64,000 nucleotides of DNA from Escallonia rubra. Its lineage: Eukaryota > Streptophyta > Magnoliopsida > Escalloniales > Escalloniaceae. The notes below the pieces were generated by a model. The model ran no database searches. It was not told where the DNA came from and was given only the letters and a program-made list of their open reading frames with translations. Shown here piece after piece: positions 1 to 64,000 of this stretch (the first letter of the stretch is position 1; each line of letters opens with the position of its first letter). The stretch is taken from assembly GCA_033065855.1 (NCBI GenBank), contig JAVXUO010000204.1, positions 1 through 64,000 of the forward strand, read 5' to 3'. Made by a program: the position numbers and the translations under genes.

Positions 1-3000
1 ACTTTTTGAGATTTTGATCATTATTTTGAGATAGCCTTCTTTTTTATTTTAAAATTGAGGTGAGGTTTGGATTAGGGAGCACATAAAAATATTGTGTATT
101 ATTGTTTGCTCTGACCCTCTTCCTATCTACTGTGTTCCGGATCTCCTTTCTAATAATGAAAGATTATTGTTAATAACTTGTTACGACATCTTATCACTAT
201 CGATTTATAACGGTCACTATATATAGCGAGAAAGATGGGATTAAATGAATTAGAATAGAGGTCAAAATGAATGTTACGCTAAAAAGTTTTGGGTACTCCT
301 TGTAAAGAACTTTGGTACATGATCTTTAGGAGTTGACGAGTTGTCATTATGGAAATCATGCATTCTAAAACATGTGTTCCCAAGGAAATTATGCACCTTC
401 TTCCCTGCATCTAGTCAAGTGCATCTAGTCAAGTCAGGGACCACTGCCAAAATATTACCTCCTAATACGTTCTTATTTTCAATGTCGTCAACCATGAAGA
501 TGGGTTCTTGTCAAGGAATTTAGTCAAGTGCTTCAATTATTTGCAGGTGGCCAGTTACTGGTGCCATGACAGCCACAAAAATGGAAATGAAGTTGAGAAC
601 TCTCTTCCTTATTTTATTTGGTTTAGTATTAGTATTGTTTCCTCTAACGCACTTCCTACCGATTTTCTTCCTCATCTCCTTTTTAATAATGAAAAGATTG
701 TTGCTAATAAGTTTTTGTGACATATTATCTTATAATATAGCGACAATTTTCTATCGCTTAAGAAGGGAATGATGTTCAAAGAAATTTATTCTAACTTGAG
801 TTGAAGCAAATTAAATGTCTTTCGAAATGTTAGTGAATGCTATAAAAGGAAGTCTTAAGTAGCTGCTACCAAAAAATTGGTTTGTGCACAAATTCAAGTT
901 TCTTTAAAGTTGATGTTTTCAAATTTTATTCTGAAATTATATGGCACATTTTTTGTTGTTGTTGTTGGTGATTAGAGCAATAAATCTTACTGTCTTAATA
1001 TACTTCACTCGTGGTCTGCCCTTTTGAGTTAATTTTCAAGATTGAATATGAAGAGCTCAACATTACTTCATCGAGGACTATGTCTCGACTGTTGTTGTGG
1101 TAAAAAAAAAAAGAGTAGAATAAGGACCTTAATTTTGGAAGTGATGTTTGAGTTTCACTTTTATCATTCAAATGACATTTTTGTCGATGCAGATTCATAT
1201 GTGTCGCTACATATAAAAAAAGAGGAGCTCAAATATGAAAGCACGTTTTGTTTGGCAAATGAGAAAAGAGTTGTTGAGAGAGTGAAGAAAAGGTCAGATT
1301 AAGAAAGAAGGGTGTCTGGATACCAAGTGTAAATAACTTTTTGACATGAAAATGTTTGGAAGTTTCATTTGATGACAATATCATAGTATGTGAGATTAAA
1401 ACATTGAGTCTATAATGTCGCTCTTAAATTTGGATCACTTAAATGGATAATCGAATTGGAAATAAAATTTGCAATTGAAAATTTGTTATTTGGACACAGA
1501 GTAAAAATCGAATTACGTTTGGTCAAAATATTAATTGTTTCTCTAATAAAAAAATTATAACTCCTTCAATACTGGTGTTTGCCGGTGGTGGCCGCCTAGC
1601 AGTGGTGTTGCGACAAAAGAAATTGGTTTCGATCAATCAAAATATCAAGAAAATTAGTCAAGTGCTTCAATTATTGGAAGGTGAGAACTCTCTTCCTTAT
1701 TTTAATTGTTTTAGTTTTGTTTCCTCTTACGCACTTTCTACCTTGCATCAAAAACAAAAAAAAAAAACTTCCAACCAACTTCTTCCTCATCTCCTTTTTA
1801 ATGATGAAAAGATTGTTGCTAATAACATTAGTTGTGACGTGTTATCTCATAATATAGTGATAATTTTCTGTCGGTAAAGAAGTGGAATAATGTTTAAAGA
1901 AGTTTGCTCTAACTTGAGTTAAAGCACATAAAATGTCTTGAGCAATGTTAGTGAATGCTATAAAAGGAAGTCCTAAAGTTGCTGCTACCAAAAATATGGC
2001 ATGGGCACATAAAATGCAACTTTATGTAAAGTTGTCATATTTTAATTTTATTCTGAAACTATATGGCACATTCTGTTTTTTGGGCTTTAAGCAATGAATC
2101 TTCCTGTCTTTAAACACTTAACTCGTGGTTTGCCCTTTTGAGTTAATTTTGAAGATTGAATTTGAAGAGCTCAACATTACTCCATCCAGACCTATGGCTC
2201 GACTATTGTTGTAGTAAAAAAACAAGAAATGAGAAGAATAAGGACCTTAAATTTTGGAAGTGATGTTTGAGCTTCACTTTTACCATTTCAATGACATTTC
2301 TGTCACTGCATATTCATGAATGTCCTACATAGCAAGAAAGATGTCGATTAGAATAGAATTCAATGTCGCGAGCCATGAAAGCTAGTTTTGTTTGGCGAAG
2401 GATAAAAGAGCACTAGAGATAGAGAGAAGAAAATATAAGATTGTGGAGGAAGGGTATTTGAATACCAAGTGTAAATAACTTTTTGACGTGATCCGAAATA
2501 AGAAAATGTTTGGAAGGTTCATTTGATGTAACTATGTGATGACAATATCATAGTATGTAAGGATTAAAACATGTAATATACAATGTCGCTCTTAGATTCG
2601 AATCACTTTTAGATTCTAAATGGACAGTCAAATTGGAATTAAAATTTGCAATTGAAAATAAAATCCAAATTTTTTTTATTTGGATACGGAGTAAAACCGA
2701 ATTACATTTGGTCAAAAAATTAATTTTTTCTCTAATAAAAAAATTGTAACTCCTTCATTACTGGGGTTGCCGGTGGCAGCGGCCCAACAGCTGTGTTGCT
2801 ACGAAAGTCCAACAATAGTTAACTGGCAGCAAAGCGGTGGTAACTAATAGGCCAAGTATTATTTACTTCTTGAAATTATAACTTCTAGCTAGCAACATAA
2901 CAATCGGAAATGGGCCAACATACTATAAAATTAATTCGATAGATTTGAGTAAGAATTTGAAGCACCATTCCAAATAGATGATCTAGACAATGGAATGGTT

Positions 3001-3480
3001 CAATCCCAAATGCAACCATGACTCCAAGGCCAATGCTCTTATTCAAGCGGAACCTTTAAGTGCATTTATCAAATAGCTCAAACCATTGAAAGATGGGAGT
3101 TCAACTAATTTACTATCTTGCTCTTAGATTCAAACTCTTTTGTCACTGCATATGTCTAACGACAATCAAACTCCTACTATTTACTAGGTATATGATGAAA
3201 CGTTTGTCAGTGACTACACTGTAACTTGCTTATCCTCCAATTCAAGTGTTTGTTGAGCTCCAAGTTTTGAACCACGAGCAAATTTTCTCACGATGAAACG
3301 GTTGCAGTAATGGTTATCAATACATCACCGTAACGGTCGGTACAAGTTAAAACGGTAGAAATAATATTTTATGTACTACTAAGAGTAAGGTCTATACCAG
3401 TCATACTTGTCAAAGTCCGTCACTCAAACACCTTTCAAATCAAACTTACATGAATTTTGTTGAAATCAGATTAGTTAGTA
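1..3480. repeat. Family R noncoding repeat block, copy 1
   Basis: Noncoding AT-rich DNA that recurs in direct orientation at about 26665-29190, starting with the same phrase (TGAGATTTTGATCATT) and ending near the same point. Within it, 520-1560 and 1575-2760 are themselves diverged copies of one unit, recognisable by the order: an AAGATTGTTGCTAATAA stretch, AAAAGGAAGTCCTAAG, TATGGCACATT, then GGACCTTAAATTTTGGAAGTGATG. Short open frames here have no family resemblance and differ between copies. I see no terminal repeats or coding domain, so the TE class is unknown. Confidence 0.7.
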
Positions 3481-4221
3481 AGATACTTAATTTTCAAGAT
3501 TGAATTTCGAAAACCCAACATTACTCCACCGAAACCTATGGCCCAACTAATGGTGTTTAAAAAAGATCAAGAAGTGAGGAACATAAAGGTCCCAAAAGCT
3601 CGAAAGTCACGTATGAGTTTCACCTCTTGTACTTTGAACAACACTCGTCACTAGCCATCATATAGTCATAAAGCATATAAAGTGGAGCTCAAATTGACTA
3701 GAATGGAGATCAAATATCAATTGAATAAGATGTTAACACCAAGTATTTCCCTTACACTATTGGTTCATTGTTCTTTTCAGCAAAAAATCAATCATAAAAA
3801 TATCAATGAAAAACACGCACATTCTTGCCGGCAAGAAAATAAAGGAAAGTGGTTTCAGTCCAGACAAAAGGAAATTATTGGCAAGTGGCAACTACGCGTG
3901 CCATGACAGCTATAAAAAAAAAAGGAAAAGTACGTGAGAAATTACTTCATTATTTTTTTGGTGTATTATTATTTGCTCTAACCCTGTTCTTATCAAGTGT
4001 CTTCCCGATATCCATTTTAATAATGAAAGATTATTACTAATAACTTTTTACGACATTTTTGTTGCTACATACAGAGAGAAAATAAAAAATAAATATCGTA
4101 AATATACGGGCCTTAGTACATGGTCTTTAGGAATTATGGCGACGGAACTCATGTACTATTACAGAAAACTCACTCTAAAGCTTGTGTTCCCAATGCATTA
4201 ATTAATTTTTTCAACAAAACT
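3481..4221. other. Noncoding stretch, no gene seen
   Basis: AT-rich DNA with scattered short matches to family R (a CATGACAGC motif and an AATGAAAGATTATTACTAATAA stretch). Open frames are short and low-complexity. Nothing functional is recognised. Confidence 0.5.
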
Positions 4222-4490
4222 TTGAATCGCAAACAACAAAATCAAGCACCTTCTTCCCTGCACCAACTCAAGTCAATTCAAGTCAAGGCAGGGACCACCA
4301 ACAAAATATCATCTCTTTTGAATAGCAAACAACAAAATGACACGCCTTTTTCCTGCACCAAGTCAAGTCAAGTCAGGGACCACCGACAAAATATCATCTC
4401 TTTTGAATAGCAAACAACAAAATGACGCACCTTTTTCCCTGCACCAAGTCAAGTCAAGTCGGGGACCACCGTCAAAATATCACCTCCTAA
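4222..4490. repeat. Three tandem copies of an ~85-bp unit
   Basis: Three consecutive units each run through a CTGCACCAA motif, a CAAGTCAAGTC stretch, GGGACCACC, then AAAATATCA, with the middle junctions sharing TCTTTTGAATAGCAAACAAC. The same phrase occurs singly at about 395-460 and 27280-27320, so this is a local amplification within a family R copy. Confidence 0.8.
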
Positions 4491-5424
4491 TACGTTCTTA
4501 TCGTCAATGTCGCCAACCATGAAGATGGGTTCTGGCCAAGCAAATTAGTCAGGTGCTTCAATTATTGGCAGGTGGCCAGTTATTGGTGCCATGACAGCCA
4601 CAAAAATGGAAAAGAAGTTGCGAACTCTCTTCCACAAAAATGGAAAAGTCGTTGTTAGAAAGGCACGGGTTGAAACAGATTGGTTTCTATTTTTTTTTTC
4701 TAGTTTTATAAATTATAGGAAAAAACACGTTTGACACACAATTTTTGTTTTTTTTTCCTTCAATTTTGAAAACAAATTTTAGAAACATGACTGTTTTTTA
4801 AAAATCCAATTTTTAAGTTTCTAATTTTAGTTTTTGTTTTGAGACCACCTCTATCCCTGGTCGTCGGCCACTGCCACACCCACGCCCCACCACCCCCACC
4901 GCAACCACCATCAAAGGAAAATTTCAAAATAAAATCTGGGTAATCAAACACCCTAAAGAAAAAACTCAAAATAAAAATTGGGTAATCAAACAACCGTTTA
5001 TTTTTGAAAAATAAAAACTAAAATGATTTTTGTTTTTATTTTTTTGAAACAAAAAATCAAAAGGAAATGATTTCAAATAGATTTGAAGTCTTAAGTTGCT
5101 GCTACAAAAAAAAATGGTGCGTGCACAAATGCAGGTTTCTGTAAAGTTGTTGTTTTCAAATTTTATTCTCAAATTATATGGCATTTTTTTTTTTTTGGTG
5201 ATTAGAACAATGAATCTTACTGTCTTAACATACTTAACTCGTGATTTGCCCTTTTGAGTTAATTTTCAATATTGAATTTGAAGAACTCAACACTACTGCA
5301 TCGAGGCCTATGGCTCGACTATTGTTGTGGTTAAAAAAAAATGAGAAGAATAAGGACCTTAAATTTTGGAAGTGATGTTTGAGTTTCACTTTTATCATTT
5401 TAATGACATTTTTGTCGATGCATA
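4491..5424. repeat. Family R, partial copy
   Basis: Resembles 480-600 and then 840-1180 in the same order, including the TATGGCA segment and the block starting GGACCTTAAATTTTGG. An unrelated GC-richer insert with a CCACCCCCACC stretch sits at about 4840-4920. No coding sequence recognised. Confidence 0.6.
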
Positions 5425-8229
5425 TCATAGTTAGCAGTAATCAAATTTCTCAGAACGAGCCAATTGTAACAATAGTTATCAATATTGCATTATACTGGTA
5501 GATACGTGTCGATTTGGGTTGCAACTGTGTAAAGAACAATCTTTTTTGGTACCACCACTATAGATATGGTATGTACGAGCCGTAGTGGTCGATACCCTTC
5601 GATGCAACACCTTTGTCATTATTTGGAAATCTCATAGTATGCTTTAGAACCTGTTTGGGATTAATTCTTCAAAGGAAATTCTTGATTTACCTAACTTTTA
5701 AAATAACTTTAAGCTATTTTTAGCATATTTAGCTTTAAGTTACGGATGGTGTTTAGATACATATTACTAAAGCAGTTTCAATGCAGCAAAATGACCAAAA
5801 AATTAGTAATTGAGTAAAAGATTTGAGATACAATATTTATCTAATAATAATAGCATAATACAATACTTTATTTGGTCAAACTTGGTTATAATAAAAGTCA
5901 TTAATCCATAATCCTCATTTTCTCTCTCGATTATTTTTAATCAACTTTTTAAAAATTTGGAACGTGATTTAATTGGTTTTGTATGTGTACCACACACCTA
6001 TCAACCTGATTCAATACAAATTAAATCAAATTTGACCATTTCAGAATCAACATGCTCTCCATACCCTCGATATAGCTAGAAAACTAACTCAAATTTTGTT
6101 GGACTAATTTTAGTGACTAAAATATAACAAGAAACTTTTCAAACCTAACTTTGGAATGCTATCGGTATCTCTCTGGCACGAGACTTACCATTACGATACA
6201 TCATATACAATTATGGCTACAAATGCAGGGAGAAAATCTCTATGACAACCATCTCTATGACAACCATCATTTTCTCCCAACGAAAAAAAGCTTGGGACTG
6301 ATGACAAAAAACAAAGAGTACATAATCTCCAATATCATTATGTTATTTCAGGTTCCCATCGGTCCCAGAGTTTATGTACTCTTTCATATGATCAATTACG
6401 GTTTAGATTTAACTGCTTCAATATGGGAGTAAGTTTATTATCTAGCATAAGCTATAATAAACATTATAAAAAAAAAATTCTAGCCATGGCACGAGCAAGC
6501 CAAGCGACTCATGCCATGGTTTCTTTTGACCTTGTTTTTAATCAAAACGGTTTTTTTTGCTAATAACTTATTGTGAAGTTTTTTCCTCTGCTATAGCAAC
6601 AACTTTTTTTTCCCTGCAAAAGAAAGGAATGATGTTTAAAGACGTTTGCTCTAACTCGACTTGAAGGAAAGAATTTGTTTATGAGATTTTATAAGATTTA
6701 GATTTACTTGAACTAAAATCAATTATTTCTATAATTCTATATCTCTAGAATCAATGAACCCACTGGCATCGCCGCTGGCAAACCACCTTTATTGTCACCA
6801 ATGCTACTGAAGCCACTACTATTGCCACCATTACTGTTACCGTCACTAAGACCACCGTTGGACTGTTATACCTACAACTCTTGTACTATTACGATATCCA
6901 CCACAACCGCTACACTATTGTCATCGTCAAACGACAAGACACCACCATCACCATCATTGAAGTGCGTTACATCATCACCACAACCACCATTATCATTGCT
7001 AGATTGTCATCGTTGTTGCTGCTGCAACACCACTGCTAGCACCACCATTATCACCATCAATATTAATGCCACCACCATCTTTGTCATTATCATTATCACT
7101 TGTGCCACTTTATCAAGAAAATTGCCACGTGGTAAGTGGTTGAGCATATTGGTGCCAATGTAAGCAATCATAAGGCGTCATTTACGTTTTGCACAAGATT
7201 AATGTGACATTGAGGAGAAATGTTAATAGCTAGGTACTTTTAGCATCGAAGATAGAAGAAGATTCAAGTTAAGTTCATTATTTACTGATGAAAAATCAAA
7301 AGCACTGCAAATAGCAAATTTGCCTGACAGACTGTGTTTAAAAATCTTAGTGAGTGAGAAGTCGCATCTCTCTCCGCTACATGCTTGACGGTGCATTTGG
7401 TGGTATGGAAATTTTCTCCTACGACGATCTTTGGTTATGCATGTGTGTAGAGCTGCTTTTACAAATTTTTGCCGGTCTTAAATGCGGGACTTGATCAACT
7501 CTTGTGTGGTTTCGTGACTATGTGCATGCTTCACGAGTTTCAAATAATTCATAAAATTTCACTAGATTTCAGGTGTCAATGTAAACAATGGAGAAAGAAG
7601 AGGGCTAATTAAGATCTGCACAATCATGGCGGGGCCACATCACCACCTCATATATCACTGGAAAAGAGTAGCATTATTGCACTGCATCCATCTTTCCGAC
7701 ACTCTAATTTCTGTCTTCTTCTTACCTTACCCCATACCAATGGAGTAAAGAGGCGTCTCCTTTACTTTTAACCCATCTTCGTGCAAAATGTGTGAAAACA
7801 AACAACGTACTTTTGGAAAACTTAAAGCAACCAACAGGAGATGTGTTTCGGACACCCAAAATTAAAGGAGAATAAAGGCAGATGAGTGGGCAACCACGTT
7901 GGTTCCCTGAAAAAGCTTAAAGCAATGAAGAGGAAATTGGTTTCAGTCAGTCAAGTGAAGTCCTTCAATTACTGGCAGGTGCTACTCGTGGAATCCAATG
8001 CAGCGTGAGTTGTCGTTCACCGGCTCACTCATACTTTTGGAAAGCTTAAAGCAATGAAGAGGAAATTGGTTTCAATCAGTCACCATGACCGCTACACAGT
8101 GAAAATAAAGCTAGAATAGGAAGTCCACGACAGCAGCTCATGGTTTAATTACAATGTGAGTTAGTTGTTGCTTATAGCTTTTCGTGAGTTAGTTATTGCC
8201 ACCAATGCCACTACCGCCACCACCACTGT
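5425..8229. repeat. Duplicated noncoding unit D1
   Basis: 5425-7160 matches 11828-13510 (D2), and 6760-8190 matches 9210-10690 plus the bases just left of 8230 (D3). Landmarks shared by all three are a CCACCA/ACTGCCACC-rich simple segment and a following CACGTGGTAAGTGG. 7905-7990 is repeated locally at about 8033-8095. Frames over the CCACCA segment translate to Thr/Ser-rich low-complexity peptides and are not credible genes. Confidence 0.7.
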
Positions 8230-9209
8230 TAGACCTGGCAAACGGTTCAACCCGTGCGTGTACGGGTAATACCCGGTCGAATCCGGGTAAAAACGGGTCG
8301 AGTAATTTATACCCGAATTTTTTCGGGTACGATTATCTGTGATCCGTACCCTACCCTGGCGGGTAGGGTATTACCCGCGGGTAATAAATTAATTTTTATA
8401 ATTTTTTTTTAACAGATGTTCTTCCTTTCTCGTTTCTTCTGTCACACAAACAGAACCTCAAAATTTCACATAACAATCTCCCATGAAGATCCATCACACA
8501 ATAATCACCACAAGAGATTAAGATCCACTACACAACAATCACCACAAGGTTGAAGATCAAGATTCTTCAATAAACAAAATAAAATACAAGAATATTCAAG
8601 ATCTAAAGAACTGGCCGAAATTTCAAGATCTTTAGAACTGGCCGGCGACGGTAAACTTCAGATCTGGGTGGCGACGGTGAACTTCAGATCGGGACAACAT
8701 AGATCTGGCCGGCGACGGAGTGGCGATGGACAACGCAGATCTAGTCGGCGACGATCAACGCAGATCTGGTCGGCGACGGAGAGAAGAACGGCGCCGCTGT
8801 GGTCGGTCCGACAGTCACTTACTCGAACGATGATAGATTGACAATGGGTAAAGTTTCAATAGATCCATGACAGTGAGGGGGAAGACGAAGTGATGGGAGG
8901 CAATAGATCTTTGCGAGAGGGACGGTGGCGGCGCAGAGGCAGAGAAGAAGGGGAGACAGCGGAGGCGCAGAGGTAGAGAAGGGTCTGAGTGAAGTAGAAA
9001 AATGAAAGTGATAGGTTACTGGCTTAGGGCACACTTGTTTATTTATATATCATTTGAAAAACGGGTAACCCGTCAACCGACCCAAAAATTACGGGTCGGT
9101 TCGGGTACGGGTTTATTTTCGGCGGGTATTCAAAACATGTACCCGTACCCTATATTTTGGCCCGGGTACGGTTCGGGTAACGGGTCCGGATAAATTTTTG
9201 CCAGGTCTA
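8230..9209. mobile_element. Nonautonomous hAT-type element, 980 bp
   Basis: Termini are TAGACCTGGCAAA on the left and the inverted TTTGCCAGGTCTA-like end on the right. The flanks ACCACTGT (8222-8229) and ACCACTGC (9210-9217) form an 8-bp target duplication with one mismatch, the length expected for hAT elements. Subterminal DNA is full of inverted ACCCG/CGGGT motifs. The interior has tandem GATCTGG-CCGGCGACGG-like segments at 8630-8780 and no transposase. It interrupts the CCACCA segment of unit D3, whose homologues D1 and D2 lack it. Confidence 0.85.
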
Positions 9210-9248
9210 ACCACTGCCACCATTACTGTTACCGTCACTAAGACCACC

Positions 9249-9709
9249 GTTGGACTGTTATACCTACAACCCTTGTACTATTACGATATTCACTACAACC
9301 GTTACACTATTGTCATCATCGAACGACAAGACACCACCATCACCATCACAGTCACCACCATCACCATCACAGTCACCATCATTGAAGTGCGTTACATCAT
9401 CACCACAACCACCATTATCATTGCTAGATTGTCATCGTTGTTGCTGCTGCAACACCACTGCCAGCACTACCATTGCCATTATCAATATTAATGCCACCAC
9501 CATCTTTGTCATTACCGTTACCACTTGTGCCACTATATCAATAAAATTGCCACGTGGTAAGTGGTTGAGTATATTGGTGCCAATGTAAGCAATCATAAGG
9601 AGACATTTAAGTTTTGCACAAGATTAATGTGACATTGAGGAGAAATGTTAATAGCTGGTTGTGGTGAATATCGTAATAGTACAAGGGTTGTAAGTATAAC
9701 AGTCCAACT
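9249..9709. repeat. Widely spaced inverted repeat, 52-bp arms
   Basis: 9249-9300 and 9658-9709 are reverse complements with about two mismatches. The D1 homologue has the left arm but not the right, so the right arm is an inverted insertion specific to D3. Confidence 0.85.
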
Positions 9710-9842
9710 GTGATTTTAGCATCGGATATAGAAGAAGATTTAAGCTAAGCTCATTATTTATTAATGAAAAATCAAAAGCACTATAAATAGTAAATTCGTC
9801 TGACAGACTGTGTTTAACTATCTTAGTGAGTGAGAAGTCGCA

Positions 9843-9885
9843 TCTCTCTCTCTCTCCCCCTCTCTCTCTCTCTCTCTCTCTCTGC
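9843..9885. repeat. TC microsatellite
   Basis: Almost pure CT dinucleotides with one CCCC interruption; the D1 counterpart near 7365 has only a few repeats. Confidence 0.95.
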
Positions 9886-10847
9886 TACATGCTTGGTGGT
9901 ACATTTGGTGGTACGAAAATGTTCTCCTACGACGATCTTTGGTTATGCAGGTGTGTGGAGCTGCTTTTACGAATTTTTGACGGTCTTAAATGCGGGACTT
10001 GATCAACTCTTGTGTGGTTTCGTGAATAGGGCTAATTAAGATATGCACAATCATGGCGGGGCCACATCATCACCTCATTTATCACTGGAAAAAAGAGAAG
10101 CATTATTGCACTGCATCCATCTTTCTGTCAAACAATACAGGCCCTGCTCTACGACCTGTCACTTCAATTTCACTAGCGACTAGTCTTCTTCTTACCTGCT
10201 ATCTTCATGGCTCCCTTATCACATAGCCTGGTGTCTTCTTCATGGAAAATATCAGGCTGGCTATGTTTGAAAATATCAGCACTTGGAAAAGACGAGAACC
10301 GACGATGGGAGTAAAGAGGCGTCCCCTTTACTTTTAACCCATATTTATGGAAAATGTGTGGAAACAAACAACGTACTTTTGAAAAGCTTAAAGCAACGAA
10401 GAGGAGATGTGTTTCGGACACCCAAAATTAAAGGAGAATAAAGGTAGGAATAGGAAGTTCTGACAACAGCTCATGCCATAAAGGCAGATGAGTGGGCAAC
10501 CACGTTGGTTCCCTGAAAAAGCTTAAAGCAATGAAGAGGAAATTGGTTTCAATCAGTCAAGTGAAGTCCTTCCATTACTGGCAGGTTCTACTCGTGCCAC
10601 CATGACAGCCACACAAAGTGAAAATAAAGCTACGAATATGCTCATGCCATAAAGGCGTAAAGAGTTGTTGCTTATAGCTTTTCGTGATGTATTTTTTTTA
10701 TGTTACGGCTAGAGAGACGATGCTTTATCGCTGATAAAAGATCGAATCAAGGAAGTTTTCTCACGTGAGTGAGTTTTAGGGGAGTAAATTGGATTTAAAT
10801 ATGAATAAATTTTGACTGTTATTCTTTTTATAAAAAAATTTCTTCAA

Positions 10848-11012
10848 TCCCTTCTATAGTGATAATTAATAGTCGTTAAATATTTTTAGTGATTTTTATG
10901 TTAACACTTTTAGCGATAACTCTTACCAACATTTTTTTAACGTCACTAAATAAAAGTCACTAGAAACATTTAATAACTATTAATTGTCGCTACATTGGGG
11001 GTAGAAGGAAGA
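10848..11012. mobile_element. Small hairpin MITE-like element
   Basis: The two ends are imperfect inverted repeats of about 50 bp: the left arm runs through TATAGTGATAATTAATAGTCG and the right through GACTTTT/ATTAATTGTCGCTACA-like sequence, flanked by CCTTCT and AGAAGG. No coding capacity. The class is unclear because I cannot fix a target duplication. Confidence 0.55.
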
Positions 11013-11827
11013 TTCCTTCGACCATGGTAGTAGTCAATTTTTTTCCTTTAAATATCATCTTGTTTATTGTCTAAAACTATAAATATGATTGTCTCTTATA
11101 CTCAACCAATCAATAAGTGAAAATCCTATTATATGTTTTCTAAAGAAAAATCAAGGCATGAGAGGAATACGGATCCTAAATCTCGAAACAGATGATTGAT
11201 TTTTTTTTTTAATCATTGAACAACAGTTTGTCCTTGCGAATTTTTCTACTTGTCGTTATGATGAAAATATAGCGACAGATTAAAGAGGATCAACGTTATG
11301 AAATTTTAGCAATTAATAGTTTCAGTAACCATTACAAAGAACTTAATACCAAGTCCCCAAGACTTGTCGGTCTGAATCATGCATTATTACTGAAAAATCA
11401 TTCCATGTGCCCCCAATGTACTAATTGTTTGCTTCACCAAATTCACAAAAAATTCCACTAACAAAAATTACAAAACATGCATTTTCTAGGAAGCAACAAG
11501 TCAGCGACAGTATATCACCTGCCCGCATGTTCTTGTCGTCTATGTCGCGCACCATGAAGATGGTTCTGTTTGGAGGGAGGGAGAGAGACTGCTTGGATGC
11601 ATGACCAAAAAGGAAAAAGTTTGGAAGTTGCATATAATGTAATTAAATGATACATTCTAATCACACGTGAGGAAGTGTTTTCTTGTTTTTAGGTTCAAAA
11701 TGTTTTCTCATTATGCATCTCTAACAACATTCAAACACCTTTAGTGTCCATATGATGAAATCTTCTTTAGCAACCTCATCGTAATTTGCTTCTCCTCTAC
11801 TTTAACCATTTGTTGAGCTCCAAGTTT
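11013..11827. other. Noncoding, family R traces
   Basis: 11230-11560 resembles 230-500 (TGTCGCG followed by ACCATGAAGATGG; 'CACCTG' and 'TGTTCTTGTCG' phrases). No gene seen. Confidence 0.5.
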
Positions 11828-13510
11828 TAGCAGTAATCAAATTTTTCAGAACGAGTCAACTGTAACCATAGTTATCAATATTGCATTGTACTTGCAGATA
11901 CGTGTCGATTTGGGTTGAAATTGTGCAAAGAACAATTTTTTTTCGTACCACCACTATAGATATGGTATGTACGAGCCGTAGTGGTCAGTACCCTTCGCTG
12001 CAACACCTGTCATTATTGTAAAATTTCATAGTATGCTTTAGAGCCTATTTGGAATTAATTCTTCAAAAGGAATTTTTTTTATTACATCTTACCCAACTTT
12101 TAAAATAACTTTAAGCTATTTTTAGCATATTTAGCTTTAAATTACGGATGGTGTTTGGATACAAATTACTAAAGCAATTTCAATGCAGCAAAATTGCAAA
12201 AAATTTAGTATTAAGAGTAAAAAAATTGAGATACAGTATTTATCTAATAATAATAGCATAACATAATACTTTATTTGGTCACTTGGTTATAAAAAAAGTC
12301 ATCAATCCATAATCCTCACTTTCTTCGATTATGTTTAATCAACTTTTTAAAATTTTGGAATATGATTTAACTGGTTTTGTATGTGTACCAAACACCTATC
12401 AACCTGATTCAACTTAAATTAAATGAAATTTGACCGTCTCAGATTCAAAATCAAACATGTTGTTCATACCCTCGATATAGCTAAAAAACTAACACAAATT
12501 TTGTTGGACTAGTTTTTGTGACTAAAATATTTCTCCGGATTAGTTATAACTTTTCAAACCTAACTTTGAAATCTATCGATATCTCGTTGGCGCGAGACAT
12601 ACCATTACAATACATCATATACAATTATGACTACAAATGTAGTGAGAAAATCTCTACGACAACCATCATTTTCTCCCAACCAAAAAAGCTTGGGACTGAT
12701 GGGAACCTGAAATGACATAATGATATTAGTTACTCTCTCATATGATTAGTTACAGTTTAGATTTTCTCCCAACGAAAAGAAGGCATGACATGAGCAAGCC
12801 AAACGACTCATGCCATGCAAAAGAAAGGAATGATGTTTTTAATCAAAAGGTTTTTTTGCTAATAACTTATTGTGACGTATTTTCCTCTGCTATAGCAACA
12901 AATTTTTTTTCCCTGCAAAAGAAAGGAATGATGTTTAAAGAGGTTTGCACTAACTTGACTTGACGGAAAGAATTTGTTTATGAGATTTTATAAGATTTGG
13001 ATTTCTTGAACTAAACACAATTATTTCTCCAATTCTATATCTCTAAAATCAATGAACTCACTGGCATTGCCTTCATCGCCGCTGCCGGCAAACCACCTTT
13101 ACTGCCACCAATACCACCGCCGCCACCACTACTGCCACCATTACTGTTACCGTCACTAAGACCACCGTTGGACTGCTATACCTCTAGCTGTTGTACTATT
13201 ACGGTATCCACCACAACCGCTACACTATTGTCATAGCCAAACGACAAGACACCACCATCACCATAACAGTCACCATCATTGAAGTGCGTTACATCATCAC
13301 CACAACCACTATTATCATTGCTAGATTGCTATCGTTGTTACTGTCGCAACACCACTGCTAGCACCACCATTGCCACCATCGGTATTAATGCCACCACCTT
13401 TGTCATTACCAATACCACTTGTGCCACTAAATCAAGAAAATATCCACGTGGTAAGTGGCTGAGCATCTTGGTGCCGATGTAACCAATCATAAGGCAACAT
13501 TTAAGTTTTG
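11828..13510. repeat. Duplicated noncoding unit D2
   Basis: Direct, diverged copy of 5425-7160, from TAGCAGTAATCAAATTT to CACGTGGTAAGTGG. It shares the two GAAAGGAATGATG boxes and the CCACCA-rich tract. Open frames are not conserved between copies. Confidence 0.75.
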
Positions 13511-13789
13511 CACAAGATTAATGTGACATTGTGGTACAATTGGGATAGTTATGTTCCTTCGCCCAAATTATCGCACTATATTAGAATCACAAAACTGGGA
13601 CCAGAGCTAGCACCACGGAAAGTGTTATTTGGGCCGATATGATGACCGGTTATTATGTGATGGTAATTTTTTTGAACGGTTATCATGTCATTGACCGGAT
13701 GATGCAAGATATAATCAAAGAATCAATTTTGTTTGGTTTGCATGCGGTTGCTGTAGTCCGTCGACTATGTTTAAACTTTGGCAAAACGA
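13511..13789. other. Noncoding, nothing recognised
   Basis: Short spacer between unit D2 and the Stowaway-like MITE. One 67-codon open frame lies across the MITE edge and has no recognisable features. Confidence 0.4.
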
Positions 13790-13791
13790 TA

Positions 13792-14094
13792 ACTCCCTCT
13801 GTTCCTTTTTATTTGATTACCTTAACTTGCATGCTTATTTAGGATATAGTTATATTTTATGAGTTTTTCATTCTGCTCCAAAAGAGAGAAAGAAGGAGGG
13901 AGGGAAGAAAGTAGGTCATGAGAGAGAAAAATGTGTTGGAGGATTAAATGTAGGGAGAGAAGAAGAATAAAGAAAGTATAAGAAAGGTAAATATAGAAGC
14001 ATACCTACGGAATCTTCTTAACTTAGAAGGTGCTTAGTTCTTTTGGGACAACCAAAGGAAAAAAATATGATCAATTAATTAAGGACGGAGGGAG
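13792..14094. mobile_element. Stowaway-like MITE (Tc1/mariner type)
   Basis: Left end CTCCCTCTGTTCC and right end GGACGGAGGGAG are inverted and match the hallmark Stowaway terminus. Both are bordered by TA, the known Tc1/mariner target duplication (one extra A on the left). About 300 bp, no coding capacity, with a purine-rich GAGAGAAAGAAGGAGGG interior. Confidence 0.8.
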
Positions 14095-14096
14095 TA

Positions 14097-15419
14097 TTTC
14101 TCAAAAGCACTCTAGTTTTTACATCAATAATAATAATTGATTGTGTCACTTGTTGAGATGATTGTGTGTGGGCATTTATTAGCTCGGTTTAGATTAAGTA
14201 CAAAATTATTATATATATAATATTAGGTGCATTTTTATCCCACAACACACATATTTCTTTGTTTATCCTGTTATGAAATGCAAGAGTTCACATGTGAGAC
14301 ACATGCAATATGCGCGTGATTTGCACATGCGTGATTATGATGATTTGATAGCATTGCAGGACACTTTACCAAGCACAAAGTTTCTCTAAACTCCCCAAAA
14401 ATTGTTTTTTGTTGGATAATCTAAGAAGAGTAACCCTATACTACTAAGAATTCTTACTTGTAGCATGTAAGATGATTAGCTTCATCCTTTTTTGGGTAAT
14501 CAAACAATTGGAAGGTGTTATGCACCGAATTAGATGTACCACATGGTAGGTCTTATATACCTATGTCATACCCTAAAGCACAATTCCTAGCAATTGAAGA
14601 TAGGTGAATATGTAGAAAAGTGCCGATGTGGTAGCATCTTGACATTAGAAGTCTAATATAGGCTTGTCACTATGGTATAAATAAACAAAATGATACAACC
14701 TTATAAAAGCTAGTTAACTTTATTTTATTTATTATTATTATGGTTAGAACTGTATTTTATATAATTCGTCAGCATGGAGATTGAAACCGGCGACCTTGGG
14801 TTATCACTCAAGATTCTGTCATTTCTCAAGCCCTCGGAGGTTATTTATGTTATTCTATGAGATATTTCGACGTAATGACATACGTCTTGTGAATACCTTT
14901 TTCTCATAAAGACATCTCTAATTTCACTAACACGCTCCAATTTAATTTGCTTTCACAAACACATTAAATTAAATAACCACCGTAGAAAATCTTCACAGCA
15001 GAAGTGCTTAGAGGAGAGAACCACAAATATTTTCGAACTTCAATATACATAAATATCTTAACTTTAGCCAAGACAAAGAAGAAAAAATGACGGGTACACT
15101 GGAATTATGATAGATTAACAATGTATTTGAAGTTGTACTCTAGTATAATTTAACATATTGCCCTACCCTCTTCCCAACGTCTCTCATATATCTCTTACTC
15201 TTCAGACCATTGTGTTTTTCAATGCTTCATCTATGTGTTGTTCCTCTCCATTATCGTTATCATACTACGAACCTCAACCGCCCTCTTGTGCTCATCTTTC
15301 ATAGGCCATTAACATCATATATAGGAATGGAGTTAGTAATATGGAATTTTATAATACCAAGCTTGACCGTTGAAACATATTTTTATATAGATATTTTAAA
15401 ATGTGAAAACCAAACACAA
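14097..15419. other. Noncoding AT-rich DNA, no gene seen
   Basis: No conserved open frame, terminal repeat or RNA gene noticed. It contains an AT run near 14205-14222. Confidence 0.4.
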
Positions 15420-16690
15420 TCATAGAGTAGTTATTTGATATTTAACGTTTTTATTTTGTATCATTTTTTTTTCAAGATTTTTATGATAGTGTCACTTCTC
15501 ACCACTCTAAATAGGTAGTTGTCAAAATGGATATTCTCATTATATATAGTACGAGTTGTCATGCACACGCGATGCATGTGCGACTTATTCTTTATATAAA
15601 CGAGTCACCGTAACACACGCGATGTATATGCAAAAATAAAATTAATAGTACAAATTTTGTTATATATAAAAAAATTAAACATCACGTATACATGTTTATT
15701 GTCATATTCAGTAAATGAATCTTAAATAACTAGAAAAACAAGTTATCCATACGTGTCATAAATAAGTTAGCAAAATATTATTATCGTATCAAACTTGACC
15801 TTTAAATCCTTTTTAACTATTTTCTGATGAATTTTAACTTGTGAAAATTAAACATATTTTTATAAGTAGTTACATACGTACCCATTGATATTTTTATTTT
15901 GTGTCACTTTTAAAAAAAATTCTTGAAATGTCATTATTGTAAGCACCCATTGATATTAAAATTCTTGAAATATCATTTTGTCACTATTGTAAACAGATAT
16001 TTTACCATTTTATCCTCATTTTGAACACGTGTCGTCACAAGAATTACTTTCAGTGTAACACCGAAAAGGTATTACACAAAAAATGAAAAAGGTGTTCTCA
16101 TTATAAGTAATATAGATTAATAGTGTAAAATGTATAATCAATATGTTCACTGATATTCCACCCTAGATATAGATACGAGTTTCCATGTGTATGCATGATA
16201 ACATATAAACTGATAACAACATATGATCGATTGTAACTGGTATTGATGTCAAAGCTAACATAAAAAAGAAAGTATTGCACACATAATGCGCTTGCCAACG
16301 TAAAGTTGTTGAATTAAAATTTATTAAAAAATCAACCATGATAAAAGTTTTTGGAAAATTTTTTTAACAAACATGTCATTGAGGTAGTTATTTACTATTT
16401 AATATTTTTGTTTTGTGTCATATGTTAAGAATTTTCTCATAGTGCCAGGTATCACCATTTTAGATAGGTAGTTATGTAACACCAAAAGAAGTGTTACACT
16501 AAAATGAGTCATCGTAACACACGAGATTTTGTTAAAAAAAGAAAAAAATCATGCATCACATATAAACGTTTATTGTCATATTCAGTAAAATGGATTTTAA
16601 AATGCAGAAAATAAATTAATCATGTGTGTGGCAAAATAAGTTAGCAAAATATTATCATCGTAATAAAACTTAGATTTAATTTTAACTACA
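15420..16690. repeat. Internal duplication of a noncoding segment
   Basis: 15470-15800 and 16380-16680 are diverged direct copies. Both run through TTTTGTGTCA, a GATAGGTAGTT phrase, AACACACGNGAT, GTTTATTGTCATATTCAGTAAA, then AAATAAGTTAGCAAAATATTA. A third partial copy lies near 15880-16040. No coding sequence. Confidence 0.65.
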
Positions 16691-17468
16691 GTTTGGTATG
16701 CATTACGTACTATTTTGTTGTGACCAAAAATATTTTGTTGTTTGTTCTATGTATTTTATAAAAGTCATTCCATTCTGACAAATATTAAAACTACAATCTC
16801 ATAATAAATTAATTTAAGGCCTATAGCTGATTAAATGAAGTGAGGGATATCATATACCGTCTTCCGACTGTCTCACTGTCTCCTGATTAAAAATAGCCAT
16901 TCATTTAGCGTGACTCCATTCTTTTGTCACGCTATCTCCACATGGGGGATTTCTTGAACCATTTAATTTTTTTGCACAAACCCAATCGCTGAAAGATTTC
17001 AGCCATCAATTTGATTGTTGCCAAGTGGGTTATGAATGCCATTTACAGTTGGAGTAGGGTACAACATGTTGTATTTTTGTGTTTGTTTCAAAACAAATAA
17101 ATGCATGCGGGGCCCATATCTTATCTCTTGTCTCTTTTGTTGAAAGTTAGAGATCCAAAAATTGAAAATGGACTATATAGCGAGATCAATTAGCTGAAAT
17201 AGACTAAAATAGAGGTTAATAATCAATTATACTAAATTTGACACCAAAAAGTTTGGGTACACCTTACAAAGAACTTTAGTACTTGGTCTTTCAGACGGTT
17301 TGGAAGTGATGCACTATTAAAAAAAATCACTTAGCAAAACTTTCGATAACAACCAATAAAAGTCACGCACCTTCTCGCTTGCACCAGGTCAAAAATGACT
17401 GGCAAAATATCACCTCTTCATTCGTTCTTGTGGTCAATGTCGCGAACTCTGAAGATGTGTTTTGTTTG

Positions 17469-17470
<2 letters not shown>
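16691..17470. other. Noncoding, family R traces
   Basis: 17165-17470 follows the same phrases as 230-500 (AGAACTTT-GTACNTGGTCTTT, then CAATGTCGCGAAC and GAAGATG). Upstream 16691-17164 shows nothing recognisable. Confidence 0.45.

Positions 17471-17511
<41 letters not shown>
17471..17511. repeat. GA microsatellite
   Basis: About 20 uninterrupted GA dinucleotides. Confidence 0.95.
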
Positions 17512-17514
<3 letters not shown>

Positions 17515-18115
17515 TGAAATAATACACCACCAAACAATTTAATGTTCAAAATAAATAATACACCACCAAACATAATGTTCTAATAAAAAGTTCAAATTGA
17601 GAAAGCATAAAACCAATGCTTCAAACTTCAAAGCACGCTGCTACAATGTAGGTCCAATGCTCCAAAGAAAGGCTCAAAATGCACCCCACGAACCCAGTTA
17701 AACCACTATCATTTTTTACTGCAAAAAGTAAAGAAAAAGCAAGAAATTAAGACAAACAGATACACAAATATAGAGAACCGAATTAGGATAAGATACAATA
17801 TTCACAAGAATCTTACATCTGTAACACATGACTCGTGAACATCTTCGTTCTTAAAAAATTGTTGCGTATCTCGTACATGCTAAATTAGATATAGTTCAAA
17901 CACAATGTTGTAAACTTACAAGTGTGCCTTAGAGTTCAACGCGTAGCCTAATGTAACTCCACAAATGCACTTCGTTCACCTTTTACTTTTATAACCCACG
18001 TCCAGTCTTGACCACACGTTTCTTACGTAGGATCCAACAATACAGTAACCCCCATGATTCCACAAATATCCAACCAATATTTATTGAGCTTTTCAAGCAT
18101 ATATTCTTGGCCATA
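17512..18115. other. Noncoding, nothing recognised
   Basis: AT-rich flank of the large hAT element, with a short direct repeat ATAATACACCACCAAACA at about 17519 and 17558. Confidence 0.4.
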
Positions 18116-18747
18116 CTTTTAATTAGGGGTGCAACTTGGGCAGGCTGGACGGGCTCAAGGGTTAGACCATGACCAGCCCACTCTCCAAAAGTCGTGCCCA
18201 TGTCCAGCCCAGCCCATTTACGGGCCAAATATTATGTGTCTACGCCAAGCCCATCAAAATTTTGGTGGACACGGGCTGGACGCGGGCGGTCCACGAGTTG
18301 TCGATGGTTAAGAATTACTTTTTTTAAAAACGATTTCGAAATATATCATTGATCATCCAACTCTACAATTCAGTCATGATAATGAAATAAAGTACATTAA
18401 AATCTCAAAAAAAAACTTAAATATAAGCATGGAAACAACTATTTGGAACATAATGAGAGAAAAAGATAAGAATCTCTAATCCTATAATAAGAAATAAAGT
18501 AGAAAAAGTAAGGTCTTCAAATATCTTTAAACATGAACAAAAATGGAAACCGTCACTCAACCTCGTTCAGAAAAATAATACAAGAATATGAGCCTATCTT
18601 TCGCTTTGAGACTTTAACTTTGTCGAAGTGGGGGCTGAGAGTTCAGAAAGTATAAAAAAGAAATAGAGTAGTATTCTAATAGGTTAAGAGTTTGAGGGTC
18701 GAGATTGCATAGACTTACGTGATCCACAGTTTTTAATGACTAAAGGA

Positions 18748-18752
<5 letters not shown>

Positions 18753-18820
<68 letters not shown>

Positions 18821-18855
18821 ATTTGTGTATATATATATTTGTGTATATATATATG
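18753..18855. repeat. AT microsatellite left of the MULE
   Basis: Nearly pure AT with TTTGTGT interruptions. It resumes at 25978-26035, so the MULE was inserted inside one tract. This hides the exact MULE target duplication. Confidence 0.95.
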
Positions 18856-19145
18856 GGAGCTGATCTGTTGAGAGCGCGGGTAAAATGAGATATTTTATAA
18901 GCGCGATCTGACCGTCCATCCAGAAAGATAGACGGCCCAGATCGTGCTTTTTTCAAAAACTGTCAGTCGTCCGCCATACAGTGTAGCGGACGTACTTTTT
19001 TACCTTTTTGCCCCTCTGCGCCCGTTCGCTACACTGTATAGCGGACAACATTAAATTACTGACACGGGACAGCAAAAAGACGTCCGCTATACAGTGTAGC
19101 AGACGTCCCATACGCTGACACCTGTCAGGCCCTGTCCCGTCAGTC
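18856..19145. repeat. MULE left terminal inverted repeat
   Basis: Matches the reverse complement of 25670-25977 throughout: the outer GGAGCTGAT...GCGCGATCTG block, the CCATAC palindrome, the CTTTTTGCCCCTC stretch, the ACAACATTAAATTACTGACACGGGACAGC block and the CCTGTC inner edge. It has about 17 bp less than the right copy because the right copy duplicates a GATGGATGGCCAGAT segment. Confidence 0.9.
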
Positions 19146-19278
19146 CTTTTCGGCAATGACGGTTATCTTGTCCTTATCTATCACGTCAACAGTGTCCGCT
19201 ACACAGTGTAGCGGACGTAATAGCCATCCGCGATACTGTATAGCGAACGTAAGACATCCGCGATACTGTATAGCGGAC
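18968..19278 (+). promoter_or_regulatory. Palindrome array L (6 units), upstream of PMD
   Basis: Units begin at about 18968, 19024, 19082, 19194, 19226 and 19256. Each approximates GTCCGCTA-N7-TAGCGGAC, the centre being CACTGTA or its reverse complement. The last two units have CCGCGATACTGTATAGCG. The array ends about 20-140 bp before the likely PMD transcription start and leader exon. A regulatory role is inferred from position only. Confidence 0.75.
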
Positions 19279-19415
19279 GGTCACTATACATTCGAAAAAC
19301 AGTAACTAAGACTCTCTTCTCCGCTCTTTCTACTCACAAAATTTTCCAGCGGCGTTGGCAAGCAGATCGGCGCAATTCCGTCTTAAGAACACCTTTAATA
19401 CCCTAAATCGATCAC

Positions 19416-19886
19416 GTAAGTTCACAAAATCTATACTTTTTTTTGTTAGTAATCGATAGTTGTGATGAATATTGCGTTTCATATATGTATGTTTTTCTTC
19501 ATGTGCAAGCGTTTGTAAAATCCGATTCCGTATATGTATATATATCTATTATACATATGAGTATATATGCTAACATTGCATGCATTATGCATGTGCTTGC
19601 GTTATATGTAATATGCATGTGCTAGCTTTTGTTTATAATCGATAGTTGTGATGAATATTGCGTTTTATATATGTATGTTTTTGTTCATGTGCTAGCGTTT
19701 GTAAAATCCGATTCCGTATATGTATATATATCTATTATACATATGAGTACATTTGCTAACATTGTATGCATTATGCATGTGCTTGCGTTATATGTATTAT
19801 ACATGTGCTAGCGTAGTATTTTTGCGAGCGATTATCAAAATCCAAAACGTATAATTTAAACTGAGAAGGTTTTTCCATAATTTCAG
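19416..19886 (+). other. Predicted 5' UTR intron of the PMD gene
   Basis: A good donor, CAC|GTAAGT, at 19416 and a good acceptor, TTTCAG, ending at 19886, ten bases before the PMD start codon. The transposase gene has a similar leader intron (25446-25056), which supports the reading. Confidence 0.55.
19443..19811. repeat. Two tandem 186-bp units in the PMD leader intron
   Basis: 19443-19628 and 19629-19811 are nearly identical direct copies (both start TAATCGATAGTTGTGATGAA and include ATCCGATTCCGTATATGTAT). The parallel 60-codon frames they contain are a by-product. Confidence 0.9.
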
Positions 19887-19895
19887 TTGCAAAAA

Positions 19896-21249
19896 ATGGA
19901 ATTTAACCCTAGACCAGAAGACCCATCCGTATTATACGACCAAGCCAACCATATCAACACACTCATATGGGATGGTGGAGTAAGATACATTATTTATCAA
20001 CTTTCTTATTCTTACGAACGTTGTATATACCGTTTGTTTTGCTTAAATTGTATTTATTAATTCGTAGGAAAGAGAACTTCTCACAGTAGAAGTATCTCGC
20101 GAGTTCACATCGTGGAAACTGAACACCGCCCAGAAGAGGATACTGCGTGGAATTGGGTTTGGGATTTTCACGCATGGGCAGATATTTCAACAGCTTGACT
20201 GGCCGTTGATAGGTGCCCTTGTTGAGAGGTGGAGAAGTGAAACGAATACGTTTCATTTCCCGCTCGGAGAGATGACAATTACCCTAGAAGATGTAGGGTT
20301 CATCTTAGGGTTGCCGGTGACGGGGCGGCCGGTAATTGCTCCTCCGTCAGAAGCAACGAATAAGAGAACCTCTAGGGACTACTTAACTTCGATACCCCAG
20401 GATCAATTTAGCAGTGGTGGTATCAAGTTGAAGTGGTTGGTAGATACCTACGGGGTTTTGCCGGAAAACTATACGGGCCATGACCTTGTGCTGTACACAC
20501 AAGCCTTCCTCTGGTGGGTGATGGGGGCAATATTATTCCCAACGACGTCGAAGAACACGGTCAGCGTGAGATATTTACCGTTGTTGGGTAACCTGGCTGA
20601 GGTTGGAGATTATGCATGGGGTGCGGCGGTTCTTTCGTATCTATACCGAGCATTGCACAAGGCAACGAGGCCCGACTCCAAAGCCATATGTGCATGTCTC
20701 TCGCTATTGCAGGTATATCATATAAATCCTGTCTTCGTCATTGTTTTTTTTTTTGGTTTTTGCTTTTGTTGAATCGACGATATAACTATAATTTGCCCAT
20801 GTTCTCAGGTGTGGTCTTATGAACATCTTGCTCCAGGTGCACCAACGCGTAGGGATGAAACCGATAGAGTGTGGCCTCGGTTGCGTGCTTGGGAGTACAG
20901 CCGGAAGAATAGCCACTACCGCAGGAGAGTCGATCCCCATCACAACATCACGTACTATCGAGGGGAGTTCGACCGTCTATCTCCGGGCCAAATGCATTGG
21001 GCACCGTACATACGTTTGGCGCGATGGGTAGAAGAGTCGTTCGTCTTCACGCTCTCCGGGTTGCAGCGCACACCCCTCATCCACTTCGAGGTCGCAGAGT
21101 GGCAGCTGCATGACCGAGCAATGCGCCATTTTGAGTTGGAGCAGGGATTGCCAGCCGGTGCCCCAGATATGAGGGTTAACAGGGAACCACCGGATGTCGG
21201 GCGGTTTGGCAAGGCCAATGCGCAAGAATTGTGCGCGGCCCAGATATGA
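19896..21249 (+). CDS. Plant mobile domain (PMD / MAIN-like) protein
   Basis: Three coding exons: 19896-19979, 20068-20712 and 20809-21249, joined by GT-AG introns in phase 0, giving 389 aa. The ATG at 19896 starts a peptide with the PMD opening DPSVLYDQANHINTLIW. Exon 2 has the family core FPLGEMTITLEDVGFILGLP and ends in LLQ; exon 3 resumes with VWSYEHLAPG and a conserved WPRLRAW block. PMD proteins (relatives of MAIN and MAIL1) are nuclear factors linked to silencing of TEs and to genome stability, and TE-borne forms are known. The frame is undamaged. A 26-bp direct repeat 77 bp apart (21164 and 21241) places the stop codon in the second copy, so the C-terminus may have been shortened. Function in the element is not known. 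Confidence 0.88.
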
Positions 21250-21680
21250 GGGTTAACAGGGACCCATTTATGAGGGTGCACAGCTGAGGATCTCACGTCA
21301 TAATGGTGCAGATCATTGTCTGCAACTTGGACCAGAAAATGGTTGGCACGAACCAGACACTTAGTTCCGACCTTCCCGAACCCCGGCCTAAGCAGAGGCC
21401 TTATGTCCGCTATATAGTAGAGCTAGACTTTGGTGTCCCCTATGTAGTAGAGCTAGACTTTGTAGCGTAATGCAGTTTTAATAAATTGGAAGAAATTGGC
21501 GCCCGAAGACTTGTTTTAGCGACGGAATCAACAATCTCAATATCGATAAACAATAAATAACGTTCGATTCACAATCAACGATCTCAATATATCGAGGGAA
21601 TCTCAAACTGCACAATTAAGCGAGAATATAAATTTGGAAACATAATGAACAAGAACATAATTTTTTTTATTATTAATAAA
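21250..21680. other. Intergenic DNA between PMD and B3 genes
   Basis: Holds the second copy of the 26-bp repeat, a degenerate palindrome half (GTCCGCTATATAGTAG at 21402) and a duplicated TAGTAGAGCTAGACTTTG. The converging 3' ends of PMD and B3 meet here. No further gene seen. Confidence 0.5.
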
Positions 21681-22149
21681 TTAGGGTTCACATTGGGGGA
21701 AAGAAATTTTTTCACAAGCGCTCCGATCAAAGATTACAGCTTGAAAATCCCACCACCCAAGGTGTTCAAACACTACAAAGTCCCCGAGTTCGAGGCCATG
21801 CTGGCGCACAAAGACGTTTCAACCCTCTGTGAATTGCTTTCTTTCAGGTCGGCCGGGCTTCAGCGTGATTTCAACCTGCCATGCCCCCTTGCGGCTATAT
21901 AATCTTGCACTGTCATGAATTGTTGTAAATTGATTGGTAAAAGCTTCCGGTAAGTCCTAACAAATACAATACAAAAAATAGGTTAGTTTTTAACCAAAAG
22001 AACAAACTTTTAACACACGAAAATACAGAGAAAGAGGGATGGCCTACAAGTTCATTCTCAAATCCCGGCATCATGACTTTGAAAAGGTGCTTGCCCACCA
22101 GGTGCAAGTTGGCAATAAAATCGTAGGTGGTCTCCGGAGATGAAGCCAT
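21681..22149 (-). pseudogene. B3 DNA-binding domain gene (REM-like), one nonsense codon
   Basis: Two exons on the minus strand: 22149-22048 and 21956-21681, with a 91-bp GT-AG phase 0 intron (acceptor TTTGTTAG). The spliced product is about 125 codons, about one B3 domain. It shows the usual B3 order: KHLFKVMMPGF (strand 1), DLPEAFTNQF, GAWQVEITLKPG, then GLELGDFVVFEHLG and FQAVIFDRSACEK. The single break is TGA at 21821-21819, at the position of the conserved tryptophan of the B3 FxxGW motif. B3 domains are plant-specific DNA-binding folds; single small ones are typical of the REM group. Neither exon alone makes a long open frame, so the gene is easily missed. It lies 160 bp downstream of palindrome array C. 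The nonsense codon could be a recent mutation of this copy. Confidence 0.8.
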
Positions 22150-22308
22150 CGAGGTCGGCGTTGAGGGGAGGACGGTGGTGTCGCCGGAGATGTGGGTCGC
22201 CGTAGATGGGGTGGCGGCTTGGGTTAGATGTTCGAGACAGAGAGAATATAGCGGACTGATAAAAGCTGATTGCCCGATCTGATTAATATATATAATAGGA
22301 TAGAGTTA

Positions 22309-22600
22309 TCCGCTACATTGTATAGCGGACATAAAAGAAGACGAAGCGATGTCGTCCGCTACATTGTATAACGGACATAAAGGAAGACCAAAAGTTTTTC
22401 TGCGATGCCGTCCGCTACATTGTATAGCGGACATAAAAGAAAACCAAAAGTTTTTCTGCGATTCCGTCCTCCACATTGAATAGCGGACGTAAAAGCCAAA
22501 TGTTGTTTCTGTGATTCCATCCGCTATATTGTGTAGCGGACATGAAGAGCACCAAAAAATTAGGGGTCTGCATATCCGTCCGCTACATAGTGTAGCGGAC
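22309..22600 (-). promoter_or_regulatory. Palindrome array C (6 units), upstream of B3
   Basis: Units start at about 22309, 22354, 22410, 22466, 22519 and 22578, spaced 45-59 bp, each near GTCCGCTA-N7-TAGCGGAC with centre CATTGTA rather than CACTGTA. Spacers share AAAGTTTTTCTGCGAT. The array sits between the transposase stop and the B3 start, so it is upstream of B3. Role inferred. Confidence 0.75.
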
Positions 22601-22748
22601 GGGGATAGCAAACAAAAAAAAAAAACTTAGACTTAGATTTGATGGCCTCTCATATAGGTCCATCAGAAAAAAATTCCAGTATTCGGTCGAAAAATTATTA
22701 GAAAAAAATTACAATAAATTATTACAAATGTCAAACTTATACAAAAAA

Positions 22749-25042
22749 TTAAAGGTCCACTGCAGCTTGTTCGTCCTCATCTTTGGCGTCATCTTCTTCC
22801 CCGTCTTGCAAACCCCCTGAACTTATCCCCAGTGCCTTGTAATGGTTCCGCTTGTCGTGGTCGGTCATTTTGTTGCACAATGCACACCTTCGTAGCTTTT
22901 TAGGTTGAGTTGTCGTTTCAATAGAGCTTTTCATCCGCGTAGATCTCTTGCGGCCTTTCGTTTGCGATATAATTGTATCCAACGGTCGGATATCATTGTC
23001 GTCTTCCTCCCCCGGCTCGTCATCTTCTGACCCCGTCGTAGGCTCGGTGTCAACCGCATTGGTGACGGAAGCTGCTTCCAACTGGTCGACGATGGGCTCT
23101 TGCTGCTGAGCTACCTCGAGGAGATGTTTATAACCGACCATTGTAGCAGCAGCCTTTACGGACAAACGGGTGAGCATCGTCACCAGATGATTATACCGCA
23201 ACGTCTCTGATTCTTCAAAGTCAGTATACGGGTGCTCCGGAAAGGCAATGGTACCGTGCAACCTGTTTGCACCTTTCGTCCACCGTGGCAAGACGTATTT
23301 ATCGGGGATTGTCCTGATATTCTTCTGGGTGAAAAACCGCAGAATGTGTCTACATAGGATGCCATGGAACTCAAACTTCTTGCAAACACATGTCACCGAG
23401 TCCGTCAATACATCGTGGCTCACCGTATACATTCTTCGCAGCTTCTCAGGAACGAGGTCATTCACGAGCGAATAAACCTTGTACTCACCCGTAGACTTTT
23501 CTGCCACCTTGTTTATACAGTATCGTCCCGATTTTTGCAGCTCTACTTGGTATAGCAAAAAGATCTCCTTCGTATAGACTTTGGTACCGTTTAGCTCCAG
23601 CGGGGTCTCAAGCAACCTTCTCCTCTGTTTGTACGTGGTTGCAAAGTCTACAGCCCTTTCTTTCACGAATAACGACGCAACCGCTTTCTGTGCAGATGTG
23701 ACGAAACTCTTCAAATTGGTAGCTGTACCCACGTAACCATCGAACGTGGCATTCATAGATTCACTCATGCCCGTGGTTTTCATGCGCGCAGAAAAATGCC
23801 TTCTCGTGTAAACGCCAATACATTGCTCTTTGAGCTCGTACAGGTGCTGGAGCCAGTCGTTGTCTTGCAATGAGTAATCCTCAACAAGATTTTCCCACCT
23901 CTCCTCAAATTCCTCAATCGTTAACGACTTGCTAACGCACGTGTCAAAACCCTGTTTAAAGTCTGGAAACTTTGCATACACGTGATGCAAAAGTTCGGGG
24001 TATTTGTTGCTTATGTGCCACGTGCACAAGTTGTGTCGAGTATCTGGGAAGACGGTGGCAATAGCCTTCTTCATTGCCAAATCTTGATCGGTGATGATAA
24101 CCTTCGGTGCTTTGTTGTTCATGGCTTCCAGCCACGCCCTAAACAACCATTCAAAAGAACTCTCGCTCTCGTCCCTTAACAAGGTGAACCCGAACAGGAT
24201 GGAGTGATAATGATGATTGACCCCCAAGAAAGGGGCGAACGACATCGAGTACTTGTTGGTACGGTATGTGGTGTCGAACATCACGACATCCCTAAAATGC
24301 TTATAAGCAAGCCTCGAACGACCGTCGACCCAAAAAATTGTGCTAACTCGATGCTCGTCGTCAAGTTTATAATCGAAGGTAAAATGTGGGTCCTCCATCT
24401 GCATCCGTTTCAATAGGATCATTGTGGATTGAGTATCATTGAGGTCATATGCGGCTCGTCTATGGGTTCGGACCGCGTTACGAACGTCTATCGTGTTAAA
24501 GTTCAAATTTTGAATTCCCCCAGCCTGTTCAGCAAGAACATTAACAATCTCGGTAGGTCCTATCCGCGCATCGGTCATTGTGTGAATTAGGCTTCTCACG
24601 ACCTTACCCATCTTCTTGTGTTGATGCATCTGACTCACCTTAGAAGGGGTTACTAATGGGTGATTGTGTGCCAGTTCCAGGCTGGTAATAAGCCAATGAT
24701 CTTGCTTGGCTTTATAGCTTACGAACATCTTGACCTTGCAATTCGTTCGCGCAAAGCAGTCCCGTCTTCTGCGCGAATATCCTATTTCGTCATCACTGTC
24801 ATCGTTGCCTACGCGTGTCTCATTATGCACTGGGTTTCTGCCCCTATGACACTCGTATAAGCGAGAGCATATCTTTTTCGTTATGTTGCTCGTTCTTGAA
24901 GTCTTTATTCTAATGCCAAATCCAACCCTCAGTGAATACGCTCGGAAGCATTCTCCAGCTTCTTCCAATGTTTGAAAGGTTCGTCCTAGATACGGATCAC
25001 TAGCATCTACGGGGGTGTTGGATTCGACATGAAATCAGACAT
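22749..25042 (-). CDS. MULE transposase with FAR1, DDE and SWIM domains
   Basis: One uninterrupted frame of at least 739 codons from 24968 to 22749, open upstream to 25034. The FAR1-type WRKY-GCM1 zinc finger (about residues 5-105, ending in HNHP) precedes the MULE catalytic core with FDTTY and ITDQD acid residues (about 225-300). A SWIM finger (CVCKKFEFHGILCRH, about 530-545) and a C-terminal CALC...H knuckle follow. The family cuts and joins TIR-ended DNA in the nucleus. The start is unclear: ATG at 25042 opens a peptide of 11 codons ending at the G5 run 25011-25015, where the frame is off by one base from the rest. A small indel or a later start would explain this. A leader intron (25446-25056) precedes it. 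Acts on the flanking TIRs, by inference. Confidence 0.85.
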
Positions 25043-25055
25043 TGTGAAACAAGAC

Positions 25056-25446
25056 CTATGTAGAAATAGACTACGCTTAACAATCAAATGACATTTTCAA
25101 CTGAAAATATTACCTAAAAATTAGCACTGACGAATATACCACATACATAATCTCAAAAGTCTCCTATTTTGCTAATTATAGATTCATTGAACATAACAAA
25201 TTAAAATTACTAAGATAAATAGACAAATTCATCATGCCAAAATACAACAAACGTATCTCAAAAAAATCGAATTTAAATAGAATAAATGCGTCGAAGTTAG
25301 CGAACCTCAAAAAATTCGAAATTAATTACAATGAATTTGTTCCAAGTTAACAAATTAATTTCTACAACATCACAAGTTGAGGAATAGAGTGACAAATTTC
25401 TAGAACATCACCAATAATCTATACTCTTTTGAGATCAGAAACTTAC
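25056..25446 (-). other. Predicted 5' UTR intron of the transposase
   Basis: On the minus strand the donor AAG|GTAAGT lies at 25446 and the acceptor CATAG at 25056, 13 bases before the ATG at 25042. It matches the layout of the PMD gene. Confidence 0.5.
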
Positions 25447-25588
25447 CTTGCTTGAATGAAGCTTGAAGCAAGTATTACCCGAAGCTTGAGGGGAGCAGAA
25501 AATGAATGGAAGCAAGTGAATCTGAAGGAGAATAAAATTTTGCCGAAAGAGCTGAGAATTAGGGAACTTTTGGTTTGTATGGAAATAA

Positions 25589-25848
25589 TGTCCGCTATAC
25601 TGTAAAGCGGAAATTAATGCCGACACACTGACACGTCAGAAAGAAAGACATGACGCGAGACTTTCTTGGCGGGCGACGGGACAGGCTTGACAGGTGTGAG
25701 CCTAGGGGACGTCCGCTACACTGTATAGCGGACGTCTTTTTGCTGTCCCGTGTCAGTAATTTAATGTTGTCCGCTATACAGTGTAGCGGACTGGCGTGGA
25801 GGGGCAAAAAGGTAAAAAAAAGTACGTCCGCTACACTGTATGGCAGAC
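25589..25848 (-). promoter_or_regulatory. Palindrome array R (4 units), upstream of the transposase
   Basis: Units at about 25589, 25711, 25769 and 25826. The inner one is outside the TIR and the other three are the mirror of units 1-3 of array L. The array lies upstream of the transposase leader exon (about 25447-25560). Role inferred. Confidence 0.75.
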
Positions 25849-25975
25849 GACTGACAGTTTTCGAAAAAGGCGCGATCTGGCCATCCATCTATCTGGGCCG
25901 TCCATCTTTCAAGATGGATGGCCAGATCGCGCTTGCAAAATATCCCATTTTGCCTCCGTTCTCAACGGATCAGCT

Positions 25976-25977
<2 letters not shown>
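25670..25977. repeat. MULE right terminal inverted repeat
   Basis: Reverse complement of 18856-19145 with scattered substitutions and an extra ~17-bp duplication near 25875-25925 (CCATCCATCTATCTGGGCCG next to GATGGATGG). Confidence 0.9.

Positions 25978-26035
<58 letters not shown>
25978..26035. repeat. AT microsatellite right of the MULE
   Basis: Pure AT tract continuing that at 18753-18855. Confidence 0.95.
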
Positions 26036-26040
<5 letters not shown>

Positions 26041-26239
26041 TAGACGGACTGGTTTTCCCATGGGCTGGACGGGCTGGTAGAAACCTTTGCCCATGTCTGG
26101 CCCATATTTTTTACGGGCTCAAAATTTTGAGCCCACATCCACCACAGTCTCTACAAAAGTAAGTCCATGCCCATATTTTTGCGGGCTGGCACGGGATGTC
26201 CACGGGTTGCCCGGCCCAAGTTGCACCCCTACTTTTAAT

Positions 26240-26664
26240 CACCTCACTTGAGCACTGCTCATGAATCATTCATTTGACACAATTCTGGTCTCACAAACTT
26301 TAGAACAAAAAAGAGTTGGCAGTACGATATTTGTTAGACCCCGAATATCTTAAATCTGTTGAATTCCCAACAAAAAAAAAAGGAGAAGAAAATTTTGATT
26401 TTGTTTTTAAGGGTGTTTTTATAATTTTTCCTCTTATTGTACAGGCCTAAGAAACAATTCAGATTTCACTTTGCGAAAAGTGAGCTATACTTTTAGAATT
26501 AGATTTGTAAATTCAGAAAATTCTGGGACATAATTAGTATTTTTGCAATTCTAATTATTTTAGGAATATAGTTATTTCCTTTTTAAGATTTTTGATGACT
26601 TACAACAATATATATTCCTAGAAGTACAACATAGTTCCCAAAAGCCTCCAAAGAATTCCTAAGA
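26240..26664. other. Noncoding, nothing recognised
   Basis: Spacer between the large hAT element and the second family R block. A TGTTAGACCCCGAATAT phrase at 26333 looks like a possible LTR start but has no partner in view. Confidence 0.4.
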
Positions 26665-29190
26665 AGAGACTTTATGAGATTTTGATCATTACTTTGAGAT
26701 AGGCTTATTTTTTATTTTAAAATTGAGGTTTGGATTAGGAACCACATAAAAATATTGTAATTGTTCGAGTCTAATTGAAAATTTTGGTAATCTTACGGAT
26801 TTTGACATAATTTATTTGAGAAGATCAAGGCTTTGAAGTTGGATTGTGTGATTAGGAGTAAGGGTTTATTTTTTTGGTGAAAATTCTTTATAACTTTTTA
26901 CACATTTACATTTCTTTCAAAGTATACACGACCAAAGTATAGCACTTAGTGTCCAACACTAGTTTTCTGACTAAGTATTGATGGCAGAGGTTCCACATTT
27001 CACATAGATGCATGTTTGGTGTAGTATCCTTCAGCTTTTTCCACCTCAAGATGCAGTGCTTTATCCATAACTATCGTCATTTTTTTTTTTTTTTGTGTAT
27101 TATTATTTACTCTGACCCCCTTCCTATCCACAGTTTTCCTGATCTCCTTTTTTAATAATGAAAAATTATTGTTAGTAATTTCCTACGACATTTTTGTCAC
27201 TACCGATTTATAACAGTGACTATATATAGCGAGAAAGATGAGCCTAAATGAACCAGAATAGAGGTGAAAATGAATGTTACGCACCTTCTTCCCTGCACCA
27301 AGTCAAGTCAGCGACCACTGCCAAAAAAATGGAAAAGAAGATGAGGACTCTCTTCCTTATTCTCATCGGTTTAGTATTAGTATTGTTTCCTCTTACGCAC
27401 TTCCTACCTTGCACCAAAAAGGAAAAAAATAAAATAAAAATTCCTACCAACTTCTTCCTCATCTCCTTTTTTATGGTGAAAAGATTGTTGCTAATAACTT
27501 TTTGTGACATGTTATCTTATAATATAGCGAATATTTTCTGTCGGTAAATAAGGGAATAATGTTTAAAGAAGTTTGCTAACTTGAGTTGAAGCACATAAAA
27601 TGGCTTTCGAAATGTTAGTGAATGTTATAAAAGGAAGTCCTAAAGTTGCTACTACCAAAAGAATGGTGTGCGCATAAAAAAATGCAGGTTTATGTAAAGT
27701 TGTCGTTTTCAAATTTTATTTTGACATTATATGGCACATTCAGTTTTGTTTTTTTGTTTTTTGGTGTTTAAAGCAATGAATATTACTGTCTTTAAACACT
27801 TAACTCATGGTCTGCCCATTTGAGTTAATTTTGAAAATTGAATTTGAAAGCTCAACATTACTCCATCGAGACCTATGACTCGATTATAGTTGTGGTAAAA
27901 AAAATAAATGAAAAGGATAAGGACCTTAAATTTTGGAAATGATGTTTGAGTTTCACTTTTATCATTTCAATGACATTTTTGTCACTGCAAATTCATAACT
28001 GTCACTACATAGCGAGAAAGATGAGCTCATATCGATTAGAATAGAATTCAATGTCGCGAGCCATAAAAGGTAGTTTTGTCTGACGAAGGAGAAAAGAGTA
28101 CTAGAGATAGAGAGAAGAAAATGTCAGATTATGGAAGAAGGGTGTCTGAATACCAAGTGTAAATAACTTTTTGACATAATCCGAAAAAAAGAAAATGTTT
28201 GAAAGTTTCATTTGATGTAACTATATGCTGACAATAACATAGTATGTGAGGATTAAAACAGGGAGTATACAATGTCGCTCTTAGTTTCGAATCACTTAAA
28301 TTCTAAATGGATTGTCGAATTGAAATTAAAATTGGCAATTGAAAATACAATTTTAAATTTGTTATTTGGATACAGAGTAAAAATCGAATTACATTTGGTC
28401 AAAAAATTAATTTTTTTCTCTAATAAAAAACTTGTAACTCCTTTGGTACTGGTGGTTGCCGGTGGCGGCAGCCCAACAGTTGTGTTGCTACAAAAGTCCA
28501 ACGACAGTTAACCGGCAGCAAAACGGTGGTAACAAGGAGGCCAAGTATTATTTACTTCTTGAAATTATAATTTCTATCTAGCAACATAACAGTCGGGAAT
28601 GAGCCAACATAGTATAAAATTTATTCAATAGATTTGAGTAAGAATATGAAGCACCATTCTAAATAGGTGATCTAAACAATGGAATGGTTCAATCCCATAT
28701 GCAACCATGATTCCAAGGCCAATGCTCTTATTCCAGCGGACCCTTTAAGTGCATTCATCAAATAGCTCAAACCATTGAAAGATGGAGTTCAACTAATTTA
28801 CTATCTTGCTCTTAAATTCAAACTCTTTTGTCACTATACATGTCTAACGACAACCAAACTCCTACTATTTACTAGGTATATGATGAAACATTTGTTAGTG
28901 ACTACACTGTAACTTGCTTATCCTCCAATTCAAGTGTTTGTTGAGCTCCAAGTTTTAAACCACGAGCAAATTTTCTCATGATGAACCAGTTGTAGTAATA
29001 GTTATCAATACAGCACCGTAACAGTCGGTACAAGTTAAAACGATACAAAGAACATTATATGTACTACAACGATTAAGGTCTACACCAGTCATGCTTGTCA
29101 AAGCCCCTCACTCAAACGCCTTCCAAATCAAACTTACACGAATTTTGTTAAAATCAGATTAGTTAGTAAGATACTTCTTAGCAATGATTG
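26665..29190. repeat. Family R noncoding block, copy 2
   Basis: Direct copy of 1-3480 in the same order, with an extra ~330 bp at 26757-27090 and a shortened front portion. The second half (27290-29180) follows 1680-3480 nearly line by line. No gene. Confidence 0.75.
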
Positions 29191-30560
29191 CAACAACAAG
29201 CTTGTCAAACCACCTACAGATTGTCACAAACTAAGGTAGCGTTTGAAGCCCAAAAAAAAAAAAAAAAAAAATATTGTCTTTCAAAATGTAAGCAAATGCT
29301 ATAAAAGGAAGTCCTAAGTTGTCTATAAATTTAAATGGTCTATCGTGATTGAGTAAGTGGTGTGTGCAAAAAAGTGCAGGTTTCGGCAAAATTACTCTTT
29401 TCGACTTTTGTTCTGAATTATATGGCACATTCTAATTCTTATGTGCAAAACCCTGAATCCCACTATCTTCAAATACTTTATTCATGCTTGTTATTTTGAG
29501 TTAATTTTTAAGATCAAATTTGAAGAGCCAGCATTACTCCAACGAGACGCATGGCTCGACTATTGTTGTGGGGGGAAAAAATCACCTCCTCGTTCATTCT
29601 TATCGCCAATGTCGCGAACCATGAAGATGGATTTTGTTTGGCTGAGGCAGAGGAGCATTGTAGAGAGCGAAGAAAATTTCTATTAAGGAAGAAGACAGTG
29701 TCTGGATATTAAGTGTAAATAACTTTTTGACATCGCCAAAAAGGGAAACATGAATGGAAGTGAATATGATGAAATTATATGATGGTAATATAAAAGTATG
29801 TGTGGGACTACTAAAAGTGCATTTTAATCTAGTAGCCGAAAAGGACTAAAAGATGCCTATTAGATTTAATTAGAGTTAAGACTCCGAAGGGATTGTGAAA
29901 TTAGAATTATAAATTGTATTTAGAAAAACTAAATTCGTTGTTTGGATATACAGTAAAATTTAAAAATCAAATATCATTTCTTCATAAGATTAATTTCTTT
30001 AATCAAATTTGCATCGGGCAATTGTAGCGGCTACCGGCGGCGATAGTCTAGCAGAGGTGTTCATACAAGATCCAGCGACAATCCATCGATAGTAGCGTGG
30101 TCGCAGCTGGTGGGCCAAGTATTAGTTCCTTCTTGAGACTATTAACTTCTGGCTAGCAAGATAGCAGTTGGGCATAGGCCAACATAGTATAATTAATTCA
30201 ATAGATATGGCTAAAGATCTGAATTACCATTCCAAATTGATGATCCAAACAACAGAATGCTCCAATTCCAAACACAACCCAAATTCCAAGGCCAATTCTA
30301 TGATTTAGTCAGACCAATAAAGTGCATTTATCAAACAGCTCATACGATTGAAAGATGGAGTTCAACTAAATTTACCATTTTTCTCCGAACTCTTTTGTGG
30401 TTACATATGTCTAACGACAATCAAACTCCCTTAGCAAGGGTATGGTGAAATATTTTTCACTAACTTCACCGGAATTTGCTTCTCCTCCAATTTAGTTTTA
30501 GCACCAAGTATTAAATGGGAAGAAAGTTTTCTCATGATGACCAGTTGCAATGGTAGTAAT
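29191..30560. repeat. Family R, further diverged copy
   Basis: 29270-29700 resembles 820-1310 and 30000-30560 resembles 2760-3370 (the CCGGCGGCGATAG box, then CAAACTC and the AAGTTTTCTCATGATGA phrase). It starts near a 19-base A run at 29250. No gene seen. Confidence 0.6.
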
Positions 30561-31250
30561 TAATACGGCATCGCAACGGATGATACAAGTTGAAATCGTA
30601 CAAAGAGCATTTTTCGTACAACTATGGCAGCCGGAGAATATGGCGCCAACAGCAGCCACCTTCTCTGGCTGTCGTGACAGACGATGGCCGCTGCCACCAA
30701 AGGCAGTCTCCACAACCGCTGAAAGCTACTACCACACTAGAACTAATGTGCGCACTAGCCGCCACCACAGTAGCCCCAATGCGGGTGGTAGCCGCCACAG
30801 TTACCAGCTTTCACCTTCGCTGCCACCACCTGGCACCAATTGCCACCATAGTTAGCCAGAGCACTTGTTACCGTCACCACCACTATCAGCCCCTGGTAGC
30901 CACCACTATCGTCAATAACTCCACCTCCACCCAGAAATGCCACCATTGCCATCATTATCGTTGCATGTTGAATATACCACCACTGTCGACAGCCACCTCC
31001 AATTCCGTAGGCAACTGCTGCTGCCAGCATTACAACCGACAGCCACCGTCGCAGCCACGACCGCTGCAAGTAGAGGCAGCCACTGCCATCATCATCGTTG
31101 CATGTTGCTTATACCACCACTGTCGACAGCCACCTCCACTTCCGTAGGCAACTGCTGCTGCCAGCATTACAATCGACAGCCACCGTCGCAGCCACAACTG
31201 TTGCCAGTAGAGGCAGCCACTGCCACCACGGCTGCTCCATTTCTCGTTTA
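30561..31250. repeat. GCCACC-rich low-complexity tract with tandem duplication
   Basis: Biased trinucleotide DNA. 30947-31085 and 31086-31222 are direct copies (~138 bp) sharing GTTGCATGTTG, CACTGTCGACAGCCACCTCC and GTAGAGGCAGCCACTGCC. Open frames in several frames on both strands are a composition effect, and I do not call any as genes. Confidence 0.75.
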
Positions 31251-31559
31251 GTTTTAAAAAAAGTTTCTTTTGTTTTGATCACCCCACTTAAACCCACATA
31301 GACCCACCCAATCCAGCCCAATCCAATTAACTCAATTTTTTCTTGGGTTAGTGCTCGTTGGATTTTAAAGTACATAAGCTTTCTTGGGTTATGTAGAAAC
31401 CCCGTCCAAGCCACGAAAGTTGCACCCTTCTCACACCCGTCAACAACCAATCATAACCACGGTTACTGTTGACAGTTCTTTGAAGTCGAGATAGAGATAA
31501 TTATGGTGATGATATTGGAATCTTTGGGATTCTGGTAGTTTGGGATTGTGGTGTTGAAG
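31251..31559. other. Noncoding, nothing recognised
   Basis: Short spacer with a CCCAATCCAGCCCAATCCAA phrase. No feature supported. Confidence 0.35.
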
Positions 31560-32910
31560 TGTCAGCTGACACCGATGGAGATGAAGATGGTGGTCAGGGC
31601 GAGGAAGAGTGGCCAAAGTAGTGGGCCTTTGAAGTGTTTCCCGGAAATGAAGAAGAAGCAAAAAGTATTTTTATAACCAAAGTACCTATAAGTTTGTAAC
31701 AGAATGGTAACAGAGGGACCATTTTAGTGACGAAACATAGTCAAGGACAAGGATAGAAAATTAGTATTTTACGGACAAAAATGAAAAATTGAGCATACTT
31801 TAAGGGATCAAAATGAAATTATCCATTCGTTTTAAATTTTTTTTTTCCATTTGCTTAAGGAAAGGTTCCTAAACTTGATTCCCTACGGATAAGCATAACT
31901 TCACTCGATTCAAGGGTAATATATGATGGATAACTGTGATGAGATGCAATCGAAATTACCTAATTTTCACTTTACGGTAGGATATTAAAGTTAATTTACA
32001 AATTAGAACATTTTGGTGGAGCCATTTAGTAGGCATAAGCCGAAAGTGTAAGGCACCCATCATACCCTATTTAAAAGTCACTACTTGTTTTTATTTATTT
32101 CGATGATATAGTCTTTTTATTGGGCAAAATAACCTTATTAAAAAACAAACTCTAATTTCTGTACTAAAAAAGTGGGGGTGTGTAGCCTAAGCATCCACAT
32201 GAAAAAATCTGAAGCAAAACATTCTAGACCTAAGAGAATTACATAAGTTCAAGCTCGAAGTGTAAGCGATAGAGATGTAGGCAATGATCTCGGTGACGAT
32301 GAGGTGGAGTGGCTTTTTACTGTTGACCGATATGAAGAAGAAAGACATGGAGAAGGGAATAGCTTTTAATAACAAAATTACCCTCAAGTTTTAGCCAGAA
32401 ATTGTAACAAAGGACCATAGTTCAAGGACATGGGATAGCAAAAAAAGAATTTTAAGGACAAATTAAAATCGGGCATAGTTCATGGCGTCAAAAGAAGGGT
32501 CCAAAACTTGATTAACAGTAAGGTAAAATACAAAGAAACATAACTTTGCTCGATTCACTGGCAATATAATATGGGTAATTGTGATGACATGCATTAGGAT
32601 AATCTAATTTTCAAGTCAACTATCAAATCTTAAAAATTAATTTCACTAATTAACCACACAACTTAGAAGAACTTTGACTGAGCAAATCTACTATGCTTAA
32701 GGCAAAAGGTGTTAGGAACCCATCGCACCATAACTAAAAAAGTTTCTAATGGTTTTTGTTTTGTTCGATGATACTGTTTGTTTTATTGGTCAAAAGTAAC
32801 CTAATTGAAATACAAACGGCAATTTATGTAGTTTAATCTCTTTTGTACTATATAAAAAACTTGAGTTGCGTAGCTTACGCTTGAAAAAATTAGGAACAAA
32901 ATCTTCCTAA
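31560..32910. repeat. Tandem duplication of a ~650-bp noncoding unit
   Basis: 31560-32230 and 32280-32910 are diverged copies. Both run through GAAGAAGAA, a GTAACANAGG phrase, AAGGACAAG, a TTCACTCGATTCA-type box and the TTGTTTTATTGG/TTTTTATTGGGCAAAA stretch, then GTAGC-TA-GC. No coding domain. Confidence 0.6.
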
Positions 32911-33430
32911 TTCTAACCCTGGTGCTGCGTTTGGCACACCACGTAAGGACACCTGATACGATAAAAATAGTCTTATCCGGTGTTTGGCCACGCATGTAGG
33001 GGTCCGATGAGGTATTCGATGGACAAGTTTTATCCCACTCTGGTTGGATACTTCTATTCTAGGAGTTGTTTCATTTTTATGCCAAGCACTTGGGATAAAA
33101 AAAAAAAACTGATGGGTAGAGGACCAGGGAGCACCGTAGCACCTACCGCCGGCATAATATTCACTAGCCATCGTCATTGCATCACCCAATGCCGCGGCCC
33201 TTCTTTGCCAACGAGTAACAGGGTGGTGATTTAGGAAACCAGCGGTTGGTGATGGTTAAGGAAATTGGCGGCTGGATTAGGCGATTGGCGATTGGTGGTG
33301 GATGGGGCAATCGGTTATTGTTGTGGTGAAGATCATTAGCCATTTTTTTCTGCTCGGTGTCCGTAAGTGTAGAACTCCACACTGAAAGTGATTGAGTTTA
33401 CAAACCTGTACATAAAGGTAATACATTGTA
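32911..33430. other. Noncoding, nothing recognised
   Basis: Left border of block A. Short frames on both strands lack family features. Confidence 0.35.
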
Positions 33431-33589
33431 TATTAAGGATCATTGCTTTCAAGTTTCCGAGGCTCCATCTTGGTCAATGATGATTGCAGTTGAAGCTTTC
33501 TCAAATATGAACAATAAAAGGTAGAATAGCGACACAAGATACTGCCTCTCTCTCATCCCCTTACCATGCAGCTCCAAACCACATAAACT

Positions 33590-33900
33590 GCCTATGGTGA
33601 TTCACTCCAAAAAGTGGATCAAATGGCATCCTAAATTTTTTTAGTCATATAAGTCACATTGTACACAACAACATCACCAGAATGTGCATATGATGCCCAT
33701 GACCGGCCGTCGGCTCAAAAAACACGTAAGAAAAGAACCATCTCTAGCTAAATTTACAACAAAATAAAACTAGCTATCATAAAATGTGGCCTTCTCATGG
33801 AAATGTTTAACAACCCCATACTTTATTTTCCCTTTCGGTGCGTAGACAACTGGAACATTGTCTTGGAGTTATTTCAAGTTTTGCGCTAGGCTTATCACAT
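33590..33900 (-). pseudogene. FAR1-like transposase fragment (block A)
   Basis: The minus strand reads GDVVVYNVTYMTKK and, after a one-base slip, MPFDPLFGVNH, the first catalytic region of FAR1/MULE proteins. The fragment is broken and is truncated at the left edge of block A. Block B has a longer version at 56940-58170. Confidence 0.7.
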
Positions 33901-35109
33901 TCACAACCCTTGGAATCTAAGAAGGATTCAAGTCCTTATAGTTAAGGTTAGACACAAGAGACGAACGTACCTTTGTACTATGGTACTTGCTATATGAATG
34001 ATGCTCGATTACTTTTGATGTAAGTAGTAGTGAAAGGATGATTATAAACATCTTGAAAATTGTTGATAAGACATACTCCAAGATTCTTTGGCAAAGTAAC
34101 CCGGAGCATCGTCTCACAACCGGTTCTCTAGTCCTGCGCCTTTATCATTCTAATTTAGTCCCCTATCATTTAGTTTTTTAAGCTATGCTTATACCATACA
34201 AACTGCCCAAATTTGGGACAACCAATGCAAAAAATAGTGTCCAACGCCTTCCAAAGAATGAAAAAGGTGTTATAAAGACACTTTCCCAAGTTATTGTATA
34301 TGTTCTATTTAAATTATTAGTGTAACTAGGAAAAAAAATTGGGTTGAAAAACAACAAAGCCTTGAGCGACGAGAATTTAACTATAGAATATTTGTACTTG
34401 TATCCACAATTAAATTACCTCCATCTTTTGGAACGTCAGAGGCCCACAAATTAGGTTGTCCCTAAGAAGAAAGTGCAGGTTGCCGTTTATGTTAAGAAAT
34501 GGTCTGATACTACTGATAGACCTACTTCTGGATTTACCATCGCGTAATACTGTTGTGGTGTACCGTGAAGTGGGACACGATTTGTAACATCCCGAATATT
34601 CGGAGCTGATCAATTACTTAATGATGTGAACAACCTCGACTTAATAAACGAATTTCAATATATGTCAGAGCTTCTAATCAATGCAATAACTCAAATGCTT
34701 TAAAATAATTTTTCATAGATGAAAAGACCAAATTTAAGTTATCGACGTAATGAACTAAACAATGCTTACCCACATAGAGGTTTTACTAATCAAAACAATA
34801 AAGGATAATCTTTCACTTAGGCTCTAAACCCATCCTCAAGCAATTTACTGACCATAACCTGCAAAAGGAATAAGGGTTGAGGGCTCATTAAGGTAGCTCA
34901 AAGACTAAACGAAGTGATTACAAACGATTCACAAGTTCAATTTCATGAAAAACTTTCCAAAGAGTTTAGAGGTGATCACAATTAGTTCAATAACCATATT
35001 GAAAATGAGCAATAGGAAAGCCATGCGGGCAGTGCATAGTAACAATGGTAACTACATATGCATATGCATGATAACTAGTCCATCAAGGTACTAACATGTA
35101 TGACACGCA

Positions 35110-35200
35110 GTAAACAGATCATCCTTACGAGGCCTCTAGTACAGACCATCTTTATAACGCCTCCAATACAATACAGACCATCCTTATACCGCATTAATAC
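35110..35200. repeat. Cluster of short ACAGACCATC repeats (block A)
   Basis: Four repeats of about 27 bp around ACAGACCATCCTTAT and GCCTCCAATACA, matched by a similar cluster at 60408-60490. Confidence 0.75.
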
Positions 35201-35639
35201 ACTATCACATGTCAATATATGAAAGAACAATAATTGCTAAATCAACATGTAATTCGATGCTTGACGTGCAAAAAGAGCATCATCATGAATTTAAATAATC
35301 GAATCAGGCTCAAAATTTAATATTTATTTTTAAAGGCTCTAAATGAATTTAGAAAATATTAACTTGTGAAAAGTATTAAAAAATACTATACATTTTTGAA
35401 TTTTTTTTGAAACCTTCTAGAAATTCTTAAATGGCTTAAGGTACCTCGTCGCAAAATCTAGCCGGCCAAACGACCATAGTGCGCCTCCCACACAGTCACA
35501 CTAACCATTCCTCCAAAATATGCACATTGGCATGGATAAACCTGCGGAAGCACATAATACACCTGCAGAAGAGCGGGGTACAAGTACACATGGTGCCATA
35601 CTACTATTTACATACCCCTTGCAGCCATCAGACACGACA

Positions 35640-35840
35640 GTTCACACATAATACACACACGCGTGCACCATGCACACATGCGATTGCGATTACACCCCCC
35701 CCCCCCGCCCTCCCCCCCCCACACACACACTGTTACATATATCACACGCTCTCTCTCTCTCTCTAGACACACGCACGACACAAGCACGCACACCCACAGT
35801 ACACATATTATACACCCCCCCCCCACCATGCAGTAGCGGA
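35640..35840. repeat. Low-complexity C and CA tracts
   Basis: Runs of C at 35695-35710 and 35815-35823, CACACA stretches and a CTCTCTCT run. Low-complexity frames only. Confidence 0.9.
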
Positions 35841-36249
35841 AGGAAGGGGGTGGCACAGTTGGCACGTACTCACCTCCAACGTTTGGCATTAAGTACTTTT
35901 TGTACTATGAGTTTTGCATTAATGGTTCTGCTACTTTAGTGCCCATCCAAAAACCTTATAGATTTTAAGAACTTTTTAAAGCCATTGTTCTTTCTTAATA
36001 TTACACAAAATTATTCCTACCACAAAACAATCAAGAAATTCTAACACTTCAATTTATTTTCCATTTTGTTACTCTAGATTTATATTAGTACGTCAATTCC
36101 TTTTAAAAATATTTTATTAATTTTAATGTCCAAAGTAAAGTGTAACTACAAAAAATATACTACGAATTTTATTTCTCAAGGTAACATTGTAAGCTTCATT
36201 TTTATAATTTTTTGACTTAACATTTTAAGATACCTTTAAAATATTACAT

Positions 36250-36483
36250 TGGTGCTCACCTTATACAAGTCTCTGGCTCCACCACAGCACCCACGACACA
36301 CACATACACATATACCCGAACAATTACACACACTATCACTCATATTACACACAGTACACACGCCTACATCACACAACACACATCCATACACATTGGCACG
36401 CGTGATCCTGCACGCGCGCGCACATACACATATAGAGCTACAAACACCATACACACTGTCACACATATTATACACACAACGAA
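36250..36483. repeat. CA-rich low-complexity tract before LINE copy A
   Basis: Degenerate ACACAC DNA matching 61540-61735 in block B, immediately before the LINE in both copies. Confidence 0.85.
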
Positions 36484-38294
36484 ATTTCAGGAACGCTTGT
36501 TGGGATGGTCCTTTAGTCACTCGGGTTTGGGTTTCTCCTGAGCGGGCTTGGTATATGAAAAATTATATCGAATTATGGCATCTCCTTCTTGAATTGTACA
36601 ATATTCGCATGCAATAGTTAGGAATCTGGTCATACAACGATTGGATCATGCCCCAATTTTATGTGATACCTGTCTGCTTTGGAGTAATTATTACCTGTCT
36701 CGGCGCTTTGAAGCCATGTGGTTATCATCCCCACAGATGTTTATGGTAATTAGAGACGTCTAGTTGTTGCCTTCTATTGGGTTTCCCTCTCTTTCAAATA
36801 ATGAGTAAGAGTAAACTATTGTTGCGAGTTTTTAAAGATTAGAGCTTGTTAGTTTTGGACAATTAGTAGCTCAGATAAAAAATGTGCAGTAGCGCTTGTT
36901 GTTCTATCAAGGTATGTGTTCATTGTCATTAGATTCTTGTCAGGAGGAGTTCTTGCTACATTGTAAACTTGATTTCCTGCTGAAATGTGAAGAGGTTTTA
37001 TGGGCTCAAAGGGCCAAAATTAATTGGTTAGATCAAGGCGATTAGAATAAAAAAACTTTTTCACACTTCTACAATCATTCGACGTAGGTCAAATCAAATC
37101 ACTTCTTTGAACATAAGACTGGGTCACTAATTTCTAATGAAGACTCCATTAGTCCATTATTGTGGACTATTTTAAGAATCGATATTTTTCCTGTGCTTTG
37201 ACTCGTTCTAATGCGATTGTCGTTAGTTCCTACAGCAGTTTTCCTTTCATTCACTCTCATCCTCACATTTCTCACTCCTCAGACTTGCATTTACCCCTGA
37301 GGAAGTTAACAAGGTGGGTTTTGAGCTAGGAGGCATGAAAACATCGAGACCTGATCGTATTCCAACAATAGTTTATCAGAGATGTTGGGGAATTATGGGA
37401 CCTTTAGTAACTACTGCAGTCCTCTCCTTTCTTAATTCTAGACAAATGCTTTCAATGACCAATCAGTCTTTTTGTTACCTTAAATCCTAAGCGGCCGATT
37501 CTGGAATCACCTGCGGATTTTAGGCCCATTGTCTTTGTAATGTCACTTGTAAATTCATCTCTAAGGTCCTGATTACACGAATAACTCCCGTCATCAGTGG
37601 CATTATTTTCCCTTTTCAGAATGCGTTTATCTCTAGGCGTAGTCTTTCCGATAATGTCTTGCTTGCTCAAGAACTCACTAATTGTGTGCGGACTAGGAAA
37701 AAAGGTTGTGTGGTTTTGATTTTGCTCAAATTGGATATGAGCAAGGCTTTTGATAGGGTGAGTTGGGAATTTCTTCGAGAAGTGCTTCTTAGATTTGGTT
37801 TTCCTCACTTTTGGGTGAATTTGCTTTTGCAAGGTGTAAGTACGGTATCTTACTCAATTATAGTCAATGGAGCGTCAACAACTCCTTTCAAGCCTCGCCG
37901 GGCATACGGTAGGGTGAACCTTTTTTCACCTTTCCTATTCATTCTCTATTCTGAAATCCTATCCATGGCTCTACTGGAAGTTGAACATCAAAATAAAATC
38001 TTTAGAATTAAAGTTGGAAAGTTATAACTCAGTTAATGTATGTTGACGACATTTACCTTTTCTTGCCTTTGCATAAAAATGTCGCCTAGAGTATCACTGC
38101 AGTTTGATCAGTTCTAAGTGAATACTGTTAGATGTCGGGTTAATGTATCAATTAGAATAACTCGAGTTTAACAATTAGTTCTAATGCTTCAGCAGAGTTG
38201 ATAATTTTATTTCAGCAAGAATTTGATTTTAACGTGAAGGAGGATATCAACAAATATCTAGGAATTGATTTGGATATTGGTGTAAAAAAAAAGA
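36484..38294 (+). pseudogene. L1-type LINE, copy A, left part
   Basis: Begins in the endonuclease coding region (CWDGPL) and goes on to reverse transcriptase: the GGMKTSRPD block near 37320, SKAFDRVSWEFLREVLLRFGF at 37740-37800 and the YVDDIYLF catalytic box at 38040. Many frameshifts and stops. It breaks at 38294 in a TTGGATATTGGTGTAAA stretch where the CACTA element lies; the rest resumes at 53850. Confidence 0.85.
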
Positions 38295-38530
38295 GACTAC
38301 AAGAAAAAGGGTTTCGGCAACGCTTAATTTTCGATGCTTAAGGAAATGTCATAAATTAGTTATAATTTGCGACACTTCTTTGGTAACGTCGGACAATTTA
38401 CAATACAAGTAATAAAGTGTCACAAAATTTCTGACGTTTTGTAAGTGTCGCTTTATTTATTCGCGACATTAAATAAATGTCATTTACTAACATGTCACTT
38501 AATAACAACGCTTAAAGGACACCGTTTTAA
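38295..38530. repeat. CACTA left subterminal repeats
   Basis: TIR followed by repeats of GTGTCGC, GCGACA and CGACATT-type units on both strands; counterpart at 53331-53849. Confidence 0.8.
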
Positions 38531-38863
38531 CCATTTCTGTCTTTTTATATTTTATTTATACATGGTACATGAAAACGACGAGAACCAAAAAGAATTCCGT
38601 GAGAAACTCTGGCGTAAAACTCTTCGTCCTGTTCATCTTCTCCAAACTCTCTCCCCAAATCGCCTCCCTCTCTCCCCCCAAATCTCTATTGCTCGATTTG
38701 CCTCTTCTTGGCGGTTCAAGACCGCCACCGCCCAAATCCCATTTTTTCCCTAGTCGCGTGATCTTGCCGCTCTCTCTGTCTCTCTCGCAAGTGATATTTC
38801 CTGGTCTCAATTCGTTGTAGATGCTTGGATGGTGACGTGCAATTCCGATCCGATTTCAGCAAG
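38531..38863 (+). other. Probable captured first exon or leader of a host gene
   Basis: Pyrimidine-rich DNA of a kind seen in 5' leaders, ending in a strong splice donor, CAGCAAG|GTATGT, exactly at the Gypsy target duplication. After the Gypsy element the intron continues (GTATGTTAAGTTC at 48407). The parent gene is not recognised. Confidence 0.4.
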
Positions 38864-38868
38864 GTATG

Positions 38869-39452
38869 TGTAACAACCTCACATCATGAGACAGAAGAAG
38901 CACCACCAACCCAAGAAGAAGCTCCATCAGCTCAAGAAGCCAACCATGAAGTTCCAGCTCAGCAGGCAAACAATCGAGCTCATCCCAGGATTAAGATCAA
39001 GAAGAAGGCATTGGCGCCACTGAGTACGACGCCGCTTGGAGGACAAATTCGCGCCAAGAGAAACGACGCAGCTTCGATCACTTAATCCATAAGTGAGACG
39101 ACAACGTTTGGCTGTTAACCCATTTACATGAAGACGACACCGTTTGGTTGTTAACCCATTTACATGAGACGGCACCGTTTGGCCTCTTCCCTGCATTTTT
39201 GAACTTTACCGCTTGTTAGTTTTTCTGTTTGAAATTCTGTTAGGATCTCCATTTAAATCAGGGAAGGAAGGCATGAGACTGGCATGTATGATCAATACCA
39301 GAATTCTGCTCTCTCTATTCTCTCTGTCTATCTTCTTCAAATCTAATAAAGCTCTTAATTTCTTCTTCAATTTTCCTCTCTGAATTTGTGTGAGCTTTGC
39401 GAATCCAAAGGTAATTGCCATGGCTTTGAGCGTCTCTTCAAGATACGCTACA
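38869..39452 (+). repeat. Gypsy 5' LTR (584 bp)
   Basis: Begins TGTAACAACC and ends GCTACA. Contains a pair of ~35-bp direct units around TTAACCCATTTACATGA and an AATAAAG near the 3' end. Confidence 0.95.
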
Positions 39453-39454
39453 AC

Positions 39455-39467
39455 TGGTATCAGAGCC
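39455..39467 (+). promoter_or_regulatory. Primer binding site (tRNA-Met)
   Basis: TGGTATCAGAGCC, two bases after the LTR, complementary to the 3' end of plant initiator tRNA-Met. Confidence 0.9.
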
Positions 39468-39515
39468 TCCTAATCGGGGCTTGTACTAGTCTTAGCTGTA
39501 GTAAAATTCATTTCA

Positions 39516-42500
39516 GTGATCGTCTGTAGTTGGAAGGAATCAAATGGAGTAGCTGAGATGCCGAGATCAGTGAAGAATAATCAACTCACTGAGACAGAAA
39601 ATCATGACTTCCAGGAAGCAATGGGGAATAGAATTGCTGCTTATGATGTGCGCATGGCTTCTGTAGAAACTACGATGGGAGACTTGCAGAGAGGCAATTC
39701 AACCTTGCACCAGAGCTTCTCTGATCTTAAGCTGGAACTCACTAGCTTCATGGCTCAAATGAATACTCGAACAGAAAACAGTCACAAGACAAATACTGAG
39801 CGTGGAGAGTCTAGTCACAGGCACAATCGAATGGATTTCTGACTTCAACAGAACACTCAACCGCCTCATGCAGGTAACCTGCCACCTCCTCAGTTACCTA
39901 AACTCTCATTTCTAAGGTTTAATGGTGACGACCCCAGGGGTTGGGTGCGCAAGGCTGAGAAATACTTCGACATGTGTCCTATACATGAGGACTACAAGGT
40001 TCCTTATGCATCGGTGCACTTCGATGCTCAGGCAAAACATTGGTATGCTGCCTATATTAAACCAGTAGAGAATGTTGATTGGGAGTCCTTTGTGAAGGAT
40101 CTGTATGCTAGGTTCTCAGTATTAACTGGAGTGAGTGTGTTGGGAGAGTTCAATAAGCTCAAACAAATTGGGACAGTAGACGATTATTTTAACAAATTTG
40201 AAGCACTACGAGCTCAAGTAGTGCAAGAGTTTGACTATTTGGATGAATCTTATTTTTGCATGAGTTTTATTGGAGGCTTAAGGCCTGAGATCCAGAGTAG
40301 AGTTGAACAATTTAAGGTGGGGAGTCTTACTAAGGCTATATACATAGCCCGAAGAGAAGAAGTGGCAATTCAAAAATTGTTAAAGGGACACAAGTCTATG
40401 CACACTGCAACCCCCACATCCAACTACACCCAAACTTCCTATAAGCCTACATTTACCAACCCTGGACCATCCTATAAGACTGCCAAACCAACCACAACCC
40501 AACCTATACCATCAAAACCTCCAGCCTTACCTTACACCAGCAGTTTCCAAAATGGCCTATTACCAACTCCTCCCAGACCCCCTCTAAGATTTAATCAACT
40601 GTCCACAGAGGAACACCAAAGGAGGTTAAGTCAAGGGTTATGCTTCAGGTGTGGAGCTAAGTTCGAACCAGGTCACAAGAGTGTGTGCCCTATGAAATCT
40701 ATAGCCATGATCATAGCTGAAGATGATGAGGTCACAGAAGCTACTGACAGCTCTATGACAGAAACTGAGGATCCTCTCAACTCTCTAAACCAAGAACTCA
40801 ACCCTGAACTAGAGATTAGTGTCCATGCCCTGGCTGGTAACAAGACACACCATACCATCAGGATACCTGGACAAGTTGAAGGCAATGAGTTCAGCATCCT
40901 AATTGACACATGATCAACTGATAACTTCCTTGACCCTCAGTCAGCAAGTAAACTGAGATGCATTCTGGAAAGTACTACTCCATTGACAGTGGTTGTAGCT
41001 AATGGGGCAAGATTGAAGTCTGATACAGTGTGCAATAATTTCACATGGGAAATGGGGTCACAGAAGTTCAACACTAAGATAAGAATTCTGCCATTGGGAG
41101 GGTGTGATTGTGTCCTTGGTATGCAGTGGCTGAGACAATTTGGCAATGTTAACTTCAATTTTGATGACAACCAAATCTCATTTCAGTACCAAGGCAAGCT
41201 CATAATATTGGAGGGAGGAGAATTCAAGGGAACTACTATCAAGATGATCACAGCAACAGCCATGAACAACTTGATCACAAATAATGTGGGAACACTCTTT
41301 GGTCAAATCTATGTTGTGACCATTCCCTCAGGAGATGGATAACAACCTGTTGAAATACAAGAACTATTGGCAGAGTACCAAGAGGTGTTTGATGAACCTA
41401 AAGGGTTACCACCCCACATGAGTCATGACCATTTCATTCCATTTATTGAAGGAGTTAAGCCTGTCAACCTGAGACCATACATGGTCTCATATGTGCAGAA
41501 GAATGAAATTGAAAAGATCATAGCAGAGCTGCTACAAACAGGTACTATCAAACCTAGCAACTCTCCCTTTGCATCACCCATACTTTTAGTCAAGAAAAAA
41601 GATGGGAGCTAGAGGATGTGTGTCGACTACAGTGAACTTAATAAGCTGACAATCAAGGACAGGTACCCCATCCCTGTCATTGATGATTTGTTGGATGAGC
41701 TGCAAGGGTCCACCATTTTCACTAAACTGGACCTTAGGAGTGGCTATCACCAGATACGAGTGGTAGACACTGATACTCACAAGACTGCTTTCAGGACACA
41801 CACAGGGCTTTATGAGTTTTTAGTCATGCCCTTTGGGCTAACTAATGCTCCATCCACCTTTCAAAGCTTGATGAACACAATATTTCACCCATATCTGAGG
41901 CAGTTTGTACTAGTTTTCTTTGATGATATCTTAATATACAGTAAGAGTATGCAGACTCACTTAGTCCACCTCAGGCAAGTGCTACAGCTAATGAGGCAAC
42001 ATTGCCTATATGCAAAGATGAGCAAGTGTACCTTTGCTCAAGGGCAAGTTGAGTATTTGGGGCATGTGGTGAGCAAAAATGGTGTAGCAGCAGATATGAG
42101 CAAGGTGGAAGTCATGCTCAACTAGCCAACACCAAGAAACCTTAAAGGGTTGAGAGGGTTTCTAGGCCTCACTGGATACTACAGGAAGTTTGTTAAACGC
42201 TATGGAGTGATTAGTAGGCCTTTAACCAATTTATTAAAGAAAGATGCATATCACTGGGATACTTCATCTGCTCAAGCCTTCAGTACACTGAAGCAAGCCA
42301 TGGCAACCACTCCTGTCTTGGCATTTCCAAATTTCACACTTCCTTTTGAGGTGGAAACTGATGCATGTGATGTAGGCCTTGGAGCAGTTCTTATGCAACA
42401 AGTTAAACCATTGGCCTACATTAGCAAAGGATTGGGTGTTAAGTGCTTAGGGCTCTCCACTTATGAAAAAGAGCTTCTAGCCTTAGTGCATGCTATTACT

Positions 42501-44291
42501 AAATGGAGTCCCTACCTCAGCCATAACCACTTCATAGTCAGGACTGACCACAGCAGCCTGAAATACCTTATAGGACAGAGGGTTACATCTATGCTGCAAC
42601 AAAAATTATTGTCCAAGCTTCTGGGTTTCGACTTTGAAGTGCATTACAAAAAGGGAACATACAATGTGGTAGCAGATGCCTTATCAAGACTACCACATCA
42701 AGACCCTGAAGAATGCAATGCAGTGACTGTGGTGACTCCCCTATGGCAACAAGAGCTGCAAAACAGCCTTGAGAATGATGATCTAGCTCCAAAGGCAATC
42801 CAAGAACTGCTGCTTGATTCCATGGCAACTTCCTTTTATACCCTTCAGGGTGGCATACTGAAGTTCAAAGGCAAGGTGTATGTTGGTAGCACAGGACAGA
42901 TCAGAAATCAGATTTTACAAGAGCTTCATACTACTGGTCTGGGTGGCCATTCTGGGATTCAAAATACATACATGAGAACCACTATGTTCTTCTATTGGCC
43001 TAACATGAAGCAGCAAATTACCAAATTGGTAAGTGAATGCTCTTCTTGCCAACAGAATAAGTCTGAGAATGTACCCTACCCTAGGCTACTACAACCTTTA
43101 GAGATCCCAGGGCAGATGTGGACACATCTGACTATGGATTTTGTGGAAGGGTTGCCTAAGTCCCAAGGGAATGATGTCATTTTTGTGGTGGTAGATAGGT
43201 TGAGCAAATATGCTCACTTTATTAGCCTAACCCACCCATTCACAGCAGAACTAGTTGCTCAGAGTTTTCTTGACAATGTCTTTAAGCTCCATGGAATGCC
43301 CACTGCCATCATCAGTGACAGAGATAAAGTCTTCCTATCCAACTTCTGGACTAAGCTCTTCAAGCTAATGAGAACTCAACTGGCCTACAGTTCATCCTAT
43401 CACCCAGAGACAGATGGACAAACTGAAAGAGTGAACAAGTGCTTAGAGAACTACCTCAGATACATGTGTAGTACCAGGCCTCATAGTTGGGCCAGATGGT
43501 TGACTTTGGCTGAATATTGGTATAATACTAGCTACCATGCTTCAATCCAGATGATTCCTTTTGAAGCTGTCTATGGCCACAAACCCAAGATTCTCAGCCT
43601 AGCTACACCTGAATCTACCAATATCACAGAATTAGACAGCTACTTGAAAGACAGAAGCAGGGTATTGAGCTTACTCAAAGATAACTTGACATAAGCTCAG
43701 GCTTGAATGCAACAGTACGCAAACCTCCATCGTACTGAGAGAGAGTTTGTGGAAGGAGATTGGGTTTACCTAAGGCTACAGCCCTACAGACAGACTTCCT
43801 TAGGCCTCAAAAGGAATATGAAGCTCTCACCTAAGTTCTTTGGACCATACCAAATAACCCAGAAGGTCAGCAAGGTTGCATATAAGCTTAAACTTCCAGA
43901 AGGGTCTAAAATACACCCAGTTTTTCATGTTTCTCTGTTGAAGAAGAAGTTGGGCAGTCAAATTACTCCTACAACTCACTTGCCATACTTAGGCAGTGAT
44001 GGATAGATTTTGATGGAACCAGTTGCTGTGCTAGATCGAAGACAGATTAAACGAGACAATCAAGTTGTCACCCAGGTTTTGATTAAATGGTCCAACGCCA
44101 ATCACGGGGATGAGAGCTGGGAAGATTGGGCAATGATCAAGTGCAGGTTTCCGTATTTTGACCCTTGTGGACAAGGGTCAACTGAAGGGGAAGGGGATGT
44201 AACAACCTCACATCATGAGGCAGAAGAAGCACCACCAACCCAAGAAGAAGCTCCATCAGCTCAAGAAGCCAACCATGAAGTTCCAGCTTAG
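39516..44291 (+). pseudogene. Gypsy gag-pol polyprotein, broken by nonsense codons
   Basis: All domains lie in one reading frame. Order: leader peptide, gag (39945-40400), zinc knuckle CFRCGAKFEPGHKSVC (about 40640-40690), protease (about 40880-41130), reverse transcriptase with its FFDD box (41460-42000), RNase H (42350-42700), integrase zinc finger HHCC (42930-43070), integrase core (43110-43640) and chromodomain (44010-44160). In-frame stops lie at 39840, 40911 (inside the protease active-site motif), 41340, 41610, 42123, 43692, 43704 and 44004. I see no frameshift. Made for reverse transcription and integration of the element; not functional here. Confidence 0.92.
44184..44197 (+). promoter_or_regulatory. 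Polypurine tract
   Basis: GAAGGGGAAGGGGA directly before the 3' LTR, the usual plus-strand primer site. Confidence 0.85.
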
Positions 44292-44489
44292 TAGGCAAAC
44301 AATCGAGCTCATCTCAGGATTAAGATCAAGAAGAAGGCATTGGCGCCACTGAGTACGACACCGCTTGGAGGACATATTCGCGCCAAGAGAAACGACGCAG
44401 CTTCGATCACTTAATCCATAAGTGAGACGACAACGTTTGGCTGTTAACCCATTTACATGAAGACGGCACCGTTTGGCTGTTAACCCATT
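44198..44489 (+). repeat. Gypsy 3' LTR, left part
   Basis: Matches the first ~290 bp of the 5' LTR, then stops at AACCCATT (44482-44489), the left copy of the insert's target duplication. Confidence 0.95.
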
Positions 44490-44835
44490 GATGCCAAGGA
44501 AAGTGGGTTCGTACTTACGTGGAGGTGCCACAAAGGCTGCAGTCCGTGTCAGCTTCCAAGTATGTAAAGTGAGAGACAGCTGAGAGCAAGGCTTCCCAGA
44601 CAGGCCATGAGGAATGGCAGTGCTGCGGAGGCAAAGCTAAGACGAACAGGGCCGGCAGTCGATAGTCCATGTCAGGGTCCGAGTCGAGGTCCAAGTCAGG
44701 GTCCAACGTTATGATCTTAAGTTATGTCCAATTTTGTGTTTCTCTCTCTAGAATCCAAGAGCTCTCCAATTCTAGAGTGAGAAACTGATTTTTGTGAGAA
44801 TGAAGAAGAAGTCCTTTCTTGAGTTGTAAAGTTCA

Positions 44836-44844
44836 CTATTTATA
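44836..44844 (-). promoter_or_regulatory. Possible TATA box of the insert
   Basis: TATAAATAG on the minus strand, followed within ~80 bp by CTTCTTCTTCATTCTC, typical of an LTR U3-R junction. Position is the only evidence. Confidence 0.4.
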
Positions 44845-45289
44845 GCAAACAGTGTGCTTATGTCATAAAGTGCCACATGTCGTCCCCTGGGAGTGACACG
44901 TCACCAGAGGGTCCCAAAATACCGGTTCTCCGTTAGATTGCCGGTTCCCAAATTCGGTTGCCTGCCCCACACCGCGTCACTCTACCTGTCTGAGAAGACT
45001 GACCACACCGCGGTATGATCAGAGTAAACCCGTTGCCCCAGCCACCAATCCAAGCCTTTACTGAATCCCACGAGGTGCGTCAAGAGACGCGCAGAGAACC
45101 TGACAGTGGTGAGGGTTACCCCTGTAGCCAACTGCCAGACGGACTAGGCGCGATGCCCTCCAAGGACCTGCTCTCGTCCCGGAGTGACCCGGGGGTCATT
45201 GCCCTGGTGGTGTCGATGATCAATGGTAACATGAGCGGACATGGTTGCAGCTCAGTGCTCCAAGTCCATGGCGAGGGGTCCTCGTACCG

Positions 45290-45735
45290 GAGCCCCCTGT
45301 GACTGTGACGGCGATGGCTATGAGGTTATGAGCCCATCCCGGTATGGGGGCCGAAGCCCCCCTTGTGATTGAGACGGCGATGGCTATGAGGTTGTGAGCC
45401 CATCCCGGTATGGGGGCCGAAGCCTCCTTGTAATTGAGACGGCGATGGCTATAAGGTTGTGAGCCCATCCCGGTGCGAGGCCGAAGCCCCCCTTGTGATT
45501 GAGACGGCAATGGCTATAAGGTTGTGAGCCCATCCCGGTACGAGGCCAAAGCCCCCTTGTGATTGAGACGGCGATGGCTATAAGGTTGTGAGCCCATCCC
45601 GGTACGAGGCCGAAGCCCCCTTGTGATTGAGACGGCGATGGCTATAAGGTTGTGAGCCCATCCCGGTACGAGGCCGAAGCCCCCTTGTGATTGAGACGGC
45701 GATGGCTATAAGGTTGTGAGCCCATCCCGGTAGCA
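45290..45735. repeat. Tandem array T1, ~64-bp units
   Basis: Seven units of 64-66 bp, each with GAGACGGCGATGGCTAT, GTTGTGAGCCCATCCCGG and a GAGGCCGAAGCCCCC stretch. Later units are more alike than the first. Confidence 0.9.
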
Positions 45736-45765
45736 TGCAACATCATTGTGGCGCATGAGCGCGGT

Positions 45766-46160
45766 GCCTATAGCACGAGACAATACCTGGTGCCTGGGGC
45801 ACGTGTTGTGAAAGTGATGCGGCGACGATCGTCGCGAAGCAATACTTGGTGCCGAGGCACGTATCATGAGAATGGCACAAGGGCGCGACGACGAACGTCG
45901 TGGAGCAATACTTGGTGCCGGGGCACGTATCATGAGAATGGGGCAAGGGCGCGGCGACGAACGTCGCGGAGCAATACTTGGTGCCGGGGCACGTATCATG
46001 AGAATGGCGCAAGGGCGCGACGACGAACGTCGCGGAGCAATACTTGGTGCCGGGGCACGTATCATGAGAATGGCGCAAGGGCGCGGCGAAGAACGTTGCG
46101 GAGCAATATTTGGTGCCGGGGCACGTATCATGAGAATGGCCCATGGGCGCGGGTTGGGTG
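45766..46160. repeat. Tandem array T2, ~66-bp units
   Basis: About six units with GAGCAATACTTGGTGCC, GGGGCACGTATCATGAGAAT and a near-palindromic CGACGAACGTCG. 66 is a multiple of three, so all frames stay open as repetitive peptides on both strands; I do not call these as genes. Confidence 0.9.
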
Positions 46161-46394
46161 TCTCGAAGACAGGATGTGAGCTAAGTGTACCTGTCATAAC
46201 AAGATAATCAATGCAACATGTAGTAGTGACAAAGTTGGGGAGTGATGGTATGCGGTTGTCAATGACGGGTTGTTCGTAGGTGGCATGCAACTTTGGGTGA
46301 CGGGCATCACGGGACGGTGCGTGATCATGGGCGTCGGACGAGAGACGTCACAGAGTTGATGTATGAACGTCCGTAAACATCGCGGAGGTGCAAA

Positions 46395-47820
46395 GACTCG
46401 AGAAATATGTATGCGGGAAAGGGGTGAACCACCGGGGGAAAGTGGCCAAGGCCAAGCCCCCCCAGGAGGCCGAGGCCGACGCTTATGGCCTGGGGAAGGC
46501 AGAGGCCGACCCCCCTGGGGTTGGCCAAGGCCAAATGGCCAACTCTCATGAAGGAGCCCAGGGTCACTCCCCCCTCTTGGTGAACTTTGGGCGCGCCGAC
46601 GGTAGGTGTTTTGATGGGCAAATACAAATCCGAAAGTTGCATCATGATGAGTGTGTCGACGCAAATTGTACCTACATGACGAACGAGATGTCAAAGTCAC
46701 GTGCAAAGCGTACGAAGTGAAAAAAAGTGTGAAAAGGGGTTTGCGCAGAGGGGTGAACCACCGGGGGGAAGTGGCCAAGGCCAAGCCCCCCAGAAGGCCA
46801 AGGCCGACCCCTATGGCCTGGGGAAGGCCGAGGCCGACCCCCCTGGGGTTGGCCAAGGCCAAATGGCCAACTCTCATGAAGGAGCCCAGGGCCACTCCCC
46901 CCTCTTGGTGAACTTCGGGCGCGCCGACGGTAGGTGTTTTGATGGGCAAATACAAATTCGAAAGTTGCATCATGACAAGTGTGTTGACGCGAATCGTACC
47001 TACATGACGAACGAGATGTCAAAGTCACGTGCAAAGCGTACGAAGTGAAAAAAAGTGTGAAAAGGGGTTTGCGCAGAGGGGTGAACCACCGGGGGAAAGT
47101 GGCCAAGGCCAAGCCCCCAGGAGGCCGAGGCCGACCCCTATGGCCTGGGGAAGGCCGAGGCCAACCCCCCTGGGGTTGGCCAAGGCCAAATGGCCAACTC
47201 TCATGAAGGAGCCCAGGGCCACTCCCCCCTCTTGGTGAACTTCAGGCGTGCCGACTGTAGGTGTTTTGATGGGCAAATACAAATCCGAAAGTTGCATCAT
47301 GACGAGTGTGTCGACATGAATCGTACCTACATGACGAACGAGATGTCAAAGTCACGTGCAAAGCGTACGAAGTGAAAAAAAGTGAGAAAATGGGTTTGCG
47401 CCGAGGGGTGAAGCACCGGGGGAAAGTGGCCAAGGCCAAGCCCCGTAGGAGGCCGAGGCCGACCCCTATGGCCTGGGGAAGGCCGAGGCCGACCCCCTGG
47501 GGTTGGCCAAGGCCATTTGGCCATCTTCCATTTTCGGAGCCCAATGTCACTTCTCCTTTTGCGAACTTCGGGCGCGCTGTCGGTAGGTATTTTGACAAGC
47601 AATGACGATTCTGAAAGTTGCGTTATGACGAGCGCGTTGCCGAGAATCATACCCACGTAGCGATCAAGGTGCCAAGGTTACGTACGAAGCATACAAGAGA
47701 AAGAAGTACAAAAAAGGGGTATGCGGGAAAGGGGTGAACCATCGGGGGAAAGTGGCCAAGGCCAAGCCCCCTAGGAGGCTGAGGCCGACCCCCTGGGGTT
47801 GGCCAAGGCCATTTGCCCCT
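46395..47820. repeat. Tandem array T3, ~328-bp units
   Basis: Five GTGAACCACCGGGGG-type landmarks at 46424, 46753, 47081, 47407 and 47735 (326-329 bp apart). Units contain GGCCAAGGCCAAG and GGCCGAGGCCGAC sub-repeats and a CGTACGAAGTGAAAAAAAGTG stretch. The last two units are more diverged. Confidence 0.9.
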
Positions 47821-48100
47821 TGACCCCGATTCTCCAAATACGCCGTCGGCCGATATTTTTGATGAAAAGGTGTTCGGATGGTCTCGGCGTGACGATCGCG
47901 TTAGCGTTAGTGACGTCGACGCGAAAATAAGATGTCTAAGTCACGCACGAAACGCAAGGAACGAGAAAAAGCACGTGTCTTGGGCGCGCGGGCGCTGACC
48001 AGTTTGATGCGTTGGAAAATTGACCGTTGATAATGTCGATGTGTTCGCGTGAAATAGGACTCCTATTGGGCCCTTGGGTATGACCAGAATAGGTTGGGAA

Positions 48101-48406
48101 AACCCATTTACATGAGACGGCACCGTTTGGCCTCTTCCCTGCATTTTTGAACTTTACCGCTTGTTAGTTTTTGTGTTTGAAATTCTGTTAGGATCTCCCT
48201 TTAAATCAGGGAAGGAAGGCATGAGACTGGCATGTATGATCAATACCAGAATTCTGCTCTTTCTCTCTCTATTCTCTCTGTCTATCTTCTTCAAATCTAA
48301 TAAAGTTCTTAATTTCTTCTTCAATTTTCCTCTCTGAATTTGTGTGAGCTTTGCAAATCCAAAGGTAATTGCCATGACTTTGAGCGTCTCTTCAAGATAC
48401 GCTACA
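48101..48406 (+). repeat. Gypsy 3' LTR, right part
   Basis: Continues the LTR from AACCCATTTACATGAGACGG to GCTACA, followed by TSD GTATG. Confidence 0.95.
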
Positions 48407-48411
48407 GTATG

Positions 48412-49246
48412 TTAAGTTCACGACTATCCCTTCATTTTCGTTATAGCAATTTTTGATGTCTTGCGTTCATGTCATTTAATATCTTGCCAGCATGTATTGT
48501 GTAACTAATCGTAATTGATGTGATCTTTTGCGTTCCTTAATTCGTGCTTCATGTTGCTGGTTTTGTGTGTGATATGTGACATTGTGGCATTCAATTTCGG
48601 GAAATTTCATGTCAACAATATGGACGATAGTGGAAAGAATGAAATAAGTTGTTCTTGATTGACACATTGTTGTAGGATGTGAGTGTTTTGATGCTTCAGT
48701 GGTGCAGGGCCTTCTTTGAATTCTTATGCATCTTTGCCAAAATTAAAAGAAAGGAAATCATATATTCATGCATGCTAATGTTGTCACAAATTATGGAATA
48801 AATGTGCGAAGAGGTTAGGATGTCAATTATTTTTTATTCTCGTTGGTTGTTTAGTCTAGATCAAGAGATGTTAGTTGGGGGTTCTCTGCTCTTGGTATTT
48901 TCAGTTTGTATAATATTGAACACCCATCAATTTAGTAGTTTAAATTACAAAATGCATCGGTCAACACATTTACGTCATGATTTAGTCGACGTACGGCAGC
49001 GATTTAATAGTTTGGCTGATTAGTAATGGGGTGAACTTAAGGACTGTCCAAAGCAGTTAATAGCAGTCCCTGTTCCCCCACGTTGGCTGAACCCAAAGAT
49101 GAAATGACCTTTCTTTTGGAGCTGATGTTCTCTTTCTGGTAGAAGTCATAGGTAGTGGAAATGCATACTGAAATCAGCATCATTTATGGCAAAGAAGGCA
49201 GTGTTATGCCAATGCCATGGGCTGAATAGCTTCTTGATGCAACTCA
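48412..49246. other. CACTA interior, intron-like DNA
   Basis: T-rich DNA following a splice donor; no coding exon recognised. Confidence 0.4.
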
Positions 49247-49480
49247 CACCAAAAGAGAGGTTAATTTCCCGAAACTTGGTGGGATTGATCCGGTTAGCCT
49301 GTTGAAGGAAAGATCAAGAGCTTGGAGTCCCGATAAATTTCCATGCTCGGGAGGGATGTTTCCAGTAAATTGATTGTGGGCAAGAATCAAGAACCTTAAG
49401 TTTGGCATGACAAAAAAATTCAACAGGCAATGGACCAGAAAAGAGGTTGAGGATATTAGTTGTCTGGTTCACCCCCCCTT
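49247..49480 (-). pseudogene. Leucine-rich repeat receptor-like protein fragment
   Basis: The minus strand reads LFSGPLPVEFF, then, after a one-base slip in a T7 run near 49412, LILAHNQFTGNIPPEHG and LDLSFNRLTGSIPPSFGKL: about three plant extracellular LRR units. It resembles LRR receptor kinases. No kinase domain is nearby, so this is a fragment, probably captured by the CACTA element. Confidence 0.75.
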
Positions 49481-50359
49481 CTTACTGTCCTTACACGAGG
49501 AAGCATCTAGTTGTCGAACTAGCTGAGAGTGTTTTTCCTAAAGTGATGGGCATGGAAGGACGAATGATTGACCTTGATTTCAGAGTTGAGCAACAGCTTG
49601 TTAGGAATTGAGTATCTAACATTCTGTAGACACAAGATGCTTGAGTTGTAGAATGCTAGGAATTGTGTTCATGGATGTTGGTAAATCCTGTTTTCTAACA
49701 TGATGTACTAGGCTTTGTGGAAAGAAAAAGAATGCACAAGCTCTTCGGACAGGTTTTTGGAGCCCTTGGGATAGTTTAAGTCCTGAATGTCTAACAGTTC
49801 TATACACTTTTGAACATGGGTTGTGCCCCTTTGTTTTGGCGCTTAATAACATACCTTTGTTTATTAAAGAAAATACTTACTTTAATGAGTTTGCTTTAAA
49901 TTAAGTATTTTGTGGCTGTCAAAGCTCAGCTCCATCATCAGATTGTCAAGTTCAGCTTCATGATCAGATAATCTCGGAATGGAATGCCAGTATTACAATC
50001 TCGATAATGAGCTTTGCAATTGAAAGATTATATGGGGAGGACTTACTCGTATATCTAATGCCTTGTTTAGATAGCATTTTCATCGTTTTCAATTTTGTGT
50101 TCTCAGCAAAAAATTTGTTTGTTTACCATTTCTAAATTCTGCTTTGGAAAGCACCAAATTCAGGACAAGAGAGTTCCTTACATGCAGAGACACAGACGCA
50201 CACCTGACACCACAGATAATATACACCCTTCTCCGAATTGAGCGCACTCATTTGGACTGTGTTGGAAAATCATACCCAAATTAGATTGCTTATTTCGATA
50301 CTTTTCAGCATGCTTTGTGAGTCTATCAGTTCTTATTGACTATTTTCTGTGTCTTTCAG
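49481..50359. other. CACTA interior, no clear gene
   Basis: 49500-49860 may hold more degraded LRR gene DNA on the minus strand, but no frame is convincing. 50040-50350 is intron-like. Confidence 0.35.
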
Positions 50360-51597
50360 TTATAAATGATGCTTTGTGTGAACAACGCCTATGGGACATA
50401 AAGCATAGAGGCCTTCAGAACTTTTACATGTGTGAAATTCGGAAATATTTTACAATCGATGCAACTTTCAAGGGGAATGTTTCACGTTTTCTGAACCATA
50501 GTTGTGATCCTAACTGTAACCTTGAAAAATGGTTAGCATCACAAACTTTTATTTGCTTTCTTTCTGTTTATAGATGTAAGAGCTTGCTGGAAAAGGGTTT
50601 TTCAGTTTCAAATGAAGCCATTTTCAATCATTCTTTATCACCTATAGGAGTCTTTCCTTTCCCATCCTTCCCTATATACCAATTAACATGATGCCCGGAC
50701 ATTGTAATGGAATTGGTGCGACAGTCTTATTTTCCTCTGTCCTTGCTATATAAAGGAGGTTGTTAGACCTGAATATTCACCAATACATTGAAATCTTATA
50801 TGTTATGATACTTCATTACTTCCTTGATTATAGGTCATAATGTAAGCTATCATATCACTAGCGAGCTATGGTTTATGTACGATACACAGAATTAAGCTCT
50901 GCTGGATTAGTCTTTTTCCTTGTATAGTAAAAGAAGTCGTGGTGCATGGATGAGGGAGGACCATTAGCACCACGGAACTTGCTCCTCGGCTTTTGATTTC
51001 CATGTGACTTCATATTGTTCTGTTTCCTTCGTCAGTTTCTGGTGCTTGATGTGACATCAGCATCAACTTTTATTTCTCAAGTGTGGACAACTTGTGGACC
51101 ATTAGCACCAGGGAAAATGCTCCTCAGCTTCTAATTTTCGGGTTGAAGTCATATTGTTCCATTTCCTTCTTCAGTTTCTGGTGTTCCATGTAATATCAAG
51201 GTCCACCTGTACTTCTGAAGTGTGGACAAGTTGTTATAGAGATCGTTGCTTGGAGTTCCTATCTACAAATATACAGTAGGCCTTCCAACTATTCTGGGGA
51301 CTCTACCAAGTCTTTCTCCTTGTCTGTTAATTTGAAGGATGTCCTTCACTTGATGTGGATTTGTGGGTCTCTAATTTTCCATTTGTAATATTCTTTTGCC
51401 TATGTAATCCTACTAGTGCACTAAAAGCTTATTCTAATAAATGTGAAAAGACCTCGTTACACTCCTGTGCTTATGTTCCAACCATTAATATGCTCGTTTA
51501 CCTTTTCCTTGTAAAGGCAAGTTGAAGGGGAGACTCGGGTAGGTGTCTTCGCTGCTCAGTGTATTAAAGCTGGAGAGCCATTAACTTATGACTACCG
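50360..51597 (+). pseudogene. SET-domain exons (ASH1-type H3K36 methyltransferase fragment)
   Basis: Two exons with good splice sites: 50360-50531 (acceptor TTTCAG, donor TG|GTTAGC) and 51518-51597 (acceptor TGTAAAG, donor CG|GTAAGA). They join in frame through a split Trp codon. Exon 1 gives RLWDIKHRGLQNFYMCEI, then GNVSRFLNHSCDPNC, the SET core with its NHSC motif; exon 2 gives ETRVGVFAAQCIKAGEPLTY and DYR. The sequence fits plant ASH1-type histone methyltransferases (ASHH/ASHR3 group). The flanking domains and the full catalytic end are missing, so it is a captured fragment. A weak third exon may start at 52734. Confidence 0.85.
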
Positions 51598-53330
51598 GTA
51601 AGATGATTTAATTCTTTGATTTTGATTGTTGTTTTCAGTTTGTAAAGTCTTGGTTTCTGTAACTCTTCTGCCATTTACTTCTCGAGTGGGAGAATACGTT
51701 AATGGGTTAGCTACATGGTTTAAAGCATCTACAGAAAAGATAATGCAGCTAGATACTTGTACCTATCTCTCTATCTTGCGACTTAATGTGAGATGTTTTG
51801 ATATATCCACATGTAGCGCACCGTATCCATCAGAGAATGTCCCTGGGCCTGTGATCATATAATAACTTGACATTGTTTCGGTGTTTGACAAGCTCCTGGG
51901 TTAAAGTCTCCTTGCTTAAGCCCTTTATGATGTTAGAGCATATCGTAACTTAGTACTTATTTCATTACTTCCACCCAAAAAAATAAAATAATAATGTGGA
52001 AGGAATTATCCGTAACATCATAAGTACATAGTTGTCAAAGTGGTTAGGCAGAGCCTAGATCTTGGCAGTCCAACCGCCAATGCAAGCCACCTAAGTTCCT
52101 GGCACGAACCCCCCAAGTAGGCGTATCTTTGAAATGTTGAAAATGTTGGGGTAAACTTGTAGATATAGAAGCTATTGGGTAAAATAAATATTTCAAGGGT
52201 CAAAGTGTAACTTTTAACATGTGTTTCTTCCTTTTCATGGTCTCTAAAAGGTTTTAGTTGATCGGCTGACCCGCGATTGATAATGCCTCCAAGTATAGCT
52301 ACCTAATAACTTGTTGGGGTAAACTTCCTTAGAATTGGAGGCTGAAGCAATCAAGAAGCCATTGATAATGCCTCCAGTATAGCTACCTAATAAGCATCTT
52401 GAACCTAACCAGTATGTTCCCACACAAGGTAGCTCTTCTAGGTAGTTGTCTTGGTAGTGAGTGTTTGGCAGCAATTGGTGGTAGCTGTGGTGGTGGTGGT
52501 GAGTGATTGGTGGCTATGGCTGTGGGGAGGTGGGTGCATACCAATTTACAGCTTTGTTGTAAAACGACTCTTACGTCTTACTTTTAAATGTTCGTCTATC
52601 AATGCATTTGGTACAAACACAATAATGCAACCAAAAACTTGTATAAATGTTTACCTAAGTGCATGGCTGTTTTTCATATGATTGTGTCTCTTCTTTTGTG
52701 TAACTAATGATTACGTATGATTTAATTGTTCAGGTTTTTCAACATAAAAAAGTGAAGAAGAATTTCGTCACTTTGAAAAATTTGCAAAATAGGATGCAAG
52801 AATGAAAGGGGGTACATAGACGAGTCTTTACCTTTCTTAATGCATTTTGTTTGTCGACTAGTTTTTCGGTTTAATTCGACTTATGTTATACCGGTTAAAT
52901 TTATAACCTTCTTTCTTTGACTGTTTTAATTTCTAGGTTGATATGACGGGAAGACATCAATGCTTTTGTTGGACTTAAAAGAACCGATATGCACTATGAT
53001 GACATTTTGGATGAAATGTATATATCTTTAGGTTAGATGTTCAATGACATTATATTTGTATGTTTTTTAAATTGAGAATTTCTAGATAGTTATGTAATTA
53101 TGATTTGAATGTTGGATATTATATGGTTGATAAATGACATTAGCTTGTTTCTAATGATGAGTTTATAAGCTCGATAGATCAATTTAGTTAATTGCATTCT
53201 TCATGTTGGATTGGAGGAGGATTACATAGAATATATTTCTCTTTTACGTCATTTTTGGGAAAATGTAGCTATTATCAGTGTTAGGGCACTGTACTTTTAA
53301 CAGATTTCACAATATGGCAGGCAAAAAATT
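51598..53330. other. CACTA interior, no further gene recognised
   Basis: Contains a duplicated GATAATGCCTCCA-TATAGCTACCTAATAA phrase (52280 and 52360) and a GGTGGTGGT tract near 52480-52530. Nothing else supported. Confidence 0.4.
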
Positions 53331-53849
53331 AGAAACAGTTGCTTTAAAGTGTCGTAAATAGGAACGTCATTTCTAAGATAATGCCACTAAACAAAACTGA
53401 CAATTGATGGAAGTGTCGCAAAATTAACGACATTTCAAAGATTGTGTCGTCAAATAAACACTGACACTTTGAAGGAAGCGTTGCTAGATAATGCCGCTAA
53501 AGAAAACTGGCACTTGAAGGAAGTGTCGCTAATTTAACGACGTTTCAAAAGCTAATGCCGCCAAAATAAAAATGGCACTTTAGTGAAAGCGTCGCTAACT
53601 TAGCGACACTTTTTTGCGAAAGTGTCGCATACCTGCGTTGACTATTGACCCCATTAGAGACACTTGAAAGTGTCGCACAAAAGTGTCGTAAGTGGAACGC
53701 CAATGTTTATAACAAGTGTCGGGAAATTCCCGACGGACGAATTTGCGACGCTTACGAAAAGAGTTGATAAAGTGTTGGGAAACCATTTTGTGACACTTTT
53801 ACTGTCATTTGCGACACTTACTGTCGCCGAAACCCCTTTTTTTGTAGTT
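53331..53849. repeat. CACTA right subterminal repeats and TIR
   Basis: A dozen or more GTGTCGC/GCGACAC motifs on both strands, ending in the TIR CCGAAACCCC...TTTGTAGT. Confidence 0.85.
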
Positions 53850-55640
53850 ATTGGCATTGTTCAAAGAGTACAAGATAGGTTTGCACATTGGTTAGGGCTT
53901 CTTCTGAATAAAGCGTGTCGTGCTACACTTATCCACTTGGTGCTTTCTTCCCTCCTTGTTCAGTATATGACAGTATATTAATTCCCAATGGCGGTCTGTA
54001 AACAACTAGATCAGATATTGGAGTGATTTTTATGGTCAGGATGCGCATCATCGATCTATTCATTGGGTGGCCTGGTCTACCACGTGTTTACCCAAAAGTC
54101 AGAGGTGGACTGGGTTTTCGGGATTTCAAACTCTTTAATCAGGCTTTACTAGTAAAACAAGCATAGAAAATTTGGGTCAATTTCGATAGTAGCACGTGTG
54201 CTTAAAGACAGTTCTCTCAATTGTCTTTTCTATCTGCTAGAAATCCTGGGCAAGCCTCTTGGATCTGGCATAATATTTTGGTTGTTCAAAGAACTCTTAT
54301 GCAGGGCATAAAGTGGAATATTAGGAATGGGTGCCCTATTTCTGTCCGGATAGATTGGTGGTTACCATCAATGCCCCTTAATCAATTGCTACCGTTATGT
54401 ACCGATTATAATAAGCACTGGCAGAATTTATACTATTTACTTCCAAGTTTGCATTGCTGGAACCTGCAAATCCCGTTGCGTACTTTTCCTTCAATATTTG
54501 TTTCACTCATTTTAAAGATTGTTCCCTCAGGAGGTGAGGATGTGCGTTTCTAGCCAACTGTTAATGGAGGTATCTTATTGGCATCACATACTTATTAGCT
54601 TCTGCAAAGTAATGAGATTTGCAGGACTTATATACTTTCCTTGTGCCTTCCAATATTTGGTGTAGGGTCTAGAAGTTGCCAGCACTAGAAAAGCTTAAAA
54701 TCTTTGTGTGGCAATTCCTACATCTCCGAGTGGCAGTGTCTACAGAATTACAGAAAAGTCACTGTCAGATCTCTTAAATGTGTTCGCTTTGTCTACACTA
54801 TCCTGAAACTCATGATGATCTTTTTCTTCTGTGTAGATACGCTAATCACATTTGGACTCAAGCATTTGGGGTACATGCAAGTCCTCAAACTAGCTCAGCC
54901 AGAGATTGGATTTTACTTTGCCTTACTAAGCCTATCTACCATAAATTCTTCCTCGTGGGAGTTTTGGTTTTACTTTGGGTTATCTGGTGTGCTCGGAATC
55001 TTAAAAAATGAGAATTTCATTGTGGATCGCGTTTTAAGACTTGGTCATAATTTGTTTGTCAACGTCAGATGTACTCCTAAGTTCCAGAGTCTAGTCCGGA
55101 AAATAGCTCATATAGGTCGTGATATTCATGTGCCAACTACTGTGCATTTTGATCACTTTTAACATCCCCTTTTCCCTGTGCAGTTCAGGTTCATGTGTAT
55201 GTCCGTTTCCACCAAGCACTATTTTTTGTGCTATCCCAATTGCAAAGCCAGCCCCGAGCCAAAAGGGTGATGATTTAGTCGACATTGGAATGACAGTGTT
55301 TAGATTAGTTTGGATGAAACTGATTGGGCATATTCTAAGGCTATTTTATCGGCTGATGCGTGTTCTGATACAATAGTAGCGATGTTACTTACAATGTCAT
55401 GGTCACGAAAATGAAATGTTATATCTTATTATATTGGTCGATCGCTCGGTTTTACTTATGCAAATAAAATGTAGAGAAGAACCATGTTCTTGAGTGTGTT
55501 AATAATCTTTTGTGCAACATATGTAACAACAATTGGAAGGTGCATACATTGCATATTGCCCAAGACACAGATTGTGTATTGTAGCTCTCTTTAGCATTGG
55601 CGTACTTTGCTTTAGCTTTTGGACTTGGAGTCAGGCAAGA
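53850..55640 (+). pseudogene. L1-type LINE, copy A, right part
   Basis: Continues the LINE interrupted at 38294. It shows the reverse transcriptase thumb region (LLNKACRATLIH at about 53905-53940), a zinc-binding zf-RVT region (MCSLCLHYPETHDDLFLLC and IWTQAF, 54775-54870) and remnants of an RNase H at 55200-55640. Frameshifts and stops are frequent. The left neighbour matches 63520-64000. Confidence 0.8.
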
Positions 55641-56300
55641 ATCGTTTGATGGTGGATAGAGCTTCAGTGTTTTGTTTTTTCTAAGCCTTAGTGGTGTTTT
55701 GTCCGGTAGCTATTGTTTGAGTTGTTATTTTCTTACATTTCAGCTTGGATATCTTTAATGACAATATGTACATGTTATTTTCCATGGTATATATTTCTTA
55801 TTCTTCTCAAAGAAATTTTTTTACACACACGCAAGCACCAACACGGTTACAAACACCATATACACACGGTCACACATATTATACGAATAAATACACTTTT
55901 ACCCCTTGTACTTTAGGCCGGTTGAGTTATGCACCCCCCCCCCCCCCCCCCCCCTCATTTTTTAAAAGCTGCACTAAACGTACTTCTACTCATCAAAATT
56001 GTGTAAATTGGATGTTTTCATCCAAGTTAACACACTTCTTTTGGGGGGGGTGGAGTTTTTCATAATTTTTTAAGACCAACATTCCCTTTTCCATTTAACA
56101 TAGAGACATGCATACACACGATCACACTACAAAAAAAACACTCACATGAACCCACACCCTGAACACACTCACACTGACACGAATCCACACCCCACACACA
56201 CTACAAAAACAAACACAAACACAAACACAAACACAAACACACCCACATACACACACGCGAACCCACGCCTCGCTCACACTGAACACATAATTACATATAT
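55641..56300. repeat. Low-complexity tail after LINE copy A
   Basis: CA-rich DNA, a poly-C run at 55933-55955, a G run at 56043-56051 and CACAAACACAAA repeats at 56110-56250. No gene. Confidence 0.8.
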
Positions 56301-56310
56301 GTAATTATGT

Positions 56311-56505
56311 GGCGGTGGCCGTCGTGAAGAAGGAGGTGGTGGTGGTGGTCGTCGTCGCGATGCTAACGGCGTTGCGTATAGTAGCGGAGGGCACAGAGGT
56401 AGCCGTGATCGTGGTGATGGGGAATACGGCAGAGGTGGTTGTTATTCGAGAGATTACGTTCATCTAAAAGCTTGGGGTTTGTTTTGTGTCATACTATGAG
56501 GGCCT
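56311..56505 (+). pseudogene. Glycine-rich RNA-binding protein C-terminal fragment
   Basis: One frame reads GGGRREEGGGGGRRRD, then SRDRGDGEYGRGG and YSRDY before a stop at about 56498. The Gly/Arg/Tyr pattern with RRE and YSR is that of the glycine-rich tail of GRP7-type RNA-binding proteins. The RNA-recognition domain is absent and the DNA downstream looks like a 3' UTR. Composition alone is weak proof. Confidence 0.4.
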
Positions 56506-56939
56506 GGGTTTGTGGCTTTTAACTTTATGTCCTTTTTTCATCCTATCCTTGGATTGGCTTCATCCTGTGTGATAAAAGATGAATCATAAACTTGTTTGTT
56601 AATCATTATAGCTGACCATCCTCTCGTCTGACCTTGTGTGTGTGTGTGTGTGTGAATTTGTAAGTATCCTCTGCCTGTGAGACTATTTGGGAAGTTGGGA
56701 AAAAGAAAGGTATGTTACCTTTTCGATTAGCACAACCAGTGCGGTACATGTACTTAAGAAATAGATGTATTTTGAACCAACTTGACTAACCATTTCATCA
56801 ACAACTTCCATCTCCTTCCTTGCAGCTAGCCTTTTTAAGAAGCTACTAAGCCATGCATCAAGCTTATATATTTCGGAAAGAGAATGTCTTCATATTCTGT
56901 TACCTTTGAAACTTTGCTTGAGCAGATCATAATGTTAAA
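56506..56939. other. Noncoding spacer with TG microsatellite
   Basis: A GT repeat at about 56634-56655; otherwise nothing recognised. Confidence 0.4.
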
Positions 56940-58170
56940 GGCTCACTCCCTTTTTCAATTACTTGTCTAATGATTCAATCCATTCTATCTCCCACTTTAT
57001 ACCAAGCATGTCCATCTAGGCAAAATGTTGAAGATCTGTTAATTTTTTTTTTCTTCAGAATATAAAACTTGCACAATGTTCCTACCATTTCAAATTTAGC
57101 ACATGAACAACTAGCCCTAAAGTCTTTAATAACAGTAAATTGTTTGCCATTCTCCTTGTCTACATTTTTCAAACCCACCATTTATTTGGTAACCTCAGGT
57201 TTCTAACTCGATGTTATATATGTTCGAACAACTAAAACTAGCATTCCCCTCTTTATTCAAGACCTCAAACAAACTAAGAGTGTAACCATCACTGCCTCTT
57301 GCTTTAATCCGATCACGGAAGGACAAGACTAACCGTGAATTCATGGTCTTGAATTGTCATCTTCGTGGTCAAACTTCGATCATAAACTACTTTCTCATAA
57401 TTCTGAAATAACTCAATTGACATGGTATTAAAAGAGACATACTAGCAAAAAGACGAATGTATGCTTTCACGTTGTCCACTCATGGTCATGCCAGCGAAAA
57501 AGGTACATTTGAGTAATTTTCTTGCCCAAATGTGCACGTAGGTTATCAATGTTTTGGATCGAACTATTTTCGCTTAGTTCATACTTCTTATTCAAATCCA
57601 CCCATCCGGCCTCAAAATCTACAATAGTTGAGTCGTAACGAAACTACAAGGCTTTTTGATGTGCAATGCGCAAAAGTGACATGAGCATATGAATAGACTT
57701 TGGGAATTGCATTTCCCAGGCTCCATCTTAGTCCATGATGATTGCAGTTGAAGCTCTCTCAAATATGCACAGTAAAACGTAGAATAGCCACACAAGATGC
57801 TGCCTCTTTCTCATCCCTTTTCCATGCAGCTCCAACCCATATAAACTGCCTATGGTGATTCACTCCAAAAAATGGATCAAATGGCATCCTAAAGTTTTTA
57901 GTCATATAAGTCACATCGAACACAACAACATCACCAGAATGTGCATACGGTACCCGTGACGGGTCGTCAGCTCAAAAAACACGTAGAAAAGAAACATTTT
58001 CAGCTAAATCCATGGCAAAATAATAGCTATCATCAAATGTAGCCTTCTCATGGAAATGTTTAACAACCACATACTTTATTTTCCCTTACAATGCGTAGAC
58101 TACTAGAACAGTGTCTTGGAGTTATTTCAGGTTTTGCGCTAGGCTTTATCACATTCACAACCCTGTAATC
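56940..58170 (-). pseudogene. FAR1-like MULE transposase pseudogene (block B)
   Basis: The minus strand gives SYYFAMDLAENVSF, ADDPSRVPYAHSGDVVVF, TYMTKNFRMPFDPFFGVNHH and, at 57181-56975, a SWIM-type CSCAKFEMVGTLCK, in the order of FAR1/FRS proteins. The part between is degraded. A TGA replaces the expected codon before ADDPS, and other stops follow. No N-terminal zinc finger was found. It is unrelated in detail to the MULE transposase at 22749-25042. Confidence 0.8.
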
Positions 58171-58299
58171 TAAGAAGGATTCAAGCCCTTATAGTTAAGG
58201 TCAGATACAAGAGACGTACATACCTTTGTACTATTGTACTTGCTATATGGACGATGCTTGATTACTTTTGACGTGAGTAGTAGTGAGAGGATGATTGTA

Positions 58300-58460
58300 T
58301 CTTGAAATTTGTTGACAAGACATACTCCAAAAATCTTTGAGAAAGTAACCAGAAGCATCGTCCCAATTAGTATTGAGAGGATGGTTGTATCTTGAAATTT
58401 GTTGACAAGACATACTCCAAGAATCTTTGAGAAAGTAACCAGAAGCATCGTCCCACAAAC
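58300..58460. repeat. Tandem duplication of ~70 bp
   Basis: 58296-58368 and 58369-58455 repeat AGGATGNTTGTATCTTGAAATTTG and TTGACAAGACATACTCCA in tandem. Block A has one copy (near 34030-34100). Confidence 0.85.
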
Positions 58461-58838
58461 GGTTCTCAGGTCCCTGCGCCTCTGTTCATTCTAATTCAGT
58501 CCCTTATCTTCTAGTTTTTTTAAACTTTGCTTGTACCATACAAACTGCCAAAATATGGACAACCAACGCTAAAAACAGTGTAGTGTCCAACGCCTTGCAA
58601 AGAATGAAAAAAGGTGTTAGATAGACACTTTCCCAAGTCATTGAATATGTTGTATTTAAATTACTAGTGTAACTAGGAAAAAAATTGGGTTAAAAAACAA
58701 CAAAGCATTGCACGACGAGAATTTAACTACAAAATATTTGTACTTGTATCCACAATTAAAATACCTCCATCTTCTGGAACATAAGAGGCCCACAAGTCAG
58801 GATGTTGATAAGAAGAAATTGCACGTTGCCTTTCTTTA

Positions 58839-59738
58839 TCTAAACTACTTATAAAAGTACGAATGTTGTAAATCATTTATGAACAGTTACGTCATCCGTT
58901 AATTACGTCACTAATACTCTTAGTTCCCTTTATGACTCCCTATTAAATTTGGTTGAAATTAAATGAACATTGGGTAATGAATCTATTCTAATCATTGGAA
59001 ATTGAAAATTGTAATGATAAAGAAAAACAAAACAAAGAAATCACTTTATTACTCTCTTTTTTTACTTTGGTTGAAATGAGATAAATATTGGATAATGAAT
59101 TGGGTAAAGAGAACTGTGATTTTTTATTCTTGCATTTTTTGGTTAGCAAACAGTTAACCAATTGAAAACTGAAAAGCAAAAACAAAAGAAAAAAATTGAA
59201 ATTCGTGAAAAACCAGTTAAGAAACAAAGAAACTATTGGAAAAACAAAATTTGAAAAAAGAAAACGAAAAAACAGGATTAAATATGCATAAAAATGAGAA
59301 AAAATAAGGTTTAAATATGGCGCCAATTTGAACTGAAAATCTATTTAGTTATTACAGTTAAAGACTAGGTGCTTTGCATTTCGTATTAATAAAATGTAAA
59401 GCACCTGGTCTTGAAAATTACGAATCTTAAGTGTATACCATAAACTAATTTAACATATTACAAAAACAAAGATATATATTCGTTCTTTCAATTTCTCCAT
59501 TTGTTTTTCTGTTCAATGGCACCATCAAACATTTCTCTAATCTAGAAGCCTACAAAAAAGATTTCCAAACATTGAACTGATTATATTTGTGAACATTAAA
59601 TATACATTTCTTCAAAAACAAGTCACAAAAAAATAAGGGCATGTGAATTATATTATTTTGATCCCAACAAAGCTAATGATATTGCCTCAAATATTATTCC
59701 CGACCACAACCACGTGCAATGCACGTGTTCAATACTAG
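58839..59738 (+). mobile_element. Nonautonomous Helitron, 900 bp
   Basis: Begins TCTAAACTACTTATAAAAG and ends CTAG, with the hairpin CACGTGCAATGCACGTG 7 bp before CTAG; this is the classic Helitron 5'-TC and 3'-CTRR signature. It is inserted between A (58838) and T (59739). Block A shows the unoccupied site (TTTATGTTAAG near 34482). No Rep/helicase; the interior is AT-rich, with another inverted repeat around 59360-59415. Confidence 0.9.
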
Positions 59739-60407
59739 TTTTAAGAAATGGTCTGATACTACTAATCGACATGCTTCTGGATTTACCATTGTGTAATATT
59801 GTTGTGCGGTATGCTGCTAACAAACCTACATCTACCATGAAGTGGGATAGGTATGTAACATCCCAAATATTCAGAGTATTGAACAATCATTCGATCAATT
59901 ACTTGATGACATGAACAACTTCGACTTAATAAACAACTTTCAATATATGTCATAGCTTTTAATCAATGCAATAATTCAAATGCTTTAAAATAATTTGTCA
60001 TAGATGAAAAGACCAAATTTAAGTTATCGACATAATGAACTAAACAATGTTTACCCACGCAGGGGTTATACTAATCAAAACAATAAAGGATAGTCGTTCA
60101 CTTAGGCTCTAAACCTATCCTCAAGCAATCTACTGACCATTACCTGCAAAAGGAACAAGGGTGAACTTTTGAGAGCTCATTAAAGTCGCTCAAAGACTAA
60201 ACAAAGTGATTACAAACAATTTATAGGTTCAATTTGATGACAAACTTTCCAAAGAGTTTATAAGTGATCACAATTAGTTCGACAACCATATTGAATATAG
60301 CAATAGCAAAGCCACACAGACAGTGGATAGTAACAATGGTAACTACATATGCATATGTACAATAACTAGTCCATCAAGGTACTAATCTGCATGCCACACA
60401 GTAAACA

Positions 60408-60490
60408 GACCATCCTTATAACACCTCCAATACAGACCATTCTAATAACGCCTCCAATACAGACCATCTTTATAACGTATCAATACACTA
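60408..60490. repeat. Cluster of short ACAGACCAT repeats (block B)
   Basis: Three units of ~27 bp (ACAGACCATCCTTATAACACC and variants), the counterpart of 35110-35200. Confidence 0.75.
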
Positions 60491-60939
60491 TCTCATGTCA
60501 ATATTCAAAAGAACAATAATTGCTAAATCAACATGTAATTCGATGTTGAACGTGCAATAAGAGCATCATCATGAATTTCAATAATCGATTAAGGCTCAGA
60601 ATTTAATATTTATTTTTAAAGGCCCTAAATGAATTTAGAATATGTTAACTTGCAAAAAGTATTAAAGATACTATACATTTTTGAAAAAAAATTGAAACCT
60701 TGTAGAAATTCTAAAATGGCTTAATGTACCTTGTCGCAAAATCTAGTTAGCCAAACGACCACCGTGCGCCAACCCCACACAGTCACATACTAACCATTCT
60801 TTCAAAATATACACAGAGACATAAGGTACAACTATACCACTATGGGGTACACCTGGAGAAGAGCGGGGTACAACTACACATGGTGCCACACTACTATCTA
60901 CATACCCCTTGCAGCCATTACACACAACAATTCACACGC

Positions 60940-61095
60940 ATTACACACACGCGCGCACCACACACACACACGGTTACCCCCCCCCCCCCCCCCCCCCGCA
61001 TACACATATTACAGACACACATACACTCCAAACACACCCACGGCACACACGCACGCATGCGCGCGCTCGCGCACACACACTCACTGTTACAATTA
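60940..61095. repeat. Low-complexity C and CA tracts (block B)
   Basis: A C run at 60977-60998 between CACACA-rich DNA. Same position as 35640-35840 in block A. Confidence 0.9.
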
Positions 61096-61735
61096 CACAA
61101 ATATTCCCACGCAGTAGCAGAGGGAAGGGGGCCTCCACCGTTTGGCATTAAGTAGTTTTTGTACTATGAGTTTTGTATTAATGGTTTTGCTACTTTGGTG
61201 TCCCTTCAAAACTTATAGATTTTAAGAACTTTTTTAAAGCCATTATTCTTTTTCAATATTACACAAAATCATTCTTACCACATAACAATCAAGAAATTCT
61301 AACACTTTAATTTATTTTGACTTTTGTTACTATAGATCTATACTCGTATGTCAATTCCTTTTTGAAATATTTCATTAATTTTAATATCCAAAGTAAAGTG
61401 TAACTACAAAAAATGTAATGCGAATTTTATTTCTTAAAACAACATGTAAGCTTCATCTTTATTAGTTTTTAACTGAACTTGTTAAGATACCTTTAAAATA
61501 TTACATTGGTGCCCACCATTTACAAGATTTCTGACTTCGCCGCTGCACCCACGTCACACACACATACACGCATACCCACACAGTTAGACATAATATCACT
61601 CATATTACATACACGCATATCCAACACACACACACCCACGTCACATAGCACACACATCCACGTACGCACACCCAGATAGTTACGAACACCATACATACAT
61701 TGTCACACATATTACACATATAGCAAAAACTCAAG

Positions 61736-64000
61736 AATGCTGATGTTATTCCAGGAGCTCAATTATTAAGAAATTTGCTAGCGTCTTTTGGCCAGTTAGA
61801 TGTCTGTTGGGATGGTCCTTTATTCACTTGGATTTGGGGTTCTCCTGAGTAGGGGTTGGTTGGTATATGATATATTAGATCGAGTTATGGCATCTACTTC
61901 TTGGACTGTACAATATTTGCATGCAATAGTTAGGAATCTAGCCATACAGCTATCGGATCATTCCCCAATTTTATGTGATACATGTCCGCTTCGCAGTACT
62001 TATTACCTGCCTTGGCCCTTTGAAGCCAAGTGGTTATTATCCCCACATATTTTTATGGTAATTAGAGATGTCTAGTTGTTGCCTTCTATTGGTCCCCACT
62101 CTTTCAAATAATGAGTAAGAATAAAATCATATTGCGAGTTTTAAAAAATTGGAGCTCGACTAGTTTTGGGCAATTAGAAGCTTAGATAAAATACACACTA
62201 CGGCGCTTGTTGTTTTACCAAGGTATGTGTCTGTTATCGTTAGATTCTTGTTAGGAGGATTTTTTGCTATGTCGTAAACTTAATTTCTAGTTGAACTGTG
62301 AAGAGGTTTTCTGAGCTCAGAGGGCCAAAATCAATCGGTTAGATTAGGGCAATCGTAATATAAAACTTTTTTACACTTCTACAATCATTCAACGTAGGTC
62401 AAATCAAATCACTTCTTTAAAGGATAGGACTGGGTCACTGATTTCTGATGCAGTTTTCCTTTCATTCACTCTCGTCCTCACATTTCTCACTACTTAGACT
62501 TGCAGTTACGCCTGAGGAAGTTAAGAAGGTTGTTTTTGAGCTAGGAGGCATGAAAACACCGGGACCTGATCATATTCCAACAGTAGTCTATAAGAGATGT
62601 TGGAGATTTATGGACCTTTAGTAACTACTGCAGTCCTCTCATTTCTTAATTTTGGACAAATGCTTTCAGTGACCAATCAGTCTTTTGTTACCTTAATTCC
62701 TAAGCAGTCGATTTCAGAATCACCTACAGATTTTAGGCCCATTAGTCGTTGTAATGTCATTTATAAAGTCATCTCCTGGTTACCGGAATGACTCACATCA
62801 TCAGTGACATCATTTCCTCTTTTCAGAAAGCATTTTTCTCTAGGCCTTGCCTTTCCGTCAATGTCTTTCTTGCTCAAGAACTCACTGATTGTGTTCGGAT
62901 TAGGAAAAAAGGTTGTGTAGTTTTGATTCGCTCAAATTGGATATGAGTATGGCTTTTAACGAGGTGAGTTGGGAATTTCTTCAAGAAGTGCTTGTTATTT
63001 GGTTTTCCTCACTTCTGGATGAATTTGCTTTTGCAATGTGTAAGTACGGTATCTTACTCAATTCTGGTTAATGGAGCGTCAACAACTCCTTTCAAGCCTC
63101 GTTGGGGCATACGGTAGGGTGACCCTTTATCACCTTTCCTATTCATTCTCTATTCTGAAATCTCATCCATGGCTTTATTAGAAGCTGAACATCAAAAGAA
63201 AATATTTGGAATTAAAACTGGAAAGCTTTTGCCTGCTATAACTCACTTAATGTATGCCGACATATTTACCTTTTCCTGCGTTTGCATAAAAATGTCGCCA
63301 GAGTATCACTGCAGTTCGATCGGTTCTAAATGGATATTGTTTGCTGTCGGGTCAATGTATCAATTGGGATAAATTGAGTTTAACGGTTAGCCCCAATGCT
63401 TTAGCAAAGTTGAGAACTTTAATTCAACAAGAATTTGATATCAACGTGAATGAGGTTTTCAAGAAATATCTAGGAATTAATTTGGATATTGGTGTAAAAA
63501 AAAAAGATACATACTGGCATTGTTCAGAGAATACAAGATAGGTGTGCACACTAGTTAGGGCTTCTTATGAATAAAGCAGGTCGCGCTACACTTATTCGTT
63601 CGACACTTTCTTCCCTCATTGGTCACTATATATCAATATGGCGGTCTGTAAACAACTAGATCAGATATTGGCACGATTTTTGTGGTCAGGAGATGCGCAT
63701 CATCGATCTATTCACTGGGTGGCTTGACCTACCATATGTTTACCCAAAAGTCAGAGGTTGACTTGGTTTTCAGGATTTCAAACTCTTTAATCAGGCCTTA
63801 TTAGTAAAACAAGCATGGAATATTTTGGACCATTACAGATAGTTTAGTAACACGCGTGCTTAAAGACATATACTTATTTCAATCGTCTTTTCTAACTGCT
63901 AGAAATCCTAGGCAAGCCTCTTGGATCTGGGGTAGTATTTTGGTTGGTCAAAGAACTCTTAAGCAGGGCACACAACGAAATTTTGGGAATGGGTGCTCTA
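61736..64000 (+). pseudogene. L1-type LINE, copy B, cut by the window end
   Basis: Endonuclease C-terminal region: DVCWDGPLFTWIWGSPE at 61800, then SDHSPILCDTCP. The reverse transcriptase follows: VTPEEVKKVVFELGGMKTPG and PDHIP at 62505-62580, DFRPISRCNVIYK at 62735-62765, an ASTTPFKP block at 63075 and a damaged catalytic YADI box at 63255. The TTGGATATTGGTGTAAAAA stretch (63482) continues without interruption into ACTGGCATTGTTC, which is the empty site of the CACTA element. Many frameshifts and stops. Confidence 0.85.

Follow-up and report, generated by a model that had tools for sequence, protein, structure and literature searches.

VANDAL elements carry tandem motif arrays in their noncoding regions that are the targets of VANC proteins (PMC5735166), and their TIRs are degenerate (PMC10398659). 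VANC genes that also encode Ulp1, termed KIU, are described in PMC13317346. According to PMC5418596, MULEs of grasses and Amborella encode PMD-transposase fusions, an anti-silencing role for the MULE PMD was offered as a guess, and the host's own PMD proteins, MAIN and MAIL1, function in silencing. That paper also documents the presence of PMD in MULEs, which a sequence-only reading of the locus described here had taken as known.

The window analyzed in this study is a 64,000-nucleotide stretch of Escallonia rubra DNA, on contig C232 of the 566-Mb assembly used for all genome searches. It contains a Mutator-like element at 18856-25977 whose TIRs were delimited by self-alignment of the inverted arms, which match in three blocks of 136 nt (93% identity), 87 nt (85%), and 65 nt (94%), giving a TIR of approximately 290 bp. 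MULE superfamily members generate a target-site duplication of 8-11 bp; both flanks of the element are (TA)n, so none can be read here. PMD lies on the plus strand, and B3 and the FAR1-MULE-SWIM transposase lie on the minus strand. The features of the element are as follows.

18856-19141, no strand: left TIR, from the arm alignment, with three palindromes inside
18969-19278, no strand: palindrome group 1, six copies (three within the TIR, three beyond it), upstream of PMD
19896-21249, plus strand: PMD gene, exons 19896-19979, 20068-20712, and 20809-21249 deduced from splice sites, C-terminus lost
21240-21275, no strand: deletion junction, approximately 4.6 kb missing relative to the copy on contig C336
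21404-21462, no strand: two degenerate units of repeat family D8, a remnant of array II; similar units lie 3' of B3 in relatives
21681-22149, minus strand: B3 gene in two exons (22149-22048 and 21956-21681), carrying a single in-frame TGA
22308-22600, no strand: array I, six palindromes between the transposase 3' end and the B3 start
22749-25034, minus strand: 761-aa transposase frame with FAR1, MULE, and SWIM domains, lacking an in-frame ATG ahead of FAR1
25590-25848, no strand: palindrome group 3, four copies (three within the TIR), upstream of the transposase
25675-25977, no strand: right TIR, from the arm alignment, with three palindromes inside

The inverted arms and a Pfam MULE match at E 1.8e-32 bear out the earlier description of a TIR-bounded MULE of 7.1 kb. 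The gene set in that description was likewise recovered by the Pfam search: FAR1 (E 1.1e-13) and SWIM (E 3e-5) in the transposase, PMD (E 1.2e-50 and 7.7e-15; 173.1 bits against a cut-off of 34.9), and, with the stop read as X, B3 (E 2.3e-7; 31.1 bits against 30.1). Sixteen 23-bp near-palindromes with the core GTCCGC-N11-GCGGAC form three groups in the element, three copies being borne by each TIR arm, and no further site was found elsewhere in the 64-kb window at up to three mismatches (0.00 expected by chance). The count of 16 in three arrays made by the sequence-only reading therefore stands for the palindromes themselves, but it overlooked the two degenerate units at 21404-21462. Its placement of one array upstream of each gene is correct by position, but in two of the arrays three copies belong to a TIR arm, and the location of these arrays upstream of PMD and the transposase follows in part from that. 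Comparing spacers between the left TIR group and the internal group revealed no shared sequence in 25 comparisons; the smallest shuffle p value, 0.01, was for a 9-base spacer.

Several other repeats were noted. A further inverted repeat, read by eye, is located near the end of each TIR (18901-18950 and 25870-25935); in the right arm, it reads GCGCGATCTG ... CAGATCGCGC. A 186-bp tandem duplication, 95% alike, at 19441-19812 lies 5' of PMD and is also present in related TIR loci. Elsewhere in the window, at 39843-43694, there are Ty3-type retrotransposon frames for gag, reverse transcriptase, RNase H, and integrase.

Compared with P0122, a PMD protein annotated in Escallonia rubra and 93% identical to it, the window PMD is missing the final 217 residues. 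A Foldseek structure search with the predicted model of P0122 returned one good PDB match, VANC21 in complex with its target DNA, with a TM-score of 0.31 relative to the query and 0.48 relative to the target at 10% identity. No PDB relatives of PMD were found by sequence search. A consensus of 32 PMD proteins scored 19.5 bits for DUF1985, below the Pfam cut-off of 35.1, and DUF287 was absent from the 18 families matched at E <=1 by any of the 32. In a relative on contig C1213 (L045), the end of PMD and the beginning of C48 share a single open stretch of 399 codons, where the C48 match (E 6.2e-4; 20.1 bits) falls narrowly below the cut-off of 20.7; the C48 catalytic end follows in the adjoining stretch (E 2.5e-6; 27.9 bits, above the same cut-off). 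Because the open stretch spans the end of PMD and the start of C48, PMD-C48 looks like one gene. The sequence-only reading saw no VANC-like gene by eye and named B3 (or the transposase) as binder; the match of the P0122 model to VANC21 and the C48/Ulp1 domain in the relative make PMD-C48 the better candidate.

C48 is missing from the window copy since it falls within the deleted part, whose counterpart in the C336 copy includes the end of PMD together with C48 sequence, as well as two small ORFs and the arrays numbered II and III. When a 161-bp query across the junction was searched, both sides were matched only at the window itself among the best 40 of 1,026 candidates. Judged by these alignments, the window copy is a deletion derivative, and damaged. 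Its compact PMD-B3 layout results from the loss of approximately 4.6 kb relative to C336, and we dropped the idea that the gene spacing in the window is a regulatory design. The window PMD and transposase are on opposite strands in separate frames, with no PMD-transposase fusion. Genome-wide, 47 of 59 scored transposase matches (from 4,820 candidates) have no internal stop, the window copy being among the 47. In ENA, the best relatives outside Escallonia of the transposase and PMD are P0002 and P0125, and the longest contig for each is 7,311 bp; perhaps the two sit on one contig, as a single element in another plant. Near transposase relatives from named species are present in Apiaceae genomes.

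Longer relatives were found on C336 and C205 (approximately 12 kb each), on C1213 (approximately 9.6 kb), and on C659, where the contig end cuts the element. With the transposase read forward, the order is TIR, transposase, array I, B3, array II, and then PMD-C48 on the other strand before the second TIR. Some copies are damaged: a single internal stop interrupts the transposase of C336, and in C205 the transposase is split. After array II, the copies on C336, C205, and C659 have two small ORFs on opposite strands followed by array III, the ORF pair being doubled in C659:

L039:6017-6475, minus strand, and L039:6810-7241, plus strand: small divergent ORFs of 153 and 144 codons, shared with C205 and C659

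Neither ORF was seen among the C1213 stretches of at least 100 codons, neither has a Pfam match, and sequence searches of the PDB with the pair (ORFx and ORFy) gave weak matches only (E 0.15 and 0.49). At up to four mismatches, the four fetched regions contain 31, 27, 36, and 36 palindromes, some of which fall outside the element ends.

Recurrence of B3 with the arrays was assessed in two samples. The first, L009-L038, was selected by B3 score and is biased toward open B3; at least three palindromes lie 5' of B3 in 29 of these 30 loci, the exception being L034, cut by the contig start, with one palindrome 3' of B3. Arrays 3' of B3 reach 20 copies. The second sample, L047-L066, was selected by transposase score and avoids choice by B3: approximately 1.7 kb downstream of the transposase was fetched at 20 of 48 places without a listed B3, the window being counted among the 48. 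All 20 have B3 on the transposase strand with four to nine palindromes between, for a total of 151 palindromes in 34,935 bases compared with 0 in shuffled sequence. Judged by reading frames, B3 is open in both exons at 11 of them, has an altered end at one, and is broken at eight. The recurrence of B3 together with arrays, which the sequence-only reading had proposed to look for, is therefore found in both samples. Genome-wide, the palindrome core occurs at 19,579 sites (2 for the control), and the family is a very abundant, apparently recently active, TIR-bearing MULE. Of the array-II copies in group B, 130 of 243 are identical. The greater likeness of array-I palindromes (94%) than spacers (80%) was set aside because the units had been picked by the palindrome pattern. 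Constraint on the palindromes within the TIR is weak: 0.129 compared with 0.16-0.20 for the rest of the TIR, at p 0.10 once three misplaced arms were removed; the test with all 18 arms gave p 0.12.

The B3 protein is small (125 residues), and Pfam detected no second domain in the window protein or, likewise, in its relatives. P0001 from Escallonia herrerae (72% identity; 38.4 bits against the cut-off of 30.1) was the sole B3 homolog among 5.8 billion proteins in a search whose first step needs shared 5-residue words. The best PDB sequence matches were plant B3 factors (E 0.035 to 0.42). An AlphaFold2 fold from P0001 alone had a mean pLDDT of 51 and was set aside. The genome search for B3 gave 150 scored matches from 1,389 candidates, with an open exon 2 frame of 91 aa in 149 and 97 aa in one; we infer that the internal TAG listed for each match is at the intron side. 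A B3-specific 35-mer occurs 458 times (0 for the control), and one B3 copy is on C2567. The many open copies suggest that B3 is used. Its dN/dS was 0.35-0.47 between the window and groups A, B, and C, 0.36-0.48 between group C and groups A and B, and 0.59-0.94 for L047, the most divergent copy; two close pairs with six or fewer changes exceeded 1, and several pairs had no synonymous change. These ratios indicate moderate constraint on B3. The B3 intron differs by 2%-5% between groups A and B and the 3' flank by 7%-31%, and C336 and C1213 are approximately 91% alike across transposase and B3 and 71%-81% further on. These contrasts, B3 exons and intron being far more alike than the 3' flank, suggest that the transposase-B3 module has been exchanged between subfamilies, to which picking loci by B3 score may add some apparent likeness.

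Copies without genes also carry the palindrome. On C9 (L067:1226-4482), two adjacent copies of approximately 1.5-1.7 kb are placed back to back within (TA)n; their TIRs bear palindromes and enclose other sequence. Their TIR ends are 86%-87.5% alike to the last 88 bp of the window element, the stretch has 17 palindromes (five are exactly GTCCGCTACATTATGTAGCGGAC or its complement), and tblastn found no transposase, B3, PMD, or C48. The locus on C12 (L068), read from palindromes rather than TIR evidence, has seven palindromes and none of the four genes. At L067 and L068, then, the palindrome stays and B3 does not.

From the observed gene content, recurrence, arrays, C48 domain, and fold match of the predicted model, we infer a mechanism that extends to the identity of the palindrome binder, an anti-silencing effect, action in trans, and a role for B3. 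Fuller copies have three core genes, which encode the transposase, a B3 protein of small size, and PMD-C48, whose PMD part is predicted to adopt the fold of the VANC21 DNA-binding region. By analogy with the Arabidopsis VANC-Ulp1 (KIU) proteins, PMD-C48 would recognize the 23-bp palindromes of the TIRs and of the intergenic arrays and remove silencing locally from its own family, gene-less copies being de-silenced in trans. B3 would be a second, accessory DNA-binding protein, most likely for transcriptional activation through array I or for co-binding. We hold this reading, with the window copy as a deletion derivative of an abundant MULE whose PMD-C48 acts on the palindromes in a VANC-Ulp1-like manner, tentatively and at a little short of an even chance. 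The candidates for a palindrome-binding, silencing-reversing factor would rank as PMD-C48, transposase, and B3, the first being preferred because of the VANC21 match of the P0122 model and the C48 domain in the relative, as in KIU. Arrays between genes, their tandem expansion, and their subfamily-wise uniformity also resemble VANC targets as described in PMC5735166 and PMC10398659. A fold shared by a model at 10% identity does not establish a shared function, and the silencing role of MAIN and MAIL1, as given in PMC5418596, points in the opposite direction and counts against this reading. So do the modest TM-score, the DUF1985 score below its cut-off, the absence of DUF287, and the weak constraint on TIR palindromes. 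The self-recognition module resembling VANC that the sequence-only reading proposed thus appears strengthened through the predicted PMD fold and C48, but not by the route it favored, through B3 or the transposase.

The palindromes could instead be sites at which the FAR1-domain transposase binds the TIRs for mobility, with the internal arrays serving as transposase-regulated promoter sites or being amplified copies. Three palindromes in each TIR arm are consistent with this, as is the report in PMC3310237 that long Mutator TIRs harbor transposase binding sites, and the two gene-less copies that keep TIR ends and palindromes would suit a transposase site too. Large intergenic arrays, up to the 20 copies 3' of B3, are nevertheless unneeded at the ends, and the PMD-VANC21 match is left without explanation; we consider this account unlikely. 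We think it improbable that B3, as the sequence-only reading suggested, is both the binder of the palindromes and the factor responsible for self-recognition or anti-silencing, even though it recurs with arrays on both sides and has a dN/dS below 0.5 in most between-subfamily comparisons. The structural precedent is better for PMD, B3 offers no second domain in its 125 residues, and palindromes persist without it in the two gene-less copies. At one locus the exon 2 identity of B3 to the other copies is just 66%, and the array-I consensus beside it is unchanged. Action in trans could reconcile both observations with B3 as the binder. The array-I consensus does not vary among the groups, and a search for B3-palindrome covariation therefore gave no support. 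The remaining account, in which B3 and PMD are captured sequences that, like the tandem palindromes, are carried passively and have no function, draws on host-gene capture by MULEs (PMC13317346), the weak TIR constraint test, and the high dN/dS of the most divergent B3. It has to accommodate identical 23-bp sequences in unrelated contexts, the thousands of palindrome sites, B3 dN/dS of 0.35-0.48 in the remaining between-subfamily comparisons, and the 11 of 20 unselected loci with both B3 exons open, and we regard it as very unlikely.

A broader possibility, which we consider doubtful, is that PMD and VANC form one superfamily, in which plant PMD proteins, the host silencing proteins MAIN and MAIL1 included, have common ancestry with DNA-binding anti-silencing factors encoded by transposons, and that the MULE is a two-factor system, PMD-C48 plus B3, acting on approximately 20,000 palindromes. 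If the PMD-C48 reading is true, VANC-type self-recognition would extend past the non-TIR VANDALs, and the activity of the PMD domain would be sequence-specific DNA binding in a VANC-like fold, which is testable. In this genome, hundreds of copies, gene-less ones, and a B3 partner occur alongside an abundant palindromic target. It would provide a natural setting in which to study how a transposon can undo silencing for its own family alone, and whether the PMD-family proteins that act in host silencing have the same origin.

No MULE-encoded B3 gene was found among the papers listed, and B3 would be a new accessory. No PMD-VANC link appeared in the titles or abstract starts among those listed, and such a link may already be published. 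Like the Arabidopsis VANDAL/VANC systems (VANC21 and VANC6), the Escallonia element combines a MULE transposase with tandem motif arrays in noncoding regions (PMC5735166), and its PMD model is predicted to share the VANC21 fold. It differs in its clear TIRs of approximately 290 bp (arms 85%-94% by block) compared with the degenerate VANDAL TIRs (PMC10398659), in having Pfam PMD rather than DUF1985/DUF287, in its 23-bp palindrome compared with VANC motifs of 8-9 bp, and in its B3 gene. KIU, as described in PMC13317346, has a VANC-fold part followed by a C48/Ulp1 protease, an arrangement predicted here for PMD-C48 as well, whereas PMD as the N-terminal part, the TIR element, and the B3 gene are all features of the Escallonia MULE. 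The grass and Amborella fusions (PMC5418596) are also MULEs carrying PMD, but the Escallonia PMD is a separate gene on the opposite strand that continues into C48. Finally, the B3 domain scores above the Pfam cut-off, as in the plant factors FUS3, LEC2, and VRN1, from which it differs in standing alone as one small domain and in being encoded by a mobile element present in hundreds of copies.
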